Below are positions 1 through 64,000 of a DNA stretch of 64,000 bases, piece by piece. The notes under the pieces were generated by a model. That model had not been told where the DNA came from. It saw only the letters and a list, made by a program, of their open reading frames with translations, and searched no databases. The stretch is from Nitrospinae bacterium CG11_big_fil_rev_8_21_14_0_20_45_15 (GTDB lineage: Bacteria; Nitrospinota; Nitrospinia; Nitrospinales; VA-1). How positions within the stretch are numbered: position 1 is the first letter of the stretch; each line of letters starts with the position of its first letter. Location: the NCBI GenBank assembly GCA_002787235.1, contig PCWG01000004.1, forward strand, positions 1-64,000, given 5' to 3'. Position numbers and translations under genes: made by a program.

Positions 1-1
1 T

Positions 2-289
2 CTGGCGAAACTTCCTTCCCATGTTTTTATGGAACCGGCGATCACCAATTACCTGCTCGACAACAACGTGGACATACCTCCAGAATTCAAGAAAGAGTAT
101 GGATTGTCCGACGGGCCGGAAGAGGACGGTCGTGAGTCTTCCATGCGCAATCGGGAAAGCTTTCCGATCCCGAACGAGATATACAACGATCCCGCTTTTG
201 ACGAATACCTGAAAGCCGTGGGCCTGCCCAAACCGCCGCAAATCCCCGTGGGTTTCAAAAAGATCGATTCGAGCAAAGCGATGCGCTGA
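2..289 (+). CDS. C-terminal end of an unidentified protein (5' truncated)
   Basis: The reading frame is open from base 2, through an internal ATG at 29, to a TGA at 287-289, so this is the last 95 residues of a gene that begins outside the window. The visible part is hydrophilic and proline-rich, with no membrane segment, cysteine or recognisable motif. It lies just before a flagellar gene set on the same strand, so a flagellar or motility link is possible but only inferred from position. I do not recognise the family. The frame itself is well supported by its continuity to the window edge. Confidence 0.55.
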   Translation: MAKLPSHVFMEPAITNYLLDNNVDIPPEFKKEYGLSDGPEEDGRESSMRNRESFPIPNEIYNDPAFDEYLKAVGLPKPPQIPVGFKKIDSSKAMR

Positions 290-519
290 TGCATTGCGGC
301 TAGATTTGCCCGCACACTCCGATCTTTAGCTATGAGTCCACAGGCTGAAAATTCCTGTCAGTCGCTTATGTTGATTGTATTCAATGGGATACCGCAAGAT
401 GTTCTGCACTTTTTTCCAATCAAACAAAGTCCGGTATTTTCATTCTCTTTGGAAATTAGGGCAGAAACAGATTTTCAGCTGATTTTTTAAAAAAAATTCA
501 AAAAAAGCAAAGAAATAGC

Positions 520-546
520 TAAAGTTTTCTAAAAAACTACCGATAA
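520..546 (+). promoter_or_regulatory. Sigma-28 (FliA) promoter, rightward
   Basis: TAAAGTTT at 520-527, an 11-base spacer, then ACCGATAA at 539-546. The classic flagellar sigma-28 consensus is TAAAGTTT-N11-GCCGATAA, so 15 of 16 positions match with the exact spacing. Transcription would start near 553 and run toward the disordered-protein gene at 828, leaving a leader of about 275 bases. A late-class flagellar role fits the FliD, chaperone and FlgM-like genes downstream. Confidence 0.85.
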
Positions 547-654
547 GGAAAGCGGAGAGCTAAAACCTTCTGTCGTCAGGTAGATTGTTGCAACTTTGTA
601 ACATTTTATTTTTTATTGCTTTAGGCGGGAATGGTTTGAGTTGCGCTTAACTGT

Positions 655-681
655 TTATCGGAGTAAATGCTGTAAACTTTA
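655..681 (-). promoter_or_regulatory. Sigma-28 (FliA) promoter, leftward
   Basis: Read on the - strand this is TAAAGTTT (681-674), an 11-base spacer, then TCCGATAA (662-655): again 15 of 16 consensus positions with exact spacing. It points left, into the intergenic space and toward the antisense strand of the truncated gene at 2-289. There is no convincing - strand gene within reach, so an antisense or small RNA is the simplest product; the spacing and match make chance unlikely. Confidence 0.75.
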
Positions 682-827
682 AAAAAATATGATAATCGTT
701 GCTTTTTTTTGGTGTCGAGTTCATTTTTATTTTATGTTGGTATTTGAATGGATGATCAGGTGTTCATTCGAACTGTTTAAAAATTTTCGAGGTGAAGTGG
801 TTGGGAAATTAACTGGGAGGACTTGAC

Positions 828-1550
828 ATGGCTGAGGAAACTAATTTTACACCGATATCTTCTGATCGAAGACCCGTGCCAACGCAGGAGTCTATTGTAA
901 CCAATGCGTCTGCGCGTAAGGACACTCAGCAGGACAATCGACGCGCAGATATTGAAACGCGCGACGCTCAGGGAACCAGCGATCGTGTCGTCATCACACA
1001 GGGCGCAATTGACTTGAGTCGTGGAGGGGGTGCAAATTCACCGGATACCTCCAGTGCCTTGGATGAGGCCGCGGGCAGTGCGAACATTGCCAGTCGTACA
1101 TCGCCGTTGGAAGAAAACAAACCCCCTGACATTACCTTTCGAAATCTGAACGGAGCTCCAAACCCAAATGATAATGAAGTGGAGCGGGCGTTGCAATCCA
1201 ACCCGGTTGATGATGCGGTTCAATCCAGCCGTGTTGTAACGGAAAACCGTGTCGCAAGGGTGAGCGTAGGAGATGCTGTCGAGCAAAGAAACTCCGACCG
1301 TCAGAGTGACCCGACGCAGGACTCTCCGCAACCTTCGGAAGCGGCTCCTCCAGAGCGGGGAACCAGTAGCACCCAAAATCGAATTGAAACTCAGGAAACG
1401 AGAGCTCAGGAAGCACCGGTGAACGATAGAACTGCAAGGCAGGATGCAAATCAGGCCCAGGCAGAAAATCGATCCCGGGAGCAGGGCAGAGGGACGGATG
1501 CAACTGCCGTCCAGTCTGAAAGAGGTCAGAATCTTGATAACTTAGTATAA
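828..1550 (+). CDS. Disordered, low-complexity protein in flagellar locus
   Basis: 240 residues starting at ATG with a clear GGGAGG ribosome binding site about ten bases upstream. The protein is strongly biased: rich in Q, N, R, E, D, S, T and A, with no Cys, His, Trp or Tyr, only two Lys and only the initiator Met, so it should be soluble and intrinsically disordered. A short VVITQGAIDLS stretch around residues 53-63 faintly recalls the VxISxxA motif of FlgM-type proteins, including the one at 4429. The sigma-28 promoter upstream suggests expression with late flagellar genes. I do not recognise the family; a secreted or filament-associated role is speculation. Confidence 0.7.
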   Translation: MAEETNFTPISSDRRPVPTQESIVTNASARKDTQQDNRRADIETRDAQGTSDRVVITQGAIDLSRGGGANSPDTSSALDEAAGSANIASRTSPLEENKPPDITFRNLNGAPNPNDNEVERALQSNPVDDAVQSSRVVTENRVARVSVGDAVEQRNSDRQSDPTQDSPQPSEAAPPERGTSSTQNRIETQETRAQEAPVNDRTARQDANQAQAENRSREQGRGTDATAVQSERGQNLDNLV

Positions 1551-2132
1551 GTTGCCGCGCCCACCGGTATTGCCGAACGGGCCATCTACAGTTGTTTGTG
1601 CTAGAGGAGTAAGCTTTAACCGAAGGATTCCCCAAAACTTGGGAGGTGGAGGGGGTCCATTTATCGGCTAATCATGTAGCGTCGTTGCGACCCTGAATGC
1701 GAACGACATACATACCCCTGGAGATTTTTATGCCTGCTGAAATTCGTCTGGACTTTCAAGGTGCGTCATCACCTATTAGTCTTAAACGTTTTCACGCAAT
1801 ACTGGCGGCGCGGGCGTTGTATCTTATTTATCTCACCAGGAAACCAATCTGCCTCCCTGATGATAGTTCCTTTATCGTCAGCTGAATTAAAACACTTTAG
1901 GAAATTTGTTGATTTTTTATTCTGGCAATGCGTCCGATCCTGAAAATTCAGGGTGTACGTATTGTATAAAGGATAACAACGAAATCCCATTTTGAGAACC
2001 TCTGACTATTTTTGAATTCAGGGTTTGATCTTGTCATGCATCTGTTCTGCTGTGGCGAAAGATCATATCAGAATTTCGGAGGCGCTCTGTAACCCTATCG
2101 GGCAATTTATATAATTGTCCGCATGGTGAAAC
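1551..2132. other. Intergenic region upstream of fliD
   Basis: 582 bases. Short + strand frames exist (62 residues from 1697, 60 residues from 1761) but overlap each other, match nothing I know and have ordinary stop spacing. The stretch from 1730 does have a CTGGAG site seven bases before an ATG, so a very small gene cannot be excluded. A lone TTATCGGC at 1661-1668 resembles a leftward sigma-28 -10 box but no -35 element lies at the right distance. No terminator or RNA gene recognised. Confidence 0.4.
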
Positions 2133-3971
2133 ATGGCGTCCAACGGAATTTTGCCGACCAGCCTGCAAGGCTCGTCGCTCCTTTCAAAAAATGGTCGAAC
2201 ACGGTCGAGTGTTCCGGTATCTGAGAGTGCGCGAAGGAATGACCTGCGCGACCCCGGACCGGACAATAAAGGTGAAATTGTTCTCAATGCCCTCACCGCC
2301 GGGCGCGCTCCTTCCTTATCCACCTCTGGACCCATCGCCGCATTTCGCGTCAACGACGCGATTCGTCTCCTCAATCAAAATAATAAAGCGACCGAGTCGC
2401 CGGCCCTCGTAGCTCTGAAAAAGTCAGCTCGTTTTGGAGGTCTTCAACGCAACCGCCTTGAAGGAATCAAAGGCGCGTTGAACAATCTTGCCGACACCGT
2501 TGATGCACTGCTGGCAGATGAAAGCCTGAACACTCGACGCGGGTACAACTCACGCCGTGATTTGGTCGAAGTTTCGGTGAGTCGGGATGCGACCCCTTCC
2601 CTCAATCAATTGGTGCCTACCCGACGTGCTGTCGAAAATACATTGGTTTCAGACAAGCAAAGCTCTGCTCTGGGGTTGACCGGAAGTTTTTTGGTGAATG
2701 GTTTTGAAATCAAGGTCGTTGCCACGGATTCCATTTTCGAGATTCGGGACAAGATCAATTATGGAGAAGACACCAATAAAAATGGACGGCTGGACGGGGC
2801 TGAGGATTTAAACCAAAACGGGCAGATCGATGTGATCAATGTTTCCGCAAGCGAAGCGGGTTCCGGTCGATTTGAAATTGAAGATCGTAACGGGAACGGG
2901 ACGCTCGATCCCAGCGAAGATAGCAATGGCAACAACCGGCTGGATGGCGGAAGTGCCAAGAATAATGTTGCCGCTGTTGTTATCAATGATCGACTGATTT
3001 TGACTGGAACCGCGGGATCGGATAAAAAAATCAGTCTGCAAGACACCGACGGTATCCTGCTGAATCTGGGATTCTTTGCACTCAACAGCAAGGGCCAGCC
3101 GGTTTTGCAGGAACTAAAATACGATGCGGAAGACCTCTCGCCCAACCCGGGCGGGAACTTGAACAAAGATCCCGTCTTTGCGCAAATTCAATTGAATAGA
3201 AAGACACTGGAAAGCGATAGTAATCGGTTTCAATCAGCGATAGAGGGCGTTGAGATCACAGTCAAACAAGCCAGCGATAACAACGTTGTCCTCAAAGTCT
3301 TGCTCGATGTGGAACAGACATTCCAGCAAATCGAATCTTTTGTTGGTGCGTTCAATGATGCGGTGGGGAAGATCAATGAAACCCTTGTCGCCTCCCGGGC
3401 TTTTGCGGTGGATATAGATGTTCAAAATATCCGCAACGATTTGACACAGACGACTCAACAGAAAACCAGCGAACTGGATCGCAGAAATCAGAATATTTCC
3501 GCTTTGAATTCAACCATCGAAAATCAACACCAGGTGGGCTTGAGTGTCAATAACGCAGATAAGGCCGTACAGAGTGAAACCTCCATTTCTTCCGCGCTGG
3601 AAAATGCCAAACGCGGCTTGTCTTTCAGTGCCAGAGAAGCAGATATTTTATATCAAAGACTGAATTCTCTTGGCATCCAAACACTGAAAGACGATCAGTT
3701 CAAAATTGACCCGACCGAACTCAAGCGAGGTCTCACGATCAACACAGATGAGGTTCTCGATCTCTTCCTGAATGAGAAAACCGGAATTCTTCCGCAACTG
3801 AAAACAAAACTGGAAAATATACTGAGTGCGGGTATTGGCGATCTGGATTTTAAGGATACAAAGGTAAACATTAATACGACTTCGCCAAATATTTTGGCCA
3901 GAGATTTTCAGAAATTTTTCGAAAACCGGTTGTATGAAAACACGGTTCAAAACTTAATCACGGTGGCTTGA
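2133..3971 (+). CDS. fliD: Flagellar hook-associated protein 2 (filament cap), with EF-hand-like loops
   Basis: 612 residues. FliD caps the growing filament and promotes flagellin polymerisation outside the cell. Family signs: a flagellin-IN-like block around residues 185-210 (SFLVNGFEIKVVATDS... IRDKIN), the GVEITVKQAS... VLKVLLDVE block near 370-400 followed by the helical FVGAFNDAVGKIN segment, and the C-terminal LGIQTLKDDQFKIDPTELKRGL signature near 510-535. Unusually, residues 213-233 and 251-271 form two doublets of calcium-loop type sequence (DTNKNGRLDGAE and DRNGNGTLDPSE, each followed at once by a second D-x-N-x-N-x-x-L/I-D half). The ATG at 2133 has no strong ribosome binding site. 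The gene ends one base before the chaperone gene. Confidence 0.88.
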   Translation: MASNGILPTSLQGSSLLSKNGRTRSSVPVSESARRNDLRDPGPDNKGEIVLNALTAGRAPSLSTSGPIAAFRVNDAIRLLNQNNKATESPALVALKKSARFGGLQRNRLEGIKGALNNLADTVDALLADESLNTRRGYNSRRDLVEVSVSRDATPSLNQLVPTRRAVENTLVSDKQSSALGLTGSFLVNGFEIKVVATDSIFEIRDKINYGEDTNKNGRLDGAEDLNQNGQIDVINVSASEAGSGRFEIEDRNGNGTLDPSEDSNGNNRLDGGSAKNNVAAVVINDRLILTGTAGSDKKISLQDTDGILLNLGFFALNSKGQPVLQELKYDAEDLSPNPGGNLNKDPVFAQIQLNRKTLESDSNRFQSAIEGVEITVKQASDNNVVLKVLLDVEQTFQQIESFVGAFNDAVGKINETLVASRAFAVDIDVQNIRNDLTQTTQQKTSELDRRNQNISALNSTIENQHQVGLSVNNADKAVQSETSISSALENAKRGLSFSAREADILYQRLNSLGIQTLKDDQFKIDPTELKRGLTINTDEVLDLFLNEKTGILPQLKTKLENILSAGIGDLDFKDTKVNINTTSPNILARDFQKFFENRLYENTVQNLITVA

Positions 3972-3972
3972 A

Positions 3973-4413
3973 ATGAATCAATTGGGAAATTCAGAATCAG
4001 CAATAAAGATGTTGGAAGAAGAAAAAAAAATATATGAATTTCTTCTTGGGCGAATGGCTTTGCAAGAACAAGCCATTGATTCGGACAATGAAAAAGCTTT
4101 GATGGAAGTATTGGACGAAAAAGAACACGCACTCGAAAATTTGAGAGAAAAAAATCAGAGTCTCCTGCAATGGAGCTCGGAGTTGTCAGGTGCAGAGCGT
4201 GGAGAGATGGAAGAAAAAACGCGTGCGTTGAGAACGGAAATTGAAAATACGCTGCACCAGATCATTGAGCTGGAAGAACTTTGCGAGAAAAAACTCCAAT
4301 CCAAAAGCAGTCGAATGGGGCAGAAGTTGACGGGGTTGAAAAAGGGAAAAGTTTTGCTGAAAGGTTACAACACACCTACGCGAATCAAACCAAAGATTTC
4401 AAAAAACGTTTAA
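3973..4413 (+). CDS. FlgN/FliT-like flagellar export chaperone
   Basis: 146 residues, mostly helical and charged with coiled-coil heptads (LEEEKKIYEFLLGRMALQEQAI and LMEVLDEKEHALENLREKNQ). This pattern, a small helical protein with repeated EEK-L-x-x-L spacing, is typical of FlgN-family chaperones that hold hook-associated proteins before export; FliT, the FliD chaperone, looks similar. Its position directly behind fliD (ATG two bases after the stop) supports a chaperone for the cap or hook-filament junction proteins. The last 30 residues are basic (KKGKVLLKGYNTPTRIKPKISK). Assignment between FlgN and FliT is not possible from what I can see. Confidence 0.65.
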   Translation: MNQLGNSESAIKMLEEEKKIYEFLLGRMALQEQAIDSDNEKALMEVLDEKEHALENLREKNQSLLQWSSELSGAERGEMEEKTRALRTEIENTLHQIIELEELCEKKLQSKSSRMGQKLTGLKKGKVLLKGYNTPTRIKPKISKNV

Positions 4414-4428
4414 AGGACGTTAAAAGTC

Positions 4429-4773
4429 ATGGATTTTTCAATCACACCAACCCCAAGAGTGTTCAAAAGTTATCAGACACAGGAACGCTATGCGGAGTTG
4501 AACAAGAAAATCAGCGTAAAAATAGTTCAAGGGCAGGTGGATACCGTGAACATATCGAGCAAGGCCCGGGAGTACCTGGAAAAGGGCCCCCCTGCTGAAG
4601 AGATTTCTTATGCGTCGATGGTCTCTGCCAGGAAGTCTGATGTGGATAAAACAACGGAGGACAATACCGAAACCGATTTTCAGCCTTTCGACTTCGGCTC
4701 CAACGAGTTCAGCCCTGTAGGAGCGATGGCCGATGAATCGCCGGCGAGTGAGCCACCGGAAGCGTTGGGATGA
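4429..4773 (+). CDS. FlgM-like anti-sigma-28 candidate
   Basis: 114 residues, 15 bases after the chaperone gene, so probably co-transcribed. Residues 36-47 read VDTVNISSKARE, matching the D-x-V-x-(I/L)-S-S-x-A core seen in FlgM proteins, and the basic N-terminal half followed by an acidic, disordered tail fits a small secreted regulator. FlgM binds sigma-28 in the cytoplasm and is exported when the hook is complete. In FlgM the sigma-binding helices usually lie in the C-terminal half after the SS-x-A motif; here that part is acidic and low in hydrophobic residues, so the call is uncertain. The local sigma-28 promoters fit the idea. Confidence 0.5.
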   Translation: MDFSITPTPRVFKSYQTQERYAELNKKISVKIVQGQVDTVNISSKAREYLEKGPPAEEISYASMVSARKSDVDKTTEDNTETDFQPFDFGSNEFSPVGAMADESPASEPPEALG

Positions 4774-4816
4774 ACAGTTAAATTATTCCTTTTATTGCCC
4801 CCGACGGCTCGCCGGG

Positions 4817-4830
4817 CCCGCCGGAGCGGG
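4817..4830. repeat. CCCGC-loop-GCGGG hairpin motif, dispersed copy
   Basis: On the - strand this reads CCCGCTCCGGCGGG: a five-base stem closed on a TCCG loop, which in RNA is a UNCG-type tetraloop with a C-G closing pair. The same 14-base word occurs in other orientation at 33957-33970 (inside the 84-bp repeats), near 34125-34138 and at 38084-38097. Here it sits 44 bases after the FlgM-like gene, between two converging genes. Confidence 0.6.
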
Positions 4831-4884
4831 AAATTTTGAGGCGTGTTGGTTTTATGGAAACGATCTGTTGATCGCTTTATTCAG

Positions 4885-4914
4885 AGCAGGCTTGGCCTGC
4901 TAGATTTTTGAAAA
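4885..4914 (+). terminator. Hairpin with short T run, end of flagellar operon
   Basis: AGCAGGC (4885-4891), a TTG loop, then GCCTGCT (4895-4901), followed by AGATTTTTG on the + strand. It would end rightward flagellar transcription, and also overlaps the stop codon of the converging purM gene (4900-4902). The T tract is short, so termination strength is uncertain. The three-base-loop form is shared with hairpins at 38011 and 40427. Confidence 0.5.
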
Positions 4915-6000
4915 AGTTTGTTTTCTGCAGACGAGATTTTTCCCAGGGAGGATTGTTTCTTTTCCCAGATGCGCCTCGACTTGACCGATGGGCCAGCTAT
5001 TGATTTGATGTTTTTTGCAGATTGCCGCTACCTTTTCCGCATCGCCCGCGCCCTCAACGACCACACAGAATCCTATACCCATATTGAAGACCTCGTACAT
5101 TTCCGTATCCTCAATTTCGCCACAGTCCTGAATGAAATCGAATACAGGAGGGCAAGTTGGAATCGGGTCGATGACAAAGCGGATGTTATCAGCCTCAACA
5201 CGGTTGAGATTGCCAAAGCCGCCGCTGGTAATGTGGACCAGAGCTTTGATGCGAATATCAGATTCCAGCATTTCCATGACAGGTCGAACATAGATCTGCG
5301 TGGGTTTCAGAAGTTCGTCGCCAAGAGTGGTGCCCAGTCGAGGTTCAAATTTGTGTACCGATTCCCTTTGTTTCTCAATGGTATCGCCGAGCAGAGTTCT
5401 TCGTGCCAGAGTCAGGCCGTTGGAGTGAACGCCCGTTGAGGCCAGCCCCACAATCAAGTCACCCGGTTGCACGTCTTTTCCCGTGTTGATGCGATCGATG
5501 GGAACGACGCCGATGCAGGCACCGACCAGGTCTACTCCGGTAATGATTTCGCGTATTTGAGAAATTTCACCCCCGGAAATGCTGATTTCTGCCTGTCGGG
5601 CACCTTCAGCAAGACCTTCGCCCAAGGCCGAGAAAATTTCAGGATCGGTGTGTGAGCAGGCGATGTAGTCCACCATGCTGACAGGTCGCGCACCCACACA
5701 GATGACATCGTTGACGTTCATCGCCACGCAGTCGATGCCGATGGTGTTGTAACGATTCATCATCTCAGCGACGATAATTTTAGAGCCCACACCGTCGGTC
5801 CCAAAAGCTATCCCGGTTCCGTTTCCCATATCAATGACATTTGCAAAATAGCCAATGTCAGCGGCAAGAGGATTTTTCGTGTTGAAGGTACGCGTTGGTA
5901 AAACGTGTTTTAAAATCCCGGACAGCGCAGACTCGCCGCCTCGGCTGGAAACACCGCTTTTTGTGTATTGTGAATCGTCGGAATGTGTGGGTTGGGTCAT
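4900..6000 (-). CDS. purM: Phosphoribosylformylglycinamidine cyclo-ligase (AIR synthase)
   Basis: 366 residues, cytoplasmic, fifth step of purine synthesis: ATP-dependent ring closure of FGAM to AIR. Family signs include the N-terminal YTKSGV segment, GTDGVGSK, the DCVAMNVNDVICVGARPV block that binds ATP in the PurM/PurL superfamily, ISGGE(I/T) and the GVHSNG(L/F)TLAR signature, and HITSGGFGNLNR near the C-terminus. Length is slightly above the usual 340-350. It starts 50 bases after the symporter gene on the same strand, so the two may share a transcript, although no functional link is obvious. Confidence 0.93.
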   Translation of the reverse strand: MTQPTHSDDSQYTKSGVSSRGGESALSGILKHVLPTRTFNTKNPLAADIGYFANVIDMGNGTGIAFGTDGVGSKIIVAEMMNRYNTIGIDCVAMNVNDVICVGARPVSMVDYIACSHTDPEIFSALGEGLAEGARQAEISISGGEISQIREIITGVDLVGACIGVVPIDRINTGKDVQPGDLIVGLASTGVHSNGLTLARRTLLGDTIEKQRESVHKFEPRLGTTLGDELLKPTQIYVRPVMEMLESDIRIKALVHITSGGFGNLNRVEADNIRFVIDPIPTCPPVFDFIQDCGEIEDTEMYEVFNMGIGFCVVVEGAGDAEKVAAICKKHQINSWPIGQVEAHLGKETILPGKNLVCRKQTFSKI

Positions 6001-6050
6001 GGCTCGATGTTGATAAAAGGTTTTAATATTTAAGCGGGGCTATTCTAGCA

Positions 6051-7586
6051 TCAATCGCGACTTGCGTCAGAAATGAGATCATTTTTTTCAAAAAAAATAA
6101 AACAGGCACATACGAACAGATTGGCCGCCAGCCCCCACATGCCGGCATGAAAACCCCATAGGCTGGGATGATCGACGTTTGCAAATCCAAGCCAGCCCGA
6201 CCAGGCAAGGCCAAGGGTAACGCTGAGTCCGACCCCGATCCCGTACAATACAGCTTTTGAATTCAATCGTTTACAATGCAGGCCGAGGTAAAATGCCGGA
6301 ACGCATTGAATCAATAACTCGAATTTTATTTTGAGAAGATGGATCAGATTGCCTTCGTAAACGAGAGCGAGCCAAACGATAGGGATCATCAAGGCCCATG
6401 AAATTCTTTTGCCGAAACGAGTCAGGATGGCAGGGTCTGCGTTGGGGTGGATATAGGTTCCGTAGATGTCTTTGCTAATCATGGAGCTCACAGTCAATAA
6501 AGCGGAATCGGCTGTTGACATGACGGCAGAGAGCAAGGCTGAAAAAATAATCACCACCAGCCAGTAACCAAACTCTGAAGATTGCATGATCTTCAGACAG
6601 AGTAAAGGCAATATGGTTTCCGATGGAGAGATGGCGCGATTTGCACTTGTGGAAAGGGAACCCATTTCCGGCGTGTATGCCGCCATCAGCACGCCAATGA
6701 CAACGGCGACCAGGGCGGTGGTCAAAGGGGCCAGTGCCATGAAGGAAAGCGATTGTTTTAGAATGCGACTCGAACGGGCCGAGTAAATTCTTTGGATGGC
6801 TTGAGGATAAATGGCCGCACCGAGTCCAACCATCAAAATGAAGCTGATCCATCTGCGCAAGCCATCCCCGGAAGGCGGCAGTGTTTTTTCTATGGTTTCC
6901 GGGTTGCTTGCCAATTTTTGAACGGCGGAAGGAAGATCGCCGATTTCAGTGAATGCAGAACTCAAAAGAATGCCAAATCCGATCAATAAAACCCCGCCCT
7001 GCAGGGCATCGGTCCAGGCGACGGATCGCATGCCGCCCAGTGATTCGTAGATGAGCATGATGAAGACCAATCCAATCACTCCCACCCACATGGGGATACG
7101 GCCTTGAGAAATTCCTTCAAAGGCTGTGCCGAGAGTTTTCATTTGGGCCAGCAGGAAATTGCAGGCGGCATAGGTCATCAGAAGCGTGATGATGATTTTT
7201 AGAGCGTGGCTTTGATAACGATGAAAAATATAATCACCGGGGGTGACGAAGCGTTGTTCTTTGCTGATGTGATACAGACGGGGTGCCAGTAAAAGGTAAG
7301 CCACGATGATCGCGGTCATGAAGTGAACGGAAACCAGAAATGTGAAGCCTTCACGGTAAGCGGCTCCGCTGAAACCCAATAAGGTATTGCCGCTGTATTG
7401 AGTGGCGAAAAGGGTCAGGAACAGTACGGGAAGACCTATTTTGCGTCCGGCAAGATAGAAATCCTCAAAATTATTTTGTTGTGTTCGGGTATACGCAAGG
7501 GCACCGATTCCCAAAAGAATCGCGACGTAAACGCCGACGGCTAAAAGCGCGTCCACGCCGAATGGAAGGGCTTCAGTCCCGGGCAT
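6051..7586 (-). CDS. Sodium:solute symporter (SSS family)
   Basis: 511 residues if started at the ATG at 7586 (MPGTEALPFGVDALL), which I prefer because a longer frame runs deep into the neighbouring gene. About 13 hydrophobic segments. Residues near 35-75 carry the SSS hallmark (NNFEDFYLAGRKIG... LFATQYSGNTLLG), and a mid-protein SALLSAVMSTADSALLTVSS block is the conserved TM8 sodium-site region (S-A-x-x-S-T-x-D-x-x-L). This family imports organic solutes with sodium; the substrate (pantothenate, proline, acetate or other) cannot be told. The start overlaps the small upstream membrane gene by 14 bases, as is usual for translationally coupled pairs. Confidence 0.88.
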   Translation of the reverse strand: MPGTEALPFGVDALLAVGVYVAILLGIGALAYTRTQQNNFEDFYLAGRKIGLPVLFLTLFATQYSGNTLLGFSGAAYREGFTFLVSVHFMTAIIVAYLLLAPRLYHISKEQRFVTPGDYIFHRYQSHALKIIITLLMTYAACNFLLAQMKTLGTAFEGISQGRIPMWVGVIGLVFIMLIYESLGGMRSVAWTDALQGGVLLIGFGILLSSAFTEIGDLPSAVQKLASNPETIEKTLPPSGDGLRRWISFILMVGLGAAIYPQAIQRIYSARSSRILKQSLSFMALAPLTTALVAVVIGVLMAAYTPEMGSLSTSANRAISPSETILPLLCLKIMQSSEFGYWLVVIIFSALLSAVMSTADSALLTVSSMISKDIYGTYIHPNADPAILTRFGKRISWALMIPIVWLALVYEGNLIHLLKIKFELLIQCVPAFYLGLHCKRLNSKAVLYGIGVGLSVTLGLAWSGWLGFANVDHPSLWGFHAGMWGLAANLFVCACFIFFEKNDLISDASRD

Positions 7587-7821
7587 GATCTTCTTCGTTA
7601 TCACGCCAGACAAACAGCAGTACGTAAATGGTGAAAAGGCTGAGGGTAGCTCCCCCAACCACGGTCAGGACGGTCCAGCTCGGGAGCCCGAAGATCAAAC
7701 CATTGGTTGGCCAAAGCGGAAGAATGGCAATGAATAAAATGAGGTAAACGTACCAGACCCAGGAGGTGCGGCCCGGGTCTTTAAATTTTTCGGGATTTTC
7801 AGGGGAAACTTTATCTGACAT
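7573..7821 (-). CDS. Small two-helix membrane protein paired with symporter (DUF3311-like)
   Basis: 82 residues with two hydrophobic segments (YVYLILFIAILPLWPTNG and VLTVVGGATLSLFTIYVLLFVW), a polar start and an acidic end. Small DUF3311-type proteins encoded immediately before SSS symporters have this size and topology and are thought to be accessory subunits. The coding overlap of 14 bases with the symporter supports coupling. The exact family assignment is from size, topology and context, not a motif. Confidence 0.65.
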   Translation of the reverse strand: MSDKVSPENPEKFKDPGRTSWVWYVYLILFIAILPLWPTNGLIFGLPSWTVLTVVGGATLSLFTIYVLLFVWRDNEEDHARD

Positions 7822-7924
7822 TTTGAACGATCCGCGAAGAGATGGGCGGCAAGAGGCGGTGTGCTTAAAAAGATTGTCTGAACGTTGTCACTGATTGCGG
7901 GCGGACGTATGCAGGAGTTACCGA

Positions 7925-8383
7925 TCAGATGCCAATCCATAAATTTGAATTGCGGTATTCTATGTCAATGTTGCGCAGTCGGGTGCATAATATTTTACCC
8001 AGATTTCGCATCAGCTTCATTCCCATTACAGGGTGTTTGTCCAGTAAGGCATTGAGCTCGTTGGAGTTGATTTTCAATAGTTCCGATTTCCCCTGAGAGA
8101 CAGCAGAAGCCGAACGGGGAGCGTTGTCATACAGGGAAAACTCGCCAAAGCTTTCGCAGGATTTCAGTTTGGAAAGGCAGATCGATTCCCCTTCATGAAC
8201 GGGATTGTTGACTAAAATTTCCACACGACCCGATATTATAATGAAAAGGTTCTCCCCGCGTTGATTTTCCCCGATCAATATCTCCCCATCCAGAGAACTA
8301 ACGGGATGACACAGGGTTTGTATCAGAGACAATTCCTCGTCGGTGAGGGTGGAGAGCATTTCAATATTTTTTAGTATTTCCAT
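7925..8383 (-). CDS. Stand-alone cyclic-nucleotide-binding-domain protein
   Basis: 152 residues forming one cNMP/CRP-like beta-roll domain: DGEILIGENQRGENLFIIISGRVEIL, then CESFGEFSLYDNAPRSASAVSQGKSELLKI, which holds the phosphate-binding cassette pattern (FGE-x-x-L-x-x-x-x-PRSA). No DNA-binding helix-turn-helix follows, so it is more likely a ligand-sensing or partner-binding module than a transcription factor. Two similar single-domain proteins lie at 35826 and 55535. Ligand unknown; cAMP or c-di-GMP are possibilities only. Confidence 0.82.
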   Translation of the reverse strand: MEILKNIEMLSTLTDEELSLIQTLCHPVSSLDGEILIGENQRGENLFIIISGRVEILVNNPVHEGESICLSKLKSCESFGEFSLYDNAPRSASAVSQGKSELLKINSNELNALLDKHPVMGMKLMRNLGKILCTRLRNIDIEYRNSNLWIGI

Positions 8384-8478
8384 GAAGAACCCCCTGGGCC
8401 GTGTGATGGATGTTTGTTTTTAACAAATAAAGGGTCGAAAAAAACTGTTAGAAAAATGTGAATTGTTCACATCTGTCC

Positions 8479-9423
8479 CTAATCTTCACTCGCCACGACT
8501 TTGTTGCGTCCTCTGGATTTGGCCAAATAAAGTCTCAAGTCCGCATTTTTGATGCAATCGTCTATTGTCTGATCTTTTGCCATGCAAGCGACTCCAGAAC
8601 TTAGAGTGATAGAAATCTCTTGATTATTGTATGTAAAGATACTTTTTTCTATTTGCGCTCTAATTTTTTCGGCCAACGCACTGGCACCTTGAAGATCCGT
8701 CTCCGGCAACAACAATAAAAATTCTTCACCTCCCCATCGGCAGACGATATCCTGTTTTCTTGAATGGGATTCAATGATTTGAGCAAATTCGGATAGAATG
8801 TAGTCCCCTGCATCGTGACCGTAGGTATCGTTGATCTTCTTAAAGAAATCAATGTCACACAATACCAGGCTGAAAGGATTGCCGCTTCGGTCCATCCGGT
8901 TTTTTTCAAAAACCATTTCCTGTTCCAATCCTCTTCTGTTCAAAAGAGAGGTCAATGGATCGGTACGGGAAGATACTTCAAGTTGCTTTTTGATTTCAGT
9001 GAGCTCGGTGATCATTTTCTCTTTTTGCAATTCAGAAGCCTTGTTGCTCGTGATGTTTTCGATACTGCCAAAAACATTTTTCCCGGAATCGTCAAAAAGA
9101 AAACTGGTTTGCAGGCGGATCCACCGAGTTTCATTTTTTTCTGTGATAACACGACATTCTACAGAAAGTTCTCGCTCCTCTTTCTCAGCTTGGTTCCACT
9201 GACGAAAAACCATGTCCTGATCTTCAGGATGAATCACAGTCCACCAGTTGGCTCCCAATGCCTGAGTCACAGGGCAACCCGTGATAGACTCCCATGCGGG
9301 ATTGACAAAAATATATTTGTCGCTCCCATCCACTTGGAAAATACCAATGGGCACAAAGTGCACGATGGCTTGTAACCAGTGCGTGGGTCCTTTTATACTC
9401 GGGTTTTCCAATGCTAAGATCAC
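8479..9423 (-). CDS. PAS-GGDEF diguanylate cyclase
   Basis: 314 residues. A PAS/PAC sensor domain (about 20-140; GIFQVDGSDKYIFVNPAWESITG, then the RWIRLQTSFLFDD PAC part), a short coiled linker, and a GGDEF domain (about 150-310) with the active-site motif RWGGEEF. An intact inhibitory site is present: RKQD lies five residues before GGEEF, so product inhibition is expected. It should make c-di-GMP in response to a signal perceived by the cytoplasmic PAS domain. No membrane segment. It is 95 bases from the cNMP-binding gene on the same strand. Confidence 0.92.
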   Translation of the reverse strand: MILALENPSIKGPTHWLQAIVHFVPIGIFQVDGSDKYIFVNPAWESITGCPVTQALGANWWTVIHPEDQDMVFRQWNQAEKEERELSVECRVITEKNETRWIRLQTSFLFDDSGKNVFGSIENITSNKASELQKEKMITELTEIKKQLEVSSRTDPLTSLLNRRGLEQEMVFEKNRMDRSGNPFSLVLCDIDFFKKINDTYGHDAGDYILSEFAQIIESHSRKQDIVCRWGGEEFLLLLPETDLQGASALAEKIRAQIEKSIFTYNNQEISITLSSGVACMAKDQTIDDCIKNADLRLYLAKSRGRNKVVASED

Positions 9424-11798
<2,375 letters not shown>

Positions 11799-11799
<1 letters not shown>

Positions 11800-11854
11800 A
11801 TCGTTTCAATTTTTCCCGCTCATGTTTTACGGATGCTACTGAAGCGATTTTTTT
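11799..11854 (+). terminator. Rightward terminator after ligA
   Basis: AATCGTTTCA (11799-11808) pairs with TGAAGCGATT (11840-11849) with one G-T pair and a long loop, followed by a T run ending at 11854. There is no T tract on the other strand, so it serves ligA; it also covers the stop region of the converging protease gene. Confidence 0.55.
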
Positions 11855-13265
11855 ACATCTCCAGAGTGACGTAATATCCATTGCGCCCTCTTTGCACCAG
11901 AAGAAGCATGCTGGAGCGGTTCCTGCCTTCAATCACCGCCTTGGAAAATTGTTTGAGATTGGATACATTGTCTTGATTGATCTGCCGGATGAGATCGCCC
12001 GGTTGCAGACCCATTTGCCCTGCGGCACCATTGGGCGCGACTTCAGTGATGAGAATGCCTTTACGTGAGGCCAGCCGGTAGCGGTTGAAGGCTTCCTTGG
12101 TGATGTTGGTTACTTTCAGCCCCATTTTCAATTGTGTGAAGCGTTCGACAAAATCTTTAGGCAGAGGGGCAATTTCCAGAGAAATCTTTTTTTCAATCCC
12201 TGCGCGTAACAGGGTGATTCCCACCTGAGAGCCGATGGCATAAGTAGCGATGCGTTCTTGATAATCGAGTCGATTGCTTATCTTGCGCCCGTCCACGGCT
12301 AAAATGACATCCCCGCTTTGCAGGCCTTTCAGATCGGCAGGACTCCCTTTCATGATATGAGAAATGAGTGTTCCCTGATTGGGTTTCAATGAAAAATATT
12401 CTCTCATCTCCTGTGTCAATTCTTGAACAGACGCGCCCAGCCAGCCTTCTCGGACTTTCCCGAACTGGATCAATTCCTTTACAATCCGCTTGGCGTAATT
12501 GATGGGAATGGCAAAGCCGATGCCTTCCGCCCTTTGATAGATTGCGGTGTTGATACCTATGAGCGATCCGTTGATATTCAGTAACGGTCCGCCACTGTTG
12601 CCGGGATTGATGGAGGCGTCCACCTGAATGAAGTCGTGGTAAATGGCACCTTTGCCCGAACCTTCACCCTGACCTTTTTTTGTGTCCAGAGTCCGATTCA
12701 ACGCACTGATGATGCCGGATGTGACGGTGTGTTGCAGTCCGAAGGGATTGCCAATGGCGATCACAGGCTCGCCGATCATCAAGTCGTCGGATTCGCCCAT
12801 TTTCAGAAAAGGCAAAGGTTCTTTGGAGTCAATTTTGATGATGGCAAGATCGGATCGAATATCAGAGCCTACCAGTCGAGCGGAAAATTCTCTTTTATCA
12901 ACGAGGGAGGTTTGGATACGGACGGCTTTGCCGATGACATGCTCGTTGGTAAGGATATAACCGTCGGGATGGATGAGAACTCCCGAACCGAGACTGCGTC
13001 TGCCCGACTCCATTTGCGGCATGAAATCGCGGAGAAAGGGTTCAAAAAATTTACCACCAAAATTTCTGAACGGATTTTGAACTGAGTGAGGTGCTTCCTG
13101 AGTGTAAATATTGACAATGGCAGGTCCCGCTTTTTGAACGGCTTCGACAATAGGGGTGCGTCTTTCAAACGCCAGCAGTGGGGACGAATAGAGAATGCCG
13201 ATGATGAGAATGGATAGCAGGACAGGTAAAATATTTTCGCGTAATTTCATAAGGGACGATTTCAT
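11853..13265 (-). CDS. HtrA/DegP-type periplasmic serine protease with two PDZ domains (copy 1)
   Basis: 470 residues. A hydrophobic N-terminal segment (residues 11-32) gives a signal peptide or anchor. The trypsin-like domain has a full triad: H109 in TNEHV, D139 in SDLAIIKI and S224 in NPGNSGGPL. Two PDZ domains follow (about 270-360 and 380-465), each with a G-DVI/GDLI carboxylate loop. Such proteases degrade or refold damaged envelope proteins. It differs from the neighbouring copy in having a shorter linker before the protease domain. ATG codons at 13265 and 13250 are both possible starts. A terminator lies only about 22 bases upstream. Confidence 0.92.
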   Translation of the reverse strand: MKSSLMKLRENILPVLLSILIIGILYSSPLLAFERRTPIVEAVQKAGPAIVNIYTQEAPHSVQNPFRNFGGKFFEPFLRDFMPQMESGRRSLGSGVLIHPDGYILTNEHVIGKAVRIQTSLVDKREFSARLVGSDIRSDLAIIKIDSKEPLPFLKMGESDDLMIGEPVIAIGNPFGLQHTVTSGIISALNRTLDTKKGQGEGSGKGAIYHDFIQVDASINPGNSGGPLLNINGSLIGINTAIYQRAEGIGFAIPINYAKRIVKELIQFGKVREGWLGASVQELTQEMREYFSLKPNQGTLISHIMKGSPADLKGLQSGDVILAVDGRKISNRLDYQERIATYAIGSQVGITLLRAGIEKKISLEIAPLPKDFVERFTQLKMGLKVTNITKEAFNRYRLASRKGILITEVAPNGAAGQMGLQPGDLIRQINQDNVSNLKQFSKAVIEGRNRSSMLLLVQRGRNGYYVTLEM

Positions 13266-13280
13266 AATATAAAATGCCTA

Positions 13281-13309
13281 AAAAAAAACGGGCTCAAGAG
13301 AGAGCCCGT
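13281..13309 (-). terminator. Intrinsic terminator between the two htrA genes
   Basis: ACGGGCTC (13288-13295), a six-base loop, then GAGCCCGT (13302-13309), followed on the - strand by eight T residues (13288-13281). A textbook rho-independent terminator for the protease gene at 13412-14896. Its position, ending 16 bases before the start codon of the next protease gene, leaves almost no space for a promoter in between. Confidence 0.88.
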
Positions 13310-13355
13310 TAAAAAATTAAATACGTCGATACATCCAGTCCAGACTCGGGAGGTC

Positions 13356-13389
13356 CGCATTCATCGTTCCATCGGGAACGATGAATGCG
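13356..13389. repeat. Perfect 15-bp stem hairpin after htrA copy 2
   Basis: A 15-base stem (13356-13370 with 13375-13389) around an ATCG loop. No T tract follows on either strand. It lies 22 bases past the stop codon of the upstream protease gene, between that stop and the intrinsic terminator, so it may protect the mRNA 3' end. Confidence 0.7.
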
Positions 13390-13411
13390 TTGTCCAAAAT
13401 TTGCAGCAGGA

Positions 13412-14896
13412 TCAATCAATTTTTACAGCAATGTAGATTGTGTTGCCACCGCGTCGTACCAGAAATAAGGCCGATTTACCAGATTGCAAACCCTTTTTCA
13501 GGCGATTGTAATCGTCCATGTTCATGATGGGAGCACGGTTCATTTCCGTAACCACATCACCGCGTCGAAGTCCAGCTTCCGCACCCGGTTCACCCGGAGT
13601 GACATCGGAGACCAGAACGCCATCGGTCGATTCGAGTTGCAGGCTTTGCGCGATCTGAGGAGTGATGTCCTGCATTTTCAAACCCAGAGGATCGACCGCG
13701 GCGGCTACAACTGTCTGCGATGCATCTTTCAAGACTTCAATTTTAACTGAAAGCAATTTTTCAATGCCGTTGCGGATCACTACAACATTCACATCTGAGC
13801 CAGGGCTGATACTTGCAACGACTTTGGGTAGCATTTCCATGTCTTTGATGTCTTTGCCGTCAAATTTAACGATGACATCACCGCGTTTGATACCTGCTTT
13901 ATCTGCAGGACCACCGGGGATCACATCTCCAACCAGAGCACCTTCATTGCTGGACAAGCCAAACGATGTGGCCAGCTCTGGAGTGATTTTTTGAATCATA
14001 ACGCCCAGCCAACCACGGGTCACGGTGCCTTTTTCTTTTAAGTCTGCCAAAATCCCTTTTGCAATATTGATTGGGATAGCAAAGCCGATGCCCACATTGC
14101 CACCCGTGTTGCCGGAGATGATTGCGGTATTGATACCGATAACATCGCCATTGATATTGATCAAGGGGCCGCCACTGTTGCCAGGGTTGATGGATGCATC
14201 GGTTTGAATGAATTCGTCATAAGGTCCCGCACCAATGCTTCTTCCTAAAGCACTCACCACGCCAACCGTTACCGTGTGGCTCAAGCCGAAGGGGTTGCCA
14301 ATGGCGACGACCCATTCACCCACTTCAAGATTTTCAGAATCGCCCATCTTCAAAAAGGGGAAAGTCTCAGACTCATTTTCATTTTTAATTTTTATCAGGG
14401 CGATGTCGGTTTTAGAGTCCGAACCGATCAACTCGGCAGTGTATTCCTTGCCGTCTTCCAGTAATACAGTGATTTCTTCGGCTCCTTCGACCACATGGTA
14501 ATTGGTCAGAATGTGTCCGCTGGCATCAATGATGAATCCCGAACCCATTCCACTCTTCGGACGAGGAGCCTGTTGTCGTTCTCCAAAAAAACGGTCATAA
14601 AAATTTTTGAAGGGATCTTTGGAGTCTGGAGAAGGAGATGGAGAAGGTGCCGGTTGTCGAAAATGTGCGGGTTCTTCTGGTGTCTTGGATCGGGTGCTTA
14701 CGTTAACTACAGCCGGGTTTTCCCTCTTTGCAATTTCGACAAACAGATTGGTTGAAAATTGTGTGGTTCCCGCACTCAAGGCATGTGCAGAGGACGTGAA
14801 CAACGCAATACTGAAACCACTCGCAATCACCGAAAAAAACAATAAATACGAAATAAATCCTGTGGTAGAACTTCTGATGGTGCGAATAAAATTCAT
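13412..14896 (-). CDS. HtrA/DegP-type periplasmic serine protease with two PDZ domains (copy 2)
   Basis: 494 residues. N-terminal signal peptide (hydrophobic 14-34, AHA cleavage-like site near 37-39). Catalytic triad H134 (TNYHV), D164 (SKTDIALIKI) and S241 (NPGNSGGPL), with a proline/serine-rich flexible segment at 70-95 before it, typical of the LA loop of DegP. Two PDZ domains follow. Role: envelope protein quality control. A strong site (AGAGAGG) stands before the ATG. Its two downstream hairpins indicate a transcript that mostly ends before the second protease gene. Which copy is DegP, DegQ or MucD cannot be decided. Confidence 0.93.
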   Translation of the reverse strand: MNFIRTIRSSTTGFISYLLFFSVIASGFSIALFTSSAHALSAGTTQFSTNLFVEIAKRENPAVVNVSTRSKTPEEPAHFRQPAPSPSPSPDSKDPFKNFYDRFFGERQQAPRPKSGMGSGFIIDASGHILTNYHVVEGAEEITVLLEDGKEYTAELIGSDSKTDIALIKIKNENESETFPFLKMGDSENLEVGEWVVAIGNPFGLSHTVTVGVVSALGRSIGAGPYDEFIQTDASINPGNSGGPLININGDVIGINTAIISGNTGGNVGIGFAIPINIAKGILADLKEKGTVTRGWLGVMIQKITPELATSFGLSSNEGALVGDVIPGGPADKAGIKRGDVIVKFDGKDIKDMEMLPKVVASISPGSDVNVVVIRNGIEKLLSVKIEVLKDASQTVVAAAVDPLGLKMQDITPQIAQSLQLESTDGVLVSDVTPGEPGAEAGLRRGDVVTEMNRAPIMNMDDYNRLKKGLQSGKSALFLVRRGGNTIYIAVKID

Positions 14897-15382
14897 TTGA
14901 AAGCCTCTCTTAGTCTATCGTAAACAATTTGTCCCTCGGTTCAGGCATGTATCTTCAAGTGGCCTTTCACGATTATGGGAAGACGTGTTAATACTGCTAT
15001 TTTACTGAGTGGATAATTAATGTCCGATTAAAGGGCAATTAATATCCCTTAATAATCGGAAAATTTTATCCCGTTCTTTATAAAATCTTAATACCAACCT
15101 GATCTTCCCGATTGCCATAAAGCAAATAGGAACAGAGGCTCAAAATAAAGATTTTTTCTATTCATTAAATTATATACTTCTGAATTCGCCTTTGACAATA
15201 TCAAAACCATTTCTATTAAAGATATTTGGGTTGACTCGACAGGGTATATCAATGATAATTCAAGCGGTTCTTGCGGAGTTGTATGCTCCCGCATGTGTTT
15301 TGATCCAAGGGCCAGTTGGCGGGTATTCAACCTGTCGCGGTTTAGCTTTTCAAATGTTTTCAACGCCTGGGACTTTTGACCT
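14897..15382. other. Intergenic region
   Basis: 486 bases between the divergent htrA and DUF2065 genes. It includes AT-rich sequence with two imperfect copies of TTAATATCC/TTAATAATC near 15040-15060. Possible frames on both strands (206 bases from 15192 on +, 440 bases on - from 15528) lack family resemblance and are treated as chance. No operator or RNA recognised. Confidence 0.4.
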
Positions 15383-15583
15383 ATGGGCATTTTCTTGACG
15401 GCGGTAGGCTTGATGATGATATTTGAAGGTGCCCCACTTTTTTCCTTTCCCGCGCATATCAAAGATATTGCCAGTCGAATCGTAGAAATTGAAGATGCAA
15501 CCTTACGTGTTATCGGGTTGATTCTCATGATTTTTGGTTTGGGTGTTGTTTATTTCGGGAGATATTTCATTGGATATGAGTAA
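15383..15583 (+). CDS. DUF2065 family small membrane protein
   Basis: 66 residues: MGIFLTAVGLMMIFEG at the start, a short loop with PAHIKDIASRIVEIEDATLR, and a second helix (VIGLILMIFGLGVVYFG). This is the standard layout of DUF2065 (YjeT-like) proteins: G-x-x-E-G-x-P in helix 1 and D-x-x-L-R-x-x-G at the start of helix 2. Function unknown; in proteobacteria the family often sits near hflKC or purA. Here it overlaps the lipoprotein gene by eight bases and so is translationally coupled to it. Confidence 0.82.
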   Translation: MGIFLTAVGLMMIFEGAPLFSFPAHIKDIASRIVEIEDATLRVIGLILMIFGLGVVYFGRYFIGYE

Positions 15584-16010
15584 TAAATTATTTTCTCTAA
15601 AGTGGATTGCTCTTGCCGTGCTGGCGACGTTTGTATTTTCGGCGTGTGCTTCAAACAAAACGATGATTGCCGGGGCTAACGGAGAACCAACATCTATCAA
15701 AGATGCGAACCCTTTTGCCAGCATTCCCATCCCTGGTAATTTCAAGTTTGACTCCAACAGATCCTTTATTTATGAGTCCGGGAGCGGGGCCGTCAAGGTT
15801 GGGCGTTTGTTCTATTACGGTTGGCTGAGTCTGGAAGAAACCATCCAGTTTTTTGAAAATGAGATGGTCAACAAGGGTTGGAAACTCATCAACGTCATCC
15901 GGCAAGAAGGCACCATTTTGAATTATCAAAAAGATGCTCAAATGGCCAGCTTGAGTATCACTCACAGTTGGGCCCAGTCTTATGTTGAAATTCGTATCGG
16001 TCCTCAATAA
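15576..16010 (+). CDS. Outer-membrane-type lipoprotein of unknown function
   Basis: 144 residues from the ATG at 15576, chosen because it gives a normal lipoprotein signal: basic start (MSNKLFSLKW), hydrophobic core and lipobox FSAC with the cysteine at about residue 24. The mature part has an alpha/beta look (FYYGWLSLEETIQFFENEMVNKGWKLINVIRQEGTILNYQKDAQMASLSI), resembling small domains where a helix precedes a strand hairpin; proteins with this W-L-S-x-E-E-x-x-x-F-x-x-E-M pattern recur in proteobacterial lipoproteins of unknown role. The serine after the cysteine favours outer-membrane sorting by E. coli rules. Confidence 0.8.
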   Translation: MSNKLFSLKWIALAVLATFVFSACASNKTMIAGANGEPTSIKDANPFASIPIPGNFKFDSNRSFIYESGSGAVKVGRLFYYGWLSLEETIQFFENEMVNKGWKLINVIRQEGTILNYQKDAQMASLSITHSWAQSYVEIRIGPQ

Positions 16011-16107
16011 TAATAGATGCGGACTGTACTCAAACAATCCATAGCGCATATCGGGGGTTTGCATTTTTTTAAGACCCCGTCGATCTTATTTGATCGCCCC
16101 CTGCGGC

Positions 16108-16848
16108 ATGTCTCCTGAATCAAACATCCCTCGCCAGTTGATATTAAACTTCCCCACACAGCGGGAGTTCACATTTTCCAATTTTTCGGTCTCAAAAGGT
16201 TCACTCACGGCCTATGCCTCCGCGCAAAAGATTGCCGGGACTGAATCCACAGGTGTTTCATCCCTGTTTCTCCATGGAGCCAAAAATCTGGGCAAAACTC
16301 ATCTGCTGATAGCGATTGGAAACGAGCTGGCTGTGCACTCGCCGGAGAAAAATACCTGCTATGTTGATGTTGGAACTTTGCTGAATTCTGCAAGCGATAC
16401 TCATATTCCGAACGCGAAAATCGCTTTGCTGGCAGAGGCGGATGTGGTTCTGTTCGATGCGTTGGACGGCATTGAAAACCATCCCATCCTGCAAGAGAAT
16501 TTGTACCATGTCTATAACTCGCTGGCAGAAAAAGGCGGGACGACTGTTTTTTCCTCCCGCAGTCACCCCAGGGATTTGAGAGTGGCGGACTATCTGGAAT
16601 CGAGATTCCTGTGGGGAATGACGGCAGATATCCAGCCGTTCGATCCTGAAAGCATGGAACAGGTTATCATCAAACTCGGTCACGATGCAGGGCTCGTCAT
16701 TCCGCCAGCAGGTGCTCATTATATAATCAACCGCATTGATCGTAATTTTTCGGCGATGAAAAAAACGGTGGATATTCTCAACGAATATTCGTTCCGGAAA
16801 AAATGCAAGGTGACAGTTCCTCTGATCAAAGAAGCTCTGAACTTATGA
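16108..16848 (+). CDS. DnaA-paralogue AAA+ ATPase (Hda-like)
   Basis: 246 residues from the ATG at 16108 (an in-frame TTG at 16090 is less likely). It matches the ATPase part of DnaA without the N-terminal and DNA-binding domains, as in Hda: QLILNFP start (a possible beta-clamp-binding element, as in Hda's QLPL), Walker A LHGAKNLGKTH, the sensor-1-like TVFSSRSHPRDL segment, and ESRFLWGMTADIQPFDPE (box VII region). Hda stimulates hydrolysis of DnaA-ATP after replication starts. The Walker B block reads VVLFDALDGI, with Ala where DnaA normally has a second Asp. The stop overlaps the next start (ATGA). Confidence 0.82.
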   Translation: MSPESNIPRQLILNFPTQREFTFSNFSVSKGSLTAYASAQKIAGTESTGVSSLFLHGAKNLGKTHLLIAIGNELAVHSPEKNTCYVDVGTLLNSASDTHIPNAKIALLAEADVVLFDALDGIENHPILQENLYHVYNSLAEKGGTTVFSSRSHPRDLRVADYLESRFLWGMTADIQPFDPESMEQVIIKLGHDAGLVIPPAGAHYIINRIDRNFSAMKKTVDILNEYSFRKKCKVTVPLIKEALNL

Positions 16849-18470
16849 AAAGCTGTAATATCGGTGCCATGATTGACGAAGCGGCAGATGTTGCGCCAGA
16901 GTCCCTTGCCCTGCAAGTCCCCGCAAAAAATATCAGTCTGAGCTTTCGCGAATTGCGTACCGCCTGCGATGAAATCGCCAGTGGTTTGCTCAAAGCAGGG
17001 CTGAAACGAGGTGACCGGGTCTTGCTCATGGTACCCTTTGGAATGGACTTCATTTCCCTGACCTTTGCCCTGTTCAAAGCCGGACTGGTTCCTGTCCTGA
17101 TCGATCCCGGCATGGGGCGACAGCACATGCTTCAGTGCATTGCCGAATCACAGCCCACCGCAATGATCGCCATTCCTTTGGCCCATGCGGTGAAGACATT
17201 TCGTTCCCGATTTTTTAAAAGCGTGCGTATCGCAATTACGGTAGGGCGGTGTTGGTTTTGGGGCGGGAAGACTCTGGAGCAAATTAAGAAGATGGGAAGT
17301 TCTGCTTTTGAAGTGGCGGATACGCAGGCAGAAGACACGGCCGCAATTCTATTCACCAGTGGAAGCACCGGGCCGCCAAAAGGGGTTTTGTACACTCACG
17401 GTGCGTTTCGACAACAAACAGAAATATTAAAATCGCTCTACAAAATTCAACCCGGCGAGAAAGATCTGGTCACTTTCCCTCTGTTTGGATTGTTTGGCAT
17501 CGGCCTGGGGATGACGGCGATCATTCCAGAGATGGATTTTACGCGCCCGGCAAAAGTCGATCCCGAAGCACTCTGCGCCTTGATTGAAAAACATAAGATA
17601 AGCAGTGCCTTTGGTTCGCCTGCGTTGTGGAACACCGTCACCCGTTACTGCGAAAGACAAAACCGGAACCTGAAATCCTTGCGCCGCATTTTGATAGCAG
17701 GAGCCCCGGTTCCCGGCACTCTTTTGCAAAGATTCGAAAAACTGGTTGATCCCGCTTGTCAGATACACACCCCCTATGGTGCGACAGAATCATTGCCCGT
17801 TGCTTCCTTTGAACGCCGCGAAATTTTAGGCGAAGCCTGGGAATTGTCGCAACAGGGGATGGGGACCTGCGTCGGCAATCCGGTTCCAGGTGTGGAAGTG
17901 TCGATCATAAAAATCACAGATGACCTCATTGCATCCTGGAGCGAAAATTTAAAATTGCCGCAAGGAGGGGTGGGTGAAATTGTAGTGAAAAGTCCTTGGA
18001 CGACACGCCAGTATTTCAATCGCGAAACAGCCAATCGACTGGCGAAAATTGCCGATGGAGAAAGCATCCGCCACCGCATGGGCGACATTGGGCGCATCGA
18101 CGAGCGGGGCCGATTGTGGTTTTACGGTCGCAAAAGTCACCGCGTCGAAACAGGCACACAGACCCTGTTCACCATCCCCTGCGAGACCTTGTTCAACCAG
18201 CATCCCTATGTTCGACGATCCGCTCTGGTGGGAGTCGGTCCCGAAGGCAGGAAAACCCCTGTCATTATTATTGAGCCCGAAAATGAAATGCCTTGCACGA
18301 CAAATGAACGCGATCATTGGATCGCAGAATTATTGACACTGGCCCGGCGGTCCCCCATCACCCAGCCTATCGAAAGGGTCTTGTTCTATCCCGATTTTCC
18401 CGTAGACGTTCGCCACAATGCAAAAATTTTCCGGGAAAAACTCGCAAAATGGGCCGAACAGCAGATTTGA
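16845..18470 (+). CDS. Acyl-AMP-forming ligase, OleC-like (beta-lactone synthetase)
   Basis: 541 residues from the ATG overlapping the hda-like stop. It is an ANL-superfamily enzyme: P-loop LFTSGSTGPPKG (about 168-180), TPYGATE (about 307-313), and GD in RHMGDIGRIDERGRLWFYGRKSHRVET before the C-terminal subdomain. The stretch LFGIGLGMTAIIPEMDFTRPAKVDPEAL and FGSPALWNTV... RRILIAGAPVP are hallmarks of OleC, which closes beta-hydroxy acids from OleA/OleD into beta-lactones on the way to long-chain olefins. No oleA, oleB or oleD lies beside it. The final catalytic region lacks an obvious A10 lysine loop: it ends DVRHNAKIFREKLAKW, where K in NAKI may serve. Confidence 0.8.
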   Translation: MKSCNIGAMIDEAADVAPESLALQVPAKNISLSFRELRTACDEIASGLLKAGLKRGDRVLLMVPFGMDFISLTFALFKAGLVPVLIDPGMGRQHMLQCIAESQPTAMIAIPLAHAVKTFRSRFFKSVRIAITVGRCWFWGGKTLEQIKKMGSSAFEVADTQAEDTAAILFTSGSTGPPKGVLYTHGAFRQQTEILKSLYKIQPGEKDLVTFPLFGLFGIGLGMTAIIPEMDFTRPAKVDPEALCALIEKHKISSAFGSPALWNTVTRYCERQNRNLKSLRRILIAGAPVPGTLLQRFEKLVDPACQIHTPYGATESLPVASFERREILGEAWELSQQGMGTCVGNPVPGVEVSIIKITDDLIASWSENLKLPQGGVGEIVVKSPWTTRQYFNRETANRLAKIADGESIRHRMGDIGRIDERGRLWFYGRKSHRVETGTQTLFTIPCETLFNQHPYVRRSALVGVGPEGRKTPVIIIEPENEMPCTTNERDHWIAELLTLARRSPITQPIERVLFYPDFPVDVRHNAKIFREKLAKWAEQQI

Positions 18471-18665
18471 ACGAAAAAACAAATGCCAGATTTCAGATCG
18501 ATTCAGACCATGGTTCAGCATTAGAATTTTCAGCCCCCTCCTCCCCTCCCTTTTGCCAACAGAAATTTATTTTGTTGAACCTGCAAGAATTTCCAGACTT
18601 TTCGAATCAGGAAGTAAAATTTATATTAAATATAGATTTGACCCCTATTTTTTGGAAAGATGAAA

Positions 18666-18692
18666 ACCCTGCCGGATATTGTCCGGCAGGGT
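18666..18692 (-). terminator. Leftward terminator after the chemoreceptor gene
   Basis: ACCCTGCCGGA (18666-18676), loop TATTG, TCCGGCAGGGT (18682-18692): an 11-base perfect stem. On the - strand it is followed by TTTTC, and it lies 36 bases past the chemoreceptor stop codon. Nearby 18637-18649 carries a reversed GGGGTCAAATCTA word like those in the 34-36 kb repeats. Confidence 0.75.
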
Positions 18693-18727
18693 CCCAAAGA
18701 TCGTCTTTAACTCTCTGACAAGAGAGG

Positions 18728-21646
18728 TTAACGTTGATCGTTGACAATGGCTTGCAGATCAGAGGCCAGCTTGGCTAGTTCAGAAGCGGCCGCTAGAGTG
18801 TCGTTCGCTCCTGCTGTAGTGCTTTGTGCCGCAGTCGCGACGCCCGCAATGTTGTCAGTGATTTCGGCACTTCCTTGAGCCGCGTTGGAGACACTCCTTC
18901 CCATTTCTGCGGCGGTTGCGGTCTGTTCTTCAACCGCACTTGCAATGGTGGCGGAAATATCGTTGATCTTGTTGATGATTTCAGAAATCTCGGCGATGGA
19001 AGTGACCGCATCTTTCGTATTTTCCTGAATCGCAGAGATTTTTTGGCTGATGTCATCCGTGGCTTTTGCGGTTTCTTTGGCGAGTTCCTTGACCTCGTTG
19101 GCTACAACTGCAAAGCCTTTCCCGGCTTCTCCCGCGCGCGCCGCTTCAATAGTCGCATTGAGCGCAAGAAGGTTGGTTTGTTCTGCGATGGAGGTGATGG
19201 TTTTGATCACGTCACTGATTTCAGTCGAAGCGACACCCAGCTCACCCACTGTTTTATTGGTATCCACGGCCATTTTTACAGCCTCACTCGTTATCCTCGC
19301 GGCTTCATTGGCGTTTTGTGCGATCTCTTTGATGCTGGCACTCATTTCTTCGGTGCCAGTGGCGACCGTCTGGACACTGCTACTGACTTCGCCACAGGCG
19401 GCGGACACGACATTTGCCTGGGCCGAAGTTTCCTCTGCGTTGCCCGCCATTTGTTGACTGGTTGCCGTGAGTTCCTCGGCGGCACCTGCCAGTGTCTGGG
19501 CGGTTTCCGTGACCCGAGTCATCACCCTTTTGGAACGTTCTTCAAGAGCAATTTTTTCAGTGACAACGACCCAGGAGACCATGGGGCCATCGTATTCTCC
19601 CTCGGCGTTGTAAACGGCAGTGATGTCGAGATCAAACACTTCGGGTCCAACTTGAATGAAAGCTTTGTGTGGCAGATTTTTGGGATCGGACAATATCTTG
19701 CGCTGGTGAGCGGGATTTTTGTGAAATATGTCTATGGATTGCCCGATCATTTCGTCCACAGGCATGGGAAGGTACTGCTGCAATCCCTTTAAAACGTTGA
19801 GAGTTGAGGGGTTCATGTATTTCATGTTCAGGTTCTTGTCCGCAAGAACGAGATTGATAGGAGCCCCTTCGACCAGTGATGAGATGGATTTTATTTTTTC
19901 TTCAGCGGCCAGTTTTTCGGTAATGATGTCCCATGTCAGCATGGAACCAATGTGCTTTTTGTTTTTGTCATAAATTGCAACGACCAGCAGATCCAGAATT
20001 TCTGGCCCCACCTGGATATGTGCGGTTAATGGCAGATTATTGGGATCGGCCAATATTTTGCGTTGATGAGCTGGATTTTTGTGAAAGATGTCGATGGATT
20101 TACCCATGATGTCAGCCGCTTTCACAGGCAGATACTGCTCAATCTTTTTTAAAGTATTTGTGGATGCGGGATTGACATAAGTGATGTTGAGATCAGTGTC
20201 GGCAAACAAAATGTTTGCGCGAGAGCTTTCCACGATGGAGTAAACTTTGAAGGCTTCGATCTCTACTATTTTCTTGGCTTTAGCTTCGCTCAGCATTCCT
20301 TCCAGATTGGTGAGGAATTCGCCTTCTACAGAGATGCCTTTCAGGCTGTCTAAAGATCCCGATAAAATGCCTGCGGAAGATTTGGTGAATTGGTTGAAGT
20401 TGTCCAATAACGACTTGAAAGACTGACTCAAGTCAAAAAGCTCGTCGCGTGAGTTCACTTTGATATCCTGAATCGCTTTAATGTCCCCCTTGGAAAAGCG
20501 TTTGAGCTCTGATGACAAAGCCAGAATGGGTACAGTGATCTGTTTGGATGTGAACAGAGCCAGAACAATAATCAAGATCGTACACGCGAACATGACCCAC
20601 ATGATCCGGTTTTCGATGTTTATCAACTCGGCATTTACGATCGAATCGGGAGTTCGGACCAATACCGACCAGTTCATGCCGGGAAAACCCAAAGCCCCTC
20701 TGTTGTGAGAGTAACCAGCGGCCTGTTCGATTTGCTTGCGGGCATGGTTGGCGTACATGAACCCGTTCTTCCCGGAAACGGCATTGACTGCGGCCTCGAC
20801 TCCTTTGGATGCGAGGTTGAATTTTAGAAGGACGTTGAGATCGTGCGCAACAGATGTCGCGTTTCCTTTGCCTGAAGCGGGATCGTAGTCAATGATGATT
20901 TCACCTTTGCCGTTGAGGAGGGTGAGTTCTGTAGAACCCAGTCCTCTATCGGTCAGTGATTTTAATGCATCGATGAAAATTTCTTCAACCAAAGAAAATT
21001 TAGCGTAGTTGTTCCAGATTGCGATCACATTGCCTGCCGCATCATAAACGGGAGCGGCAAATCCCAGAGTCAAACCATCGTCACCGGAGTAAATTTTTTG
21101 AATATCTGGATTCTGGTGCAAGGGAACGATAACCGTTCCAGTGAAATCACCGGAACCCCCGACATTGCCTTTTTGACTGGTATAGAATTTTTTGCTGACA
21201 ACATCTTTAAACCACTGGGAATTTTTATAGTTTTGATTGAAAAGAATTTCTGATGGAATGTCATTGCCGTCCTGATCTTTGTTGTTGACGGCGATCAGCT
21301 TCCCCTCCAAATCGACCAGAACCGTTAGATAGTAGATATCGTAAGTATTCACATAGTCGTTCATTGCTTTAACGATCGGACCCTTGGCATTGTACCAGTG
21401 ATCGCGATTTTGAATGACATTGTTCAGCCCAAATGCTTGAACGTCCCCATAGCGTTCAAACAGATTGCGATCAATTTTGTCGGAAATTGTCTCGGCAACC
21501 GTTTGCAAGGTGGAGGCGTTCATGTCCTTTATGGACTGGAACGAAAAGTTGATGATAAAGAAAACTAATAGAAGGGGGGTGACGCCGACCAACAAGTAGT
21601 AGGCTATTTGTTTCCACTTTAAGCTTAAATTCTTCCAAAGGTTCAT
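18728..21646 (-). CDS. Methyl-accepting chemotaxis protein with Cache and two PAS domains
   Basis: 972 residues. TM1 (about 12-33), a large periplasmic dCache-like sensor (about 40-345, with [18 protein letters not shown] and [20 protein letters not shown]), TM2 (about 346-365), HAMP, two PAS domains in tandem, and a long MCP signalling domain with the conserved hairpin tip [35 protein letters not shown]. The PAS copies are near repeats of each other: each contains [18 protein letters not shown] followed by a D-P-x-N-L-P segment. It probably senses a small molecule outside plus an internal signal, feeding CheA. No CheB/CheR tail peptide is seen at the C-terminus (LQAIVNDQR). Confidence 0.94.
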
Positions 21647-22177
21647 TATCGTTAATCCTTTTGTCTAATTAATAGTTAAGGTAACATGTGTAGTGGTTAT
21701 GAAAATTAAAGTGTTTACACAAGGTTATTCATTAGGTTATAGAGGCCCTGATAACGCTGATCCCATAGAGTATGCTCGGGTATTCGTTATCCTTGTGGAA
21801 AACTCTCTCCGCCCCTTATAAACCTTTGGAATAAATTGAAAACTCCATGGCTGTTAATCCCTAAAAGGATTACATAAAATATAAGTATAGGCATAGCATA
21901 GCATAAATGTTTTGATTGCGATGCAATTTATTGGAAAAGGTTTCGAATTCTGAGTATTTTTTTGAACAATTCCTAATATATCCGTTTTTTTCTGAAATCA
22001 ACATTGTCAAATTTGGAATACTCAAATATTCTTTATTTGAAAAGTATTTCGGATTTTTATGATCCTATTGAGGGAGGCGGATGGGATGATTTTTGGAAAG
22101 GGATGTGTCGATGCGGTCGATGGACCAGCGTCGGGATTGAGGCTGAAAATTCAGGTATCTTTGACAGCCCGGGTGGC
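21647..22177. other. Intergenic region upstream of the chemoreceptor gene
   Basis: 531 bases. Contains three tandem GCATA units around 21890-21905 and AT-rich stretches. I looked for a leftward sigma-28 promoter for the chemoreceptor and found none with an acceptable -35 and -10 pair. A 501-base + strand frame from 22004 is antisense to the gene at 22178 and is not supported. Confidence 0.4.
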
Positions 22178-22597
22178 TTAGCTGGGGCCGTCCAGACTGT
22201 CCATGAATTTTTGTTTTTCATTGCGCAGATGTTCTTTGAAGGCCTCGATGCTTCCGAATTTCTTTGTGTACTCTGCGCGGATGAATTCGGCAGATTCGAT
22301 GCGTATCTCGGTGCCATCGCCGACCAGGCACATGCCCTGAGTGTCGCAAGCCCATACCGGATAATCCTTTTCGACCTGATCTTTGAGGTCTTCAGGCATG
22401 TTTTTATGATGTGGCAGGCTGTTGTAATTGACATCGTAATGTTCTTCGATGCGATCCAGTTCGTCCGCAAGCACCTGAATCGATTCTCCATCCCACTGGC
22501 CTAAAGTTTCATCGCCATCGGCAGAAAGGATTCGGTTGACCAATTGGGGATCGAGGTTTGATTCGTCGAGAGAAAAGCGTCTTCTAAATTCAGCCAT
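22178..22597 (-). CDS. Hypothetical acidic protein
   Basis: 139 residues, acidic and soluble, no signal or membrane segment. Contains WDGESIQVLADELDRIEEHYDVNYNSLPHHKNMPEDLKDQV and YPVWACDTQGMCLVG, the latter with a C-x5-C pair; the end is helical and charged (FGSIEAFKEHLRNEKQKFMDSL). I do not recognise a family. It is followed (on the same strand, upstream) by the NIF3-type gene with a 52-base gap, so they could be co-transcribed. Confidence 0.7.
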   Translation of the reverse strand: MAEFRRRFSLDESNLDPQLVNRILSADGDETLGQWDGESIQVLADELDRIEEHYDVNYNSLPHHKNMPEDLKDQVEKDYPVWACDTQGMCLVGDGTEIRIESAEFIRAEYTKKFGSIEAFKEHLRNEKQKFMDSLDGPS

Positions 22598-22649
22598 AAT
22601 AGATTCCGAGGAAATTGATTTTTGATAGTTGCGGGTTTAAAGGTTATCT

Positions 22650-23405
22650 TCAAAGCCCGGTAGGGTAATGCAAAAACTCGATTTGCAGATTAAATTTTTC
22701 TTTCAGGTGTTTGCCTACAGCACGCACGCCGCCTGTCTCAGTTGCATAATGTCCCGCAAAGAGCAGGCTACAGTTGCCTTCTTCTGCTTCATGAAAGTTG
22801 TGATTGCCGCCTTCGCCGGTGATGTAACAATCCAGATTTTCCGCAATTGCCTGATTCAGGATATCCCCCGCCCCACCAGAAACAATTCCAACAGTTTTGA
22901 CCTCACCCTGTCGCGCGCATTTGACAGAAGTGTTCAGTTTCTCTTCCAGCTCCCGGGCGAGTTGCAGAGAGGAGCGCGATTCGATTTCACCTTTCAGCCC
23001 GATTTTTATCCCGGAGTATTCACCAAAAGGCTCAATATTTTGCAGTCCTATCAAATCGGCAAGGGCTCGGTTATTTCCCAGCACCGGGTGCATGTCCAGG
23101 GGAAGATGTGCGGAGTAAAGTCCGATATTGGATTGTATCAACAAGGCGATTTTTTCAAAATGTTTGCCGCGTATGGGCTGGTTGCCGCCCCAAAGTAATC
23201 CGTGATGCACAAACAGCATATCGCATTCTCTGGCTTTTGCCATGTTGAGGGTGGCGAGACAGGCATCGACGGCGAGACCTATTTTTTTTACAGGCCCCTG
23301 CCTTTCTACTTGCAGTCCGTTGACGGCATTGGGTGCGTCTTTTATGGAGGACAGATCAAGAAGATCGTCAAGGTATTTTGCGAGTTGCTGGATATCCATT
23401 TGCAA
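22650..23405 (-). CDS. NIF3-family protein (YbgI type, GTP cyclohydrolase 1 type 2 homologue)
   Basis: 251 residues. NIF3 proteins are toroidal hexamers with a dimetal site per subunit; their reaction is not settled. Visible metal-ligand motifs: LFVHHGLLWG (two His), YSAHLPLDMHPVLGNN (His, Asp) and near the C-terminus FAGHYATETGGVRAVGKHL (His and Glu), which together form the family's binuclear site. GIVSGGAGDILNQAI is the conserved glycine-rich loop. Length is normal for the short bacterial form. Confidence 0.9.
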   Translation of the reverse strand: MQMDIQQLAKYLDDLLDLSSIKDAPNAVNGLQVERQGPVKKIGLAVDACLATLNMAKARECDMLFVHHGLLWGGNQPIRGKHFEKIALLIQSNIGLYSAHLPLDMHPVLGNNRALADLIGLQNIEPFGEYSGIKIGLKGEIESRSSLQLARELEEKLNTSVKCARQGEVKTVGIVSGGAGDILNQAIAENLDCYITGEGGNHNFHEAEEGNCSLLFAGHYATETGGVRAVGKHLKEKFNLQIEFLHYPTGL

Positions 23406-23476
23406 TTGTTTCCTGCTGTTTGCCGGTCTTCAATTTCGACCGGCAAACTTTTTGGAATGTTGATGGGGGAAGTTGG

Positions 23477-24832
23477 TTACAGGACACCGTAAGCGAGCAT
23501 CGCATCGGCGACCTTCACAAAGCCTGCGATATTGGAACCTTTAACGTAGTTTACAAAACCATCGGCTTCCCTGCCATGAGTCACACATTGATTGTGAATT
23601 TTGCGCATGATCCCTTTGAGTCGTTCTTCAAGTTCTTCACGATCCCAGGCAAGGCGAATGCTGTTTTGAGTCATTTCCAGACCCGAGACCGCGACGCCAC
23701 CTGCATTGGAAGCTTTGCCGGGAGCATAAGGAATACGTGCATTTAGAAAAACGTCTACGGCGTCGAGGGTGACTGGCATATTGGCACCTTCTGAAACGGC
23801 TAGACAACCGTTGGCAAGAAGGGCTCGGGCGGAATCGCCATCGATTTCATTCTGTGTGGCGCAGGGGAATGCAAGGTCGCAAGGGACGTTCCAGGGCTGT
23901 TCGCCTTCATGATAGGTGCAGTCGTGAAATTTCTCTGCGTATTCGCTGATGCGTCCTCGTTGAACCGTCTTCAAGTCGATGATGTATTCCAGTTTTTCGG
24001 CCGTGATGCCATTGGGGTCGTGGATAAAACCCGAAGAATCGGACATTGTGACAACTTTTCCGCCGAGTTGGGTGATTTTTTCGGCACAAAATTGAGCAAC
24101 GTTGCCAGAACCGGAAACCAGACAGGTTTTCCCTTCGATGGAATCGCTTTTCAGTTTGAGCATTTCTTCCATGAAGTAGGCGCAACCATAACCCGTGGCT
24201 TCTTTTCGTATCAGACTGCCGCCAAATTCGATGGATTTCCCGGTCAAAGTACCCGTGAATTCTCCTTTGATCCGCTTGTACTGTCCGAACATGAAGCTGA
24301 TCTCGCGAGCACCCACGCCGATGTCACCCGCCGGGATGTCGGTGTTTTCTCCAATGTATTTTGACAACTCCGTCATATAGGCCTGACAAAACCGCATGAT
24401 CTCTTTCGTCGATTTCCCTTTGGGATTGAAATCCGCTCCCCCTTTTCCAGATCCCATCGGCAAAGTGGTGAGACTGTTTTTAAAGGTTTGCTCGAATCCC
24501 AGGAATTTCAGGATGCTGAGGTTGACACTGTGATGAAATCGCAATCCCCCTTTATAAGGTCCAATTGCGTTGTTGAATTGGACACGATATCCTCTGTTGA
24601 CGCGATAGTTGCCTTCATCGTCTTCCCAGCAGACACGAAAAATGAAAGTGCGGTCCGGTTCGGTCATTCTCTCTAAAATTCTGGGAACGAGGTACTTGGG
24701 ATGCTCGTTGATGTAGGGAATAACGCATTTCGCGAATTCTTCAACGGCTTGATGGAACTCCGGTTCTCCGGGACTTCTTTTGACCAGACCTTCAAGAAAT
24801 GTTTCAAGAATCAGTGGTGCTTGGTGGTTCAT
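23477..24832 (-). CDS. gdhA: NADP-type glutamate dehydrogenase
   Basis: 451 residues, hexameric family I length. Converts 2-oxoglutarate plus ammonium to glutamate. Visible: YKGGLRFHHSVNLSILKFLGFEQ, the catalytic-lysine segment PMGSGKGGADFNPKGKS, PAGDIGVGAREI, Rossmann motif VSGSGNVAQF, and the substrate-site EGANMPVT plus NAGGVAVSGLEM near the end. The TxDxGVG-type and SGSGNVA signature favour the NADP-linked biosynthetic enzyme of enterics. GGTG-free promoter region; a TGGAGA element precedes the ATG at some distance. Confidence 0.95.
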   Translation of the reverse strand: MNHQAPLILETFLEGLVKRSPGEPEFHQAVEEFAKCVIPYINEHPKYLVPRILERMTEPDRTFIFRVCWEDDEGNYRVNRGYRVQFNNAIGPYKGGLRFHHSVNLSILKFLGFEQTFKNSLTTLPMGSGKGGADFNPKGKSTKEIMRFCQAYMTELSKYIGENTDIPAGDIGVGAREISFMFGQYKRIKGEFTGTLTGKSIEFGGSLIRKEATGYGCAYFMEEMLKLKSDSIEGKTCLVSGSGNVAQFCAEKITQLGGKVVTMSDSSGFIHDPNGITAEKLEYIIDLKTVQRGRISEYAEKFHDCTYHEGEQPWNVPCDLAFPCATQNEIDGDSARALLANGCLAVSEGANMPVTLDAVDVFLNARIPYAPGKASNAGGVAVSGLEMTQNSIRLAWDREELEERLKGIMRKIHNQCVTHGREADGFVNYVKGSNIAGFVKVADAMLAYGVL

Positions 24833-24999
24833 AAGGCTAATGTCTCCATAAGAGTAAATAAAATTTGAATTTGGAGCAGTAATTTTTTGAAAATAGAGGA
24901 GCCTTTATCGTCCGTCGTAATATTGGAATTGATCCCCACTGCATTCTATATGACTTTACATTTTTTTTCTATTCGCCTATTTAAAATAATTCATTTACA

Positions 25000-26718
25000 A
25001 TGAAAAGTGGTCATGGAATTTTTCAAGCTATTTCTAATTGGAATCAAATAATGTCTTCGGCTGACTCTCATATATCCCCGGAAATGAATGAAGGGAACAC
25101 GAATCTATCTCCTGCAGAGGAGCGGGTCAGTGAGGAAACGCGTATTCTGAAAGAAGAAAATCAGAGATTGAAGGCTACCGTTGCCAAAGTGCAAAAAGAA
25201 AGTCAGGCCAAGAGCGATTTTCTCGCTAACATGAGCCACGAATTAAGAACCCCACTCAACGCAATCATAGGATACAGCGAGTTGCTGGAAGAAGTTGCCG
25301 ATGATTTTAAACTCAAAGATGAAATGGCACCTGATCTGAGAAAGATCAATTCCGCAGGCCGTCATCTACTTGCCATCATCAACGATATCCTGGATCTTTC
25401 TAAGATCGAAGCGGGGAAAATGGAACTTTTCCCTGAGAAATGCACGCTCTCGCAACTCCTGGAAGAGACCATCAACACCATCCAGCCTCTGGCAGATAAA
25501 AATGGCAATCAGTTGCAAATCCATCAGTCTGCAACCCGGGACGACTTTATTGTCGATGAGGATCGTTTCAGACAAGTATTAATCAACTTGTTCAGCAACG
25601 CCTGCAAATTCACCGAAAACGGAACCATCACTCTGGACGTTTTGGATAAAGTCATCAACGGCGTTGAGCACTATGTTTTTCAAGTTGCCGATACGGGCAT
25701 TGGGATGAACCCGGAGCAATTGAATCGACTGTTTCAAAGTTTTGAGCAGGCGACCGTTTCGACTTCAAAGAAGTACGGCGGGACGGGGCTGGGTCTCGTC
25801 ATATCGCGTCAGTTGTGCAATATGATGGGCGGCGACATACGGGTTGAAAGTGAATATGGGGTAGGAAGTACTTTTACCATTGAGGTTCCACGCGATACCT
25901 CATCCGGGGTTAGAGATTCCGCCTCCAGTCGCTCAAAAGAGATTCCTGCGTTGCTACCGGGAGAAACGCCGGTGGTTTTGATCATTGATGACGATCCCAT
26001 GATGTTCGACTGGGTTAAAAAATCGCTCGACAATAAGAATATAAGAGTGGAGTTTGCCGCCGATGGGAAAACCGGATTGGAGATGGCCCGTAAAATTCGC
26101 CCGAAAGTCATCACCCTCGATATCATTTTACCGGACATGGACGGTTGGTCGGTTTTGACCCAATTGCAAACCGACCCGAGTTTGGCAGATATTCCCATCA
26201 TCATCATTTCAATGATCGATGAAAAACGCAAAGGCTACGCCTTGGGGGCTTTGGAGTACATGGTCAAGCCCATAGATAAAGAACGTCTGAATTTTCTCGT
26301 GAATAAATATGGCGGAGTTTCCGACCGCACGGTGTTGGTCGTGGATGACGAACCCGATGCCCGATCGGTTCTCAGAAGACGGCTGGAAGAACGATCCTGT
26401 ATTGTTTCCGAAGCTGAAAACGGAGAACTGGCCCTTGAGCAAATTCAAAAAGCAATGCCATCAATCATCTTTCTGGATTTGATGATGCCGGTGATGGATG
26501 GCTTCGATTTTCTGGAAATACTACGCAACGACCCCCGATTGAATAAAATACCCGTCGTCGTTGTTACCGGAAAAGATCTCACACAAGAAGATCGCCGCCG
26601 ACTCAACGGCAAAGTGAAGCTCCTCCTGCAAAAAAAATCCTATCCCCAGGAAAATTTACTCGAACAAGTCCGCGAGCAAATCCTGCAACACCTTCCCACC
26701 CTTAGTTTTCGACCGTAG
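25000..26718 (+). CDS. Soluble hybrid histidine kinase with two receiver domains
   Basis: 572 residues, no membrane segment. N-terminal coiled coil (about 30-68), HisKA with phospho-accepting H80 in NMSHELRTPLNAIIGYSELL, HATPase (VDEDRFRQVLINLFSNACKFTENG N box; DTGIGM; GGTGLGL), then two REC domains: one with LIIDDD and phospho-Asp in TLDIILPDMDG, the other with LVVDDEPD and LDLMMPVMDG. With no input domain of its own and no output domain, it likely works as a phosphorelay hub with a separate sensor. A start at 25051 (MSSADSH) is also possible; neither has a strong ribosome binding site. Confidence 0.92.
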   Translation: MKSGHGIFQAISNWNQIMSSADSHISPEMNEGNTNLSPAEERVSEETRILKEENQRLKATVAKVQKESQAKSDFLANMSHELRTPLNAIIGYSELLEEVADDFKLKDEMAPDLRKINSAGRHLLAIINDILDLSKIEAGKMELFPEKCTLSQLLEETINTIQPLADKNGNQLQIHQSATRDDFIVDEDRFRQVLINLFSNACKFTENGTITLDVLDKVINGVEHYVFQVADTGIGMNPEQLNRLFQSFEQATVSTSKKYGGTGLGLVISRQLCNMMGGDIRVESEYGVGSTFTIEVPRDTSSGVRDSASSRSKEIPALLPGETPVVLIIDDDPMMFDWVKKSLDNKNIRVEFAADGKTGLEMARKIRPKVITLDIILPDMDGWSVLTQLQTDPSLADIPIIIISMIDEKRKGYALGALEYMVKPIDKERLNFLVNKYGGVSDRTVLVVDDEPDARSVLRRRLEERSCIVSEAENGELALEQIQKAMPSIIFLDLMMPVMDGFDFLEILRNDPRLNKIPVVVVTGKDLTQEDRRRLNGKVKLLLQKKSYPQENLLEQVREQILQHLPTLSFRP

Positions 26719-26729
26719 AAGATAGTTCC

Positions 26730-27044
26730 TCAATCAATCGCAAATATTGCTGATGTTTGGATTTTATCCTTGGATTGGATGGATAGGGCCGTTTGATTCC
26801 TCAGAGCTGAAGTGAATTTCTGTATAGAGGGGACGTGCAGAGTGGAAGAAGCTTGATGCAAGGCAAGACCTCGCGCGGATTTTTGCAATGGTTGCGGCGG
26901 GGCGGAGAAACTTCGAGAAGCTAGCAAATTCTTCTTTACCGCCTGTAAGGTGATGCGCTTTTCTTTTGCTTGTTTCAGGAGTGACTCAAAACTCTCCGAA
27001 TTTAGCTTGGCAGGAGTGACACAAATAACCTTATCCATCATCAA
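26730..27044 (-). CDS. Possible third gene of the mazEF operon
   Basis: 104 residues, overlapping the end of mazF by 14 bases on the same strand. Sequence is basic and serine/alanine-rich, with a plausible helical front (LNSESFESLLKQAKEKRITLQAVKKNLLASR) and a disordered rest. Start MMM repeats come from a CATCATCATC run. I do not recognise it. Overlap geometry and a natural-looking composition in the first half argue for a gene; the absence of a fold in the second half argues against. It could be a chance frame. Confidence 0.35.
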   Translation of the reverse strand: MMMDKVICVTPAKLNSESFESLLKQAKEKRITLQAVKKNLLASRSFSAPPQPLQKSARGLALHQASSTLHVPSIQKFTSALRNQTALSIQSKDKIQTSAIFAID

Positions 27045-27381
27045 AGATCAATGCGCCAAGTTTCCCTAATACTTCTTCCATAACCTTTTTAGTGGCCTTG
27101 GACTTATGTCTTGTCTGGCGTATGCGCCAGTCGACGCTTTTGATTTGATCGACGAGGACACAGCCTCCCCCTTCTTTCGGGGGAAGATTGACAGCAAAAG
27201 GGTAATTTTTTACTTTCGACGTGATGGGGCAAACCAGCACCAGCCCCACTTTTTCATTGTAGATTTTCTGAGAAATCACCAAAGCGGGCCGGTGGCCGGC
27301 TTGTTCGTGTCCGGCTTGGGGATTGAAGTCGAGCCAAATAATATGTCCTCTTTCAGGCACATACTTTCTTTTGACTACCAT
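27031..27381 (-). CDS. mazF: MazF/PemK-family endoribonuclease toxin
   Basis: 116 residues. Typical PemK/MazF fold signs: YVPERGHIIWLDFNPQAGHEQAGHRPALVIS (G-D-I-x-x-x-x-x-P-x-x-G-x-E-x-x-x-x-RPALV pattern), VGLVLVCPITSKVKNYPFAV and the VLVDQIKSVDWRIR block with conserved Asp-Gln. MazF toxins cut mRNA at short specific sites and are held inactive by MazE. Overlaps the antitoxin gene by seven bases. Confidence 0.92.
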   Translation of the reverse strand: MVVKRKYVPERGHIIWLDFNPQAGHEQAGHRPALVISQKIYNEKVGLVLVCPITSKVKNYPFAVNLPPKEGGGCVLVDQIKSVDWRIRQTRHKSKATKKVMEEVLGKLGALIFDDG

Positions 27382-27611
27382 ACCTCTTTTCCTTCTGGCT
27401 CACCAAAATCAATTTCCTCATAACTGTTTTCAGAGGAAATTTCATCCACCAGTGATTTAAGGGAATATTCCTTTACAGGCTTGACCACCAATTGCCCGGC
27501 CTGGACGATAATTTCCACTTTGGCCCCACTTTTTAAGCCAACTTCCTTGGCATAAGCCTTGGGAATCCTCAAGCCAAGGCTATTCCCCCATGCATTGATT
27601 ACTGAATCCAT
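27375..27611 (-). CDS. mazE: MazE/AbrB-type antitoxin
   Basis: 78 residues from the ATG at 27611, preferred over 27629 because AAGGGAAG lies six bases before it. The N-terminal half is an AbrB/SpoVT swapped-hairpin DNA-binding domain (INAWGNSLGLRIPKAYAKEVGLKSGAKVEIIVQAGQLVVKPV); the acidic C-terminal tail (LVDEISSENSYEEIDFGEPEG) should wrap the MazF toxin. The antitoxin gene comes first and overlaps mazF, which is the normal order. It should bind its own promoter (see 27643). Confidence 0.9.
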   Translation of the reverse strand: MDSVINAWGNSLGLRIPKAYAKEVGLKSGAKVEIIVQAGQLVVKPVKEYSLKSLVDEISSENSYEEIDFGEPEGKEVW

Positions 27612-27635
27612 AGCACTTCCCTTTCTCATTTAAAT

Positions 27636-27661
27636 ATATAGGTGTATATACATAGTATATC
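27636..27661. promoter_or_regulatory. Candidate mazEF operator
   Basis: Just upstream of mazE is a run of alternating TA sequence with the perfect palindrome TGTATATACA at 27643-27652, followed by ATAGTATAT. MazE-type antitoxins bind such AT-rich palindromes to repress their own operon; this assignment is by position and symmetry only. Confidence 0.5.
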
Positions 27662-27740
27662 CAATAAAATAACAATTTCAAGATTTTCCCGGATAATTCA
27701 TTCAGGGTTGGTTCACAGGGAGGATGGAAAGAGGGAATGG

Positions 27741-27803
27741 CGCGAAGGGTGGGAACGAAGTTATATCAAAAAACCGAATGTGCGCAGAGCAGGATTTTAA
27801 GTC
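27741..27803 (-). pseudogene. Decayed tRNA-Leu-like remnant
   Basis: On the same strand as the intact tRNA-Leu at 29244-29330, this stretch contains GCGAAGGGTGGGAACGAA (T-arm/acceptor side; the tRNA gene reads GCGAAGGGCGGGAATCGAA) and an exact GCAGGATTTTAAGTCC, the 16-base anticodon stem-loop of tRNA-Leu(TAA), about 47 bases later (38 in the intact gene). The variable-loop section is expanded and the D-arm side is lost. It cannot fold into a working tRNA. Confidence 0.6.
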
Positions 27804-27938
27804 CCTTTAATTTTGATACTAAATGTATATTTGATTTAAAAAATGTGTGTCAGAAGCTGTGTGAGCATTGACCGCTGTTCATACCCATTAAGGCCGCTGA
27901 AACGGTCTTGGCGGCAATTTCATCCCCCCTCCGTTCCC

Positions 27939-28514
27939 CTAAAATTCGAGAGTTAAAATAAGCAAACAAGTGATCACAGCGATTGCCAATGTCCGAAGAC
28001 CGGTCCAAAGCCAAAATGTGCCGCTCACTTTTCCTAGAAAAAGACCCAGAAGAAAAATCGTCAAAAAGGCAAAACTGATGGTTGATTCCAGCGGAGGAAT
28101 GGGAAGGTAAACTTCAAATTGACTCATCCATAAAGGAGATATAATGAACAAGGAGACCAGAAGAGGGGAAAAACCATTCACCAGAGCGATCCATATAGGC
28201 ACCCATTGAGTGGCTCTGCCATATTCCGTATCCCCCAGGCTGACGACCATGGCTCTTTCCAATTCGACGAGTTCTTTTTTCCTTTCTTCAGACTCGCTTA
28301 TATAGGCACTGGTAAGGCCGCTGACGAAAAGAGCAATTGCGGCTCCCAAACATGCGTTGATGGCGATGTGTGTCGGGACATTCCCTGTGCTGTAAAAGCC
28401 CACGTTCAACCCCAGCATGGTAAGGGCTCCATCATAACCGTTGGTAAAAAAGTACCTGCGGCTGATTCCATGGGCGCGGGAAAGATTTAATAGAAATCGG
28501 ATGCGTTGAATCAC
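27939..28514 (-). CDS. VIT1/CCC1-family-like membrane protein
   Basis: 191 residues with about five hydrophobic segments. The first part (RRYFFTNGYDGALTMLGLNVGFY... ACLGAAIALFVSGLTSAYISESEERKKELVELERAMV) follows the VIT1/CCC1 pattern of a helix with D-G and G-L-N, then a helix ending in an S/E-rich, charged cytoplasmic extension. Members move Fe2+ or Mn2+. It starts eight bases after the DUF211 gene, so the two form an operon. The charged loop is shorter than in plant VIT1, and transport activity is inferred. Confidence 0.65.
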   Translation of the reverse strand: MIQRIRFLLNLSRAHGISRRYFFTNGYDGALTMLGLNVGFYSTGNVPTHIAINACLGAAIALFVSGLTSAYISESEERKKELVELERAMVVSLGDTEYGRATQWVPIWIALVNGFSPLLVSLFIISPLWMSQFEVYLPIPPLESTISFAFLTIFLLGLFLGKVSGTFWLWTGLRTLAIAVITCLLILTLEF

Positions 28515-28522
28515 AAGTCAAT

Positions 28523-28801
28523 TTATTCTTTTTGGGGAGAAGCTTCCGTTCCTTCCACCTCCACCCCATCGATACTATGCACAGACCCTCCAAGATTTTT
28601 AATAGTATCTACGATGCCATCAAACTGGATGTCTTCTCCTTCAATCACCAGAACGATGGATTCGGTTTTTTCATCCACTTCCTCAACCGTGAGTTTGACG
28701 TTGCATTGGTTCTCTTGGTCTGCGATGGCTTTCGCGAATTCGAGCGCACTGGGGTGATGAGGTTTTAAAACATCCAAAACAATCCGTTTTACTTTGGCCA
28801 T
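28523..28801 (-). CDS. DUF211 family protein
   Basis: 92 residues from the ATG at 28801 (a GTG at 28810 would add three). The start KVKRIVLDVLKPHHPSALEFAKAIAD, the middle VKLTVEEVDEKTESIVLVIEGEDIQFDGI and IKNLGGSVHSIDGVEV match DUF211, a small ferredoxin-like family common in archaea and some bacteria, with no assigned reaction. Coupled to the VIT1-like gene; a regulatory or metal-sensing role for the pair is inference. Confidence 0.85.
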   Translation of the reverse strand: MAKVKRIVLDVLKPHHPSALEFAKAIADQENQCNVKLTVEEVDEKTESIVLVIEGEDIQFDGIVDTIKNLGGSVHSIDGVEVEGTEASPQKE

Positions 28802-28810
28802 AGTACTCAC

Positions 28811-29243
28811 ATGTAGTAGCGTTTCGGAGATGTTTTCATTAGAAATCCAGTTGCCCCCTGAATATTACGTTAGTAAGGTTATTTTTACTACTCGAAAGTT
28901 CATGGTTGGCGGCGAGGCAGGAATGTGCCCGACACCGGCAGACAGTTTTAAAATTTGAGATTCTTTAAAGAAGGAAGTAAGAGATGAACAGGCAAGCCCG
29001 GCCCGCACACAGATAGGGATTCAATTCAGAAAGTGTGCTTGCAATAGCATTGTACGGCCCATGAAGCGGGCCCTGCGTCGAGCCGGGTGCAATCAAAGAA
29101 AAAGCTTGAACCATACGGGTAGAACTTTGCCCGTTGCCAGCAAACTCCTTCCACCCGGGCGGGTGGCGAAGTTCGGAGAAATGTCGATCCAAACCAAAAA
29201 CTTCCGCTTGAAATTAGCAAACTCTCCCTCCCACGGGAGTGGG
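28811..29243. other. Intergenic region between DUF211 gene and tRNA-Leu
   Basis: 433 bases with no supportable gene. A small hairpin CCCAC-TCCC-GTGGG read on the - strand lies directly after the tRNA 3' end (29230-29243) and may help end the tRNA transcript. Otherwise nothing recognised. Confidence 0.4.
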
Positions 29244-29330
29244 TGGTGCGAAGGGCGGGAATCGAACCCGCACGGTGTTGCCACCGCAGGATTTTAAGTC
29301 CTGTGCGTCTACCAATTTCGCCACCCTCGC
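29244..29330 (-). tRNA. tRNA-Leu (anticodon TAA)
   Basis: 87 bases including an encoded CCA. Acceptor GCGAGGG pairs with CCTTCGC (one G-T), anticodon loop CTTAAAA on a five-base CAGGA/TCCTG stem gives anticodon TAA, a long variable arm (CGGTGGCAACACCG) marks the class II leucine type, and the T loop reads GGGTTCGATTCCC. Complete and apparently functional. Confidence 0.96.
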
Positions 29331-29574
29331 ATTTTATTCGGGAAGCATTATAATCTAAACCGACCGGTGTTGCTTCTGTAAAATGCATCAAAATTCAATC
29401 AGCCAGGGATAATACTATATTTTCTATCCACTTGCGACCCCGATTGACTTTCGATTATGATCTTTACAGTCAGGGAAATCCCTGACATCCTTATCAGCCG
29501 GCACAGACTCTAAATACCGACGCATCTTAGTGCGGGTTTCATTTTGTTACAAGTAGAAAACCAAAGGCAATATT

Positions 29575-30411
29575 TTGGAAACAAAAACTTTAAGACGTGT
29601 TCTCGCAAAACTGCTCCCGGAAGGGACCGAACTTGAACCCCTGTTCGATACCGGAGAGCCGTTGGAAGTCCTTGCGGAATCTTTGCGCGAACTGGAAAAG
29701 CTGAGCCGACTTCGGGAGTGGACCCGCGAAATGTTCGGCATCGATCTGGCAATTTCTCCGCAGACCTTTTTCGCCTTGCTGGATATTTCGGCGATCAATT
29801 TTGTCGAAACAACGGACCGGAATCTGGAAGTGGAAATCAAGAGCCTGAAAGAAGGCCGCAAGGAAACAGACCCGGTAACGGTGGGCAATCTGAACGCGAC
29901 GTTACGCGAATTGTATCGGGCATTGGAAGGTACGGCCGAAATATATCGCAACAACGCGAAAGAGGAAATCTTGCTGGCGGATATCAGCAATGAAAAAATA
30001 GAATCAGGACGTGCTCTGCTCAAAGCATGGCATAACCTGAGCGGTGCCGGAATTTTGAATCTCACTTCGAGTTGGAAACGCAAGCGGGTCGAGCGGGAGT
30101 TTTCCGCCCTGTTTCCGCAGGCCATGAAAGGTCGAAAACTTGAAGAAATCTTTCAAAAATTAGCTTTGGAAATGGAGTTTTACCATCATTGCATGGCGTT
30201 GAATATCAAATGGAAAGCCCTCAATCTGGACCTGCTGGCAGTTTTTAAAGGCAAGGGCATCGCATCGCTGATGGAAAACATACAGGAAGTCGGCAACCTG
30301 CTTTGGAATGTGGTCTACAAACACCCGAAAATTTCTCAAAGTTCCGAGCGGGCCGGTTTGCAACTGGATGATGTCAACACGTTATTTTCAGCAGGCGCGA
30401 AGAAAAGCTGA
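29575..30411 (+). CDS. Hypothetical helical protein
   Basis: 278 residues from a TTG start, chosen because AAAGG lies seven bases upstream and no ATG exists nearby. Highly helical, charged, no cysteine-rich or membrane segment: ELEPLFDTGEPLEVLAESLRELEKLSRLREWTREMFGIDLAI in front, then NATLRELYRALEGTAEIYRNNAKEEILLADI and MEFYHHCMALNIKWKALNLDLLAVF. I do not recognise the family. It converges on nirK, with the nirK terminator starting 29 bases past its stop. Confidence 0.65.
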   Translation: METKTLRRVLAKLLPEGTELEPLFDTGEPLEVLAESLRELEKLSRLREWTREMFGIDLAISPQTFFALLDISAINFVETTDRNLEVEIKSLKEGRKETDPVTVGNLNATLRELYRALEGTAEIYRNNAKEEILLADISNEKIESGRALLKAWHNLSGAGILNLTSSWKRKRVEREFSALFPQAMKGRKLEEIFQKLALEMEFYHHCMALNIKWKALNLDLLAVFKGKGIASLMENIQEVGNLLWNVVYKHPKISQSSERAGLQLDDVNTLFSAGAKKS

Positions 30412-30431
30412 AGTACAGGCGAAGATCGATC

Positions 30432-30487
30432 AAAAAAAACTCCAGAGTCAAGACCGGAGGAGAGGGGATTTAGTCTTGACTCTGGAG
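30432..30487 (-). terminator. Terminator of nirK
   Basis: A perfect 15-base stem (30440-30454 with 30473-30487) with an 18-base loop, followed on the - strand by eight T residues (30439-30432). It begins 13 bases past the nirK stop codon. A strong dedicated terminator suits a single-gene, highly expressed transcript. Confidence 0.9.
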
Positions 30488-30500
30488 GGGGGTGCAACTG

Positions 30501-31484
30501 TTATTTGCCGCTTCTAAAGGTCGAAGGGTTTTCCTTACCTTCAGCTACCAACTGACCGATGGCACCTTTTGCAACCCGGAAGATACTATGATCTACCAGA
30601 GTGTATGCTCCAGGGGCGTCCAGCGTGAACTCTACGATGGTCGCGCCAGCTGAGGGAACCAGTGTTGTTTGTACATTGTGATTCACCGCACCTTCCAAAG
30701 AACCTTCCATGTGTACGGTGTCGAAAATTTCACCGATGATGTGGAAAGAAGAAATTCCATTGGGTCCGATGTTTCCAAAATACATGCGTACCTTGTCGCC
30801 AACCTTGGCTTTCAGAACGTTATCGCCCATCAAAGAACCTGCGCGACCGTTGAAAACCACATGATCGGCATGCTCCGCCAGGCCCTTGGCAATGTCGAAG
30901 CCCTGAACACCTTCGGCTCCATCGGTATAGAATTCGCTCTCAAAAACATAAAATTCTTTGTCTACAGGAGGCAAACCGCCTTTGGGTTCGATCAACACGA
31001 GGCCATACATGCCGTTTGAAATGTGGTCAACGATAGAACCCGCCGCACAATGGTAGATGTACAGGCCGGGGTTTTGTGCCTTAAAGGTGAAAATCTTTTC
31101 TTCTCCGGGTGCTACTGTATTCACAGCCGCGCCACCGCCGGGTCCATTCACTGCATGGATGTCGATATTATGGGGCTGGGTGTTGTCCTTGTGATTGTGC
31201 AAATGAAATTCAACAGAGTCGCCTACCCGTACACGCAACATGGGGCCAGGAACGGTTCCGCCAAAAGTCCAGAAAGCGTATTTAACGCCTTCGGCCAAAT
31301 CACCCACAACTTCTTTGGCTTCAAAATGCGCCACAACCGTAGTCGGTTTGTCCCTTGTGATAGGGGCCGGTACGTTTGGAGCTGTTGTCAGCGTTGCTGT
31401 TTCAGCTCCTGCCTGGGCTTGAAACGATAATGCCAACAATATGGCCAATCCTGCGGCTACAAACTTATTACCCGATGTACTCAT
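30501..31484 (-). CDS. nirK: Copper-containing nitrite reductase (AniA-type NirK)
   Basis: 327 residues with a signal peptide (about 1-27, AQAGA end); periplasmic reduction of nitrite to nitric oxide. Two cupredoxin domains. Type 1 copper ligands: H105, C146, H154, M159; type 2: H110, H145, H299; catalytic D108 and H248 are all present. The eight-residue C-to-H spacing (HCAAGSIVDH), SSFHIIGEIFD and YTLVDHSIFR match the AniA/Neisseria-like group rather than the Alcaligenes type, which has a longer Cu1 loop and GGHGD. Such enzymes are known in nitrite and ammonia oxidisers. A strong AAGGAG site stands before the ATG. The gene is monocistronic. Confidence 0.94.
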   Translation of the reverse strand: MSTSGNKFVAAGLAILLALSFQAQAGAETATLTTAPNVPAPITRDKPTTVVAHFEAKEVVGDLAEGVKYAFWTFGGTVPGPMLRVRVGDSVEFHLHNHKDNTQPHNIDIHAVNGPGGGAAVNTVAPGEEKIFTFKAQNPGLYIYHCAAGSIVDHISNGMYGLVLIEPKGGLPPVDKEFYVFESEFYTDGAEGVQGFDIAKGLAEHADHVVFNGRAGSLMGDNVLKAKVGDKVRMYFGNIGPNGISSFHIIGEIFDTVHMEGSLEGAVNHNVQTTLVPSAGATIVEFTLDAPGAYTLVDHSIFRVAKGAIGQLVAEGKENPSTFRSGK

Positions 31485-31625
31485 TAAAACGCTCCTTTGT
31501 AATGAAATAAATATTTGCCTGAAGTATTAGATGCAAGCAATATGCCATTGTCGGATAAGCCGTTCAATCTCCTTTAAGTACGCGGTTTTTGTCCGCATAG
31601 CTGTTTACGCAAGAGAGTATGTAGT

Positions 31626-31685
31626 GTTGCATTGTTGATGCATGCAACGTTTTTTTTGTGCAGTCATTGCATCGCTTGTTGCAAT
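31626..31685. promoter_or_regulatory. Two TTGCA/TGCAA inverted repeats between nirK and rnr
   Basis: GTTGCAT (31626-31632) with ATGCAAC (31642-31648), and ATTGCA (31666-31671) with TGCAAT (31680-31685): two palindromic sites with half-site TTGCA, spaced nine and eight bases, their centres about 38 bases apart. They lie 142-201 bases upstream of nirK and about 90-150 before rnr. Layout suits a dimeric regulator; which one is unknown. They are not good FNR or NsrR sites. Confidence 0.45.
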
Positions 31686-31772
31686 ATATTTCTGCGGGTG
31701 GCCACTTCTATTTGGCTTGCCCATTGCATTGTGTTTCCCTTCGGGCTATAACCAATCAACTAACCTGGGTGA

Positions 31773-33875
31773 ATGATGATACTTTCCGAAGACAATGTAA
31801 TAAAACAGATTCGCGCGAATTCCTTGCGTGCGATGAAAATAGCAGAGATGGCACGTGCGTTGAAAGTTCCTGAAAATCAGCGCAAACCGTTCAGAAATTT
31901 GATCAAACAGATGGGCGACAGAGGGTCTCTCATCAAAGTTCGTGGGGGACGCTATGGTCTTCCCGATAAAATGAATCTGGTGACGGGGGAATTGCGGGGA
32001 CATCCCCGTGGATTTGGATTTGTTGCCACGGAAGGGTCTACGGGCGCAAATGATCTTTACGTTCACCGCAAGCACATGAAAGACGCCATGCACATGGACC
32101 TCGTGGTGGCGCAAGTGCAACCCGGCGATTACGAACGACCGGAAGGGAAAATCGTCCAGATTCTTGAAAGACGCACCCAGAAGCTGACCGGAACTTACGA
32201 AAATGTGGGGCGGGAAGGTTGGGTGACGCCGCTGGAGGAGTCGCATTTTCACGACATCTTCATTCCCGCAAAAAACAAGATGGATGCCAAGACCGGGCAA
32301 ATCGTGGAGGTTGAAATCATCAGCTATCCCACGACCCGTCAGGCACCTATGGGGAAAATCACCCATGTTCTGGGTTATACCGATGATCCCAATGCGCAAA
32401 TCAAGGCTATTTTTCGACGTCACGACGCACCCATTGACTTTCCGGGCAAAGTACTCAGCTCAGCAGAAAGTTTGTCGTCGGCAATTCCCGATGAAGAGCG
32501 GGCGCATCGAGAGGATTTGAGATCGGAAAAAATATTCACCATCGATGGTGAAAAAGCCAAGGATTTTGACGATGCCGTTTCCCTTGAATGGGACGAAAAG
32601 GGCTATCGTCTCGGGGTACATATCGCCGACGTGTCGTATTTCGTCAAGGAAAAATCGACCCTAGATAAGGAAGCTTTTCAACGCGGGACGAGTATCTATT
32701 ATCCCGATGGGGTTTTGCCCATGCTCCCGTTCCCGATCTCCAACGAAATTTGCAGTTTGCGGCCGAATGAAGAAAAACTCACGTTATCGGTGTCCATCGA
32801 TCTCGATCTTGAGGGGAATCTGCGGGACTATCGTTTTTTTCCATCAGTGATCAAAAGTTGCAAACGCTTCACATACACCGAAGTTGCCCGGACGGAAGCC
32901 GGCGATCCCGGTGAATTGACACCGATCATTCTCGAAATGAAAAAGCTCAGTCAAATGCTGAGGAAGAGTCGATTCGAGCATGGAAGTGTTGATTTTAACA
33001 TTCCAGAAGCGCAGATCATCCTGTCGCCTACAGGATCAGTGGAAAACATCATCGCGGCGGAACACAACTGGGCACATGAATTGATCGAAGAATTCATGTT
33101 GCTGGCCAATCAATGCGCCGCAAAGTTTCTGAAAAAGAACAAAATCCCCTGCGTTCACCGGATTCACGAAGCTCCCGATGCGGAAAAATTGACCGCTTTC
33201 GATGAATACATATCGACCTTTGATTTGAGCCTGCCGACCCGGGTCAATCCGAAATCGGTTGATTTGCACCGCCTGATCCAGAAAGTCAAGAATCGGCGCG
33301 AAGAGCGCGTCGTCAACGTCCTGCTCCTCAGGTCGATGAAAAAGGCCCTCTATTCGGAAAAGGATCTGGGACATTATTGTCTGGGATTTGACGATTACGT
33401 CCATTTCACCTCCCCCATACGCCGGTATCCCGACCTGTACACGCATCGTCTGATTAAAAAATACATCGACCACAAATGCCCCAGCTCAGACAAACAGTAT
33501 TTGCATGAGCAGGCCATCGAGTGTGGCGTGCAGTCTTCGGCGCGTGAACGCAAAGCCATGGCAGTGGAAAGAGACGTTTGCGACCTGCGCCGGGCGCAGT
33601 ATATGTCGGGCAAGATCGGCGAAATCTTCCACGGCAATATTTCCAGTGTCACGTCATTTGGATTTTTTGTGGAATTGAACGAAGTCTTTGTTGAAGGACT
33701 CGTCCTGCTGTCGAGCCTGACTGACGATTATTATGTCTACATGGAAACCGAGCACAAATTGCAGGGAAATCGCAGTGGCAAGATTTTCCGAATCGGCGAT
33801 CTTGTGGAAGTACGGGTTGCCGAGGCCGATATCGCACGGCGACGAATTGGACTGGCTTTGGTCAAAAAACTTTAG
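31773..33875 (+). CDS. rnr: Ribonuclease R
   Basis: 700 residues. N-terminal helix-turn-helix-like region (about 8-65), two cold-shock domains (GHPRGFGFVATEGSTGANDLYVHRKHM), the RNB catalytic domain with the acidic motif IDGEKAKDFDDAVSLEW and GVHIADVSYFV, YYPDGVLPMLPFPISNEICSLRPNE, HFTSPIRRYPDLYTHRLI, and a C-terminal S1 domain (GEIFHGNISSVTSFGFFVELNEVFVEGLV). It degrades structured RNA 3' to 5' without a helicase, and trims rRNA and decays mRNA. ATGATG offers two starts (31773, 31776). Confidence 0.95.
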   Translation: MMILSEDNVIKQIRANSLRAMKIAEMARALKVPENQRKPFRNLIKQMGDRGSLIKVRGGRYGLPDKMNLVTGELRGHPRGFGFVATEGSTGANDLYVHRKHMKDAMHMDLVVAQVQPGDYERPEGKIVQILERRTQKLTGTYENVGREGWVTPLEESHFHDIFIPAKNKMDAKTGQIVEVEIISYPTTRQAPMGKITHVLGYTDDPNAQIKAIFRRHDAPIDFPGKVLSSAESLSSAIPDEERAHREDLRSEKIFTIDGEKAKDFDDAVSLEWDEKGYRLGVHIADVSYFVKEKSTLDKEAFQRGTSIYYPDGVLPMLPFPISNEICSLRPNEEKLTLSVSIDLDLEGNLRDYRFFPSVIKSCKRFTYTEVARTEAGDPGELTPIILEMKKLSQMLRKSRFEHGSVDFNIPEAQIILSPTGSVENIIAAEHNWAHELIEEFMLLANQCAAKFLKKNKIPCVHRIHEAPDAEKLTAFDEYISTFDLSLPTRVNPKSVDLHRLIQKVKNRREERVVNVLLLRSMKKALYSEKDLGHYCLGFDDYVHFTSPIRRYPDLYTHRLIKKYIDHKCPSSDKQYLHEQAIECGVQSSARERKAMAVERDVCDLRRAQYMSGKIGEIFHGNISSVTSFGFFVELNEVFVEGLVLLSSLTDDYYVYMETEHKLQGNRSGKIFRIGDLVEVRVAEADIARRRIGLALVKKL

Positions 33876-33880
33876 GCCCG

Positions 33881-34138
33881 GCGGGCAGACATCGTCTGCT
33901 GGCAATAGGACTTTCCAAAGACCGTTTCTATCAAACTCTTGGTTTCTAGATGGACCCCGCTCCGGCGGGCAGACATCGTCTGCTGGCAATAGGACTTTCC
34001 AAAGACCGTTTCTATCAAACTCTTGGTTTCTAGATGGACCCCGCTCCGGCGAGCAGACATCGTCTGCTGGCAATAGGACTTTCCAAAGACCGTTTCTATC
34101 AAACTCTTGGTTTCTAGATGGACCCCGCTCCGGCGGGC
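33881..34138. repeat. Three tandem copies of an 84-bp hairpin-bearing repeat
   Basis: Copies at 33881-33964, 33965-34048 and 34049-34132 plus a short extra start, almost identical (one visible G-to-A change in copy 3). Each unit holds two hairpins: GCAGAC-ATC-GTCTGC and CCCGC-TCCG-GCGGG. The array begins just after the rnr stop (33875). Because 84 is a multiple of three, it creates long false frames with 28-residue repeats on both strands. Nothing suggests a real protein. Confidence 0.93.
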
Positions 34139-34165
34139 GTGTGCGAAAAAATAAAACAATGATTG
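34133..34165 (+). repeat. Dispersed repeat, GCGTGTGC-type (partial copy)
   Basis: GCGTGTGCGAAAAAATAAAAC followed by ATGATTGCGGG right after the 84-bp array; a shortened relative of the copies at 38097 and 40348. Confidence 0.55.
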
Positions 34166-34179
34166 CGGGATCAACATTA

Positions 34180-34306
34180 CGTGGTCAAATCTTGTATTTA
34201 TATTTTTAGAGTGGTGGTTGCGAGGTTTTGGTACATTTCTTAGGAAAGAAACAGCTGGTTGCAGACGTGTTGACAGGTTTTAGCGGAGGTGTCGGGACGA
34301 TGAATT
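34180..34306. repeat. Degenerate dispersed repeat, copy A
   Basis: Begins GGTCAAATCTTGTATTTATA and ends TTTTAGCGGAGGTGTCGGGACGATGAA. Relatives at 35646-35785 (copy B) and 36386-36494 (copy C) share the start word and, in C, the near-identical TTTAGCGAGGGCGTCGGGATGATGAA end. Translations of the - strand of A and B still show a shared short stretch, suggesting decay from a common element. Origin unknown. Confidence 0.5.
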
Positions 34307-34356
34307 CTTCCTCTATAGGCAAATAGCGGATGCTACGATTCCGCTCCACAAACAAA

Positions 34357-34391
34357 CAGCCCATCACTTCCATAATGGAAATGATGGGCTG
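34357..34391 (-). terminator. Terminator of the collagen-like gene
   Basis: A 16-base stem with one mismatch (34357-34372 with 34376-34391) and a three-base loop, followed on the - strand by TTTGTTTG. It begins 30 bases past the stop codon at 34421. Confidence 0.65.
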
Positions 34392-34420
34392 GGTTGTGAC
34401 TGCTGATTTATCTGAATAAA

Positions 34421-35437
34421 CTAAGGTTCTATCTCCTCCACCTGAATCAGGAATGGCATCCGGAAATTCCCGATGCTGGTGCTTTGGAAGTTGCCGTTGA
34501 AATTGTCTTCAAGGCTTTGAATCCGAAGACTGTAATTCCCCGTTGCAAGAAACGAAGCGTTTGCACCTAAAAGGTGCGGATCCAAAATAAAATGAAACGT
34601 TTTGGGCCCCCCGGATTCAGTGGAAAAAGAACTGCCGCTCAAATGCTGAACCATACGTTTGATAAAAGCAGGTTCATTAGGTAGAACGATCTCTGCCCCA
34701 CTTGCGAGGTCTTTCAACATAAACCGGATATTTAAAGTGGTGGTCGACTGAAAACCTTGCAAAAAGAAAAAATCGTGGTAGGTGATTCGCAATATGGAAG
34801 TGCCGGAGTGCTTGGTGTAGTCCAGCACTCTTTGGGGAACGTCTGAATAAATTCCTGTGTTTGCAGGTGGAATAAATATAATATTAGGTAGCTCGGATAC
34901 ATAAGTGAGCCTTGCCCCTCCAGGCCCTGCTGGCCCCTGGGGTCCAAGATCCCCTCGCGGGCCTTGAAGCCCAACTTGACCCCGGGGTCCCTGTGGACCC
35001 TCTGCCCCATCCTGGCCGTCTACACCTGCTGGCCCTTGTGGTCCTGTTGCACCTGTATCACCCTGAGGTCCTGCTGGACCTTCTGGACCTTGGGGGCCGG
35101 GATCACCCTGAGGGCCTGCCGGTCCTGCTGGACCCTGCGGTCCGGGATCACCCTGAGGGCCTGGCGTTAACTGAATGTTATCGAGTTCGGTCTGTAATGA
35201 ATTGATCTGTTTTTGAAGTTTACTGATTTTTCCGGGGATGCCGTTGTTGTCATTGTCTTTATCTTTGCCGTCGTCCTTTTTCTTCTGGCTATTTTTAAGT
35301 TTGATCTTGCCATCTGCCTTGCTCTGTGCAAACGCAATACGTGTAAAAACTGGATCAGCAGTGATCGTATTGCCTGTTAAACTTAAAATGAAAAACAAAA
35401 CTGTAAACAGAGATACAAGTGTAGGTAGGCGTCGCAT
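34421..35437 (-). CDS. Secreted collagen-like protein
   Basis: 338 residues. Signal peptide (about 1-27 hydrophobic, FAQSKA region near 37), a lysine/aspartate-rich stretch, a coiled-coil nucleator ([21 protein letters not shown]), then 28 uninterrupted Gly-X-Y triplets (GPQ, GPA, GDP, GPR...) that should form a triple helix, and a C-terminal domain of about 155 residues that looks like a beta-rich globule. Many bacterial collagen-like proteins are surface or extracellular with this stalk-and-head plan. The charge pattern (GPR/GDL, GAE/GQD) helps trimer assembly. Head-domain family and binding partner unknown. Confidence 0.88.
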
Positions 35438-35825
35438 AATCCATCCCCCCTGTTGGAATTAGGTTCGCAGAAGATATTTTAAGAACAACCTTCAAAATTT
35501 AAAAGTTGAGTGCACTTTAAACTCAAAATAATATTCAAGTAACAATATTATTATTATATTTTTTTAAATTCAATTTTTAAACAGATATAGCCTTTATTAA
35601 CCGAGCTATTTAACGGTTTTGCAATGGTTTTTAATATCAGAATAAAGGGGTCGGATAAAGGGAGCAAATCTTGAATTTATAGTTTTAGGTGAAGATTGTG
35701 AGGGTTTGTTGTACTTTTTAAGGGAGGTGCCTCCGACTTCAGGCGGATAGTCAGATTAGAGCTGAGGCGTTGGGACGCTTATTCTGCGAAGCAACTCCTT
35801 TATTTTGTTTGATTCAGTTTTTAAT
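35438..35825. other. Intergenic region containing degenerate repeat copy B
   Basis: 388 bases. 35438-35600 is AT-rich sequence upstream of the collagen-like gene. 35646-35785 is a degenerate member of the dispersed repeat also seen at 34180 and 36386 (CAAATCTTGAATTTATAGTTTTA start). No gene. Confidence 0.5.
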
Positions 35826-36272
35826 CTAAGCGAAACGTTTGGCCTGATCGTTCATGATGTTCAGACGGTCGGCGAGAATGCCGATCAACTGATCTTTGAT
35901 TTTGCTCTGGACGATGGGTTTGAGTTTGTTGATTTGATCCAGATTGATTTTAAGGGCAATCACATCTCCGTCGGCGATCACGTAAGTGGTTCTCGCCCGT
36001 TTTCCAACAAAAGCGATTTCCCCGAAAACAGACCCGGTTTTTAATTTTGCAAGCACAACGTCGTGCGGTTTTCTTTTAGAAACAAAGACCGAACCTTTCA
36101 GGACGACAAAAAAAGCCTTGTCTATGTCCCCTTCATTGATAATTATATCCGAAGGTCTGAATCGTAAAACTTGCGCTTCCAGACCCGCCACATAATCCTT
36201 TTCTTGCGCGTTGAAAGCGGCAAAAAAAGGAATGGTGTCCAGTAACTCTATAATTTTAATCTTTTCAAGCAT
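35826..36272 (-). CDS. Stand-alone cyclic-nucleotide-binding-domain protein
   Basis: 148 residues from the ATG at 36272 (a GTG at 36287 would add five). Starts like many CRP-family sensors (MLEKIKIIELLDTIPFFAAFNAQEKDYVAGL), then the beta-roll with IINEGDIDKAFFVVLKGSVFVSK and SVFGEIAFVGKRARTTYVIAD, the phosphate-binding cassette: F-G-E with R in place of the usual P-R-S-A pattern. Helical C-terminus, no HTH. One of three such proteins here (others at 7925 and 55535). It may regulate a partner by ligand-dependent binding. Confidence 0.8.
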   Translation of the reverse strand: MLEKIKIIELLDTIPFFAAFNAQEKDYVAGLEAQVLRFRPSDIIINEGDIDKAFFVVLKGSVFVSKRKPHDVVLAKLKTGSVFGEIAFVGKRARTTYVIADGDVIALKINLDQINKLKPIVQSKIKDQLIGILADRLNIMNDQAKRFA

Positions 36273-36385
36273 TCCGCCTGTGGTCACTTTAAAATTATGC
36301 TGATAAAATTAATTCTATTTTTTAAATAGAATCGATTAAGAATATCTAGAATTCTCTCATTTTCTAAATTCAGGATCAATATCTA

Positions 36386-36494
36386 TAAAGGGGTCAAATC
36401 TTGATTTATTACTTTATAGGCGGGCAATTGGGCACAGTTTCTTGCATTTCCTCAGGCAGATTTCGCCGGAATTTAGCGAGGGCGTCGGGATGAT
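36386..36494. repeat. Degenerate dispersed repeat, copy C
   Basis: Starts GGGGTCAAATCTTGATTTATTAC and ends TTTAGCGAGGGCGTCGGGATGATGAAG, overlapping the 3' end of the helicase gene (stop 36473). The near match of its last 26 bases with copy A at 34280-34306 is clear. Confidence 0.5.
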
Positions 36495-37774
36495 GAAGAC
36501 GGTCTTCCGGGTCGTCCCTTGGGGCGAGACGAGGAGTTCCCTGAAGGACGTGATGAGTTGGAAGAGGACCGGGGTTTTGGTTTTCTTCTTGGCGGTTCGC
36601 CGCCGGGTTTTCCAGCGAGGAACAATTCTTCATCCGGCCAAACGACAGGGATTTTCTGTTTCAAATACTCTTCAACGTGTTCCAGATGCGCGGCAAAGTT
36701 TTCGCAACACAGGGTGATGGCAGTGCCTTCAGCTCCCGCACGTGCGGTTCGGCCGATTCGATGGACGTAGTCTTCCGGATCTTGTGGCAGGTCGTAATTG
36801 ATGACGTGGGTGATGTCATCGACATGCAGTCCGCGTGAAGCGACATCGGTGGCGATCAATATATCGATCTCGCTGTTTTTGAATTGATCCAATACCTTCG
36901 TGCGTTTGTTCTGATGCAGGTCGCCGCTGATTTGTGAAGCAACGTAGCCGTTGTGACGCAGTTTGAATTCGAGTTTCTCGGCCCAGGCCTTGGTGTTGCA
37001 GAAGATGATGACCTTTTTGCCCTCTTCACGTTTGAGCAGTCCTAAAAGAAGCGAGAATTTTTCATGCAGTCCGACGTGGTAAAGGGATTGCTGGATTTTT
37101 TCAACAACGAACTTTTCCGGCTCGATAGCAATTTTTTCAGGATTGTTCATGTGCTCGTAGCAAAGTTCGAGAACCCGAAAGTTCAGAGTCGCAGAAAACA
37201 GCATAGACAAACGCTCGTCGAAAGGCGTCATGCGTCGCAGGATGTAGCGCAGGTCTTGAATGAAACCCATGTCAAACATCCGGTCGGCTTCATCAATGAC
37301 CAGTACCTGAACGCTTTTGAGACTGAAGAATTTCTGTTTGTAATAATCGATCAAGCGGCCCGGTGTGGCGATGAGTATATCGAGCCCCGATAAAATTTTC
37401 TGTTTTTGTTTTTCGTAATCGACCCCGCCGTAAACACACACCATGCGAAGACCGCAGTTGCTACCGAGTAAAATCGCATCCCGTTCGATCTGCATGGCCA
37501 GCTCCCGTGTAGGAGCGATGATGAGGCAACGGGGACCGACAAAATTATTGGCTTGTTTGGGAGCAGGACGGGTCAGCAAATGATTGAAAGCGGTGATGAG
37601 GAAAGCCGCTGTTTTCCCAGTGCCAGTCTGAGCCTGCCCGGCAACGTCTTTTCCCGCCAGTGTCAGGGGAAGTGTTTTGCTTTGAATGGGTGTGCAATGA
37701 GCAAAACCAGCATCTTTAATGCCTTGCAAAACGGTTTCTTCAAGTGGCAGGGAATCAAAACGAATCAAAGACAA
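36473..37774 (-). CDS. DEAD-box RNA helicase (RhlE/RhlB type)
   Basis: 433 residues. All helicase motifs are visible: Q motif GFAHCTPIQ, AQTGTGKT (I), PTRELA (Ia), VIDEADRMFD (II), SATL (III), the IVa-type FCNTKAWAEKL, TDVASRGLHVDDITHVINYDLP (V) and HRIGRTARAG (VI). The last 45 residues are basic and rich in R, P, S and G (PRRKPKPRSSSNSSRPSGN...), a usual unstructured RNA-binding tail. It probably unwinds RNA in ribosome assembly or decay. Closest to the RhlE/RhlB group by the IVa-V spacing; exact subfamily uncertain. Its 3' end carries a piece of dispersed repeat, so the tail may have been extended by it. Confidence 0.93.
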   Translation of the reverse strand: MSLIRFDSLPLEETVLQGIKDAGFAHCTPIQSKTLPLTLAGKDVAGQAQTGTGKTAAFLITAFNHLLTRPAPKQANNFVGPRCLIIAPTRELAMQIERDAILLGSNCGLRMVCVYGGVDYEKQKQKILSGLDILIATPGRLIDYYKQKFFSLKSVQVLVIDEADRMFDMGFIQDLRYILRRMTPFDERLSMLFSATLNFRVLELCYEHMNNPEKIAIEPEKFVVEKIQQSLYHVGLHEKFSLLLGLLKREEGKKVIIFCNTKAWAEKLEFKLRHNGYVASQISGDLHQNKRTKVLDQFKNSEIDILIATDVASRGLHVDDITHVINYDLPQDPEDYVHRIGRTARAGAEGTAITLCCENFAAHLEHVEEYLKQKIPVVWPDEELFLAGKPGGEPPRRKPKPRSSSNSSRPSGNSSSRPKGRPGRPSSSSRRPR

Positions 37775-37952
37775 TAGGGGGCTCCAGAAAATGACAACAG
37801 GCTAGTTAGTAAGGAAACGCAGTGAACAACTTGCGCGAAATACGAGAAGAATAAGTATGAATACTACGCATGAATACTACTTGGGCTCTCATTATAAGCC
37901 ATGCAACCGGGAATGCAACCGCAATCTTCTGCCCGCCAAGCGGGAGTGAATA

Positions 37953-37995
37953 GGCTGTGCATCCGTAAGGAACCGTTGCAAGTCGTGCGTAATCG
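37953..37995 (+). repeat. Left arm of inverted repeat around TPR cassette
   Basis: Aligns in reverse complement with 40376-40418: 35 of 43 positions identical, including the words GGCTGTGCAT and AAGGAACCGTTGCAA. Confidence 0.75.
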
Positions 37996-38010
37996 CAAAT
38001 TTCTCTATAG

Positions 38011-38031
38011 CCAGCAGGCGTTGCCTGCTGG
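38011..38031. repeat. Three-base-loop hairpin
   Basis: CCAGCAGGC-GTT-GCCTGCTGG, a nine-base perfect stem followed by TAATGG. Resembles the hairpins at 4885-4901 (same GCAGGC core) and in the 84-bp repeats (TGCTGGCAATAGG flank). Confidence 0.6.
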
Positions 38032-38096
38032 TAATGGTGCGACGAAGAGACCCCTTTCATAAAATCAACACGCTATAGATTTTCCCGCTCCGGCGG

Positions 38097-38142
38097 GCGT
38101 GTGCGAAAAAAATAATCAGGTTAGCGATTGTGCCCTATTTGC
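38097..38142 (+). repeat. Left direct repeat around TPR cassette
   Basis: 46 bases starting GCGTGTGCGAAAAAAATAAT, aligning in the same direction with 40348-40393 at 38 of 46 positions. Confidence 0.7.
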
Positions 38143-38264
38143 CGGGTGCAGGTAGGGCACAGACCAATCATTCTCGTTTGGATGGGAGCGTATTGTGATC
38201 TATACTGCGAAAACTATTGGGATTCCGATTGATGTTGGAAAGAGAGTTTTTAGGGAGATCGTAA

Positions 38265-38579
38265 ATGGAAAATGTGGATTTGATTATCTGGGGCGGTTTA
38301 GGAGCTTTCACATTAGTTGCGGGATTATTTTTCACTGGAAAAATTAGAGGATTTAAATTTTCCAAGGGAGAAGGAACTTTTGACTTGGAAATCAAGGGTG
38401 CTAAAGATGAATCCGCGCCGTCGTCAAAAATATCCGTTGGGAATATTGATCGCACCGGTGGCGATGTAAAGATCGGGGCGGGAGCGTCCTCCACAAAGGT
38501 AGGCGATATCAAAGAAACTCAGGGGAGTGTAGAAATAGGTGACGAAAAACCTATAAAAAAAGAAAACCCCGAAAAATGA
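38265..38579 (+). CDS. Small membrane protein with repeated VGNI motif (TPR partner)
   Basis: 104 residues. One N-terminal membrane helix (residues 7-25), a basic stretch (KIRGFKFSKGEG), then two copies of a short motif: ISVGNIDRTGGDVKIG (56-71) and KVGDIKETQGSVEIG (78-92). The downstream TPR protein carries the same motif at its N-terminus. The ATG has AGGGAG seven bases upstream, and the stop overlaps the TPR start (ATGA). I know no named family; similar VGDI-x-x-x-x-G-x-V-x-I-G motifs occur before TPR and NTPase domains in bacterial conflict-type proteins. A membrane tether for the TPR protein is my inference. Confidence 0.72.
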   Translation: MENVDLIIWGGLGAFTLVAGLFFTGKIRGFKFSKGEGTFDLEIKGAKDESAPSSKISVGNIDRTGGDVKIGAGASSTKVGDIKETQGSVEIGDEKPIKKENPEK

Positions 38580-40336
38580 CCGATCCCTCCAAAAACGATC
38601 TGGAAAATACCGGCAAGACAATAGTGCCCTCTTCTGAAAGAGCTCCTGATATAAGCGTTGGTAATATAACAGGGACACAGGGCAATGTTCATGTCGGACC
38701 AAAATATGGGATCGACAAAGATGCCTTTGAAAAGGGGTTGGAAAATTTACGGAAAGAAATTTTAGAAAATCTTGCAAATTCTAATCGTGAAAAGACAGCC
38801 GAAGAAATCTATTTTCTGAAACAGCAACTCGCAGGCGTGGAAGCCAAACTGGCAGATACGGAAAAAGCCCTTGCGGACAGGGCGCAGGAGCTTGCGGAAA
38901 CCAGAAGAGATCTGGAAAGCGAGCGACTGAAAAATATCATTCCGCAGGATCAATTGTTGGATGCCGAACGCAAATTGGAAGCTGGCGACTCTTCAAGCGC
39001 GGAAACCCTGCTCGAAAAAGTCTTGCAAGATGCCGAAACACAAGCGCAAGCCGGAGCCACCGCCGCATTCCGACTCGGAAAACTGGCAGAGGACCGTATC
39101 GACTACCGCAAGGCATTGGAGTATTTTGAAAAAGCCGTGCAACTCGCACCCGAAAATGCGGAATATTTGAACGAGGTAGGATTACTGCTGGTAGAACTGG
39201 GGCAATACGATCAAGCCATCTCCAATTACGAAAAAGCTTTGGAAATTGATATTGAGACTCTCGGTCCCAATCATATCAATATAGCGAAGTATTGGAACAA
39301 TTTGGGTGGTGCTTGGAAAGAAAAAGGCGAATACGACAAGGCTATAGAGTTTTATGAAAAAGCATTAGAAAGTGACATCCAGATTTCGGGTCCAGAAAAT
39401 TCTAAAGTGGCAATTTATTGGAATAATCTGGGTGGTGCATGGAGAGTGAAAGGTGAATACGATAAGGCTATAGAGTTTTACGAAAAAGCATTTGAAAGCG
39501 GTATCCAGATTTTGGGGCCCGACCATCCCAAGGTGGCCTTATTTTGGAGCAATCTGGGAGTTGCATGGGATTCAAAAGGCGAATACGATAAGGCCATAGA
39601 GTTTTATGAAAAAGCAGAGGCCAGCGACCTCAAAAACTTCGGACCTAATCATCCCAAGGTGGCTACTCGTTGGAACAATATAGGTGGGGTGTGGCATGCC
39701 AAAGGTGAATACGACCAAGCGATTGTTTATTACGAGAAAGCATTAGAAAGTAACCTAAAGACGTTCGGTCCTGATCATCCCAATGTGGCAAGTCTTTGGA
39801 ACAATTTGGGAGAGTCATGGCGAAAAAAAGGCCAATACGATCAAGCCATCGTCTATTACCAAAAAGCATTGGCGAGTGATATTGAGAACTTGGGTCTCGA
39901 CCATCCCAATGTGGCAAGAGATTGGAGTAATATGGGGTTATTTTGGCAAGCTAAAGGTGAATATGGGAAGGCTATCACCTATTTCGATAAAGCTTTAATA
40001 AGCGATCTCAAAACTTTCGGTTTCCATCATCCCAATGTGTCTATTCGTTGGGTCAATATTGGAGGTGCGTGGAATTGCAAAGGAGAATACGACAAGGCAA
40101 TCGCTTTTTACGAAAAAGCTTTGGCGAACGACCTCAAAACTTTCGGAACCGATCATCCTAATGTTGCAAACTATTGGAGCAATCTAGGAGCGGTGTTTTA
40201 TAACAAGAAGGATTATGCCGAGGCTTTGCAATATTTTGAGAAAGCTCGCAAGGTTTTTGACAAGGCGGGTCTGGCGCATCGGGTGAAGGATGTCGATAGC
40301 TGGATTGCGCTTACTAAAAGGGCGATGGGTTCGTAG
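38576..40336 (+). CDS. TPR protein with VGNI motif and coiled coil
   Basis: 586 residues. ISVGNITGTQGNVHVG at 26-41, a coiled coil (about 46-115), one or two 34-residue TPRs, then eight 42-residue repeats of kinesin-light-chain type (each with W-NN-LGG-W..KGEYDKAIEFYEKAL and F-GPDHPKVA). The repeats are very alike, also as DNA (126-base period), so the array grew recently by duplication. No enzyme domain or HTH. It overlaps the upstream membrane-protein gene by four bases. Long TPR arrays of this type usually act as protein sensors or scaffolds. Confidence 0.85.
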   Translation: MTDPSKNDLENTGKTIVPSSERAPDISVGNITGTQGNVHVGPKYGIDKDAFEKGLENLRKEILENLANSNREKTAEEIYFLKQQLAGVEAKLADTEKALADRAQELAETRRDLESERLKNIIPQDQLLDAERKLEAGDSSSAETLLEKVLQDAETQAQAGATAAFRLGKLAEDRIDYRKALEYFEKAVQLAPENAEYLNEVGLLLVELGQYDQAISNYEKALEIDIETLGPNHINIAKYWNNLGGAWKEKGEYDKAIEFYEKALESDIQISGPENSKVAIYWNNLGGAWRVKGEYDKAIEFYEKAFESGIQILGPDHPKVALFWSNLGVAWDSKGEYDKAIEFYEKAEASDLKNFGPNHPKVATRWNNIGGVWHAKGEYDQAIVYYEKALESNLKTFGPDHPNVASLWNNLGESWRKKGQYDQAIVYYQKALASDIENLGLDHPNVARDWSNMGLFWQAKGEYGKAITYFDKALISDLKTFGFHHPNVSIRWVNIGGAWNCKGEYDKAIAFYEKALANDLKTFGTDHPNVANYWSNLGAVFYNKKDYAEALQYFEKARKVFDKAGLAHRVKDVDSWIALTKRAMGS

Positions 40337-40347
40337 TCGTTGGGTAG

Positions 40348-40393
40348 GCGTGTGCAAATAAAATAATTGGGTTATCGATTGCGCCCAGTTTGC
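40348..40393 (+). repeat. Right direct repeat around TPR cassette
   Basis: GCGTGTGCAAATAAAATAAT start; 38 of 46 positions match 38097-38142. It begins 11 bases after the TPR gene stop. Confidence 0.7.
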
Positions 40394-40418
40394 AACGGTT
40401 CCTTGCACATGCACAGCC
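40376..40418 (-). repeat. Right arm of inverted repeat around TPR cassette
   Basis: Reverse complement aligns with 37953-37995 (35 of 43). Overlaps the right direct repeat by 18 bases. Confidence 0.75.
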
Positions 40419-40426
40419 CATTGCCG

Positions 40427-40441
40427 CCGGAGGTACTCCGG
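40427..40441. repeat. Three-base-loop hairpin at the LRR gene stop
   Basis: CCGGAG-GTA-CTCCGG, directly against the stop codon of the LRR gene. Same design as 4885-4901, which touches the purM stop. Confidence 0.55.
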
Positions 40442-41791
40442 TTAGACGAGTTCGAGGAGTTTCAGTCGTTTGGCGAGTGTGGGTGAGTTTTGCAGGGAAG
40501 TTTCGCCGGCGGGGGTGAGTCGGTTGCCCGCGACGTTGAGGACTTCCAGTTGTGTCAATTTATTGGGTTCGGCAAAAGCGCGTGCGCCTTCGTCGCCGAT
40601 CTGATTCAGCGTCAAAATCAGTGTCTTTAAATTCTTCAAAGTTTCCGATTGCGCGAGTGCTTCGGCTCCCCGGGCATGAATCCAGTTTTCTTTTTCCAGA
40701 CTGAGTGTTTCCAGTAGCGTCATGTATTTTGAGGACGCGAGCGCGATGACTCCGACATCGCCGATGCTGTTGTTGTTGAGACGCAGGAAGATGAGTTTCT
40801 TCAGGTATTTGCTTTTTGCCAAAAATTGCGCCCCCTCTTGATTCAATTTATTCTCTCCGAGATCGAGAGTTTCCATGCCCTTGATATTGGATGATTTTGA
40901 CAAGAGGCGCGCGCCTTCGGCCTTGAGATCGTTGTTGTTGAGGTCGAGGTATTTCAGCCCGGTCAGCGTGGTTGATTCGGCGATGGAGATGGCACTGTCC
41001 GCGGTCAACCCGTTCCAGCTCATTTTGAGTTGTTCGAGATGGGCGAACATCGGCGAGTTGGCAATGGCGTAGACACCATCGTCTCCCAGGTGATTGTTCG
41101 ACAGATCGAGGCGTTTCAGGTTGGGAAGAACGGAAGAGCGCGCGAGCTGTTCGATGCCTTCGGCAGAGAGTCCGTTGTCGCGCAGGTCGAGTTCTTCCAA
41201 ATGTTCCATCGGTTCCAGTTCTGCCCACAGTTTCAAACCCTCGTCGCCGATGGAGACATCGCGCAGTTTCAGCACTTTCAATTGTCGTCCGAGGGCAGAT
41301 TCCGCCAGCCCTTTGAGTCCGAGTGGCTCGATGCGATTGTAGGAAAGATCTATTTTTTGCAGATGCGGCATGTTTTCGGAAAGACCGAGGACTTTGCAAC
41401 CGAGCGCGCCGATTTCATTGCTGGAGAGGTTGATCTCGCAAAGTTTCTGCAAATGAGCTGTTTTGGAAAGATAGAACAGGCCTTCGTCGTCGACATTGTT
41501 GTTTTCGACAGAAAGAAATTCGCTGGAAGAAAACAGCGGCGACATGCAGAGATGTTTTAAACCTGCCGTATTGAGATTGGTCTCGCCAAGGTCCAGATGT
41601 TTCAGGCTATGCAGAGGCTCGATCCCGGCGAGGATTTGAAATTCGTCTTCCTTGAGGCGTTTGCCCTTGAGGTCGAGAGATTGCGAACCGGACTTTTCCT
41701 GGACGATGTCCATAATGTCCTGCGGGACGCTGTTTTTTTCAAAATAGCGAAGGTAGGCGAGGCTGTCGCCTATGTCTTTTGCTTCGGCCAT
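40442..41791 (-). CDS. Leucine-rich-repeat protein (RNI type)
   Basis: 449 residues, no signal peptide. From about residue 60 to the end it is built of 28-residue repeats of ribonuclease-inhibitor type (L-K-x-L-D-L-x-x-N-x-L-x-x-x-G-x-x-x-L-A-x-S), around 13-14 units. The N-terminal 55 residues (MAEAKDIGDSLAYLRYFEKNSVPQDIMDIVQEK) are helical and non-repetitive. A cytoplasmic binding protein; the partner is unknown. It converges on the TPR cassette, with 106 bases of repeats in between. Possibly an unrelated neighbour, possibly part of the same module. Confidence 0.85.
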   Translation of the reverse strand: MAEAKDIGDSLAYLRYFEKNSVPQDIMDIVQEKSGSQSLDLKGKRLKEDEFQILAGIEPLHSLKHLDLGETNLNTAGLKHLCMSPLFSSSEFLSVENNNVDDEGLFYLSKTAHLQKLCEINLSSNEIGALGCKVLGLSENMPHLQKIDLSYNRIEPLGLKGLAESALGRQLKVLKLRDVSIGDEGLKLWAELEPMEHLEELDLRDNGLSAEGIEQLARSSVLPNLKRLDLSNNHLGDDGVYAIANSPMFAHLEQLKMSWNGLTADSAISIAESTTLTGLKYLDLNNNDLKAEGARLLSKSSNIKGMETLDLGENKLNQEGAQFLAKSKYLKKLIFLRLNNNSIGDVGVIALASSKYMTLLETLSLEKENWIHARGAEALAQSETLKNLKTLILTLNQIGDEGARAFAEPNKLTQLEVLNVAGNRLTPAGETSLQNSPTLAKRLKLLELV

Positions 41792-41980
41792 GATTTTTCC
41801 AGAGAGTCGTTGAATATTAATGATCCAACGCTAACATAAAAACCGGCTTGAGTCACTTCTTCGCTTACTTTTGAGGAGGATTTAAAAGGGAGAGAGGGTT
41901 CCCCCACAGTTTCCTGTGGGGGAGTAACGTCTGTATATTGACCGGTGATCACCGGGGAGTTGTTGTGCTTGCTCTGGGGC

Positions 41981-44900
41981 TTAGTTCAGGCTGACAGATA
42001 CGGTTCTGGAAACGCCTTTTTCTTCCATGGTCACGCCGTACAATGAGTTGGCGAAGGACATGGTTTTTTGATTGTGAGTGATGATGATGAACTGGGTCTT
42101 CTCCGACATCTCCTTGAGCATTTCCTGAAAGCGGATGACGTTGGCTTCGTCGAGAGGCGCGTCGATCTCATCCAGCAAACAAAAGGGGCTGGGGCGTTCC
42201 TTGAAAACGGAGAACATGAGCGCGACGGCGGTCATGGCTTTTTCTCCACCGGAAAGCAGGTGCAGGTTCTGCATGCTCTTGCCTGCGGGGTTGGCGGCGA
42301 TTTCGACACCGGATTCGAGGGGATTGCTGGGGTCGGTCAGGGTCAGCTTGGCTTTCCCGCCCTGAAACAGTCGGGAGAATATGGCTTCGAAATTTTCCGC
42401 GACTTTCTGAAAGGTTTCCAGGAAACGGTCACGCGTGGTCTGATTGATCCGCTCGATGGTGCTTTTCAGCATTTTGATCGACTCAAACAGATCTTCCTGT
42501 TGTCCCTGCAAGAAGGTGAAACGTTCGTTGGCGACTTGGTAATCGGACAGGGCCGCGAGATTGACCTCACCCATTTTTGCGATCTTGCTTTTCAGATCGG
42601 CAATGCGCTCATTGGCTTCGGCGACTTCTTCATCGTTCAAATGATCTGCGAGCGAATGGGCTACATCTGTAAGAATAACGTTGAAATCGTCGTAAGCTTT
42701 TTCTTCAAGATGAGCGCGCGTGATGCGAATTTCCGATTGCTTCAGTTCCGCACGGGAAAGTTTTTCGACCTGATCCTGTGTCTGCCGGGTCAAGGTACGG
42801 GCTTCTTCATCGATTTTGTTGTCTTCCTCTTCTTTGTCGCGCAAATTTTCTTCCGCACGAATCAATATTTCCGAGAGACTGTCTTTTTCGCGTACGGTTT
42901 TCAGCAGGTCGCTTTCCAGTGCCTTGATTTGTTCTTTCAATTCGGCAATCTTTTCAGCGTTTTGGGTCGAGTCATTTTTACGCTGGGAAATGCGGCGTTC
43001 CAAAACTTCAGCCTGTAACTCAATGCGCTTGATTTCGGTGAGGGTGTTGTCCCGTTTTCCCACCAGAGAGGCGATGAGTGCCTGCCGATTGCCCATTTGT
43101 GACACTTGCGTTTCGATGGTCTGACGGTCGTTGGCGAGCTGTTCGCGCAAACCTTCAACGGCTTTTTGAGCCGTTTCCCGTTCACTGTCTTGCTCGGCAA
43201 TTTCATTTCGCAGATTTTCACATTGAGTCTGCAAATTGCTCAATTCCTCTTTGCCTTTTTCCAGCGAGGATCGAATGGAAGCGATTTTGTTTTGGTGCCG
43301 ATCCAGATCGCGCACGATCGACTCGATATCTTTCCGGGCATGGGACACGAGCAAGGCTTGTGCGTTGACCGCTTGCTCGGCTTGCTTCAGTTTGGATTCC
43401 CATGCCATGAGGCGACCCTTTTGATCGCTGACATCTTTGATGGCCAGTTCAGAGTCTGCTTTCAACGACTCGGTTTTCTGTGTCAATTCCTCCAACTCGC
43501 GTTTGCGATTGAGCAATCCGGCAGAGTCGTTGTTTTCATGACCGCCGGTGACAATGCCTTGCGGATCGATCATTTCCCCATTTTGAGTGACGATGGAGCC
43601 AGTAAACTCAGGATTTTGATACAGTTGCAGGGCGGTTTCCAGGTCTTCGACAACCACAACATTTTTCAGGAGCAGTTCGAGCAGGGCCCGGTACTCTTCG
43701 CGGCATTCGATCTTGTCGTAAGCCAGACCCAGAACACGGGAATTCCCGTTCAGGTAGACAGGCGGTGTGGCAAATGTTTTGGGGCGAAGGGGGATGAATG
43801 AGCCGCGTCCGGATTTTTTGTTGTTCAAATAATCGACCGCTTTGATGGTGTCCGAATATTCATCGACGATGATGCTTTGCAGTTTGTCACCCAGCACCGT
43901 TTCAATGGCGGTCTCGAATTCTGCCGGAGCGCGTAGAACGTCGATCAATACTTCGCGCATGCCTTCGATGGGGCGCGAATTGCCTTCGCTCTTCATCAGA
44001 CTTTTGACGCCGGAGTGGAAACCTTCAAATTTTTGCCGCAGTTCCATCATCGAGCTGACGAGGGAGGCATTTTTGATGTAATTTTCCTTCAATTGCGCGC
44101 TGGTTTTTTCCAGGGCGTCGAGTTGGATCCGGCCTTCGCGTACTTGTTGGGAAAGGCTGTCGCGCTCGGCGTTCATTTCGAGGAGCTGTCTGGATTTTTC
44201 TTCCAGAGCCAATTCCTCTTTTTTGCGCGTTTCTTCAAGCTCGCTGTGCAAACGAGAAAGCTCCTCCATCTCATTTGCCTTTTCGCCTTCCTGATCTTGC
44301 AAAAATTGACACCTTGCTTCGACTGCGGCGGATTTGCTTCTCTTGTCACTCAGACTTCTTTGAAGCTGATTGATTTTATTTTCGAGAGAGTTTACCTTGT
44401 CCTGCAATTCTCTCAGCAGGTTCTTTTTATCACCGAGAGCTTGTTTTTGTGCTTCGAGTTCGTCGCCTTCCTTATTAAGACGTTCCGAGTAACCGCCCAG
44501 CTCGGTTCGGCGTTGTTCGACTTCCAGTACGGAATGCTCAATGTCGCGACTCATTTCAGCGATGTCGCTTTCAGCCTTTTCGTTGTCGGCACCCAGATGC
44601 ACGATGCGGTCGTTGCTACTTTTCAAGGTTTGCTCGTTGCGTCCGATGGTGAGCGAAAACTGATGAATTTGTTCGCGCGTTTCGTTCAAAGTCTGGTGAG
44701 CCGACTCGATTTCCAGTTTCAGGGCGACCGATCGGGTGGATAAAACTTCGCTCCGGGCCTGATGTTCTTCCTTGAGCTGTAAAGCTAAGGCGAGTTCTTC
44801 CTCAACCACTTCGAGATCCTTGGCCAGCTTCACGTATTTTTTGGAAAAAATCTGCAAGGACAGATCTTTGACTTCGGATTGAAAGGTTTTGTAACGCTCG

Positions 44901-45550
44901 GCTTTGGCGGATTGACGCTTCAGAGATTCTGCCTGACGTCCCAATTCCTTAACGATGTCGCCGATACGTGCCAGATTCTGCTCCGAAGTTTCCAGTTTTC
45001 GTTCCGCTTCGTGACGACGGTGCTTGAATTTCAATATGCCCGCCGCTTCCTCTATCAAGATGCGTCGATTTTCGGGCTTTGCGGTGATGATTTCGTGGAT
45101 ATGACCCTGTTCGATAACGGTCAATACTTTCGGGCTGATGCCGACATCGAGCAGAAAGTCGGTGATGTCTTTCAGGCGACAGGGAATTTGATTGATGTAA
45201 AATTCACTTTCGCCCGATCGGTAATAACGGCGAGTGACCTTGACCTCGTCGGAGACATTGGGGATATTGGCGATACGTAAGCCCGGGGGCACGCTGGCAA
45301 GGGTGAGGGAGATTTCTGCCCGGTTGAGAGGCTTGCGCGAGCCACTGCCATTGAATATCAGATCGACGGATTTGGTCCCGCGCAGGGATTTCGAGCTTTG
45401 CTCGCCGATGACCCAGCGGATCGCGTCGGAGACATTGCTTTTCCCGCAACCATTGGGCCCGACAATCGCGGTGAACCCGTTGTTGAATTGAATTTCCGTT
45501 GCATCAGCAAAGGACTTGAACCCTTCCAAGCCTAAGGTTTTTAGGTACAT
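41981..45550 (-). CDS. smc: Chromosome segregation protein SMC
   Basis: 1189 residues, the standard length. N-terminal ATPase half with Walker A VGPNGCGKSNVSDAIRWVIGEQS; two long coiled coils around a hinge (about 505-660; GHENNDSAGLLNRKR follows); C-terminal half with signature LLSGGEKAMTAVALMFSVF and Walker B FCLLDEIDAPLDEAN. SMC dimers with ScpAB compact and organise origins of replication. No ScpA or ScpB gene lies nearby. Upstream sequence to 45989 is a long leader/intergenic stretch. Confidence 0.97.
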   Translation of the reverse strand: MYLKTLGLEGFKSFADATEIQFNNGFTAIVGPNGCGKSNVSDAIRWVIGEQSSKSLRGTKSVDLIFNGSGSRKPLNRAEISLTLASVPPGLRIANIPNVSDEVKVTRRYYRSGESEFYINQIPCRLKDITDFLLDVGISPKVLTVIEQGHIHEIITAKPENRRILIEEAAGILKFKHRRHEAERKLETSEQNLARIGDIVKELGRQAESLKRQSAKAERYKTFQSEVKDLSLQIFSKKYVKLAKDLEVVEEELALALQLKEEHQARSEVLSTRSVALKLEIESAHQTLNETREQIHQFSLTIGRNEQTLKSSNDRIVHLGADNEKAESDIAEMSRDIEHSVLEVEQRRTELGGYSERLNKEGDELEAQKQALGDKKNLLRELQDKVNSLENKINQLQRSLSDKRSKSAAVEARCQFLQDQEGEKANEMEELSRLHSELEETRKKEELALEEKSRQLLEMNAERDSLSQQVREGRIQLDALEKTSAQLKENYIKNASLVSSMMELRQKFEGFHSGVKSLMKSEGNSRPIEGMREVLIDVLRAPAEFETAIETVLGDKLQSIIVDEYSDTIKAVDYLNNKKSGRGSFIPLRPKTFATPPVYLNGNSRVLGLAYDKIECREEYRALLELLLKNVVVVEDLETALQLYQNPEFTGSIVTQNGEMIDPQGIVTGGHENNDSAGLLNRKRELEELTQKTESLKADSELAIKDVSDQKGRLMAWESKLKQAEQAVNAQALLVSHARKDIESIVRDLDRHQNKIASIRSSLEKGKEELSNLQTQCENLRNEIAEQDSERETAQKAVEGLREQLANDRQTIETQVSQMGNRQALIASLVGKRDNTLTEIKRIELQAEVLERRISQRKNDSTQNAEKIAELKEQIKALESDLLKTVREKDSLSEILIRAEENLRDKEEEDNKIDEEARTLTRQTQDQVEKLSRAELKQSEIRITRAHLEEKAYDDFNVILTDVAHSLADHLNDEEVAEANERIADLKSKIAKMGEVNLAALSDYQVANERFTFLQGQQEDLFESIKMLKSTIERINQTTRDRFLETFQKVAENFEAIFSRLFQGGKAKLTLTDPSNPLESGVEIAANPAGKSMQNLHLLSGGEKAMTAVALMFSVFKERPSPFCLLDEIDAPLDEANVIRFQEMLKEMSEKTQFIIITHNQKTMSFANSLYGVTMEEKGVSRTVSVSLN

Positions 45551-45989
45551 AGCGGTTATATTTCCCTCGAAAGATGAAAAAATTTCTTACCCGAAGGTTA
45601 GCTCAACCAAGGGGGCTTGTAAAGAAAAAACACACAATCACTGGTATATTTGATTTTAGGCTCTACTATATCTAGTATGCTCCTGTAATTCAACAGTTTT
45701 TTAAAATTGTTTGAATTTTGCATATTTTGGATGCCGTCCGATGGATGTGAAGAAGGAATTTCTCCCTTTGTTTTGATGATCTGCGTGCTCTACGAAACCC
45801 TCCGGGGCGATCCGGGGATTGTTTAATTTCTGCCTTTTTCCGCGTTCTCTGTGGTAAAAATGGGGGGGTAAATGTTTTAGCGGACGGATTTTTCAGGTGA
45901 GCTTTTTGAAAACGATTCGGTCTGTTTTGTGGGCTGAGTTGAGACGATATTTGAGTTGAGACGATATTAATTAATTGCTGGAGTGCTTT
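45551..45989. other. Intergenic region upstream of smc
   Basis: 439 bases between divergent smc and the ArsC-like gene. Contains a GGGGGGG run near 45866 and a 17-base direct tandem repeat (GAGTTGAGACGATATTT) around 45936-45970 just before the ArsC-like gene's ribosome binding site. A 121-residue - strand frame here looks unlike a real protein. The CGCGTTCTCTGTGGT word near 45841 resembles commonly dispersed intergenic sequences, but I see only one copy. Confidence 0.45.
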
Positions 45990-46343
45990 ATGAAATTTTA
46001 TTCCTATAATAAATGTGGAACGTGTCGGAAGGCGAAGAAATACCTTGAGGACCATGGCATTGCATTTAAAGAATTCGATATCACCGAAACGGCTCCTCCC
46101 AAAACGTTGTTGAAGCAGGCGATTGCCGCCAAAGGGCTCAAAAAGTTATTCAATACGAGTGGTGTGGTCTACAAGGAAATGAAGTTGAAAGACAAGGTGG
46201 CGACGATGTCGGAGAAAGAGGCTTTGGAATTGTTGTCCTCCAATGGCAGGCTGGTGAAGCGACCTTTTGCGGTGGATGGAGATCGAGTTACGATTGGTTT
46301 TCAGGTCGATGAATATGATTCTGTCTGGGGTTCGAGCAAATAA
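45990..46343 (+). CDS. ArsC/Spx-family protein with CxxC motif
   Basis: 117 residues from ATG with CTGGAG six bases upstream. MKFYSYNKCGTCRKAKKYLEDHGIAFKEFDI is the thioredoxin-fold start of the ArsC/Spx/YffB group with a CGTC pair; later SGVVYKEMKLKDKVATMSEKEALELLSSNGRLVKRPFAV matches the conserved LLxxNGxLIKRP(F/V)-V segment. Members are arsenate reductases, Spx-type RNA polymerase partners or proteins of unknown role (YffB). The arsenate-reductase HxCxxxR pattern is absent (NKCGTCR), favouring a Spx/YffB-like role. One base overlap with the next gene. Confidence 0.82.
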   Translation: MKFYSYNKCGTCRKAKKYLEDHGIAFKEFDITETAPPKTLLKQAIAAKGLKKLFNTSGVVYKEMKLKDKVATMSEKEALELLSSNGRLVKRPFAVDGDRVTIGFQVDEYDSVWGSSK

Positions 46344-46897
46344 TGGATTTGAGCCTGGTTGAAGCCAGACTGCGGCGTCAGTTTTCTCTCCAGTGGGAGG
46401 AGGCCTCGCGTCATCATCAGAGCGCGGCGGTTTTGATCGTCCTGTTTTCACAATTCGGGCAGGCAAAGATGCTGATGATAAAGCGTGCGATGACTCTCAA
46501 AATTCATCGTGGCGAGATCGCTTTCCCCGGTGGGATGATTGAGGATGATGAGAGTTTTCTTGAAACCGCGTTACGCGAAACGAGCGAAGAAATCGGTGTC
46601 AATATCCCTGAGGAAAAGGTCATTGCCTGTCTCAAGCCGGTGGAGACACTCACAGGGTTTGAGGTGACCCCTTTTGTCGCTGTTCTGGATTCGCCACCGG
46701 ATTGTTTGGAAAGCTTCAATGAGGACGAAGTGGAGGAAGTGTTGTTTCTCCCCTTTTTGAAAGTTCTTTCAACCCAGCAAAGAGACATTGGTCACCCGCC
46801 GGAAGATGAAATGTTTGTGTATTGGCATTTGCATCATCGGATATGGGGGGCTTCTGCAAAGATGATATTCCAGATCGCCGAAGCGATTTTTAAATGA
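46343..46897 (+). CDS. Nudix hydrolase, CoA pyrophosphatase-like
   Basis: 184 residues. Nudix box GGMIEDDESFLETALRETSEEIGV is complete (G-x5-E-x7-RE-x2-EE-x-G). The segment before it, MLMIKRAMTLKIHRGEIAFPGG, matches the CoA-pyrophosphatase signature (L-x-R-x-x-x-x-x-H-x-G-x-x-x-FPGG), so it probably cleaves CoA or its oxidised derivatives to phosphopantetheine and 3',5'-ADP. ATG overlaps the previous stop (TAATG) and the stop overlaps the next start. Confidence 0.88.
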   Translation: MDLSLVEARLRRQFSLQWEEASRHHQSAAVLIVLFSQFGQAKMLMIKRAMTLKIHRGEIAFPGGMIEDDESFLETALRETSEEIGVNIPEEKVIACLKPVETLTGFEVTPFVAVLDSPPDCLESFNEDEVEEVLFLPFLKVLSTQQRDIGHPPEDEMFVYWHLHHRIWGASAKMIFQIAEAIFK

Positions 46898-47871
46898 TTG
46901 AACCCTCTAATCCTGGTGCTGTTGTGACAGAGACTCCTGTATTATTGTTGGCCCCGCATTGGCGCGTACCGCTGGTTCGTGCTTTTGCGCATGCACGGGA
47001 CCGCCTTGGATTGAAGGGGAAGCTGATCTGTGCCGATAGCGATCCTTTGTCTTCCAGTCTGGTTGCAGGCGACTCTGCTTGTATCCTCCCGTCCTTTTCA
47101 GACCCGGAGTGTTTGCAAAAAGTTTTGGAACTTTGCTACGCGGAAGGGGTTCGTGCGATTTTGCCGCTGACAAACAAGGCGGTGGAGTTTGTGGACAGTC
47201 ATCGCAGCGCATTTGATGTGGCTCAGGTTCATTTGTATGTTCCGCCCGCGTCGGCCATTGAAATTTGCCACGATAAATTAAAACTGAATCACTTCCTCGT
47301 GGGCCAGGGCGTGTTGACTCCCAGAATTTATGAGTCTCCGTCAGAGGCGGATGGATTTCCGCTGTTTGCCAAAAAACGTTGCGGGGAAGGTGGCGAAGAC
47401 ACGCTCTTAATTCAGGATCATGAGGATTTGCGCTATGCGAATCGCCGATTCCCGGACCATATTATCCAGAGCTTTATTGCGGGCAGGGAATTTACCATCG
47501 ACTGGTTTGGCGGCGGCGGGGTGAATTTCTCAGCACCGAGAGAGCGGTTGAAGGTACGTGCCGGAGAAGCGCGTGTCACTCGATTGCGGATGGATGCCAT
47601 GCTGATCGAAAAGGCGAATCAGCTTGCGGGCATTCTGCAATTGTGCGGACCGGCTTGTTTGCAGGGGATTCTTGACTCGAACAATGAATTCTATTTTACG
47701 GATGTTAATTTACGCTTTGGCAGTGGTGTTATGCATACTATTTTGGCGGGCGGCGATATTCCTGAGATGATCTACCGCGAGTTGGCGGGATTGGATCCGA
47801 GTGAAAGGATCATCCAGGAGGGGACGGTGATGACCCGTTTTTCGGATGGTTTTTTGTTGAAGGGTTACTGA
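46894..47871 (+). CDS. ATP-grasp domain protein
   Basis: 325 residues, third gene of an overlapping trio (ATGA overlap). N-terminal Rossmann-like part (VLLLAPHWRVPLVRAFAHARDRLGLKGKLICADSDPLSSSLVAGD... ILPLTNKAVEFVDSHR) as in PurD/CarB-like proteins, followed by an ATP-grasp core: FPLFAKKRCGEGGEDTLLIQD (nucleotide lysine and glycine loop), IIQSFIAGREFTIDWF, and the metal-binding NEFYFTDVNLRFGSG. The reaction joins an acid to an amine or thiol through an acyl phosphate; substrate unknown. In E/D-x-N-x-R-x-G the usual E is D. Confidence 0.85.
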   Translation: MIEPSNPGAVVTETPVLLLAPHWRVPLVRAFAHARDRLGLKGKLICADSDPLSSSLVAGDSACILPSFSDPECLQKVLELCYAEGVRAILPLTNKAVEFVDSHRSAFDVAQVHLYVPPASAIEICHDKLKLNHFLVGQGVLTPRIYESPSEADGFPLFAKKRCGEGGEDTLLIQDHEDLRYANRRFPDHIIQSFIAGREFTIDWFGGGGVNFSAPRERLKVRAGEARVTRLRMDAMLIEKANQLAGILQLCGPACLQGILDSNNEFYFTDVNLRFGSGVMHTILAGGDIPEMIYRELAGLDPSERIIQEGTVMTRFSDGFLLKGY

Positions 47872-47919
47872 GGGTCTATCATTTTAAGTGTGTGAGTGGT
47901 CTTTTCTGTTTTGCTCTTT

Positions 47920-48630
47920 TTATTTACGATTGATAATTTTTCTCCCTTTAAAATAAACGGCACCTGCTAAAATATTTTGTTCATCTTCTGTGAGTGCGAT
48001 TGATTTGTGATTAAACTTCATCCCCCAAGATAAAAGACGGTAAATACAAAATACCCTGATTTTCTCAAAAATTCCCGTCTCCTTGTCTCGATAGACCCTC
48101 TTTAACATTTTTTTATAATTACCAATAATATTCTGCAATGCATACCAGGGTCCAAGAGCAACCCCTGTTTTAATAGGTTCATAGTCTTTAAATAAAGATT
48201 TAATCCCACTTGTTGAAACATTAAAATAATGGTCGGGAACATCGTGAAATGGGAAAAGGAATGGAATTCCTATATCAACATATCCCCCACCTTTTAAAAC
48301 TCGGGTAAATTCATCAACAACATGGAATGGATTTTTCGTATGCTCCAATACCGCATGGCAGTAAATCGCATCAAAACTATTGTTGGCAAACGGTAAAGCG
48401 GATGCATCAGCAATCACATCTATAATTTCATATTTAAAAATATCCAGATGGACAACACGGTTATCGATTAGATTTGTGTTGCCCGAGCCAACATTTAAAA
48501 CCCTGTGGTCTGGATTCATGTGAAGGTAATCTGAAAGTCCTTCTACACCATTTCTACTTAAACTGGTCGGGTTAATATCTTTTGTACGGTCAAGCTTGCT
48601 GTATGGATTTTCTAGATTGATATTATTCAT
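47920..48630 (-). CDS. Class I SAM-dependent methyltransferase
   Basis: 236 residues. Rossmann motif I VLNVGSGNTN (glycine-rich SAM loop), motif II VVHLDIFKYEIIDVIADASALPFANNSFDAIYCHAVLEH with the acidic residue after strand 2, then FTRVLKGGGYVDIGIPFLFPFHD typical of the type 11 group (RVLKPGG-x). Substrate unknown; the neighbour context (glycosyl and polysaccharide genes farther right) would allow sugar or lipid methylation. AT-rich compared with neighbours, so recent transfer is possible. Confidence 0.85.
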   Translation of the reverse strand: MNNINLENPYSKLDRTKDINPTSLSRNGVEGLSDYLHMNPDHRVLNVGSGNTNLIDNRVVHLDIFKYEIIDVIADASALPFANNSFDAIYCHAVLEHTKNPFHVVDEFTRVLKGGGYVDIGIPFLFPFHDVPDHYFNVSTSGIKSLFKDYEPIKTGVALGPWYALQNIIGNYKKMLKRVYRDKETGIFEKIRVFCIYRLLSWGMKFNHKSIALTEDEQNILAGAVYFKGRKIINRK

Positions 48631-48849
48631 GATTAAGAATTGAGGGGATCAAAGAGTGTCCGGTAAGGAACTTGTAGATAAAAAATAAGGGTTGAGAAAT
48701 AATTTTACGTGATAGTTTTTTCAAAAAATGGATACGTTAGAGAAGCATTTTAACTTTCTGATATGGTTATTTACACAGATTTTTGGACAGACTCTCATCT
48801 GACCCCGTTGCTCTATCTGCTGGAAGTCGCTAAAAGATTATTTATCAAC

Positions 48850-50262
48850 TCAAGCGTGCCTATTTTCAACAACGACACAATTTCTTCCATTATGTTTCGC
48901 TTGATAGAGGGCCTTGTCTGCCTTGGCAATTATAGATTTAGCTGTGTTCTTCTCATTGGGGGCGGTGGTGAAAACTCCCAGGCTGATTGTGACAAGTTTG
49001 TTGGGTTCGCTGTCTCGATGTTCAATTTTTAAATTTTCGACACTTTTGCGAAGTTTCTCAGCCAGAATGAAAGCCCCTTCTTCATTGGAGCCGGGCAGGG
49101 TGACGACAAATTCTTCCCCCCCATAACGGGCAAGCAGGTCGCTGGGTCGGTGCAAAGCGTCTTTCATGACATTGGCCACTCTCCTCAAACATTCGTCGCC
49201 TGCGAGGTGACCGTAGCGATCATTGTATTTTTTAAAAAAATCAATGTCGATCATAATCAGGGAAATGGATGTGTTGTCACGAGTTGATCTTTTTATTTCA
49301 TTTGAAATGAAACTATCGAAGCAATAGCGATTAGCGACGCCCGTCAACCCATCCAGTTGAGTGATCTTTTTTAAGGCAATATTGGATTCTTTCAATTGCC
49401 TCTGACTTTCTCTTAATTCGTTTTCAACTTTCTTTTGTTCTGTCAGGTTTCTGGCAACGACCAAAGAACCAAGAAATTTTTTTTCTGTGATTTTATCGGA
49501 TATTTTTGTGTCGGGAACACTCCAGAGACCTTTCGCATCGAGAAGGACTTGAACCGTCTTTTGTGTCTTGTAAAGTGTGGAAGTTTCGCAAACGTTTATT
49601 GCGATTTCAAGATCGGTGGTTGAACGCGGTCCGATCCTTTGTGTTGCAATTTTAGCATTCAGTTCTTTATTTGCATTGTTTCCTATGAGTTTGCAGATTT
49701 TTTCCCCGATCAATTGACTGGGCTCGTAACCTAAAAAGCTGACGGCTGAATTTGCAAAAATAATATTTTCCTCAGCATCCAGTTTGATGATGATGACGGG
49801 AACAGCCTCCAGAATAGAACTGATCTCGGCTTCTCTTTTTATCAAAGCTTGTTCAGCTTCGTAAGACCGTTTCTCCAGACGATGTATTCTGATGGCCTTG
49901 GTGAGGCTGGTTTCCAGGATTTCGAGACTCAACTGACTTTTTGGGATATAGTCTGCCGCCCCTTTTTGCAAGGCGTGAACGGCAGTCAACTCGTTGCCGC
50001 CACCGGTTAAAATAATGATGGGTGCTTTTTTTTTCTCAGCGGGAGAGAGGTTGTCCAGTAAATCGAATCCCGATCCATCGGGTAAAGTATTGTCTGAAAG
50101 GATGCAGTCGAATGCAGACGCTCTTATTTTTTGCAAGGCGTCTTTGATGGAAGACGTTTCCTCAATGGTGACGTTGAGGTGGGATTTCTTCAATAACCTG
50201 TTGACAGACATTCTGTCGAAATCGTCGTCGTCAATAATAAGGATGTTTAGCTCAGAATTCAT
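48850..50262 (-). CDS. Response regulator with PAS and GGDEF domains
   Basis: 470 residues from the ATG at 50262, which has AAGGAA ten bases upstream; an earlier in-frame start at 50304 would add 14 residues of unusual sequence. Receiver domain with LIIDDDDFDR and phospho-Asp in ILSDNTLPDGSG, T/K in ILTGG and IPKSQ; PAS domain (about 160-285); GGDEF domain (about 310-470) with RYGGEEF and a complete I-site RPSD five residues before it. A phosphorylation-controlled diguanylate cyclase. No kinase gene is adjacent. Confidence 0.93.
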   Translation of the reverse strand: MNSELNILIIDDDDFDRMSVNRLLKKSHLNVTIEETSSIKDALQKIRASAFDCILSDNTLPDGSGFDLLDNLSPAEKKKAPIIILTGGGNELTAVHALQKGAADYIPKSQLSLEILETSLTKAIRIHRLEKRSYEAEQALIKREAEISSILEAVPVIIIKLDAEENIIFANSAVSFLGYEPSQLIGEKICKLIGNNANKELNAKIATQRIGPRSTTDLEIAINVCETSTLYKTQKTVQVLLDAKGLWSVPDTKISDKITEKKFLGSLVVARNLTEQKKVENELRESQRQLKESNIALKKITQLDGLTGVANRYCFDSFISNEIKRSTRDNTSISLIMIDIDFFKKYNDRYGHLAGDECLRRVANVMKDALHRPSDLLARYGGEEFVVTLPGSNEEGAFILAEKLRKSVENLKIEHRDSEPNKLVTISLGVFTTAPNEKNTAKSIIAKADKALYQAKHNGRNCVVVENRHA

Positions 50263-50304
50263 CTCAGGCAAGTTCCTTAATAGTCTAAATGCAATTTTCG
50301 ACAA

Positions 50305-50613
50305 GACCCATCATTGAAATCAAAAGATTAAGTATAACCGTATTTGACGCTGATTCAAACTAACAGCTTGTATTATAGATGAAACCATTTTTTTACTTTT
50401 TACAACTAATAGTTTGCAATGAAATAACGGATGCCAGATTTGCGCGACAAGGGTCGTTGACTCTTTTTAAACCTGCGCTTACAATTGCTGGATTGTAGAT
50501 CGAACTTTCTACAGGTCGTTGCATTTCAAGGGAGAGTCCGATATTGATTTAAGGAAAGTCCCACGCTGTCAGTTGCATGAAATCATCATAGAGTAACGGG
50601 AACGAGAGCCATC
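50305..50613. other. Intergenic region between divergent genes
   Basis: 309 bases of mixed sequence between the REC-PAS-GGDEF gene (leftward) and the DUF4149 gene (rightward). No hairpin with T run, no repeat and no RNA seen. Confidence 0.35.
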
Positions 50614-51075
50614 ATGAATATATTTTTTTCATTTCTACATCTTTTGAGTCTGGTTTGCTGGATTGGAAGCATCGTCTTCTTCTCTTTTTTTGCGGCACCC
50701 GCTATTTTCAAAAATCTGGATCGATCCGATGCGGGCAAAGTGGTGGGTGTCATTTTCCCCCGGTATTACGTTCTGGGTTATATTTGCGGAACCTTGATTT
50801 TGCTCACACTTGTCATGCAGGGTTTCGAGGTCTCACGTGTGAAACTGGGGCTGGTTCTTGTGATGCTGGTATGCTCTGTGTTTGCAGGTTTTGGGATTGG
50901 ACCCAATGCAAGAAAGATTAAAGAACGTTTGCAAGGCTCTATCTCCAGAGAAGAGAAAGATTCTCTGGAAAGGAAATTTAAAAAATTTCACCGCATGTCT
51001 GTTCAGTTGAACGGGACAACCTTATTGGCAGGTCTGGTCTTGCTTTGGTTCACTGCGGAAGGTTTGACTTTATGA
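50614..51075 (+). CDS. DUF4149/TMEM205-like membrane protein
   Basis: 153 residues, four hydrophobic helices (LHLLSLVCWIGSIVFFSFF, YYVLGYICGTLILLTLVM, VKLGLVLVMLVCSVFAGFG and TLLAGLVLLWF). W-I-G-x-x-x-F-x-x-x-x-x-P in helix 1, FPRYY-x-x-G and the later FHRMSV(Q)LN match DUF4149/TMEM205 proteins, whose role is unknown. Stop overlaps the following permease start by four bases (ATGA). Confidence 0.8.
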   Translation: MNIFFSFLHLLSLVCWIGSIVFFSFFAAPAIFKNLDRSDAGKVVGVIFPRYYVLGYICGTLILLTLVMQGFEVSRVKLGLVLVMLVCSVFAGFGIGPNARKIKERLQGSISREEKDSLERKFKKFHRMSVQLNGTTLLAGLVLLWFTAEGLTL

Positions 51076-52223
51076 AATCTGCGCCGCGACCTTTTTATGC
51101 CCGGACGCGGTTTCTTTTTATATCTCTGATTGTTTTGGTTGTTTACGGCTATGGCTGGAAAATAACAGGGATTGACCTCGGCGAAATTGTGCGCGGCGCG
51201 CCAATGATACGTCCATTGGTTGTCAATTTATTGAGTCCCGATCTGATTCGTTACGAAAAAAAATCCGAAATTAAGGAAGCCTTTTTTGTTTTGGAAGATC
51301 AGGGCGGTTTCCCGGGCGTATCTTCCGCAAAAGTCAGAGACACCAGTCTCACGGTCGTTCCCTCGTTGGGGAAGGTGGGCGATAAGGTTGTTGTTCGCGG
51401 AAAGGATCTTCCGGCAGATCGCGAGGGGAATTTGATGTGGATCAATTCTATTGAGCAGGAGTACCCCCTCGCCACATTCAAGACAAATTCAGCGGGAGAG
51501 TTTGAATTGGAAGTGGTGGTTCCACAAACAGCTCGGGGTGAAGAACAAACTTTACGAGCGGCTGTTTTCTGGGAAACGGGCGAATGGAGTATGAGCCCCA
51601 CGCTCAAACTGGTCGCCGAAAAAATGGTGGAAACGATTTTTCTTGCTTTGATGGCGACAAGCTTTGCTTTTGTTGTCGCCGCTCCCCTGAGTTTTTTGGC
51701 GGCGAAAAATCTGATGTGGAAGGGGCCGGTAAGAAAATCTCTTTATCTTTTTATTCGAACGCTCTTCAATATTTTACGTTCCATAGAACCCTTGATTCTT
51801 GCAATTCTATTTGCTGTCTGGGTTGGGATAGGGCCTTTTGCGGGTGTGCTGGCCTTGGGGGTGCACTCTATTGCGACTCTTGGAAAATTATTTTCAGAGC
51901 AAATTGAAACCATCGATCCGGGACCCATTGAAGCCATCACGGCAACAGGAGCCTCTGCCCTGCAAGTGGCATGGTTTGCAGTGGTTCCACAGGTCACCGC
52001 TTCTTTTTTGGCACTCACATTTTATCGCTGGGATATCAATGTGAGAATGTCTACGATCATAGGGTTTGTCGGTGGAGGTGGGATCGGCTTCCTTTTGCAA
52101 CAATGGATCAACCTCCTGCAATACAATCAAGCGGGAACGGCATTGTTGTCCATCGCCCTTGTCGTCATAACGCTGGATCTTACGAGCGCGTGGATTCGTC
52201 AGTGCATGGCATTGAAAGAATAA
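51072..52223 (+). CDS. PhnE-like ABC permease with extracytoplasmic insertion
   Basis: 383 residues. C-terminal half is a PhnE-type permease: VETIFLALMATSFAFVVAAPLSFLAAKNLM (start of the MetI-like domain), RSIEPLILAILFAVWVGIGPFAGVLALGVHS, and the EAA loop EAITATGASALQVAWFAVVPQ with GFVGGGGIGFLLQ. Between TM1 (about 12-30) and the permease domain lies an extra 110-residue region with a beta-rich LTVVPSLGKVGDKVVVRGKDLPADREG... FELEVVV segment resembling an IPT/Ig-like fold. PhnE normally lacks this. No PhnC ATPase or PhnD binding protein gene is adjacent, so substrate (phosphonate or other) is unproven. Confidence 0.85.
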   Translation: MKSAPRPFYARTRFLFISLIVLVVYGYGWKITGIDLGEIVRGAPMIRPLVVNLLSPDLIRYEKKSEIKEAFFVLEDQGGFPGVSSAKVRDTSLTVVPSLGKVGDKVVVRGKDLPADREGNLMWINSIEQEYPLATFKTNSAGEFELEVVVPQTARGEEQTLRAAVFWETGEWSMSPTLKLVAEKMVETIFLALMATSFAFVVAAPLSFLAAKNLMWKGPVRKSLYLFIRTLFNILRSIEPLILAILFAVWVGIGPFAGVLALGVHSIATLGKLFSEQIETIDPGPIEAITATGASALQVAWFAVVPQVTASFLALTFYRWDINVRMSTIIGFVGGGGIGFLLQQWINLLQYNQAGTALLSIALVVITLDLTSAWIRQCMALKE

Positions 52224-52326
52224 CTCGCCGTATCTTTTCGGAAACTCTATTCCAAAGACTTCAGAGAACAGGCATTTTCCTTGTTGATAGCAATTTAAAA
52301 AATTGAAAACCATCCCTTCAAATTCA

Positions 52327-53919
52327 ATGTCAAAGCGATTGACCTATCTGACCGCGATCTATTTAATCATGGTCGGATATTACCTGAGCTTCTCAAAGTA
52401 TGGCTTCAATGTCTGGGACGAAGGGGGTTTTGCCAACGGCTCCTTGCGAGCAATGAAAGGGGAACTGGCAGGACGCGACTTCAACCCCATTGGCTATATG
52501 CCCGGGCGCTACGAACTGGGAGCCTTCCTATACGATGTATTTGGCGTTCATCTGCAAAGCTTGCGGATTGGGATTGCACTGTTGACACCAGCGATGATTT
52601 TGGCACTGTATGCTTCGGCTCTGCGTATCATGCCGCCAGGGTTTGCATTTCTGGCAAGTGCCTGTTTGTTTGTCGCGCCTTCCATGTATTACAACCGTTT
52701 TTTCACACTGTTTGCAGTGCTCAACATGTTTTGCCTGATTCGCTTCATTGAATCACGCAAAGCATCAACATTGTTTGTGCTGGTAGTTGCATTTTTGGCA
52801 AGTGCGTATTTCAAATTTGAGGTTGCGCTTTTCTCTGCGTGCATCACGATTTTTGTTTTGGCGATCTTTTATTTTGAACACTGGCGCGCGGGAAATACTT
52901 CTCTGCAAGAATTGAAAATCCCGTTGCGGCAAAGAGGTTCTGTTTTCTGGATGATCGTATTTGGCATGGTGGGCCTGATATCCATGCTCATTTATCATGT
53001 TTATTCCATCGACCTTTACGGGAAGGGAGTCAAACAAGTTCTGGATTCTTACACGGTCTGGGGCAATCCTTTTCCTGAAGTGTTGCCTGTAGGGAAAGTT
53101 TATGGAGCCATCGGCGGGCATCGCTATTTTATGCGACTGCTGTTTTATATCCCGTTAATGCTTTATGTCCTGACGGGTGCCTTGTTGATTCTGCGGTTTG
53201 TAAACAAACGACGCAGGCGGGACATGGCGGACTATTACTTGCTGATCGTACTGGCGTTTGGGGTGTGTTCCTTTGGTTTGGTTTTATGGCGCGCGGGGCA
53301 GGATAATCTGATGCGTACTCTGGCTTGCAGTTATATTCTGCTGGGTTACTTTCTATATTTGTTGTGGAAGAGAGTCGTGCACTCCCAAATCAGTGCAACG
53401 GGCAGAATCGCAATGAACCTTTTGGTTACTCTGTTGCCCTTTTTGTATGTTTACGAAATGAACACACATCATGGCTTTTACGTAGGGTCGATTGGAGCAA
53501 TGAAGCAGGAAACGGAACGTGTGAAAATCGATCGGATGGATATTTTTACCAATAAAGATGAAGCCCAGTGGATTCCCGAAGTCGTGGACCGTATTGAAAA
53601 ATATTCCAGGCCGGGAGAGCCTGTATTTGCTTTACCGCTGAATCCGATATTTTATTTTTTGTCCGACCGAATCAATCCAACGGCCTACGATTGGATATTG
53701 CCGGGCATGCTCAATGAAAAGGAAGAAAGCGATGTTGTTGAGACATTGCGCAGAAACAGCCCAAAGGTCGTCGTCTATGTAGATATCCCCATCGATGGGA
53801 AAGAGGAGAGGCGATTTCTAAATTATGCGCCGCATATCTTTCAATACCTGACCGAAAATTACTCTTTTAAAGAGCAAATTGGTATCTTCCAAATTCTTTT
53901 GCCGCGCGGTAAACCCTGA
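52327..53919 (+). CDS. GT-C family membrane glycosyltransferase
   Basis: 530 residues from the ATG at 52327 (a TTG at 52303 adds eight). About ten membrane helices and a catalytic first-loop Asp-Glu (YGFNVWDEGGFANG) as in GT39/ArnT-like GT-C enzymes, then a soluble C-terminal domain from about 400. These use polyprenyl-phosphate sugars. Acceptor unknown. It is 104 bases after the permease gene. A similar GT-C cluster lies at 60315-64000. Confidence 0.82.
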   Translation: MSKRLTYLTAIYLIMVGYYLSFSKYGFNVWDEGGFANGSLRAMKGELAGRDFNPIGYMPGRYELGAFLYDVFGVHLQSLRIGIALLTPAMILALYASALRIMPPGFAFLASACLFVAPSMYYNRFFTLFAVLNMFCLIRFIESRKASTLFVLVVAFLASAYFKFEVALFSACITIFVLAIFYFEHWRAGNTSLQELKIPLRQRGSVFWMIVFGMVGLISMLIYHVYSIDLYGKGVKQVLDSYTVWGNPFPEVLPVGKVYGAIGGHRYFMRLLFYIPLMLYVLTGALLILRFVNKRRRRDMADYYLLIVLAFGVCSFGLVLWRAGQDNLMRTLACSYILLGYFLYLLWKRVVHSQISATGRIAMNLLVTLLPFLYVYEMNTHHGFYVGSIGAMKQETERVKIDRMDIFTNKDEAQWIPEVVDRIEKYSRPGEPVFALPLNPIFYFLSDRINPTAYDWILPGMLNEKEESDVVETLRRNSPKVVVYVDIPIDGKEERRFLNYAPHIFQYLTENYSFKEQIGIFQILLPRGKP

Positions 53920-54299
53920 AAACATAAAATTCATCACAATTTTAAGAGAAGCTTTAATGCGGCGTGGATTTGAAAATCAGCCATTCGCAAGAAGTTGATC
54001 TTTGTATAAAAATGACCAAGCAGGCTAGAAAAATATTGTTTTATTTTCTTTGAGGGCCGATATTTATTCCGTAATCAGAATTTATCAATGTGCTTTGAAT
54101 ATGTTATTTTCTAGAGAATTTAATTGGACTTTTAAATATAAAGTACTTAGAATAAATAGATAGCCTTTTGACATTGTCGTGAAAACAGCAATAATATTGC
54201 TTGAATCACGGCTGTTCTGGCGGGAAAGTATATTTTTTTTAAAATATTATTGTCAAAAAGCTGTTTTAAAATATTAAAATTTTTATTGGTTTATCGAAG
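53920..54299. other. AT-rich intergenic region with 12-bp direct repeats
   Basis: 380 bases, strongly AT-rich toward the right. TTTAAAATATTA occurs at 54238-54249 and again at 54265-54276, 27 bases apart, just upstream of the HTH gene. No other structure recognised. Confidence 0.5.
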
Positions 54300-54713
54300 A
54301 TGAAAGAAAAAAAGGTAGGAGCGGCAAAATTTTTAGGTGAGAGAATTCGCCAATGGCGGAAGACACTTCCTCTCAAGTCTTATGAGTTGGCAAAGCTCAT
54401 AAATATTTCTCAGGGTTCGTTGTCTGATATTGAAAACAACAAATCACTTCCTTCTGCAGATACGATTGCCAAGCTTTATAAGTACACCAATGTGAATATC
54501 ATTTGGTTGCTGACAGGGCAAGGTCCAGTTAAGAAGGCTGCGGGTGTGACTTCTGAGGAGGGTGAGGAAGGCGTTGAGGCTTTGGAGCCTTATGGTCAGG
54601 ATCAGTCCTTGAAGGAATTGGTTGATAAGGTGGTTCGGATTTACCATCATGGGGACGCTGAAAAGAAGGCGCATCTCAAGGGTTTTCTCATGGGTGCGGA
54701 TCCGGGGGAATAA
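54300..54713 (+). CDS. XRE-family HTH regulator
   Basis: 137 residues. N-terminal Cro/C1-type HTH: LGERIRQWRKTLPLKSYELAKLINISQGSLSDIENNKSLPSADTIAKLYKYTNVNIIWLLTGQG, with the usual S-Q-G-S-L-S-D-I-E recognition helix. The C-terminal part is acidic then helical (LKELVDKVVRIYHHGDAEKKAHLKGFL) and probably serves dimerisation. Phage-type repressors and many chromosome-encoded regulators look like this. Possible autoregulation through the two TTTAAAATATTA repeats upstream. Confidence 0.9.
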   Translation: MKEKKVGAAKFLGERIRQWRKTLPLKSYELAKLINISQGSLSDIENNKSLPSADTIAKLYKYTNVNIIWLLTGQGPVKKAAGVTSEEGEEGVEALEPYGQDQSLKELVDKVVRIYHHGDAEKKAHLKGFLMGADPGE

Positions 54714-54784
54714 GTTTCCTCTTGTTGCGTGGGGGGATTGCCAAATTATCCCATTAGCTTGTGAAGAGTGCAGGCTGTCTTTTT

Positions 54785-55135
54785 CTAGAAATTGACAGTT
54801 TTCTCGGGGTGGTTGATTGCGTCGAGAAGCCGGTCAATGACAGTTTTCACAGCCTTCACATGCTGGGTTGTCGAAGCCATCCCGTCGTATTTGGGATCTT
54901 CATCTTCGATTGATAGAACTCCTGCACCTGCAAAATTCACATAGAAAATCCCCAAGGGTATCAAGGGGGATCCTACCTCTTCTTTATCACTACCATTTAC
55001 AATTACGCTCCAGGTTTCTTTTTTGCTTCCCGTGTACACTTCAAAAATACCCCCGGTTTTGACTGAATGCAGTTTGCACAAATCTATGATTTTGAGAATA
55101 TCCTGTTCGGGTATTGTTTTGTAGATCGTGTGCAT
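54785..55135 (-). CDS. Hypothetical small protein
   Basis: 116 residues, ATG preceded by AAGGA nine bases upstream. Alternating strand-helix look: CKLHSVKTGGIFEVYTGSKKETWSVIVNGSDKEEVGSPLIPLGIFYVNFAGAGVLSIEDEDPKYDG, then a helical end with HVKAVKTVIDRLLDAINHPEK. No membrane segment or known motif; family not recognised. Converges on the HTH gene, 72 bases away. Confidence 0.7.
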   Translation of the reverse strand: MHTIYKTIPEQDILKIIDLCKLHSVKTGGIFEVYTGSKKETWSVIVNGSDKEEVGSPLIPLGIFYVNFAGAGVLSIEDEDPKYDGMASTTQHVKAVKTVIDRLLDAINHPEKTVNF

Positions 55136-55534
55136 TTTGCCGATTCCTTGTGAGCCGTTTGGTTGGCATGTGAAGCGTGTGGCCTTCGGGTTGTGTGTTC
55201 GCGGTGTATGGGTGCTTTCCCAAAACTAATGTGACATGTTTCGTTGCAGATTGCCAATGGGACACTTTTGATTTTGACTGGAAAAAAGTTCGTCTGTCTC
55301 CGGTTTGAATTCAGATAAGCTTCTGCGGTGATTTTTAAGTACTTATATCACAGGTATTCTAGCTTCCCAAAATATCTACTGTATTTTGGGAGTGGCCTGG
55401 TGCGATGATATTGTGTTCTGTATGAGTTGTTCGGTGATTTGAAATTTCGCGGACGCGAGGACGGCGGTAATGGGGAAATCTGATTTTACGGGTGCCATTT
55501 CCGGGTAAAAAAAGGGAAAGTCCTTATACCAGTT
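55136..55534. other. Intergenic region with two palindromic elements
   Basis: 399 bases. 55328-55351 is a near palindrome with arms GTGAT and ATCAC around an AAGTACTT core; 55376-55400 is a hairpin CCCAAAATA-N7-TATTTTGGG with no T run. Both could be operators for the - strand gene at 54785 or for the cNMP-binding gene. No gene recognised. Confidence 0.45.
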
Positions 55535-55882
55535 TCAGGCTGAAGCCCTTTCAAGAGTTTCTCTGAGTCGAGTGGACAGAACTTTGAGCAGAGGCATGAG
55601 CGTTTCCGGGCTTTTTTGAGCCAGTTTTTCAAAATTTTCCTTACTGATCACATTGACGTTGCCATCTTCCAGAGCCGTAACCGTTGCGGAACGCGGGCGA
55701 CCGTCGATCAAGCCCATTTCTCCAAAAATATCGCTGGCATGGAGTACACCAACAAGTCGGTTGGTTCCATTTCCGCATTTTTTGGTGACTTCAAAACTAC
55801 CCTTTTCAATGATGAACGCACAATCACTGACGGTTCCTTCCCAAAAAACAACATCACCTTTTTTTACTCTCAGTCCGGACAT
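55535..55882 (-). CDS. Stand-alone cyclic-nucleotide-binding-domain protein
   Basis: 115 residues from the ATG at 55882, chosen for the strong AGGAGA site five bases upstream; an upstream frame extension lacks one. One beta-roll domain: RVKKGDVVFWEGTVSDCAFIIEKGSFEVTK, ASDIFGEMGLIDGRPRSATVTALED with an intact phosphate-binding pattern (FGE-x-x-L-x-x-x-PRSA), then a short helix. No HTH. Third protein of this type in the window. Confidence 0.82.
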   Translation of the reverse strand: MSGLRVKKGDVVFWEGTVSDCAFIIEKGSFEVTKKCGNGTNRLVGVLHASDIFGEMGLIDGRPRSATVTALEDGNVNVISKENFEKLAQKSPETLMPLLKVLSTRLRETLERASA

Positions 55883-56379
55883 GTATCTCTCCTGAAAACA
55901 ATATGTTAAATTGTCAAAAAAATGTCTTCGCATGAATATATGCAAAATTCAGACCAAATTGTTTTCTATAGGGAATTGTGCCTGAAAAGCTCGATTGATT
56001 GTCAACAGGAGGATTCTGTATTGTTACAATTGTGTAAAGATGATTGATTTTTTTACACTTATAGAATTATTGGGTGGGGCAATGTTTCGATTGTGTTGCG
56101 GCATTTATTGCCGCTTGCAGAGTGGCAGGGAGCAAAAAATGGCATGAAATAATCGTCAAAACTTCTGTTTTCTATATAATTGACGAAAAATCAGGTTGCT
56201 TGCGTGTTGATTCGTGGAGTCGAAGCGTGTGGTGGGTTGTGCGAGGGGGGGTGAAAGTCATTCGATTTTAAATTAGGGTGCATTGTTTTAAAGGGAGATA
56301 TGGTAAAGTCGCCGCATAAATGTTCGGAAATTAATTCATCGGCAGGATTTTTTGGGGATTTGTGAGCAAGGTTACTGTA
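55883..56379. other. Intergenic region before small membrane gene
   Basis: 497 bases. A 65-residue + strand frame at 56074 is not convincing. The region is mixed in composition and I see no repeats, hairpins or RNA genes in it. Confidence 0.35.
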
Positions 56380-56580
56380 ATGAATGAGAAAGTTTTGCTG
56401 ATTGCGATTGTTTCGATCTTAGCGGTAGGAGCCGCCGGGACACTGTATTTAGCTGTCTCGTGGTTGAGTTACAAGGGCAGTATGGGTTGGCAGGCCATTA
56501 TGCTGGACAATTTTTTGATTCTTGTGGCGGCTGGAGTGATTTCCATGGGAATTTTTCTTCTCATCAACCACTCTAAGTGA
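56380..56580 (+). CDS. Small two-helix membrane protein
   Basis: 66 residues from ATG 56380 (a GTG at 56362 with GGGGATT upstream would add six). Two hydrophobic helices, LLIAIVSILAVGAAGTLYLAVSWL and NFLILVAAGVISMGIFLLI, with a short positively charged loop. Family not recognised. It converges on cruF, whose stop overlaps this gene's end by eight bases. Confidence 0.55.
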   Translation: MNEKVLLIAIVSILAVGAAGTLYLAVSWLSYKGSMGWQAIMLDNFLILVAAGVISMGIFLLINHSK

Positions 56581-57364
56581 AATTTTTGCTTCTGCGTATT
56601 TTGAAAACCAATGCCCCCGCTGTTATGGAAGAAATAGCAAGCCCGCTCAACGCCATTTGATATTCCCCGATAAAAACCGTGACTGCAAGATTGAAAGCCA
56701 GCACGCCGAAATAGAGAACCGGACCCCACATCGCCTGCGCAAAATAGCTTCTAGTCGGAAGCGGTATCTTCTCATCCAATAATCTGTCAAATCGAGTCCA
56801 GCAGAGCAGGATGGATGCGCCGACAATGAACCATCCCGCAAAATTAGTCAGGGGAATATGGAAATATTCGCCGGCCTCTTTATAGGTATAAATTTTTCCT
56901 AAAAACCAGCGGTCGCCCAAAAATGCAACCGGATCGATGATCACATCCAGCATCATGAACAAAAATGCCGCCAGAAAAATGGTGCCCCAGGATCTTTCCA
57001 AAGCAGCATTGCGGTCGATTCGAATGTCCCATCCCTGCCCTTTCAGCGGAGACCGAAAAACCAGTGCAAGAGTCAGACTGATATAAATTAAAAAGGTAAA
57101 TGAGAGAGAATCCATGAAAGGAACGTTGGAAATCCAAAGTTCCTGATGCCGGGTATTTTCGATATAGCTGTAGAATCCGTAAGGAAAACCATTGCGGGTC
57201 GAGGAATATTCGGAAATAAATGCGACCGTATAGGCAATTACGGAAAATAAGAGGCTTCGGGCAAGTCCCCAATGGCAGATGGCAATGCTGAGAAAAAATG
57301 CCAAAAAAACGAAAACATAAGGACGCAGGAGTAAAGTGCCCCATAGCAGTGAGAAAATTTCCAT
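56573..57364 (-). CDS. Carotenoid biosynthesis protein (CruF/DUF422 family)
   Basis: 263 residues, about seven membrane helices, consistent with CruF (carotenoid 1',2'-hydratase, DUF422): EYSSTRNGFPYGFYSYIENT, PFMDSLSFTFLIY, FLMMLDVIIDPVAFLGDRWFLGKIYTYKEAGEYFHIPLTNFAGWFIVGAS. These show the family's D-P and G-x-Y-x-Y motifs. In bacteria CruF adds water to the psi ends of acyclic carotenoids. It starts directly at the stop of hpnA. A carotenoid pathway is not seen elsewhere in the window. Confidence 0.8.
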   Translation of the reverse strand: MEIFSLLWGTLLLRPYVFVFLAFFLSIAICHWGLARSLLFSVIAYTVAFISEYSSTRNGFPYGFYSYIENTRHQELWISNVPFMDSLSFTFLIYISLTLALVFRSPLKGQGWDIRIDRNAALERSWGTIFLAAFLFMMLDVIIDPVAFLGDRWFLGKIYTYKEAGEYFHIPLTNFAGWFIVGASILLCWTRFDRLLDEKIPLPTRSYFAQAMWGPVLYFGVLAFNLAVTVFIGEYQMALSGLAISSITAGALVFKIRRSKNFT

Positions 57365-58357
57365 CTAGTTTTTGACCAGCCCGTTTGCGCGGAACCATTC
57401 AACGGCACTGCGAAGAGCTTCTTTTACAGAGTTTTGTGGAAGCCCCAGTTCGTGGACTGCGCGCGCGGGATCAAAGTACATATGATGCTTCGCCATTTTG
57501 ACTCCGGCGAGAGGCACGGCGGGTGCTTTCCCGGTGAAAATATTGGAGATAGCTTCGCAAGTCCAGCCTGCGGCGTAGGCGGTCCAATAGGGAATCTGTA
57601 TTTTTGGTGCGGGCAAACCGGTGATGGATTCGAGCGTGTCCAGAATTTCTTTCAGGCTCATGTTCTGATTGCCGAGGATGTAACGCCGCCCGGCCTGCCC
57701 TTTTTCCTCTGCCAGTAAATGCCCACGGGCGCAATCGTCTACGTCAATGAGGTTGAGACCGGTATCGAGGTAAGCCGGCATTTTCCGGTTCAAAAAGTCC
57801 TGAATGATTTTTCCCGTCGGCGTTGGTTTGATATCGCGCGGGCCGACCGGGGCCGTTGGGTTGACGATGACGATGGGAAGGTCGGCAGAGTTGAATTCCA
57901 GTGCCAACAGTTCGGCCTGATATTTTGAGATTTTATAATCGTTGCAAAGTGTGGCCGGATCGAAAGGGGTTTCTTCGTCGGAAGGTGCTTTCCCCGGCAG
58001 GAGACCCATACAGCCCACGGTGCTTGTGTAAACCGTTTTCTCGATTCCCCGTTTGCGGGCCGATTCAAAAAGATTCCGAGTGCCTGCAACGTTGATATCA
58101 TAGATGAGGCGTTTGTTTTTATCCCACAAACTGTAATAGGCGGCGGTGTGATAAAGCCGTTCGCATCCGTTCAGTGCTTGTTCCAACGAATCTTTGTCAC
58201 GCAAATCACCATAAACAATTTCAGCATCCAATCCTTTCAGATTCGAGAGGTCGGCATCTTTGCGTGTCAGCAAACGGATGGAACGCCCGTTTTGCAATAA
58301 TTCGCGAGCGATTGCAGATCCAATGAATCCGGTGGCTCCTGTCACTAGGGTTTTCAT
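57365..58357 (-). CDS. NAD-dependent epimerase/dehydratase (HpnA-like)
   Basis: 330 residues of the extended short-chain dehydrogenase group: nucleotide motif GATGFIGSAI at residues 8-17, YTSTVGCMG, the Y-x-x-x-K pair in DYKISKYQAE and NPTAPVGPRD. Order and sequence match HpnA, the hopanoid-associated epimerase-type enzyme that often sits with sterol/hopanoid or carotenoid genes. Dihydroflavonol-reductase-like enzymes are a close alternative. With cruF immediately downstream it may act in membrane terpenoid modification. Confidence 0.85.
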   Translation of the reverse strand: MKTLVTGATGFIGSAIARELLQNGRSIRLLTRKDADLSNLKGLDAEIVYGDLRDKDSLEQALNGCERLYHTAAYYSLWDKNKRLIYDINVAGTRNLFESARKRGIEKTVYTSTVGCMGLLPGKAPSDEETPFDPATLCNDYKISKYQAELLALEFNSADLPIVIVNPTAPVGPRDIKPTPTGKIIQDFLNRKMPAYLDTGLNLIDVDDCARGHLLAEEKGQAGRRYILGNQNMSLKEILDTLESITGLPAPKIQIPYWTAYAAGWTCEAISNIFTGKAPAVPLAGVKMAKHHMYFDPARAVHELGLPQNSVKEALRSAVEWFRANGLVKN

Positions 58358-58411
58358 GAAACTGGAAAGGGTTCGTGGTTCAAGGGATAATGGCCAGGGT
58401 GAAAAGGACCA

Positions 58412-59449
58412 TTAAATGAATATTTTGATGTCCGCTTGTTTGCGCCATTGTTTCAGTAACTCGTCGGTACGTTTTTGCGTTTCCAGTTTGAGGAGGTGGT
58501 TCAGGATTTCGGATTCGATCTGCTCAAAGGGAACTGTTGTGCTGGGGATTTTTTCGGTGAGCAGAAAAATATGCAAGCCGGCAGAGCTTTGTACAGGCTT
58601 GCTGAATTCTCCGACCTTGAGAGGGCGCAGTGCTTCGGCGATAACAGGGTGGGTTTGTCGCAACACAAGGGCACCCAGGGCACCGTCTTTCTCGACGCTG
58701 TCCGTATCTTCTGAAATTTCATGAACGAGTTTGGTGAAATCCGCACCGGATTTCAGGCGTTTGTAGGCATCTTCAATGGCCTCTTTTGCAGATTGATTGA
58801 TTGCTTGGACCATACGTTCGGCTTTTTCCGCGGCCTCTGGAGAGTTGTATTTGTCCTTTTCGACAGGTGGGAGGGTTGACGTGAAGATATGGCTGGCCAG
58901 ATATTGCTCGGGCTCGATGAAGGATTCCGCATTTTCCTGGTAAAAGATTCGGGCCTGTCCTTCTTCCAATTGCACATTGGGAGCGATTTCACGGCGTACA
59001 AATTCTTCACTCGTCAACTGGTGTTCAATTTTTTTCTTCAGAGTGTCCAGCGTAAGGTGCTGGAATCGTAAAGCGTGGAGAAAGGCTTCCTCACTCGGGA
59101 ATTTCTTTCGGATGTTGTCGATTTCATTATCGACCCTTTGGGGAGAAATAGAAATATTCAGGGCAACTCCCTTTTGGCGCAGTAATTCTTGATCGATGGC
59201 CCGCATCAAAACACCTTGGGCGATTTTATCATCTTGATCGTCGGGCACGTTACGACCTTGTTGAGAGGCGATCAATTTGTAGGCGGTCACTTCCCGTTCG
59301 AGAAGCGCGGCGGTCAATTCACTGCCATTCACAGTTGCAACCACTTCCGGCACGGGTTTGCCGTTGATGGAAAAAGATTCTGCGGTGGATGTAAGGGCCA
59401 GAAAAGTCAAAGTAAAACACAAAGTGAACAGAAGGTGGATGGGTTTCAT
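58412..59449 (-). CDS. Periplasmic peptidyl-prolyl isomerase, PpiC/SurA type
   Basis: 345 residues. Signal peptide (about 1-22), a SurA-like N-terminal helical domain (VVATVNGSELTAALLEREVTAYKLIASQQG... IDQELLRQKGVALNISISPQRVDNEIDNIRKKF... HLTLDTLKKKIEHQL), then a parvulin domain (QYLASHIFTST... DAYKRLKSGADFTKLVHEISEDTDS... GALGALVLRQTHPVIAEALRPLKVGEFSKPVQSSAGLHIFLLTE) and a helical end. Parvulins turn prolines and chaperone outer-membrane proteins. The HIF/H...LGW motifs are only partly kept: HIF and GLHIFLL are present. Confidence 0.9.
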   Translation of the reverse strand: MKPIHLLFTLCFTLTFLALTSTAESFSINGKPVPEVVATVNGSELTAALLEREVTAYKLIASQQGRNVPDDQDDKIAQGVLMRAIDQELLRQKGVALNISISPQRVDNEIDNIRKKFPSEEAFLHALRFQHLTLDTLKKKIEHQLTSEEFVRREIAPNVQLEEGQARIFYQENAESFIEPEQYLASHIFTSTLPPVEKDKYNSPEAAEKAERMVQAINQSAKEAIEDAYKRLKSGADFTKLVHEISEDTDSVEKDGALGALVLRQTHPVIAEALRPLKVGEFSKPVQSSAGLHIFLLTEKIPSTTVPFEQIESEILNHLLKLETQKRTDELLKQWRKQADIKIFI

Positions 59450-59657
59450 TTCTAGATTCTTGGGGAAAGGATTATTGATAAACAGTAATAAGGGTATCTT
59501 TAATAATTCAATATTTTACCTTAAGACTACTCGCGAACCTTTATTTATACGGGCCGCTCATGGCCAAAAGAAATTTTTAGAGGTTCCGTAAGTATGTGAA
59601 AATTGTAGCAATCATTGAAGTCCTGATCCAGCCTCGTTCTCAATCATTGATCGACAC

Positions 59658-60134
59658 TCAATGCGCATTGTTTTTCCAGGCAACGGAAGCCACACTCCTT
59701 GCAAATAGAGGATACGCTTTTAAATAACTGCGGTAAGCTCCGCTGATTTTAGTTGCCGGAACCGATGTCCATTTTTCGTTGGGAAAGGCTTCCAGATCCA
59801 ACACCTCGACGAGTCTGTCGTCTTCTTTAACGATGACCAGATAACCATGATCTTCGACGAAATTTCTTCGCCCGTACAAGGTCACAGCGGTTTCTGCCGG
59901 GCCCGTAAGCTCTGCCGTGTAATAACCGTCCATATTATACAAGCTGTATTCTGTAAAATCCGAACGATCTCTTCCAATGTAAAACCCTTGAAAATAAGAA
60001 CAATGGCCGCACGGACCGTAGAGATATTTATTGCGTTTCCATAATTTCAATTCGGCTTCCTGTCCGGCAAGAAGTGGAGCCACCCAAATTGCCAAAAGAA
60101 ACATTCCCGTTAAGATGATCTTTAAAGTTTTCAT
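59658..60134 (-). CDS. Small secreted hypothetical protein
   Basis: 158 residues from the ATG at 60134, preferred because it gives a clean signal peptide (KTLKIILTGMFLLAIWVAPLLAG). The mature part is aromatic-rich (KRNKYLYGPCGHCSYFQGFYIGRD) with a C-x2-C pair and a beta look; it ends AYRSYLKAYPLFARSVASVAWKN. No known family recognised. No neighbouring clue to its job. Confidence 0.72.
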   Translation of the reverse strand: MKTLKIILTGMFLLAIWVAPLLAGQEAELKLWKRNKYLYGPCGHCSYFQGFYIGRDRSDFTEYSLYNMDGYYTAELTGPAETAVTLYGRRNFVEDHGYLVIVKEDDRLVEVLDLEAFPNEKWTSVPATKISGAYRSYLKAYPLFARSVASVAWKNNAH

Positions 60135-60314
60135 GATATAGGATGATCCCATTCATTGATGAGCGGTCAGAGGATAAAAAATAGTTTAATTTCATATACA
60201 ATTGTCCGTCATTTTCATTTTAACCGCAAGCCTGTGGAGACACAAAAATAATTACCATTGTCTTTTGGGAAAGGTTTTTTTGTTTTAGATCCTTTGTGAC
60301 GAAATTTAAATGAG

Positions 60315-62342
60315 TTAAAAAGGAACGGGCAGGACGTTGATGCCGATAAATTTTGAATTCCCTTTGAAAAGTTTTCCTGTCATGCAAAGCAATAGTCCGT
60401 TTTGGCTGGACTGGATGCGCTGGTAAGTAAGGTCATACAAATCGACATTTTCTCGAAAAGTGTCCAGATCGCCGATGTTGTCGATCAGAGGGTTGACCAG
60501 ATAGATTCCAGAAAAGAAAGAATATCCCAGCCCCAGAGCTCCCGTTTGAGGATGTCTTTCTGCGCCTTTCAATGCGGAAAAGGAAACGGCGCGGGTTCCA
60601 CGATCGTTCAGATGATGGAAGATGACGAACTGCCCTTTTCCTTGCGCGGAGAGGGGGTATATCTGATTGACGCAGGCAAAGCCATCGTCTGCACAGGTCA
60701 AGCGAAGTCCATCGTTGCCTTTGGAGCATTGTTTTCCTTGTGCGCCAAAGTATTCTTCTGACGCGAGTTGATCGGGGCCCAGTTTCAGCATGGCGTCAGT
60801 CGCAACGTATTTTTTAAAGATATGGACCGCCGAGGGTCTTTCTCCGTTGTTTTGAAAAGAGGCTATTTTTTCAAACGCGTCGAGTGCTATCACATCGGCC
60901 TTGTGCGCCATATCCACCGTTGGCGATAAGGCAATGCTCGAAGGGCGATCTTCTTTCGATATAAAATAAACCGCCGACATTTTGCCACTGTGGAAGATTG
61001 AGCGGGTTTGCTGGCGAATCATTTCTCCAAAATAAAATCCACCTACAGTGTCTTGCAGGGAAGAAATGATCAAAGCATTTTCTTCAATCGTTGCGGACAA
61101 AAATTTTCGTGCTTGTTCGTAGGCATTGTCCTTGTTGAAATCGAGACGCGATAATTTCTGCGTATGCAGAACGATCAGAAAAAGCAAAAGCAAGCTCGAC
61201 AGCGTGAGGTATCTTTTGTTTGTGGGGAATTCGATTCCGGGGATTTTCCCAAGGACTTCAGACAATCGCCAAAATCCATAGCTCTGCAATCCAACGATGA
61301 GTGGCAATAAAAAAATGGAGGAGCGAAGCGGTGCCTGTCTGCCACCAAAACCATAGAACAAAGCGGAGCCCAGGATCAACAGGGTGAAAAGCTGTGCAAA
61401 AAAATGATTCTGACGCAAAAGTGTCAACCATCCATATAGAAATGCGGCCAGAAAGACGACCCAGACCAACAGGGGATAATGCGCCAATTCTGAACGAGGA
61501 TCATCGAGATATTTATATCCCAGAAAGGTGGAAAAAAAGTCCGGGATGGCGATCCAATTAGTATCGAAGCCTGCGTGCCGACTCATCGAACGGAAGATGA
61601 CATCGTGATCGATAAAATAAACAATCGCAAGGATGGTGCAGAGTGCCACTGCGCAGAACAGAAAAAAATGCCTGCCCTGCAAATATCGTATTCCATGCCA
61701 TCGGCTTTCCTCAATTTTGAAAAAACGCTGAGCAAATAAAATCCACAGCGAGCTGAGGAGTAACACATAAAACATCGGGGATGCGAGATTGGACAGGTAA
61801 CAGGCGATGAAGAGAATCCATAGCGCGATCCAGTGTCTGAGTGTGAGTGGCGCGTGTTCCAGTTTGGAAAGTATCCAGTAAATGCACACGATGAAAAAAA
61901 AGTAAGAAGGGTAACCTCTCAATTCATGTGAGTAGTGCTGGTAAAAGGGGTTGAGGCATAAAAGACAAACCGCACCCAGAGCCAGCGGAGTCGAGCGCGA
62001 CAAATCTTTGATCCATGCATAGAAAACAGCCCAGCTCAAAATACCAAAAAAAATAACGGGGAATCGAAGCCCAATCCCATTGTGCCCAAACAAGGTCAGG
62101 GATAGTTTCGACGCATAAATAGTCAAACCATGATTGGGAAATTGCTGGTTGGGGACAAAGCGGTTGGCAAACGATTTGTTGGTGAAATTGAACCAGTAGC
62201 CAGCCTCATCGACATGCACAGGAATGAGCCAGGCATAGTAGAACAAAAAAAATGCGCTCGCGAGGATGATGAAAAACGCAACCAGATAAAACGTTCGTTC
62301 CGCAAGGCTTGCGGGCCAGTGGGTTGTCGGGTCAGTGTTCAT
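60315..62342 (-). CDS. GT-C family membrane glycosyltransferase (GT39-like)
   Basis: 675 residues. About 11 membrane helices from residue 20 to 400, first loop with a catalytic Asp-Glu (WLIPVHVDEAGYWFNFTNKSF), and a soluble C-terminal domain (about 420-675). GT39/ArnT-type enzymes transfer sugars from polyprenyl phosphate donors. Adjacent genes at 62451 and 62897 run in the same direction, so all three may belong to one surface-polysaccharide or glycosylation cluster. Confidence 0.85.
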   Translation of the reverse strand: MNTDPTTHWPASLAERTFYLVAFFIILASAFFLFYYAWLIPVHVDEAGYWFNFTNKSFANRFVPNQQFPNHGLTIYASKLSLTLFGHNGIGLRFPVIFFGILSWAVFYAWIKDLSRSTPLALGAVCLLCLNPFYQHYSHELRGYPSYFFFIVCIYWILSKLEHAPLTLRHWIALWILFIACYLSNLASPMFYVLLLSSLWILFAQRFFKIEESRWHGIRYLQGRHFFLFCAVALCTILAIVYFIDHDVIFRSMSRHAGFDTNWIAIPDFFSTFLGYKYLDDPRSELAHYPLLVWVVFLAAFLYGWLTLLRQNHFFAQLFTLLILGSALFYGFGGRQAPLRSSIFLLPLIVGLQSYGFWRLSEVLGKIPGIEFPTNKRYLTLSSLLLLFLIVLHTQKLSRLDFNKDNAYEQARKFLSATIEENALIISSLQDTVGGFYFGEMIRQQTRSIFHSGKMSAVYFISKEDRPSSIALSPTVDMAHKADVIALDAFEKIASFQNNGERPSAVHIFKKYVATDAMLKLGPDQLASEEYFGAQGKQCSKGNDGLRLTCADDGFACVNQIYPLSAQGKGQFVIFHHLNDRGTRAVSFSALKGAERHPQTGALGLGYSFFSGIYLVNPLIDNIGDLDTFRENVDLYDLTYQRIQSSQNGLLLCMTGKLFKGNSKFIGINVLPVPF

Positions 62343-62450
62343 CGGGATTGCGTGCTACCGCGAGTTTCTCCTCAGCCTTGGAAATGGGTATTCGGGCTAG
62401 CCTGTCGGGTTTGTCTTGTTAGAGGTGGACTTCATTGCCGTTGCCCATCT

Positions 62451-62906
62451 TCATACCGGGCACATGCCAAATCCGGGAAGGCCCAATGGGATGATTGTTT
62501 TGCCTGTGCAGTATTGCGGATGCCATTGATTGCTGAAAACAAAAAAAGTCGGTCGTGTGCCCCATTGCGAATTTAAAAGTTCTGCAAAATTTTTATCGTC
62601 GCCGAAAGCGATTTCACGGGGGAACAGTCGTTGCGTGGTGGCGGAGCGGAACGAACCGTCTTTGCGATTTCCGGGTGGCATAAAAATCATTGCATTGTCG
62701 CGCGTGTGTCTGCGGATTTGATTGGCAACAATGTAGGTTTCTTTGTATTGATTGGGCATGTCAAAGGAACCGTCCGTTTCCGATCTCTGTTCCAGAGAAA
62801 GATTGGCCGTTTGGGAAATGAAATACCATTTTGGGCCGAGAAAAACCAGAAACAGAACCAGAAGATTCAATCCTGCAATGGCGTAGAGAAATGTTTTTAT
62901 GGGCAC
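62451..62906 (-). CDS. Small membrane-anchored protein between GT-C genes
   Basis: 151 residues: one N-terminal membrane helix (LYAIAGLNLLVLFLVFLGPKWYF), then a soluble part (NQYKETYIVANQIRRHTRDNAMIFMPPGNRKDGSF...) resembling the region after the last helix of some GT39-like proteins (I-R-x-x-T-x-D-x-A-x-I-x-x-P). Overlaps the next upstream gene by ten bases. It may be a subunit of the adjacent GT-C enzyme or a detached C-terminal domain of it. Confidence 0.72.
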   Translation of the reverse strand: MPIKTFLYAIAGLNLLVLFLVFLGPKWYFISQTANLSLEQRSETDGSFDMPNQYKETYIVANQIRRHTRDNAMIFMPPGNRKDGSFRSATTQRLFPREIAFGDDKNFAELLNSQWGTRPTFFVFSNQWHPQYCTGKTIIPLGLPGFGMCPV

Positions 62907-64000
62907 GGGATTTTTCTCCGGTCAGAAAAAGATTGCTCGACAGCGGGCAGGATGGCGATGAAAAAAACGAATGCAGGGTAGAATGCGATCATGCCACGGA
63001 CGTCAGACAGATTGATCGAACTTCCGGGTTTAAAGAAAGTCGCGCGCACGTATTCCTGCCATTCACCCCATTTGAGATCGGCGTAAGTGAATACACCCAA
63101 ATGCAAAATCACAAATCCCAGTAAAATCGCAGCCAGGAATTTTGCTTCATCGGAGAGGGCTTGTCTTTTGATAAAAAACAGAAGCGCGATCACCGGTGTG
63201 AAGGCAAAAAACAGGGGGCCTGCGATCAGACGGAAAAGAGCGACCGATCCATTGTAAAAAAGACCGTCGAGACCTCGCATCAATGCAAAAGCCATGAAAA
63301 TCAGGGCACCGTACAAAATGGGGAACACTAAATTTTTTGGCTCAATGCGAGCCTCTGCTTTATTGCTGATCGTCATCCACAGGAAAAATACCCATAGCCC
63401 GGCGCAGACGAACATCACTTCGGGTGTCTTGGAATAGGACGGAGAGCCAGACACGAGGACGATCAGACACCATAAGGTGGGAAGAGCCAGTAAAGGCAGA
63501 CAGAAACAGGAAATTATTTTTTTCTTTTCAATGTGAGGCAAGGAAGCCATGCGATTCAAAAGGAGAAACATGAGGATGACAGGTGCAAGATCGTAGATCA
63601 GATATTCCCATCGCGTCCAGCCCGCCAAGCCAAAGAGACAGCCGCTCAACAATGCCCAGGATTGAGCTTGTTTCAAACTTGCAGGCTTCTTCAATTCGCG
63701 CGCGATGAAAAAAGCGTAGATCGTGCCCAATCCATAGAATGTTCCCACCGTGAGGTCGAGAAATGGCAAGGAACTGTGCCACCACAGGTAAGGCGTGCTT
63801 CCCAGTATCAACGTGAATATCGCGGCCAATTCTCCGTTATGAGTTTGTGCCAGCGTTCTATAATAAAACACCAGAAGCAAGCTGAGAAACAGGATGGGGA
63901 AGAGCACTTTGACCGTTTCGATTTGCCCGGAGATCATGTAACAGAATATCAAACTGACAAAGGGAGGGTATTGCCGCATTTGAACGGTCACCGCTTCTGA
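62897..64000 (-). CDS. GT-C-like integral membrane protein (N-terminus outside window)
   Basis: The frame runs to the window edge without an in-frame stop, so the gene is truncated at its 5' end; a GTG at 63991 is an internal candidate only. 364-plus residues, around ten hydrophobic helices, with an RWEYL segment and a cytoplasmic or periplasmic end of basic character. The absent N-terminus probably holds the D-E catalytic loop. Grouped by size, topology and neighbours with GT39-type enzymes. Confidence 0.78.
   Translation of the reverse strand, partial: SEAVTVQMRQYPPFVSLIFCYMISGQIETVKVLFPILFLSLLLVFYYRTLAQTHNGELAAIFTLILGSTPYLWWHSSLPFLDLTVGTFYGLGTIYAFFIARELKKPASLKQAQSWALLSGCLFGLAGWTRWEYLIYDLAPVILMFLLLNRMASLPHIEKKKIISCFCLPLLALPTLWCLIVLVSGSPSYSKTPEVMFVCAGLWVFFLWMTISNKAEARIEPKNLVFPILYGALIFMAFALMRGLDGLFYNGSVALFRLIAGPLFFAFTPVIALLFFIKRQALSDEAKFLAAILLGFVILHLGVFTYADLKWGEWQEYVRATFFKPGSSINLSDVRGMIAFYPAFVFFIAILPAVEQSFSDRRKIPCP

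Follow-up and report, generated by a model that had tools for sequence, protein, structure and literature searches.

The stretch of DNA analysed here (the window) comprises 64,000 nucleotides of the genome of Nitrospinae bacterium CG11_big_fil_rev_8_21_14_0_20_45_15 and starts at base 1 of its contig (C2), inside a duplicated gene of a 259-aa family. Its first kilobases carry the flagellar cap gene fliD and the following features:

2-289 (+): 3' part of a gene of the 259-aa family, truncated by the contig boundary; an 89% identical copy lies at G000:C35:35260-35544
489-506 (+): A-tracts resembling an UP element, upstream of the P28R -35 box
520-546 (+): P28R, predicted rightward sigma-28 promoter of the 240-aa gene/fliD cluster, TAAAGTTT-N11-ACCGATAA
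554-647 (both strands): stretch that would be doubly transcribed if both promoters fire
655-681 (-; read 681-655): P28L (L1), predicted leftward sigma-28 promoter, TAAAGTTT-N11-TCCGATAA
703-710 (-): A-tract ahead of the P28L -35 box, a T-run when read on the + strand
828-1550 (+): 240-aa gene (P240), the first gene downstream of P28R
1872-1899 (-; read 1899-1872): P28L2, sigma-28-like leftward site before fliD, TAAAGTGT-N12-GACGATAA
2133-3971 (+): fliD, flagellar filament cap protein (Pfam FliD_C, 6.9e-17)
3973-4413 (+): FlgN/FliT-like chaperone gene (Pfam FlgN, 3.3e-05, below the cut-off)

The product of P240 gave no Pfam or NCBIfam match and is presumably intrinsically disordered; the gene is fast-evolving and of low complexity, and a MAEExNFPLD-like start is the only part common between genera. 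Like c6 and c10, two clusters found to the left of the region in relatives, it is defined by sequence similarity only. The C35 copy of the 259-aa gene lies about 2 kb from c6, and as the contig starts inside this duplicated gene, the true left context of the paired sites in the window species is uncertain.

Two sigma-28 sites facing each other

P28R and P28L each match 15 of the 16 positions of the sigma-28 consensus (-35 TAAAGTTT, -10 GCCGATAA) with the exact 11-base spacing, just as the first-pass annotation of this DNA had described them. Both reach a match score of 0.98, and in many relatives the sense site scores equally well or better, the score reflecting match and not promoter strength. 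The -10 boxes are 108 bp apart, and transcription is predicted to start at about 553-556 from P28R and at about 647 (-) from P28L, so that the transcripts would converge, as had been proposed, in a gene-free stretch: no convincing gene was found between 290 and 827. Allowing up to two mismatches, 0.19 matches to the consensus are expected in the 64-kb window and three were observed, two of them exact at the positions searched, while the whole 3.37-Mb genome contains three exact matches in total, of which the pair accounts for two. The cognate sigma factor FliA is encoded in the genome (G000:C37:78451-79128; 288 bits against a curated cut-off of 189.6). A survey of the same genome, consisting of pattern matches and six stretches around flagellin genes and sigma-28-like sites, revealed no other convergent pair. 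The locus L061 (G000:C17:103000-122000) holds five tandem flagellin genes, some of them preceded by sigma-28-like sites without opposing partners.

The A-tract at 703-710 is the inverted-repeat partner of the tract upstream of P28R. Among the features upstream of P28R, the latter is conserved best over 11 genera, and its counterpart at P28L contains at least five A in 15 of 28 relatives. An origin of the two sites as inverted ends of a mobile element was considered and rejected, as only the promoter boxes and the A-tracts match between them. The stretch between the predicted starts (554-647) is well conserved with the closest species and divergent in the third species of the genus. Within it, a T-rich run, TTTATTTTTTT (+ strand, 601-617), lies some 35-50 nt downstream of the leftward start; its equivalent is present in most genomes, with the exception of genus g8, without a consistent hairpin before it.

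Conservation of the pair across the Nitrospinales

Lack of conservation of the -35/-10 pairs in relatives had been named beforehand as grounds for giving up the idea of paired promoters, and a search for the same layout upstream of flagellar genes had been proposed. Both comparisons came out in favour of the pair. The organism is of the Nitrospinaceae type, to judge by those relatives of its FliD that carry a name, and the Nitrospinales are marine. Of 31 Nitrospinales genomes with the whole region available, 28 carry a convergent pair upstream of fliD; these cover 11 genera in three families (g1, g4, g5, g6, g7 and g8 in the window's own family, g10 and g14 in f2, and g12, g13 and g15 in f4), and neighbourhood maps of fliD from 35 genomes place it before the gene that precedes fliD. 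The pair spans 118-281 bp across these relatives, with 162 and 163 bp in the other two species of the genus. The three exceptions are G038 with the rightward site only, G019 with the leftward site only and hence without P28R, and G009, which is rearranged; in three further genomes outside the 31 (G004, G030, G046) the region ends too early to judge. The more distant family f5 (G055) shows the rightward site only, and an additional public contig (L048) contains all sites. An exact-pattern search for the pair in 77 genomes of the phylum matched only G000 and G002, because relatives differ by one or two bases or in span; the relatives, all of them from one phylum, were assessed by scoring of fetched regions.

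Conservation is concentrated in the promoter boxes. In 23 pairwise genome comparisons, identity is 99% in the -35 box and 91% in the -10 box of P28R, and 95% and 83%, respectively, at P28L, values above the background formed by the spacers (54-60%), the interior and flanks (54-68%) and an alignment baseline of about 50%. The spacer of the leftward sites has the same T-rich end as that of the sense sites, and in both a purine/AGG motif, reading AGG/ARG at P28L, follows the -10 box by about 8 nt, which suits a transcription start. In the sequence, the spacer end and the start motif together speak most strongly for the leftward site being a working promoter.

These observations also bear on the question of whether the leftward motif is a product of chance or a relic without function, as could be argued from the shortness of the motif, the AT-rich DNA and the apparent inertness of some FliA sites in Escherichia coli. 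In shuffled sequence, a leftward site with a score of at least 0.78, the loosest threshold applied, is expected within 280 bp in 0.44 of 28 genomes, an estimate made on genomes picked for having the pair, for which the 31 complete regions are the fair denominator. No second rightward site was present in the same stretch of the 28 genomes. With its boxes conserved across deep divergence, a motif of no consequence appears hardly credible.

Further leftward sites and the changing left neighbours

The first-pass annotation had overlooked a third sigma-28 site, P28L2, which points leftward just before fliD. In the window species this site is weak (score 0.82, N12), while its equivalent in family f4 (G041, G043) represents a perfect consensus, and a transcript starting there would run antisense to the gene preceding fliD. 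Of 35 genomes, 25 have a leftward site scoring at least 0.78 in the 400 bp before fliD, and none has a rightward one there. A conserved small ORF over P28L2 was tried as an explanation and dropped, being inconsistent between genera, and neither the stretch between P28L and the 240-aa gene nor the one before fliD gave any consistent hidden sigma-54 or sigma-70 promoter.

As a separate observation, the approximately 300 nt that follow the 240-aa gene, up to the leftward site before fliD (about 1551-1870 in the window; L117:3198-3520 (-), with equivalents in g5 and g8) are strongly conserved and apparently non-coding in genera g5 and g8. Within this stretch, CGCCCGCC and GGCGGGCG are long-range complements, and a GC stem with a T-run resembles a terminator; the stretch has slight covariation support and matches no Rfam family.

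A deep lineage comprising L055-L058 carries one rightward and two leftward sigma-28 sites (R, L1 and L2) within about 240 bp before fliD. Its FliD proteins lie apart from those of the other Nitrospinales and of family f5, although the exact branching point is weakly supported. P240 is missing there and the left neighbours are unrelated, which leaves the sense promoter, the opposing promoters and fliD as the constants of the arrangement. In L055, a segment of about 29 bp is nearly duplicated between the two leftward sites (5563-5589 and 5664-5690), and L2 overlaps the presumed ribosome-binding site of fliD with its -35 box.

This overlap and the duplication would suit a device in which the leftward sites bind sigma-28 polymerase as a roadblock and yield little RNA, or, alternatively, an element of the mRNA leader on the sense strand, UUAUCGGC-N11-AAACUUUA; many FliA sites in E. 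coli are likewise without detectable RNA (PMC4183435). The boxes, the spacer length, the T-rich spacer end and the start nucleotides are nevertheless those of working promoters, none of which an mRNA element would need, and we regard either version as quite unlikely.

Since the leftward sites persist next to differing left neighbours, their conserved function probably resides in the stretch shared by all. Beyond the pair, several genera have c6 followed by a leftward flagellin-like gene, genus g5 has c6 with another gene, g6 has c6 and c10, g14 has c10 alone, and G005 has an unrelated leftward ORF. The 259-aa gene takes this position in the window species only, and antisense control of the gene at 2-289, the role first suggested for the leftward RNA, was therefore discarded as a general function. 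With regard to the neighbours themselves, c6 (L059:8888-9508) and c10, a 66-aa ORF (MEVNTIKIEIRKHHVTPG) with a nearly invariant N-terminus, are conserved families of unknown function that adjoin the leftward flagellin-like gene near fliD throughout the Nitrospinales; the reading frame of the flagellin-like gene is apparently broken in G008, G009 and G023.

P28L might instead serve genes further left, namely c10 and the flagellin-like gene, on a transcript whose long leader is antisense to c6. Such an arrangement would resemble the excludon or noncontiguous operon known from Listeria mogR and its flagellum (PMC7154746), with which the region would share opposed transcription at flagellar genes. 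In several genera, the flagellin-like gene and c10 indeed come next leftward beyond c6, and P28L has decayed or disappeared in two genomes in which c6 or the flagellin gene has moved away (G005, G038). An excludon, however, requires a long transcript that encodes the leftward gene (PMC7154746), while at fliD the neighbours change and P28L stays: it persists in g5, g6 and g14, with flagellin missing or far away, in the window species, with c6 and flagellin on another contig, and in L055-L058 despite their unrelated neighbours. In most genera, the flagellin-like gene beside c6 (L059:7914-8762 (-) and equivalents) moreover has a conserved TTGACA-type promoter of its own, recognized by eye, and no sigma-28 site. 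P28L was accordingly rejected as the promoter of this gene, which has also moved away in several lineages, and a coding antisense transcript of the excludon type appears very doubtful.

A less remote alternative is that P28L produces a short antisense or trans-acting small RNA and that this product, rather than the act of transcription, is what matters, for example as a flagellar regulatory RNA or through base-pairing to the P28R transcript at its 5' end. E. coli and Campylobacter have sigma-28-dependent small RNAs (PMC10578931, PMC11187230), which make a FliA-driven non-coding RNA a possible product. The first approximately 30 nt after each -10 box are somewhat conserved (68% against a baseline of about 47%), and the two closest species share 70-83% identity in the interior. 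The conservation at the 5' end largely equals the shared initiation motif, though, and beyond close relatives the interior is unconserved, with no sign of a conserved RNA body. In contrast to the known small RNAs, for which a defined 3' end or terminator and a known RNA family would be expected, no Rfam match was obtained, and a leftward intrinsic terminator within 450 nt was found in one of 28 genomes, with 1.7 expected by chance. The discrete small RNA put forward initially is weakened by these results, and we consider it unlikely, if less so than the excludon or the roadblock.

Opposed transcription as a possible limiter of cap protein output

The reading we favour, to which we give about an even chance, is that the region controls the fliD cluster and that P28R is opposed by P28L and P28L2, with FliA-driven interference limiting the output; tuning by interference, already raised in the first-pass annotation, fits the data best. 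P28R would transcribe the 240-aa gene and fliD, while P28L, a putatively strong leftward promoter about 95 bp ahead, and P28L2, just before fliD, would both fire against it. As FliA would drive sense and antisense transcription alike, initiation and head-on interference would rise together with increasing FliA activity. The interference could proceed through dislodged promoter complexes, polymerase collisions and possibly the pairing of overlapping RNA 5' ends, the last of which cannot be separated from the others by sequence. A near-consensus promoter would switch the cluster on at low FliA activity, and the opposing promoters would impose a low ceiling. A filament requires few copies of the FliD cap protein, a demand that such a ceiling would fit.

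The simulated capping is weak with L1 as the sole opposing promoter and strong if L2 is active as well. In a toy simulation of opposed promoters that included occlusion, sitting-duck removal and head-on collision, with freely chosen rather than measured rates and translation ignored, L1 alone lowered the sense output at most 1.7-fold, thus less than twofold, and the fliD output became non-monotonic if L2 was equally strong and 1.3 kb away. Translation favours the sense polymerase, so interference would be weaker than simulated, and the contribution of P28L2 in the window species may be small because the site is weak. More tentatively, one sense and two opposing FliA promoters before fliD could form an incoherent feed-forward loop made of promoters only, in which the cap output would plateau or fall at high FliA activity, and which would have been kept over deep divergence in the Nitrospinota without a regulator protein or a fixed neighbour gene.

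Convergent promoters, antisense FliA sites (PMC4183435), sigma-28-dependent small RNAs (PMC10578931) and excludons (PMC7154746) are already known. Closest in layout are helD and pps of Bacillus subtilis, where two face-to-face promoters upstream of one gene occur in many genomes and interference sets the sense output (PMC12802891). In those cases, the antisense promoter, a housekeeping one, is the stronger of the two and represses the sense promoter, rifampicin relieves the repression, and the -10 boxes are 45-55 bp apart; before fliD, in contrast, all sites belong to the flagellar sigma factor, the pair is of near-equal match and more widely spaced, and a second antisense site is present. In a synthetic system, repression grows with antisense strength and with the distance between promoters (PMC4731013), and together with helD and pps this establishes the principle that convergent promoters can interfere. 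FliA-type sites pointing away from or against annotated genes were also reported in E. coli, where, in the available part of that report, they are mostly intragenic, most lack a detectable transcript and none is described as facing a flagellar promoter (PMC4183435); unlike these, the fliD sites are conserved in position and orientation over an order. The open-access literature searched, which leaves most subscription papers outside, describes neither convergent FliA promoters nor a sense promoter before fliD that faces, throughout an order, one or two promoters for its own alternative sigma factor.

Because conservation of antisense promoters is rare, they tend to be written off as noise. Before fliD, antisense promoters of an alternative sigma factor keep their position and sequence in many genera, with changing genes downstream of them. 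This argues for selection on the opposed transcription itself, and the persistence of the layout suggests that it may be this transcription that limits the amount of cap protein. The fliD region of the Nitrospinales thereby offers a natural system for asking whether convergent promoters of the same sigma factor set the ceiling of a late flagellar operon.
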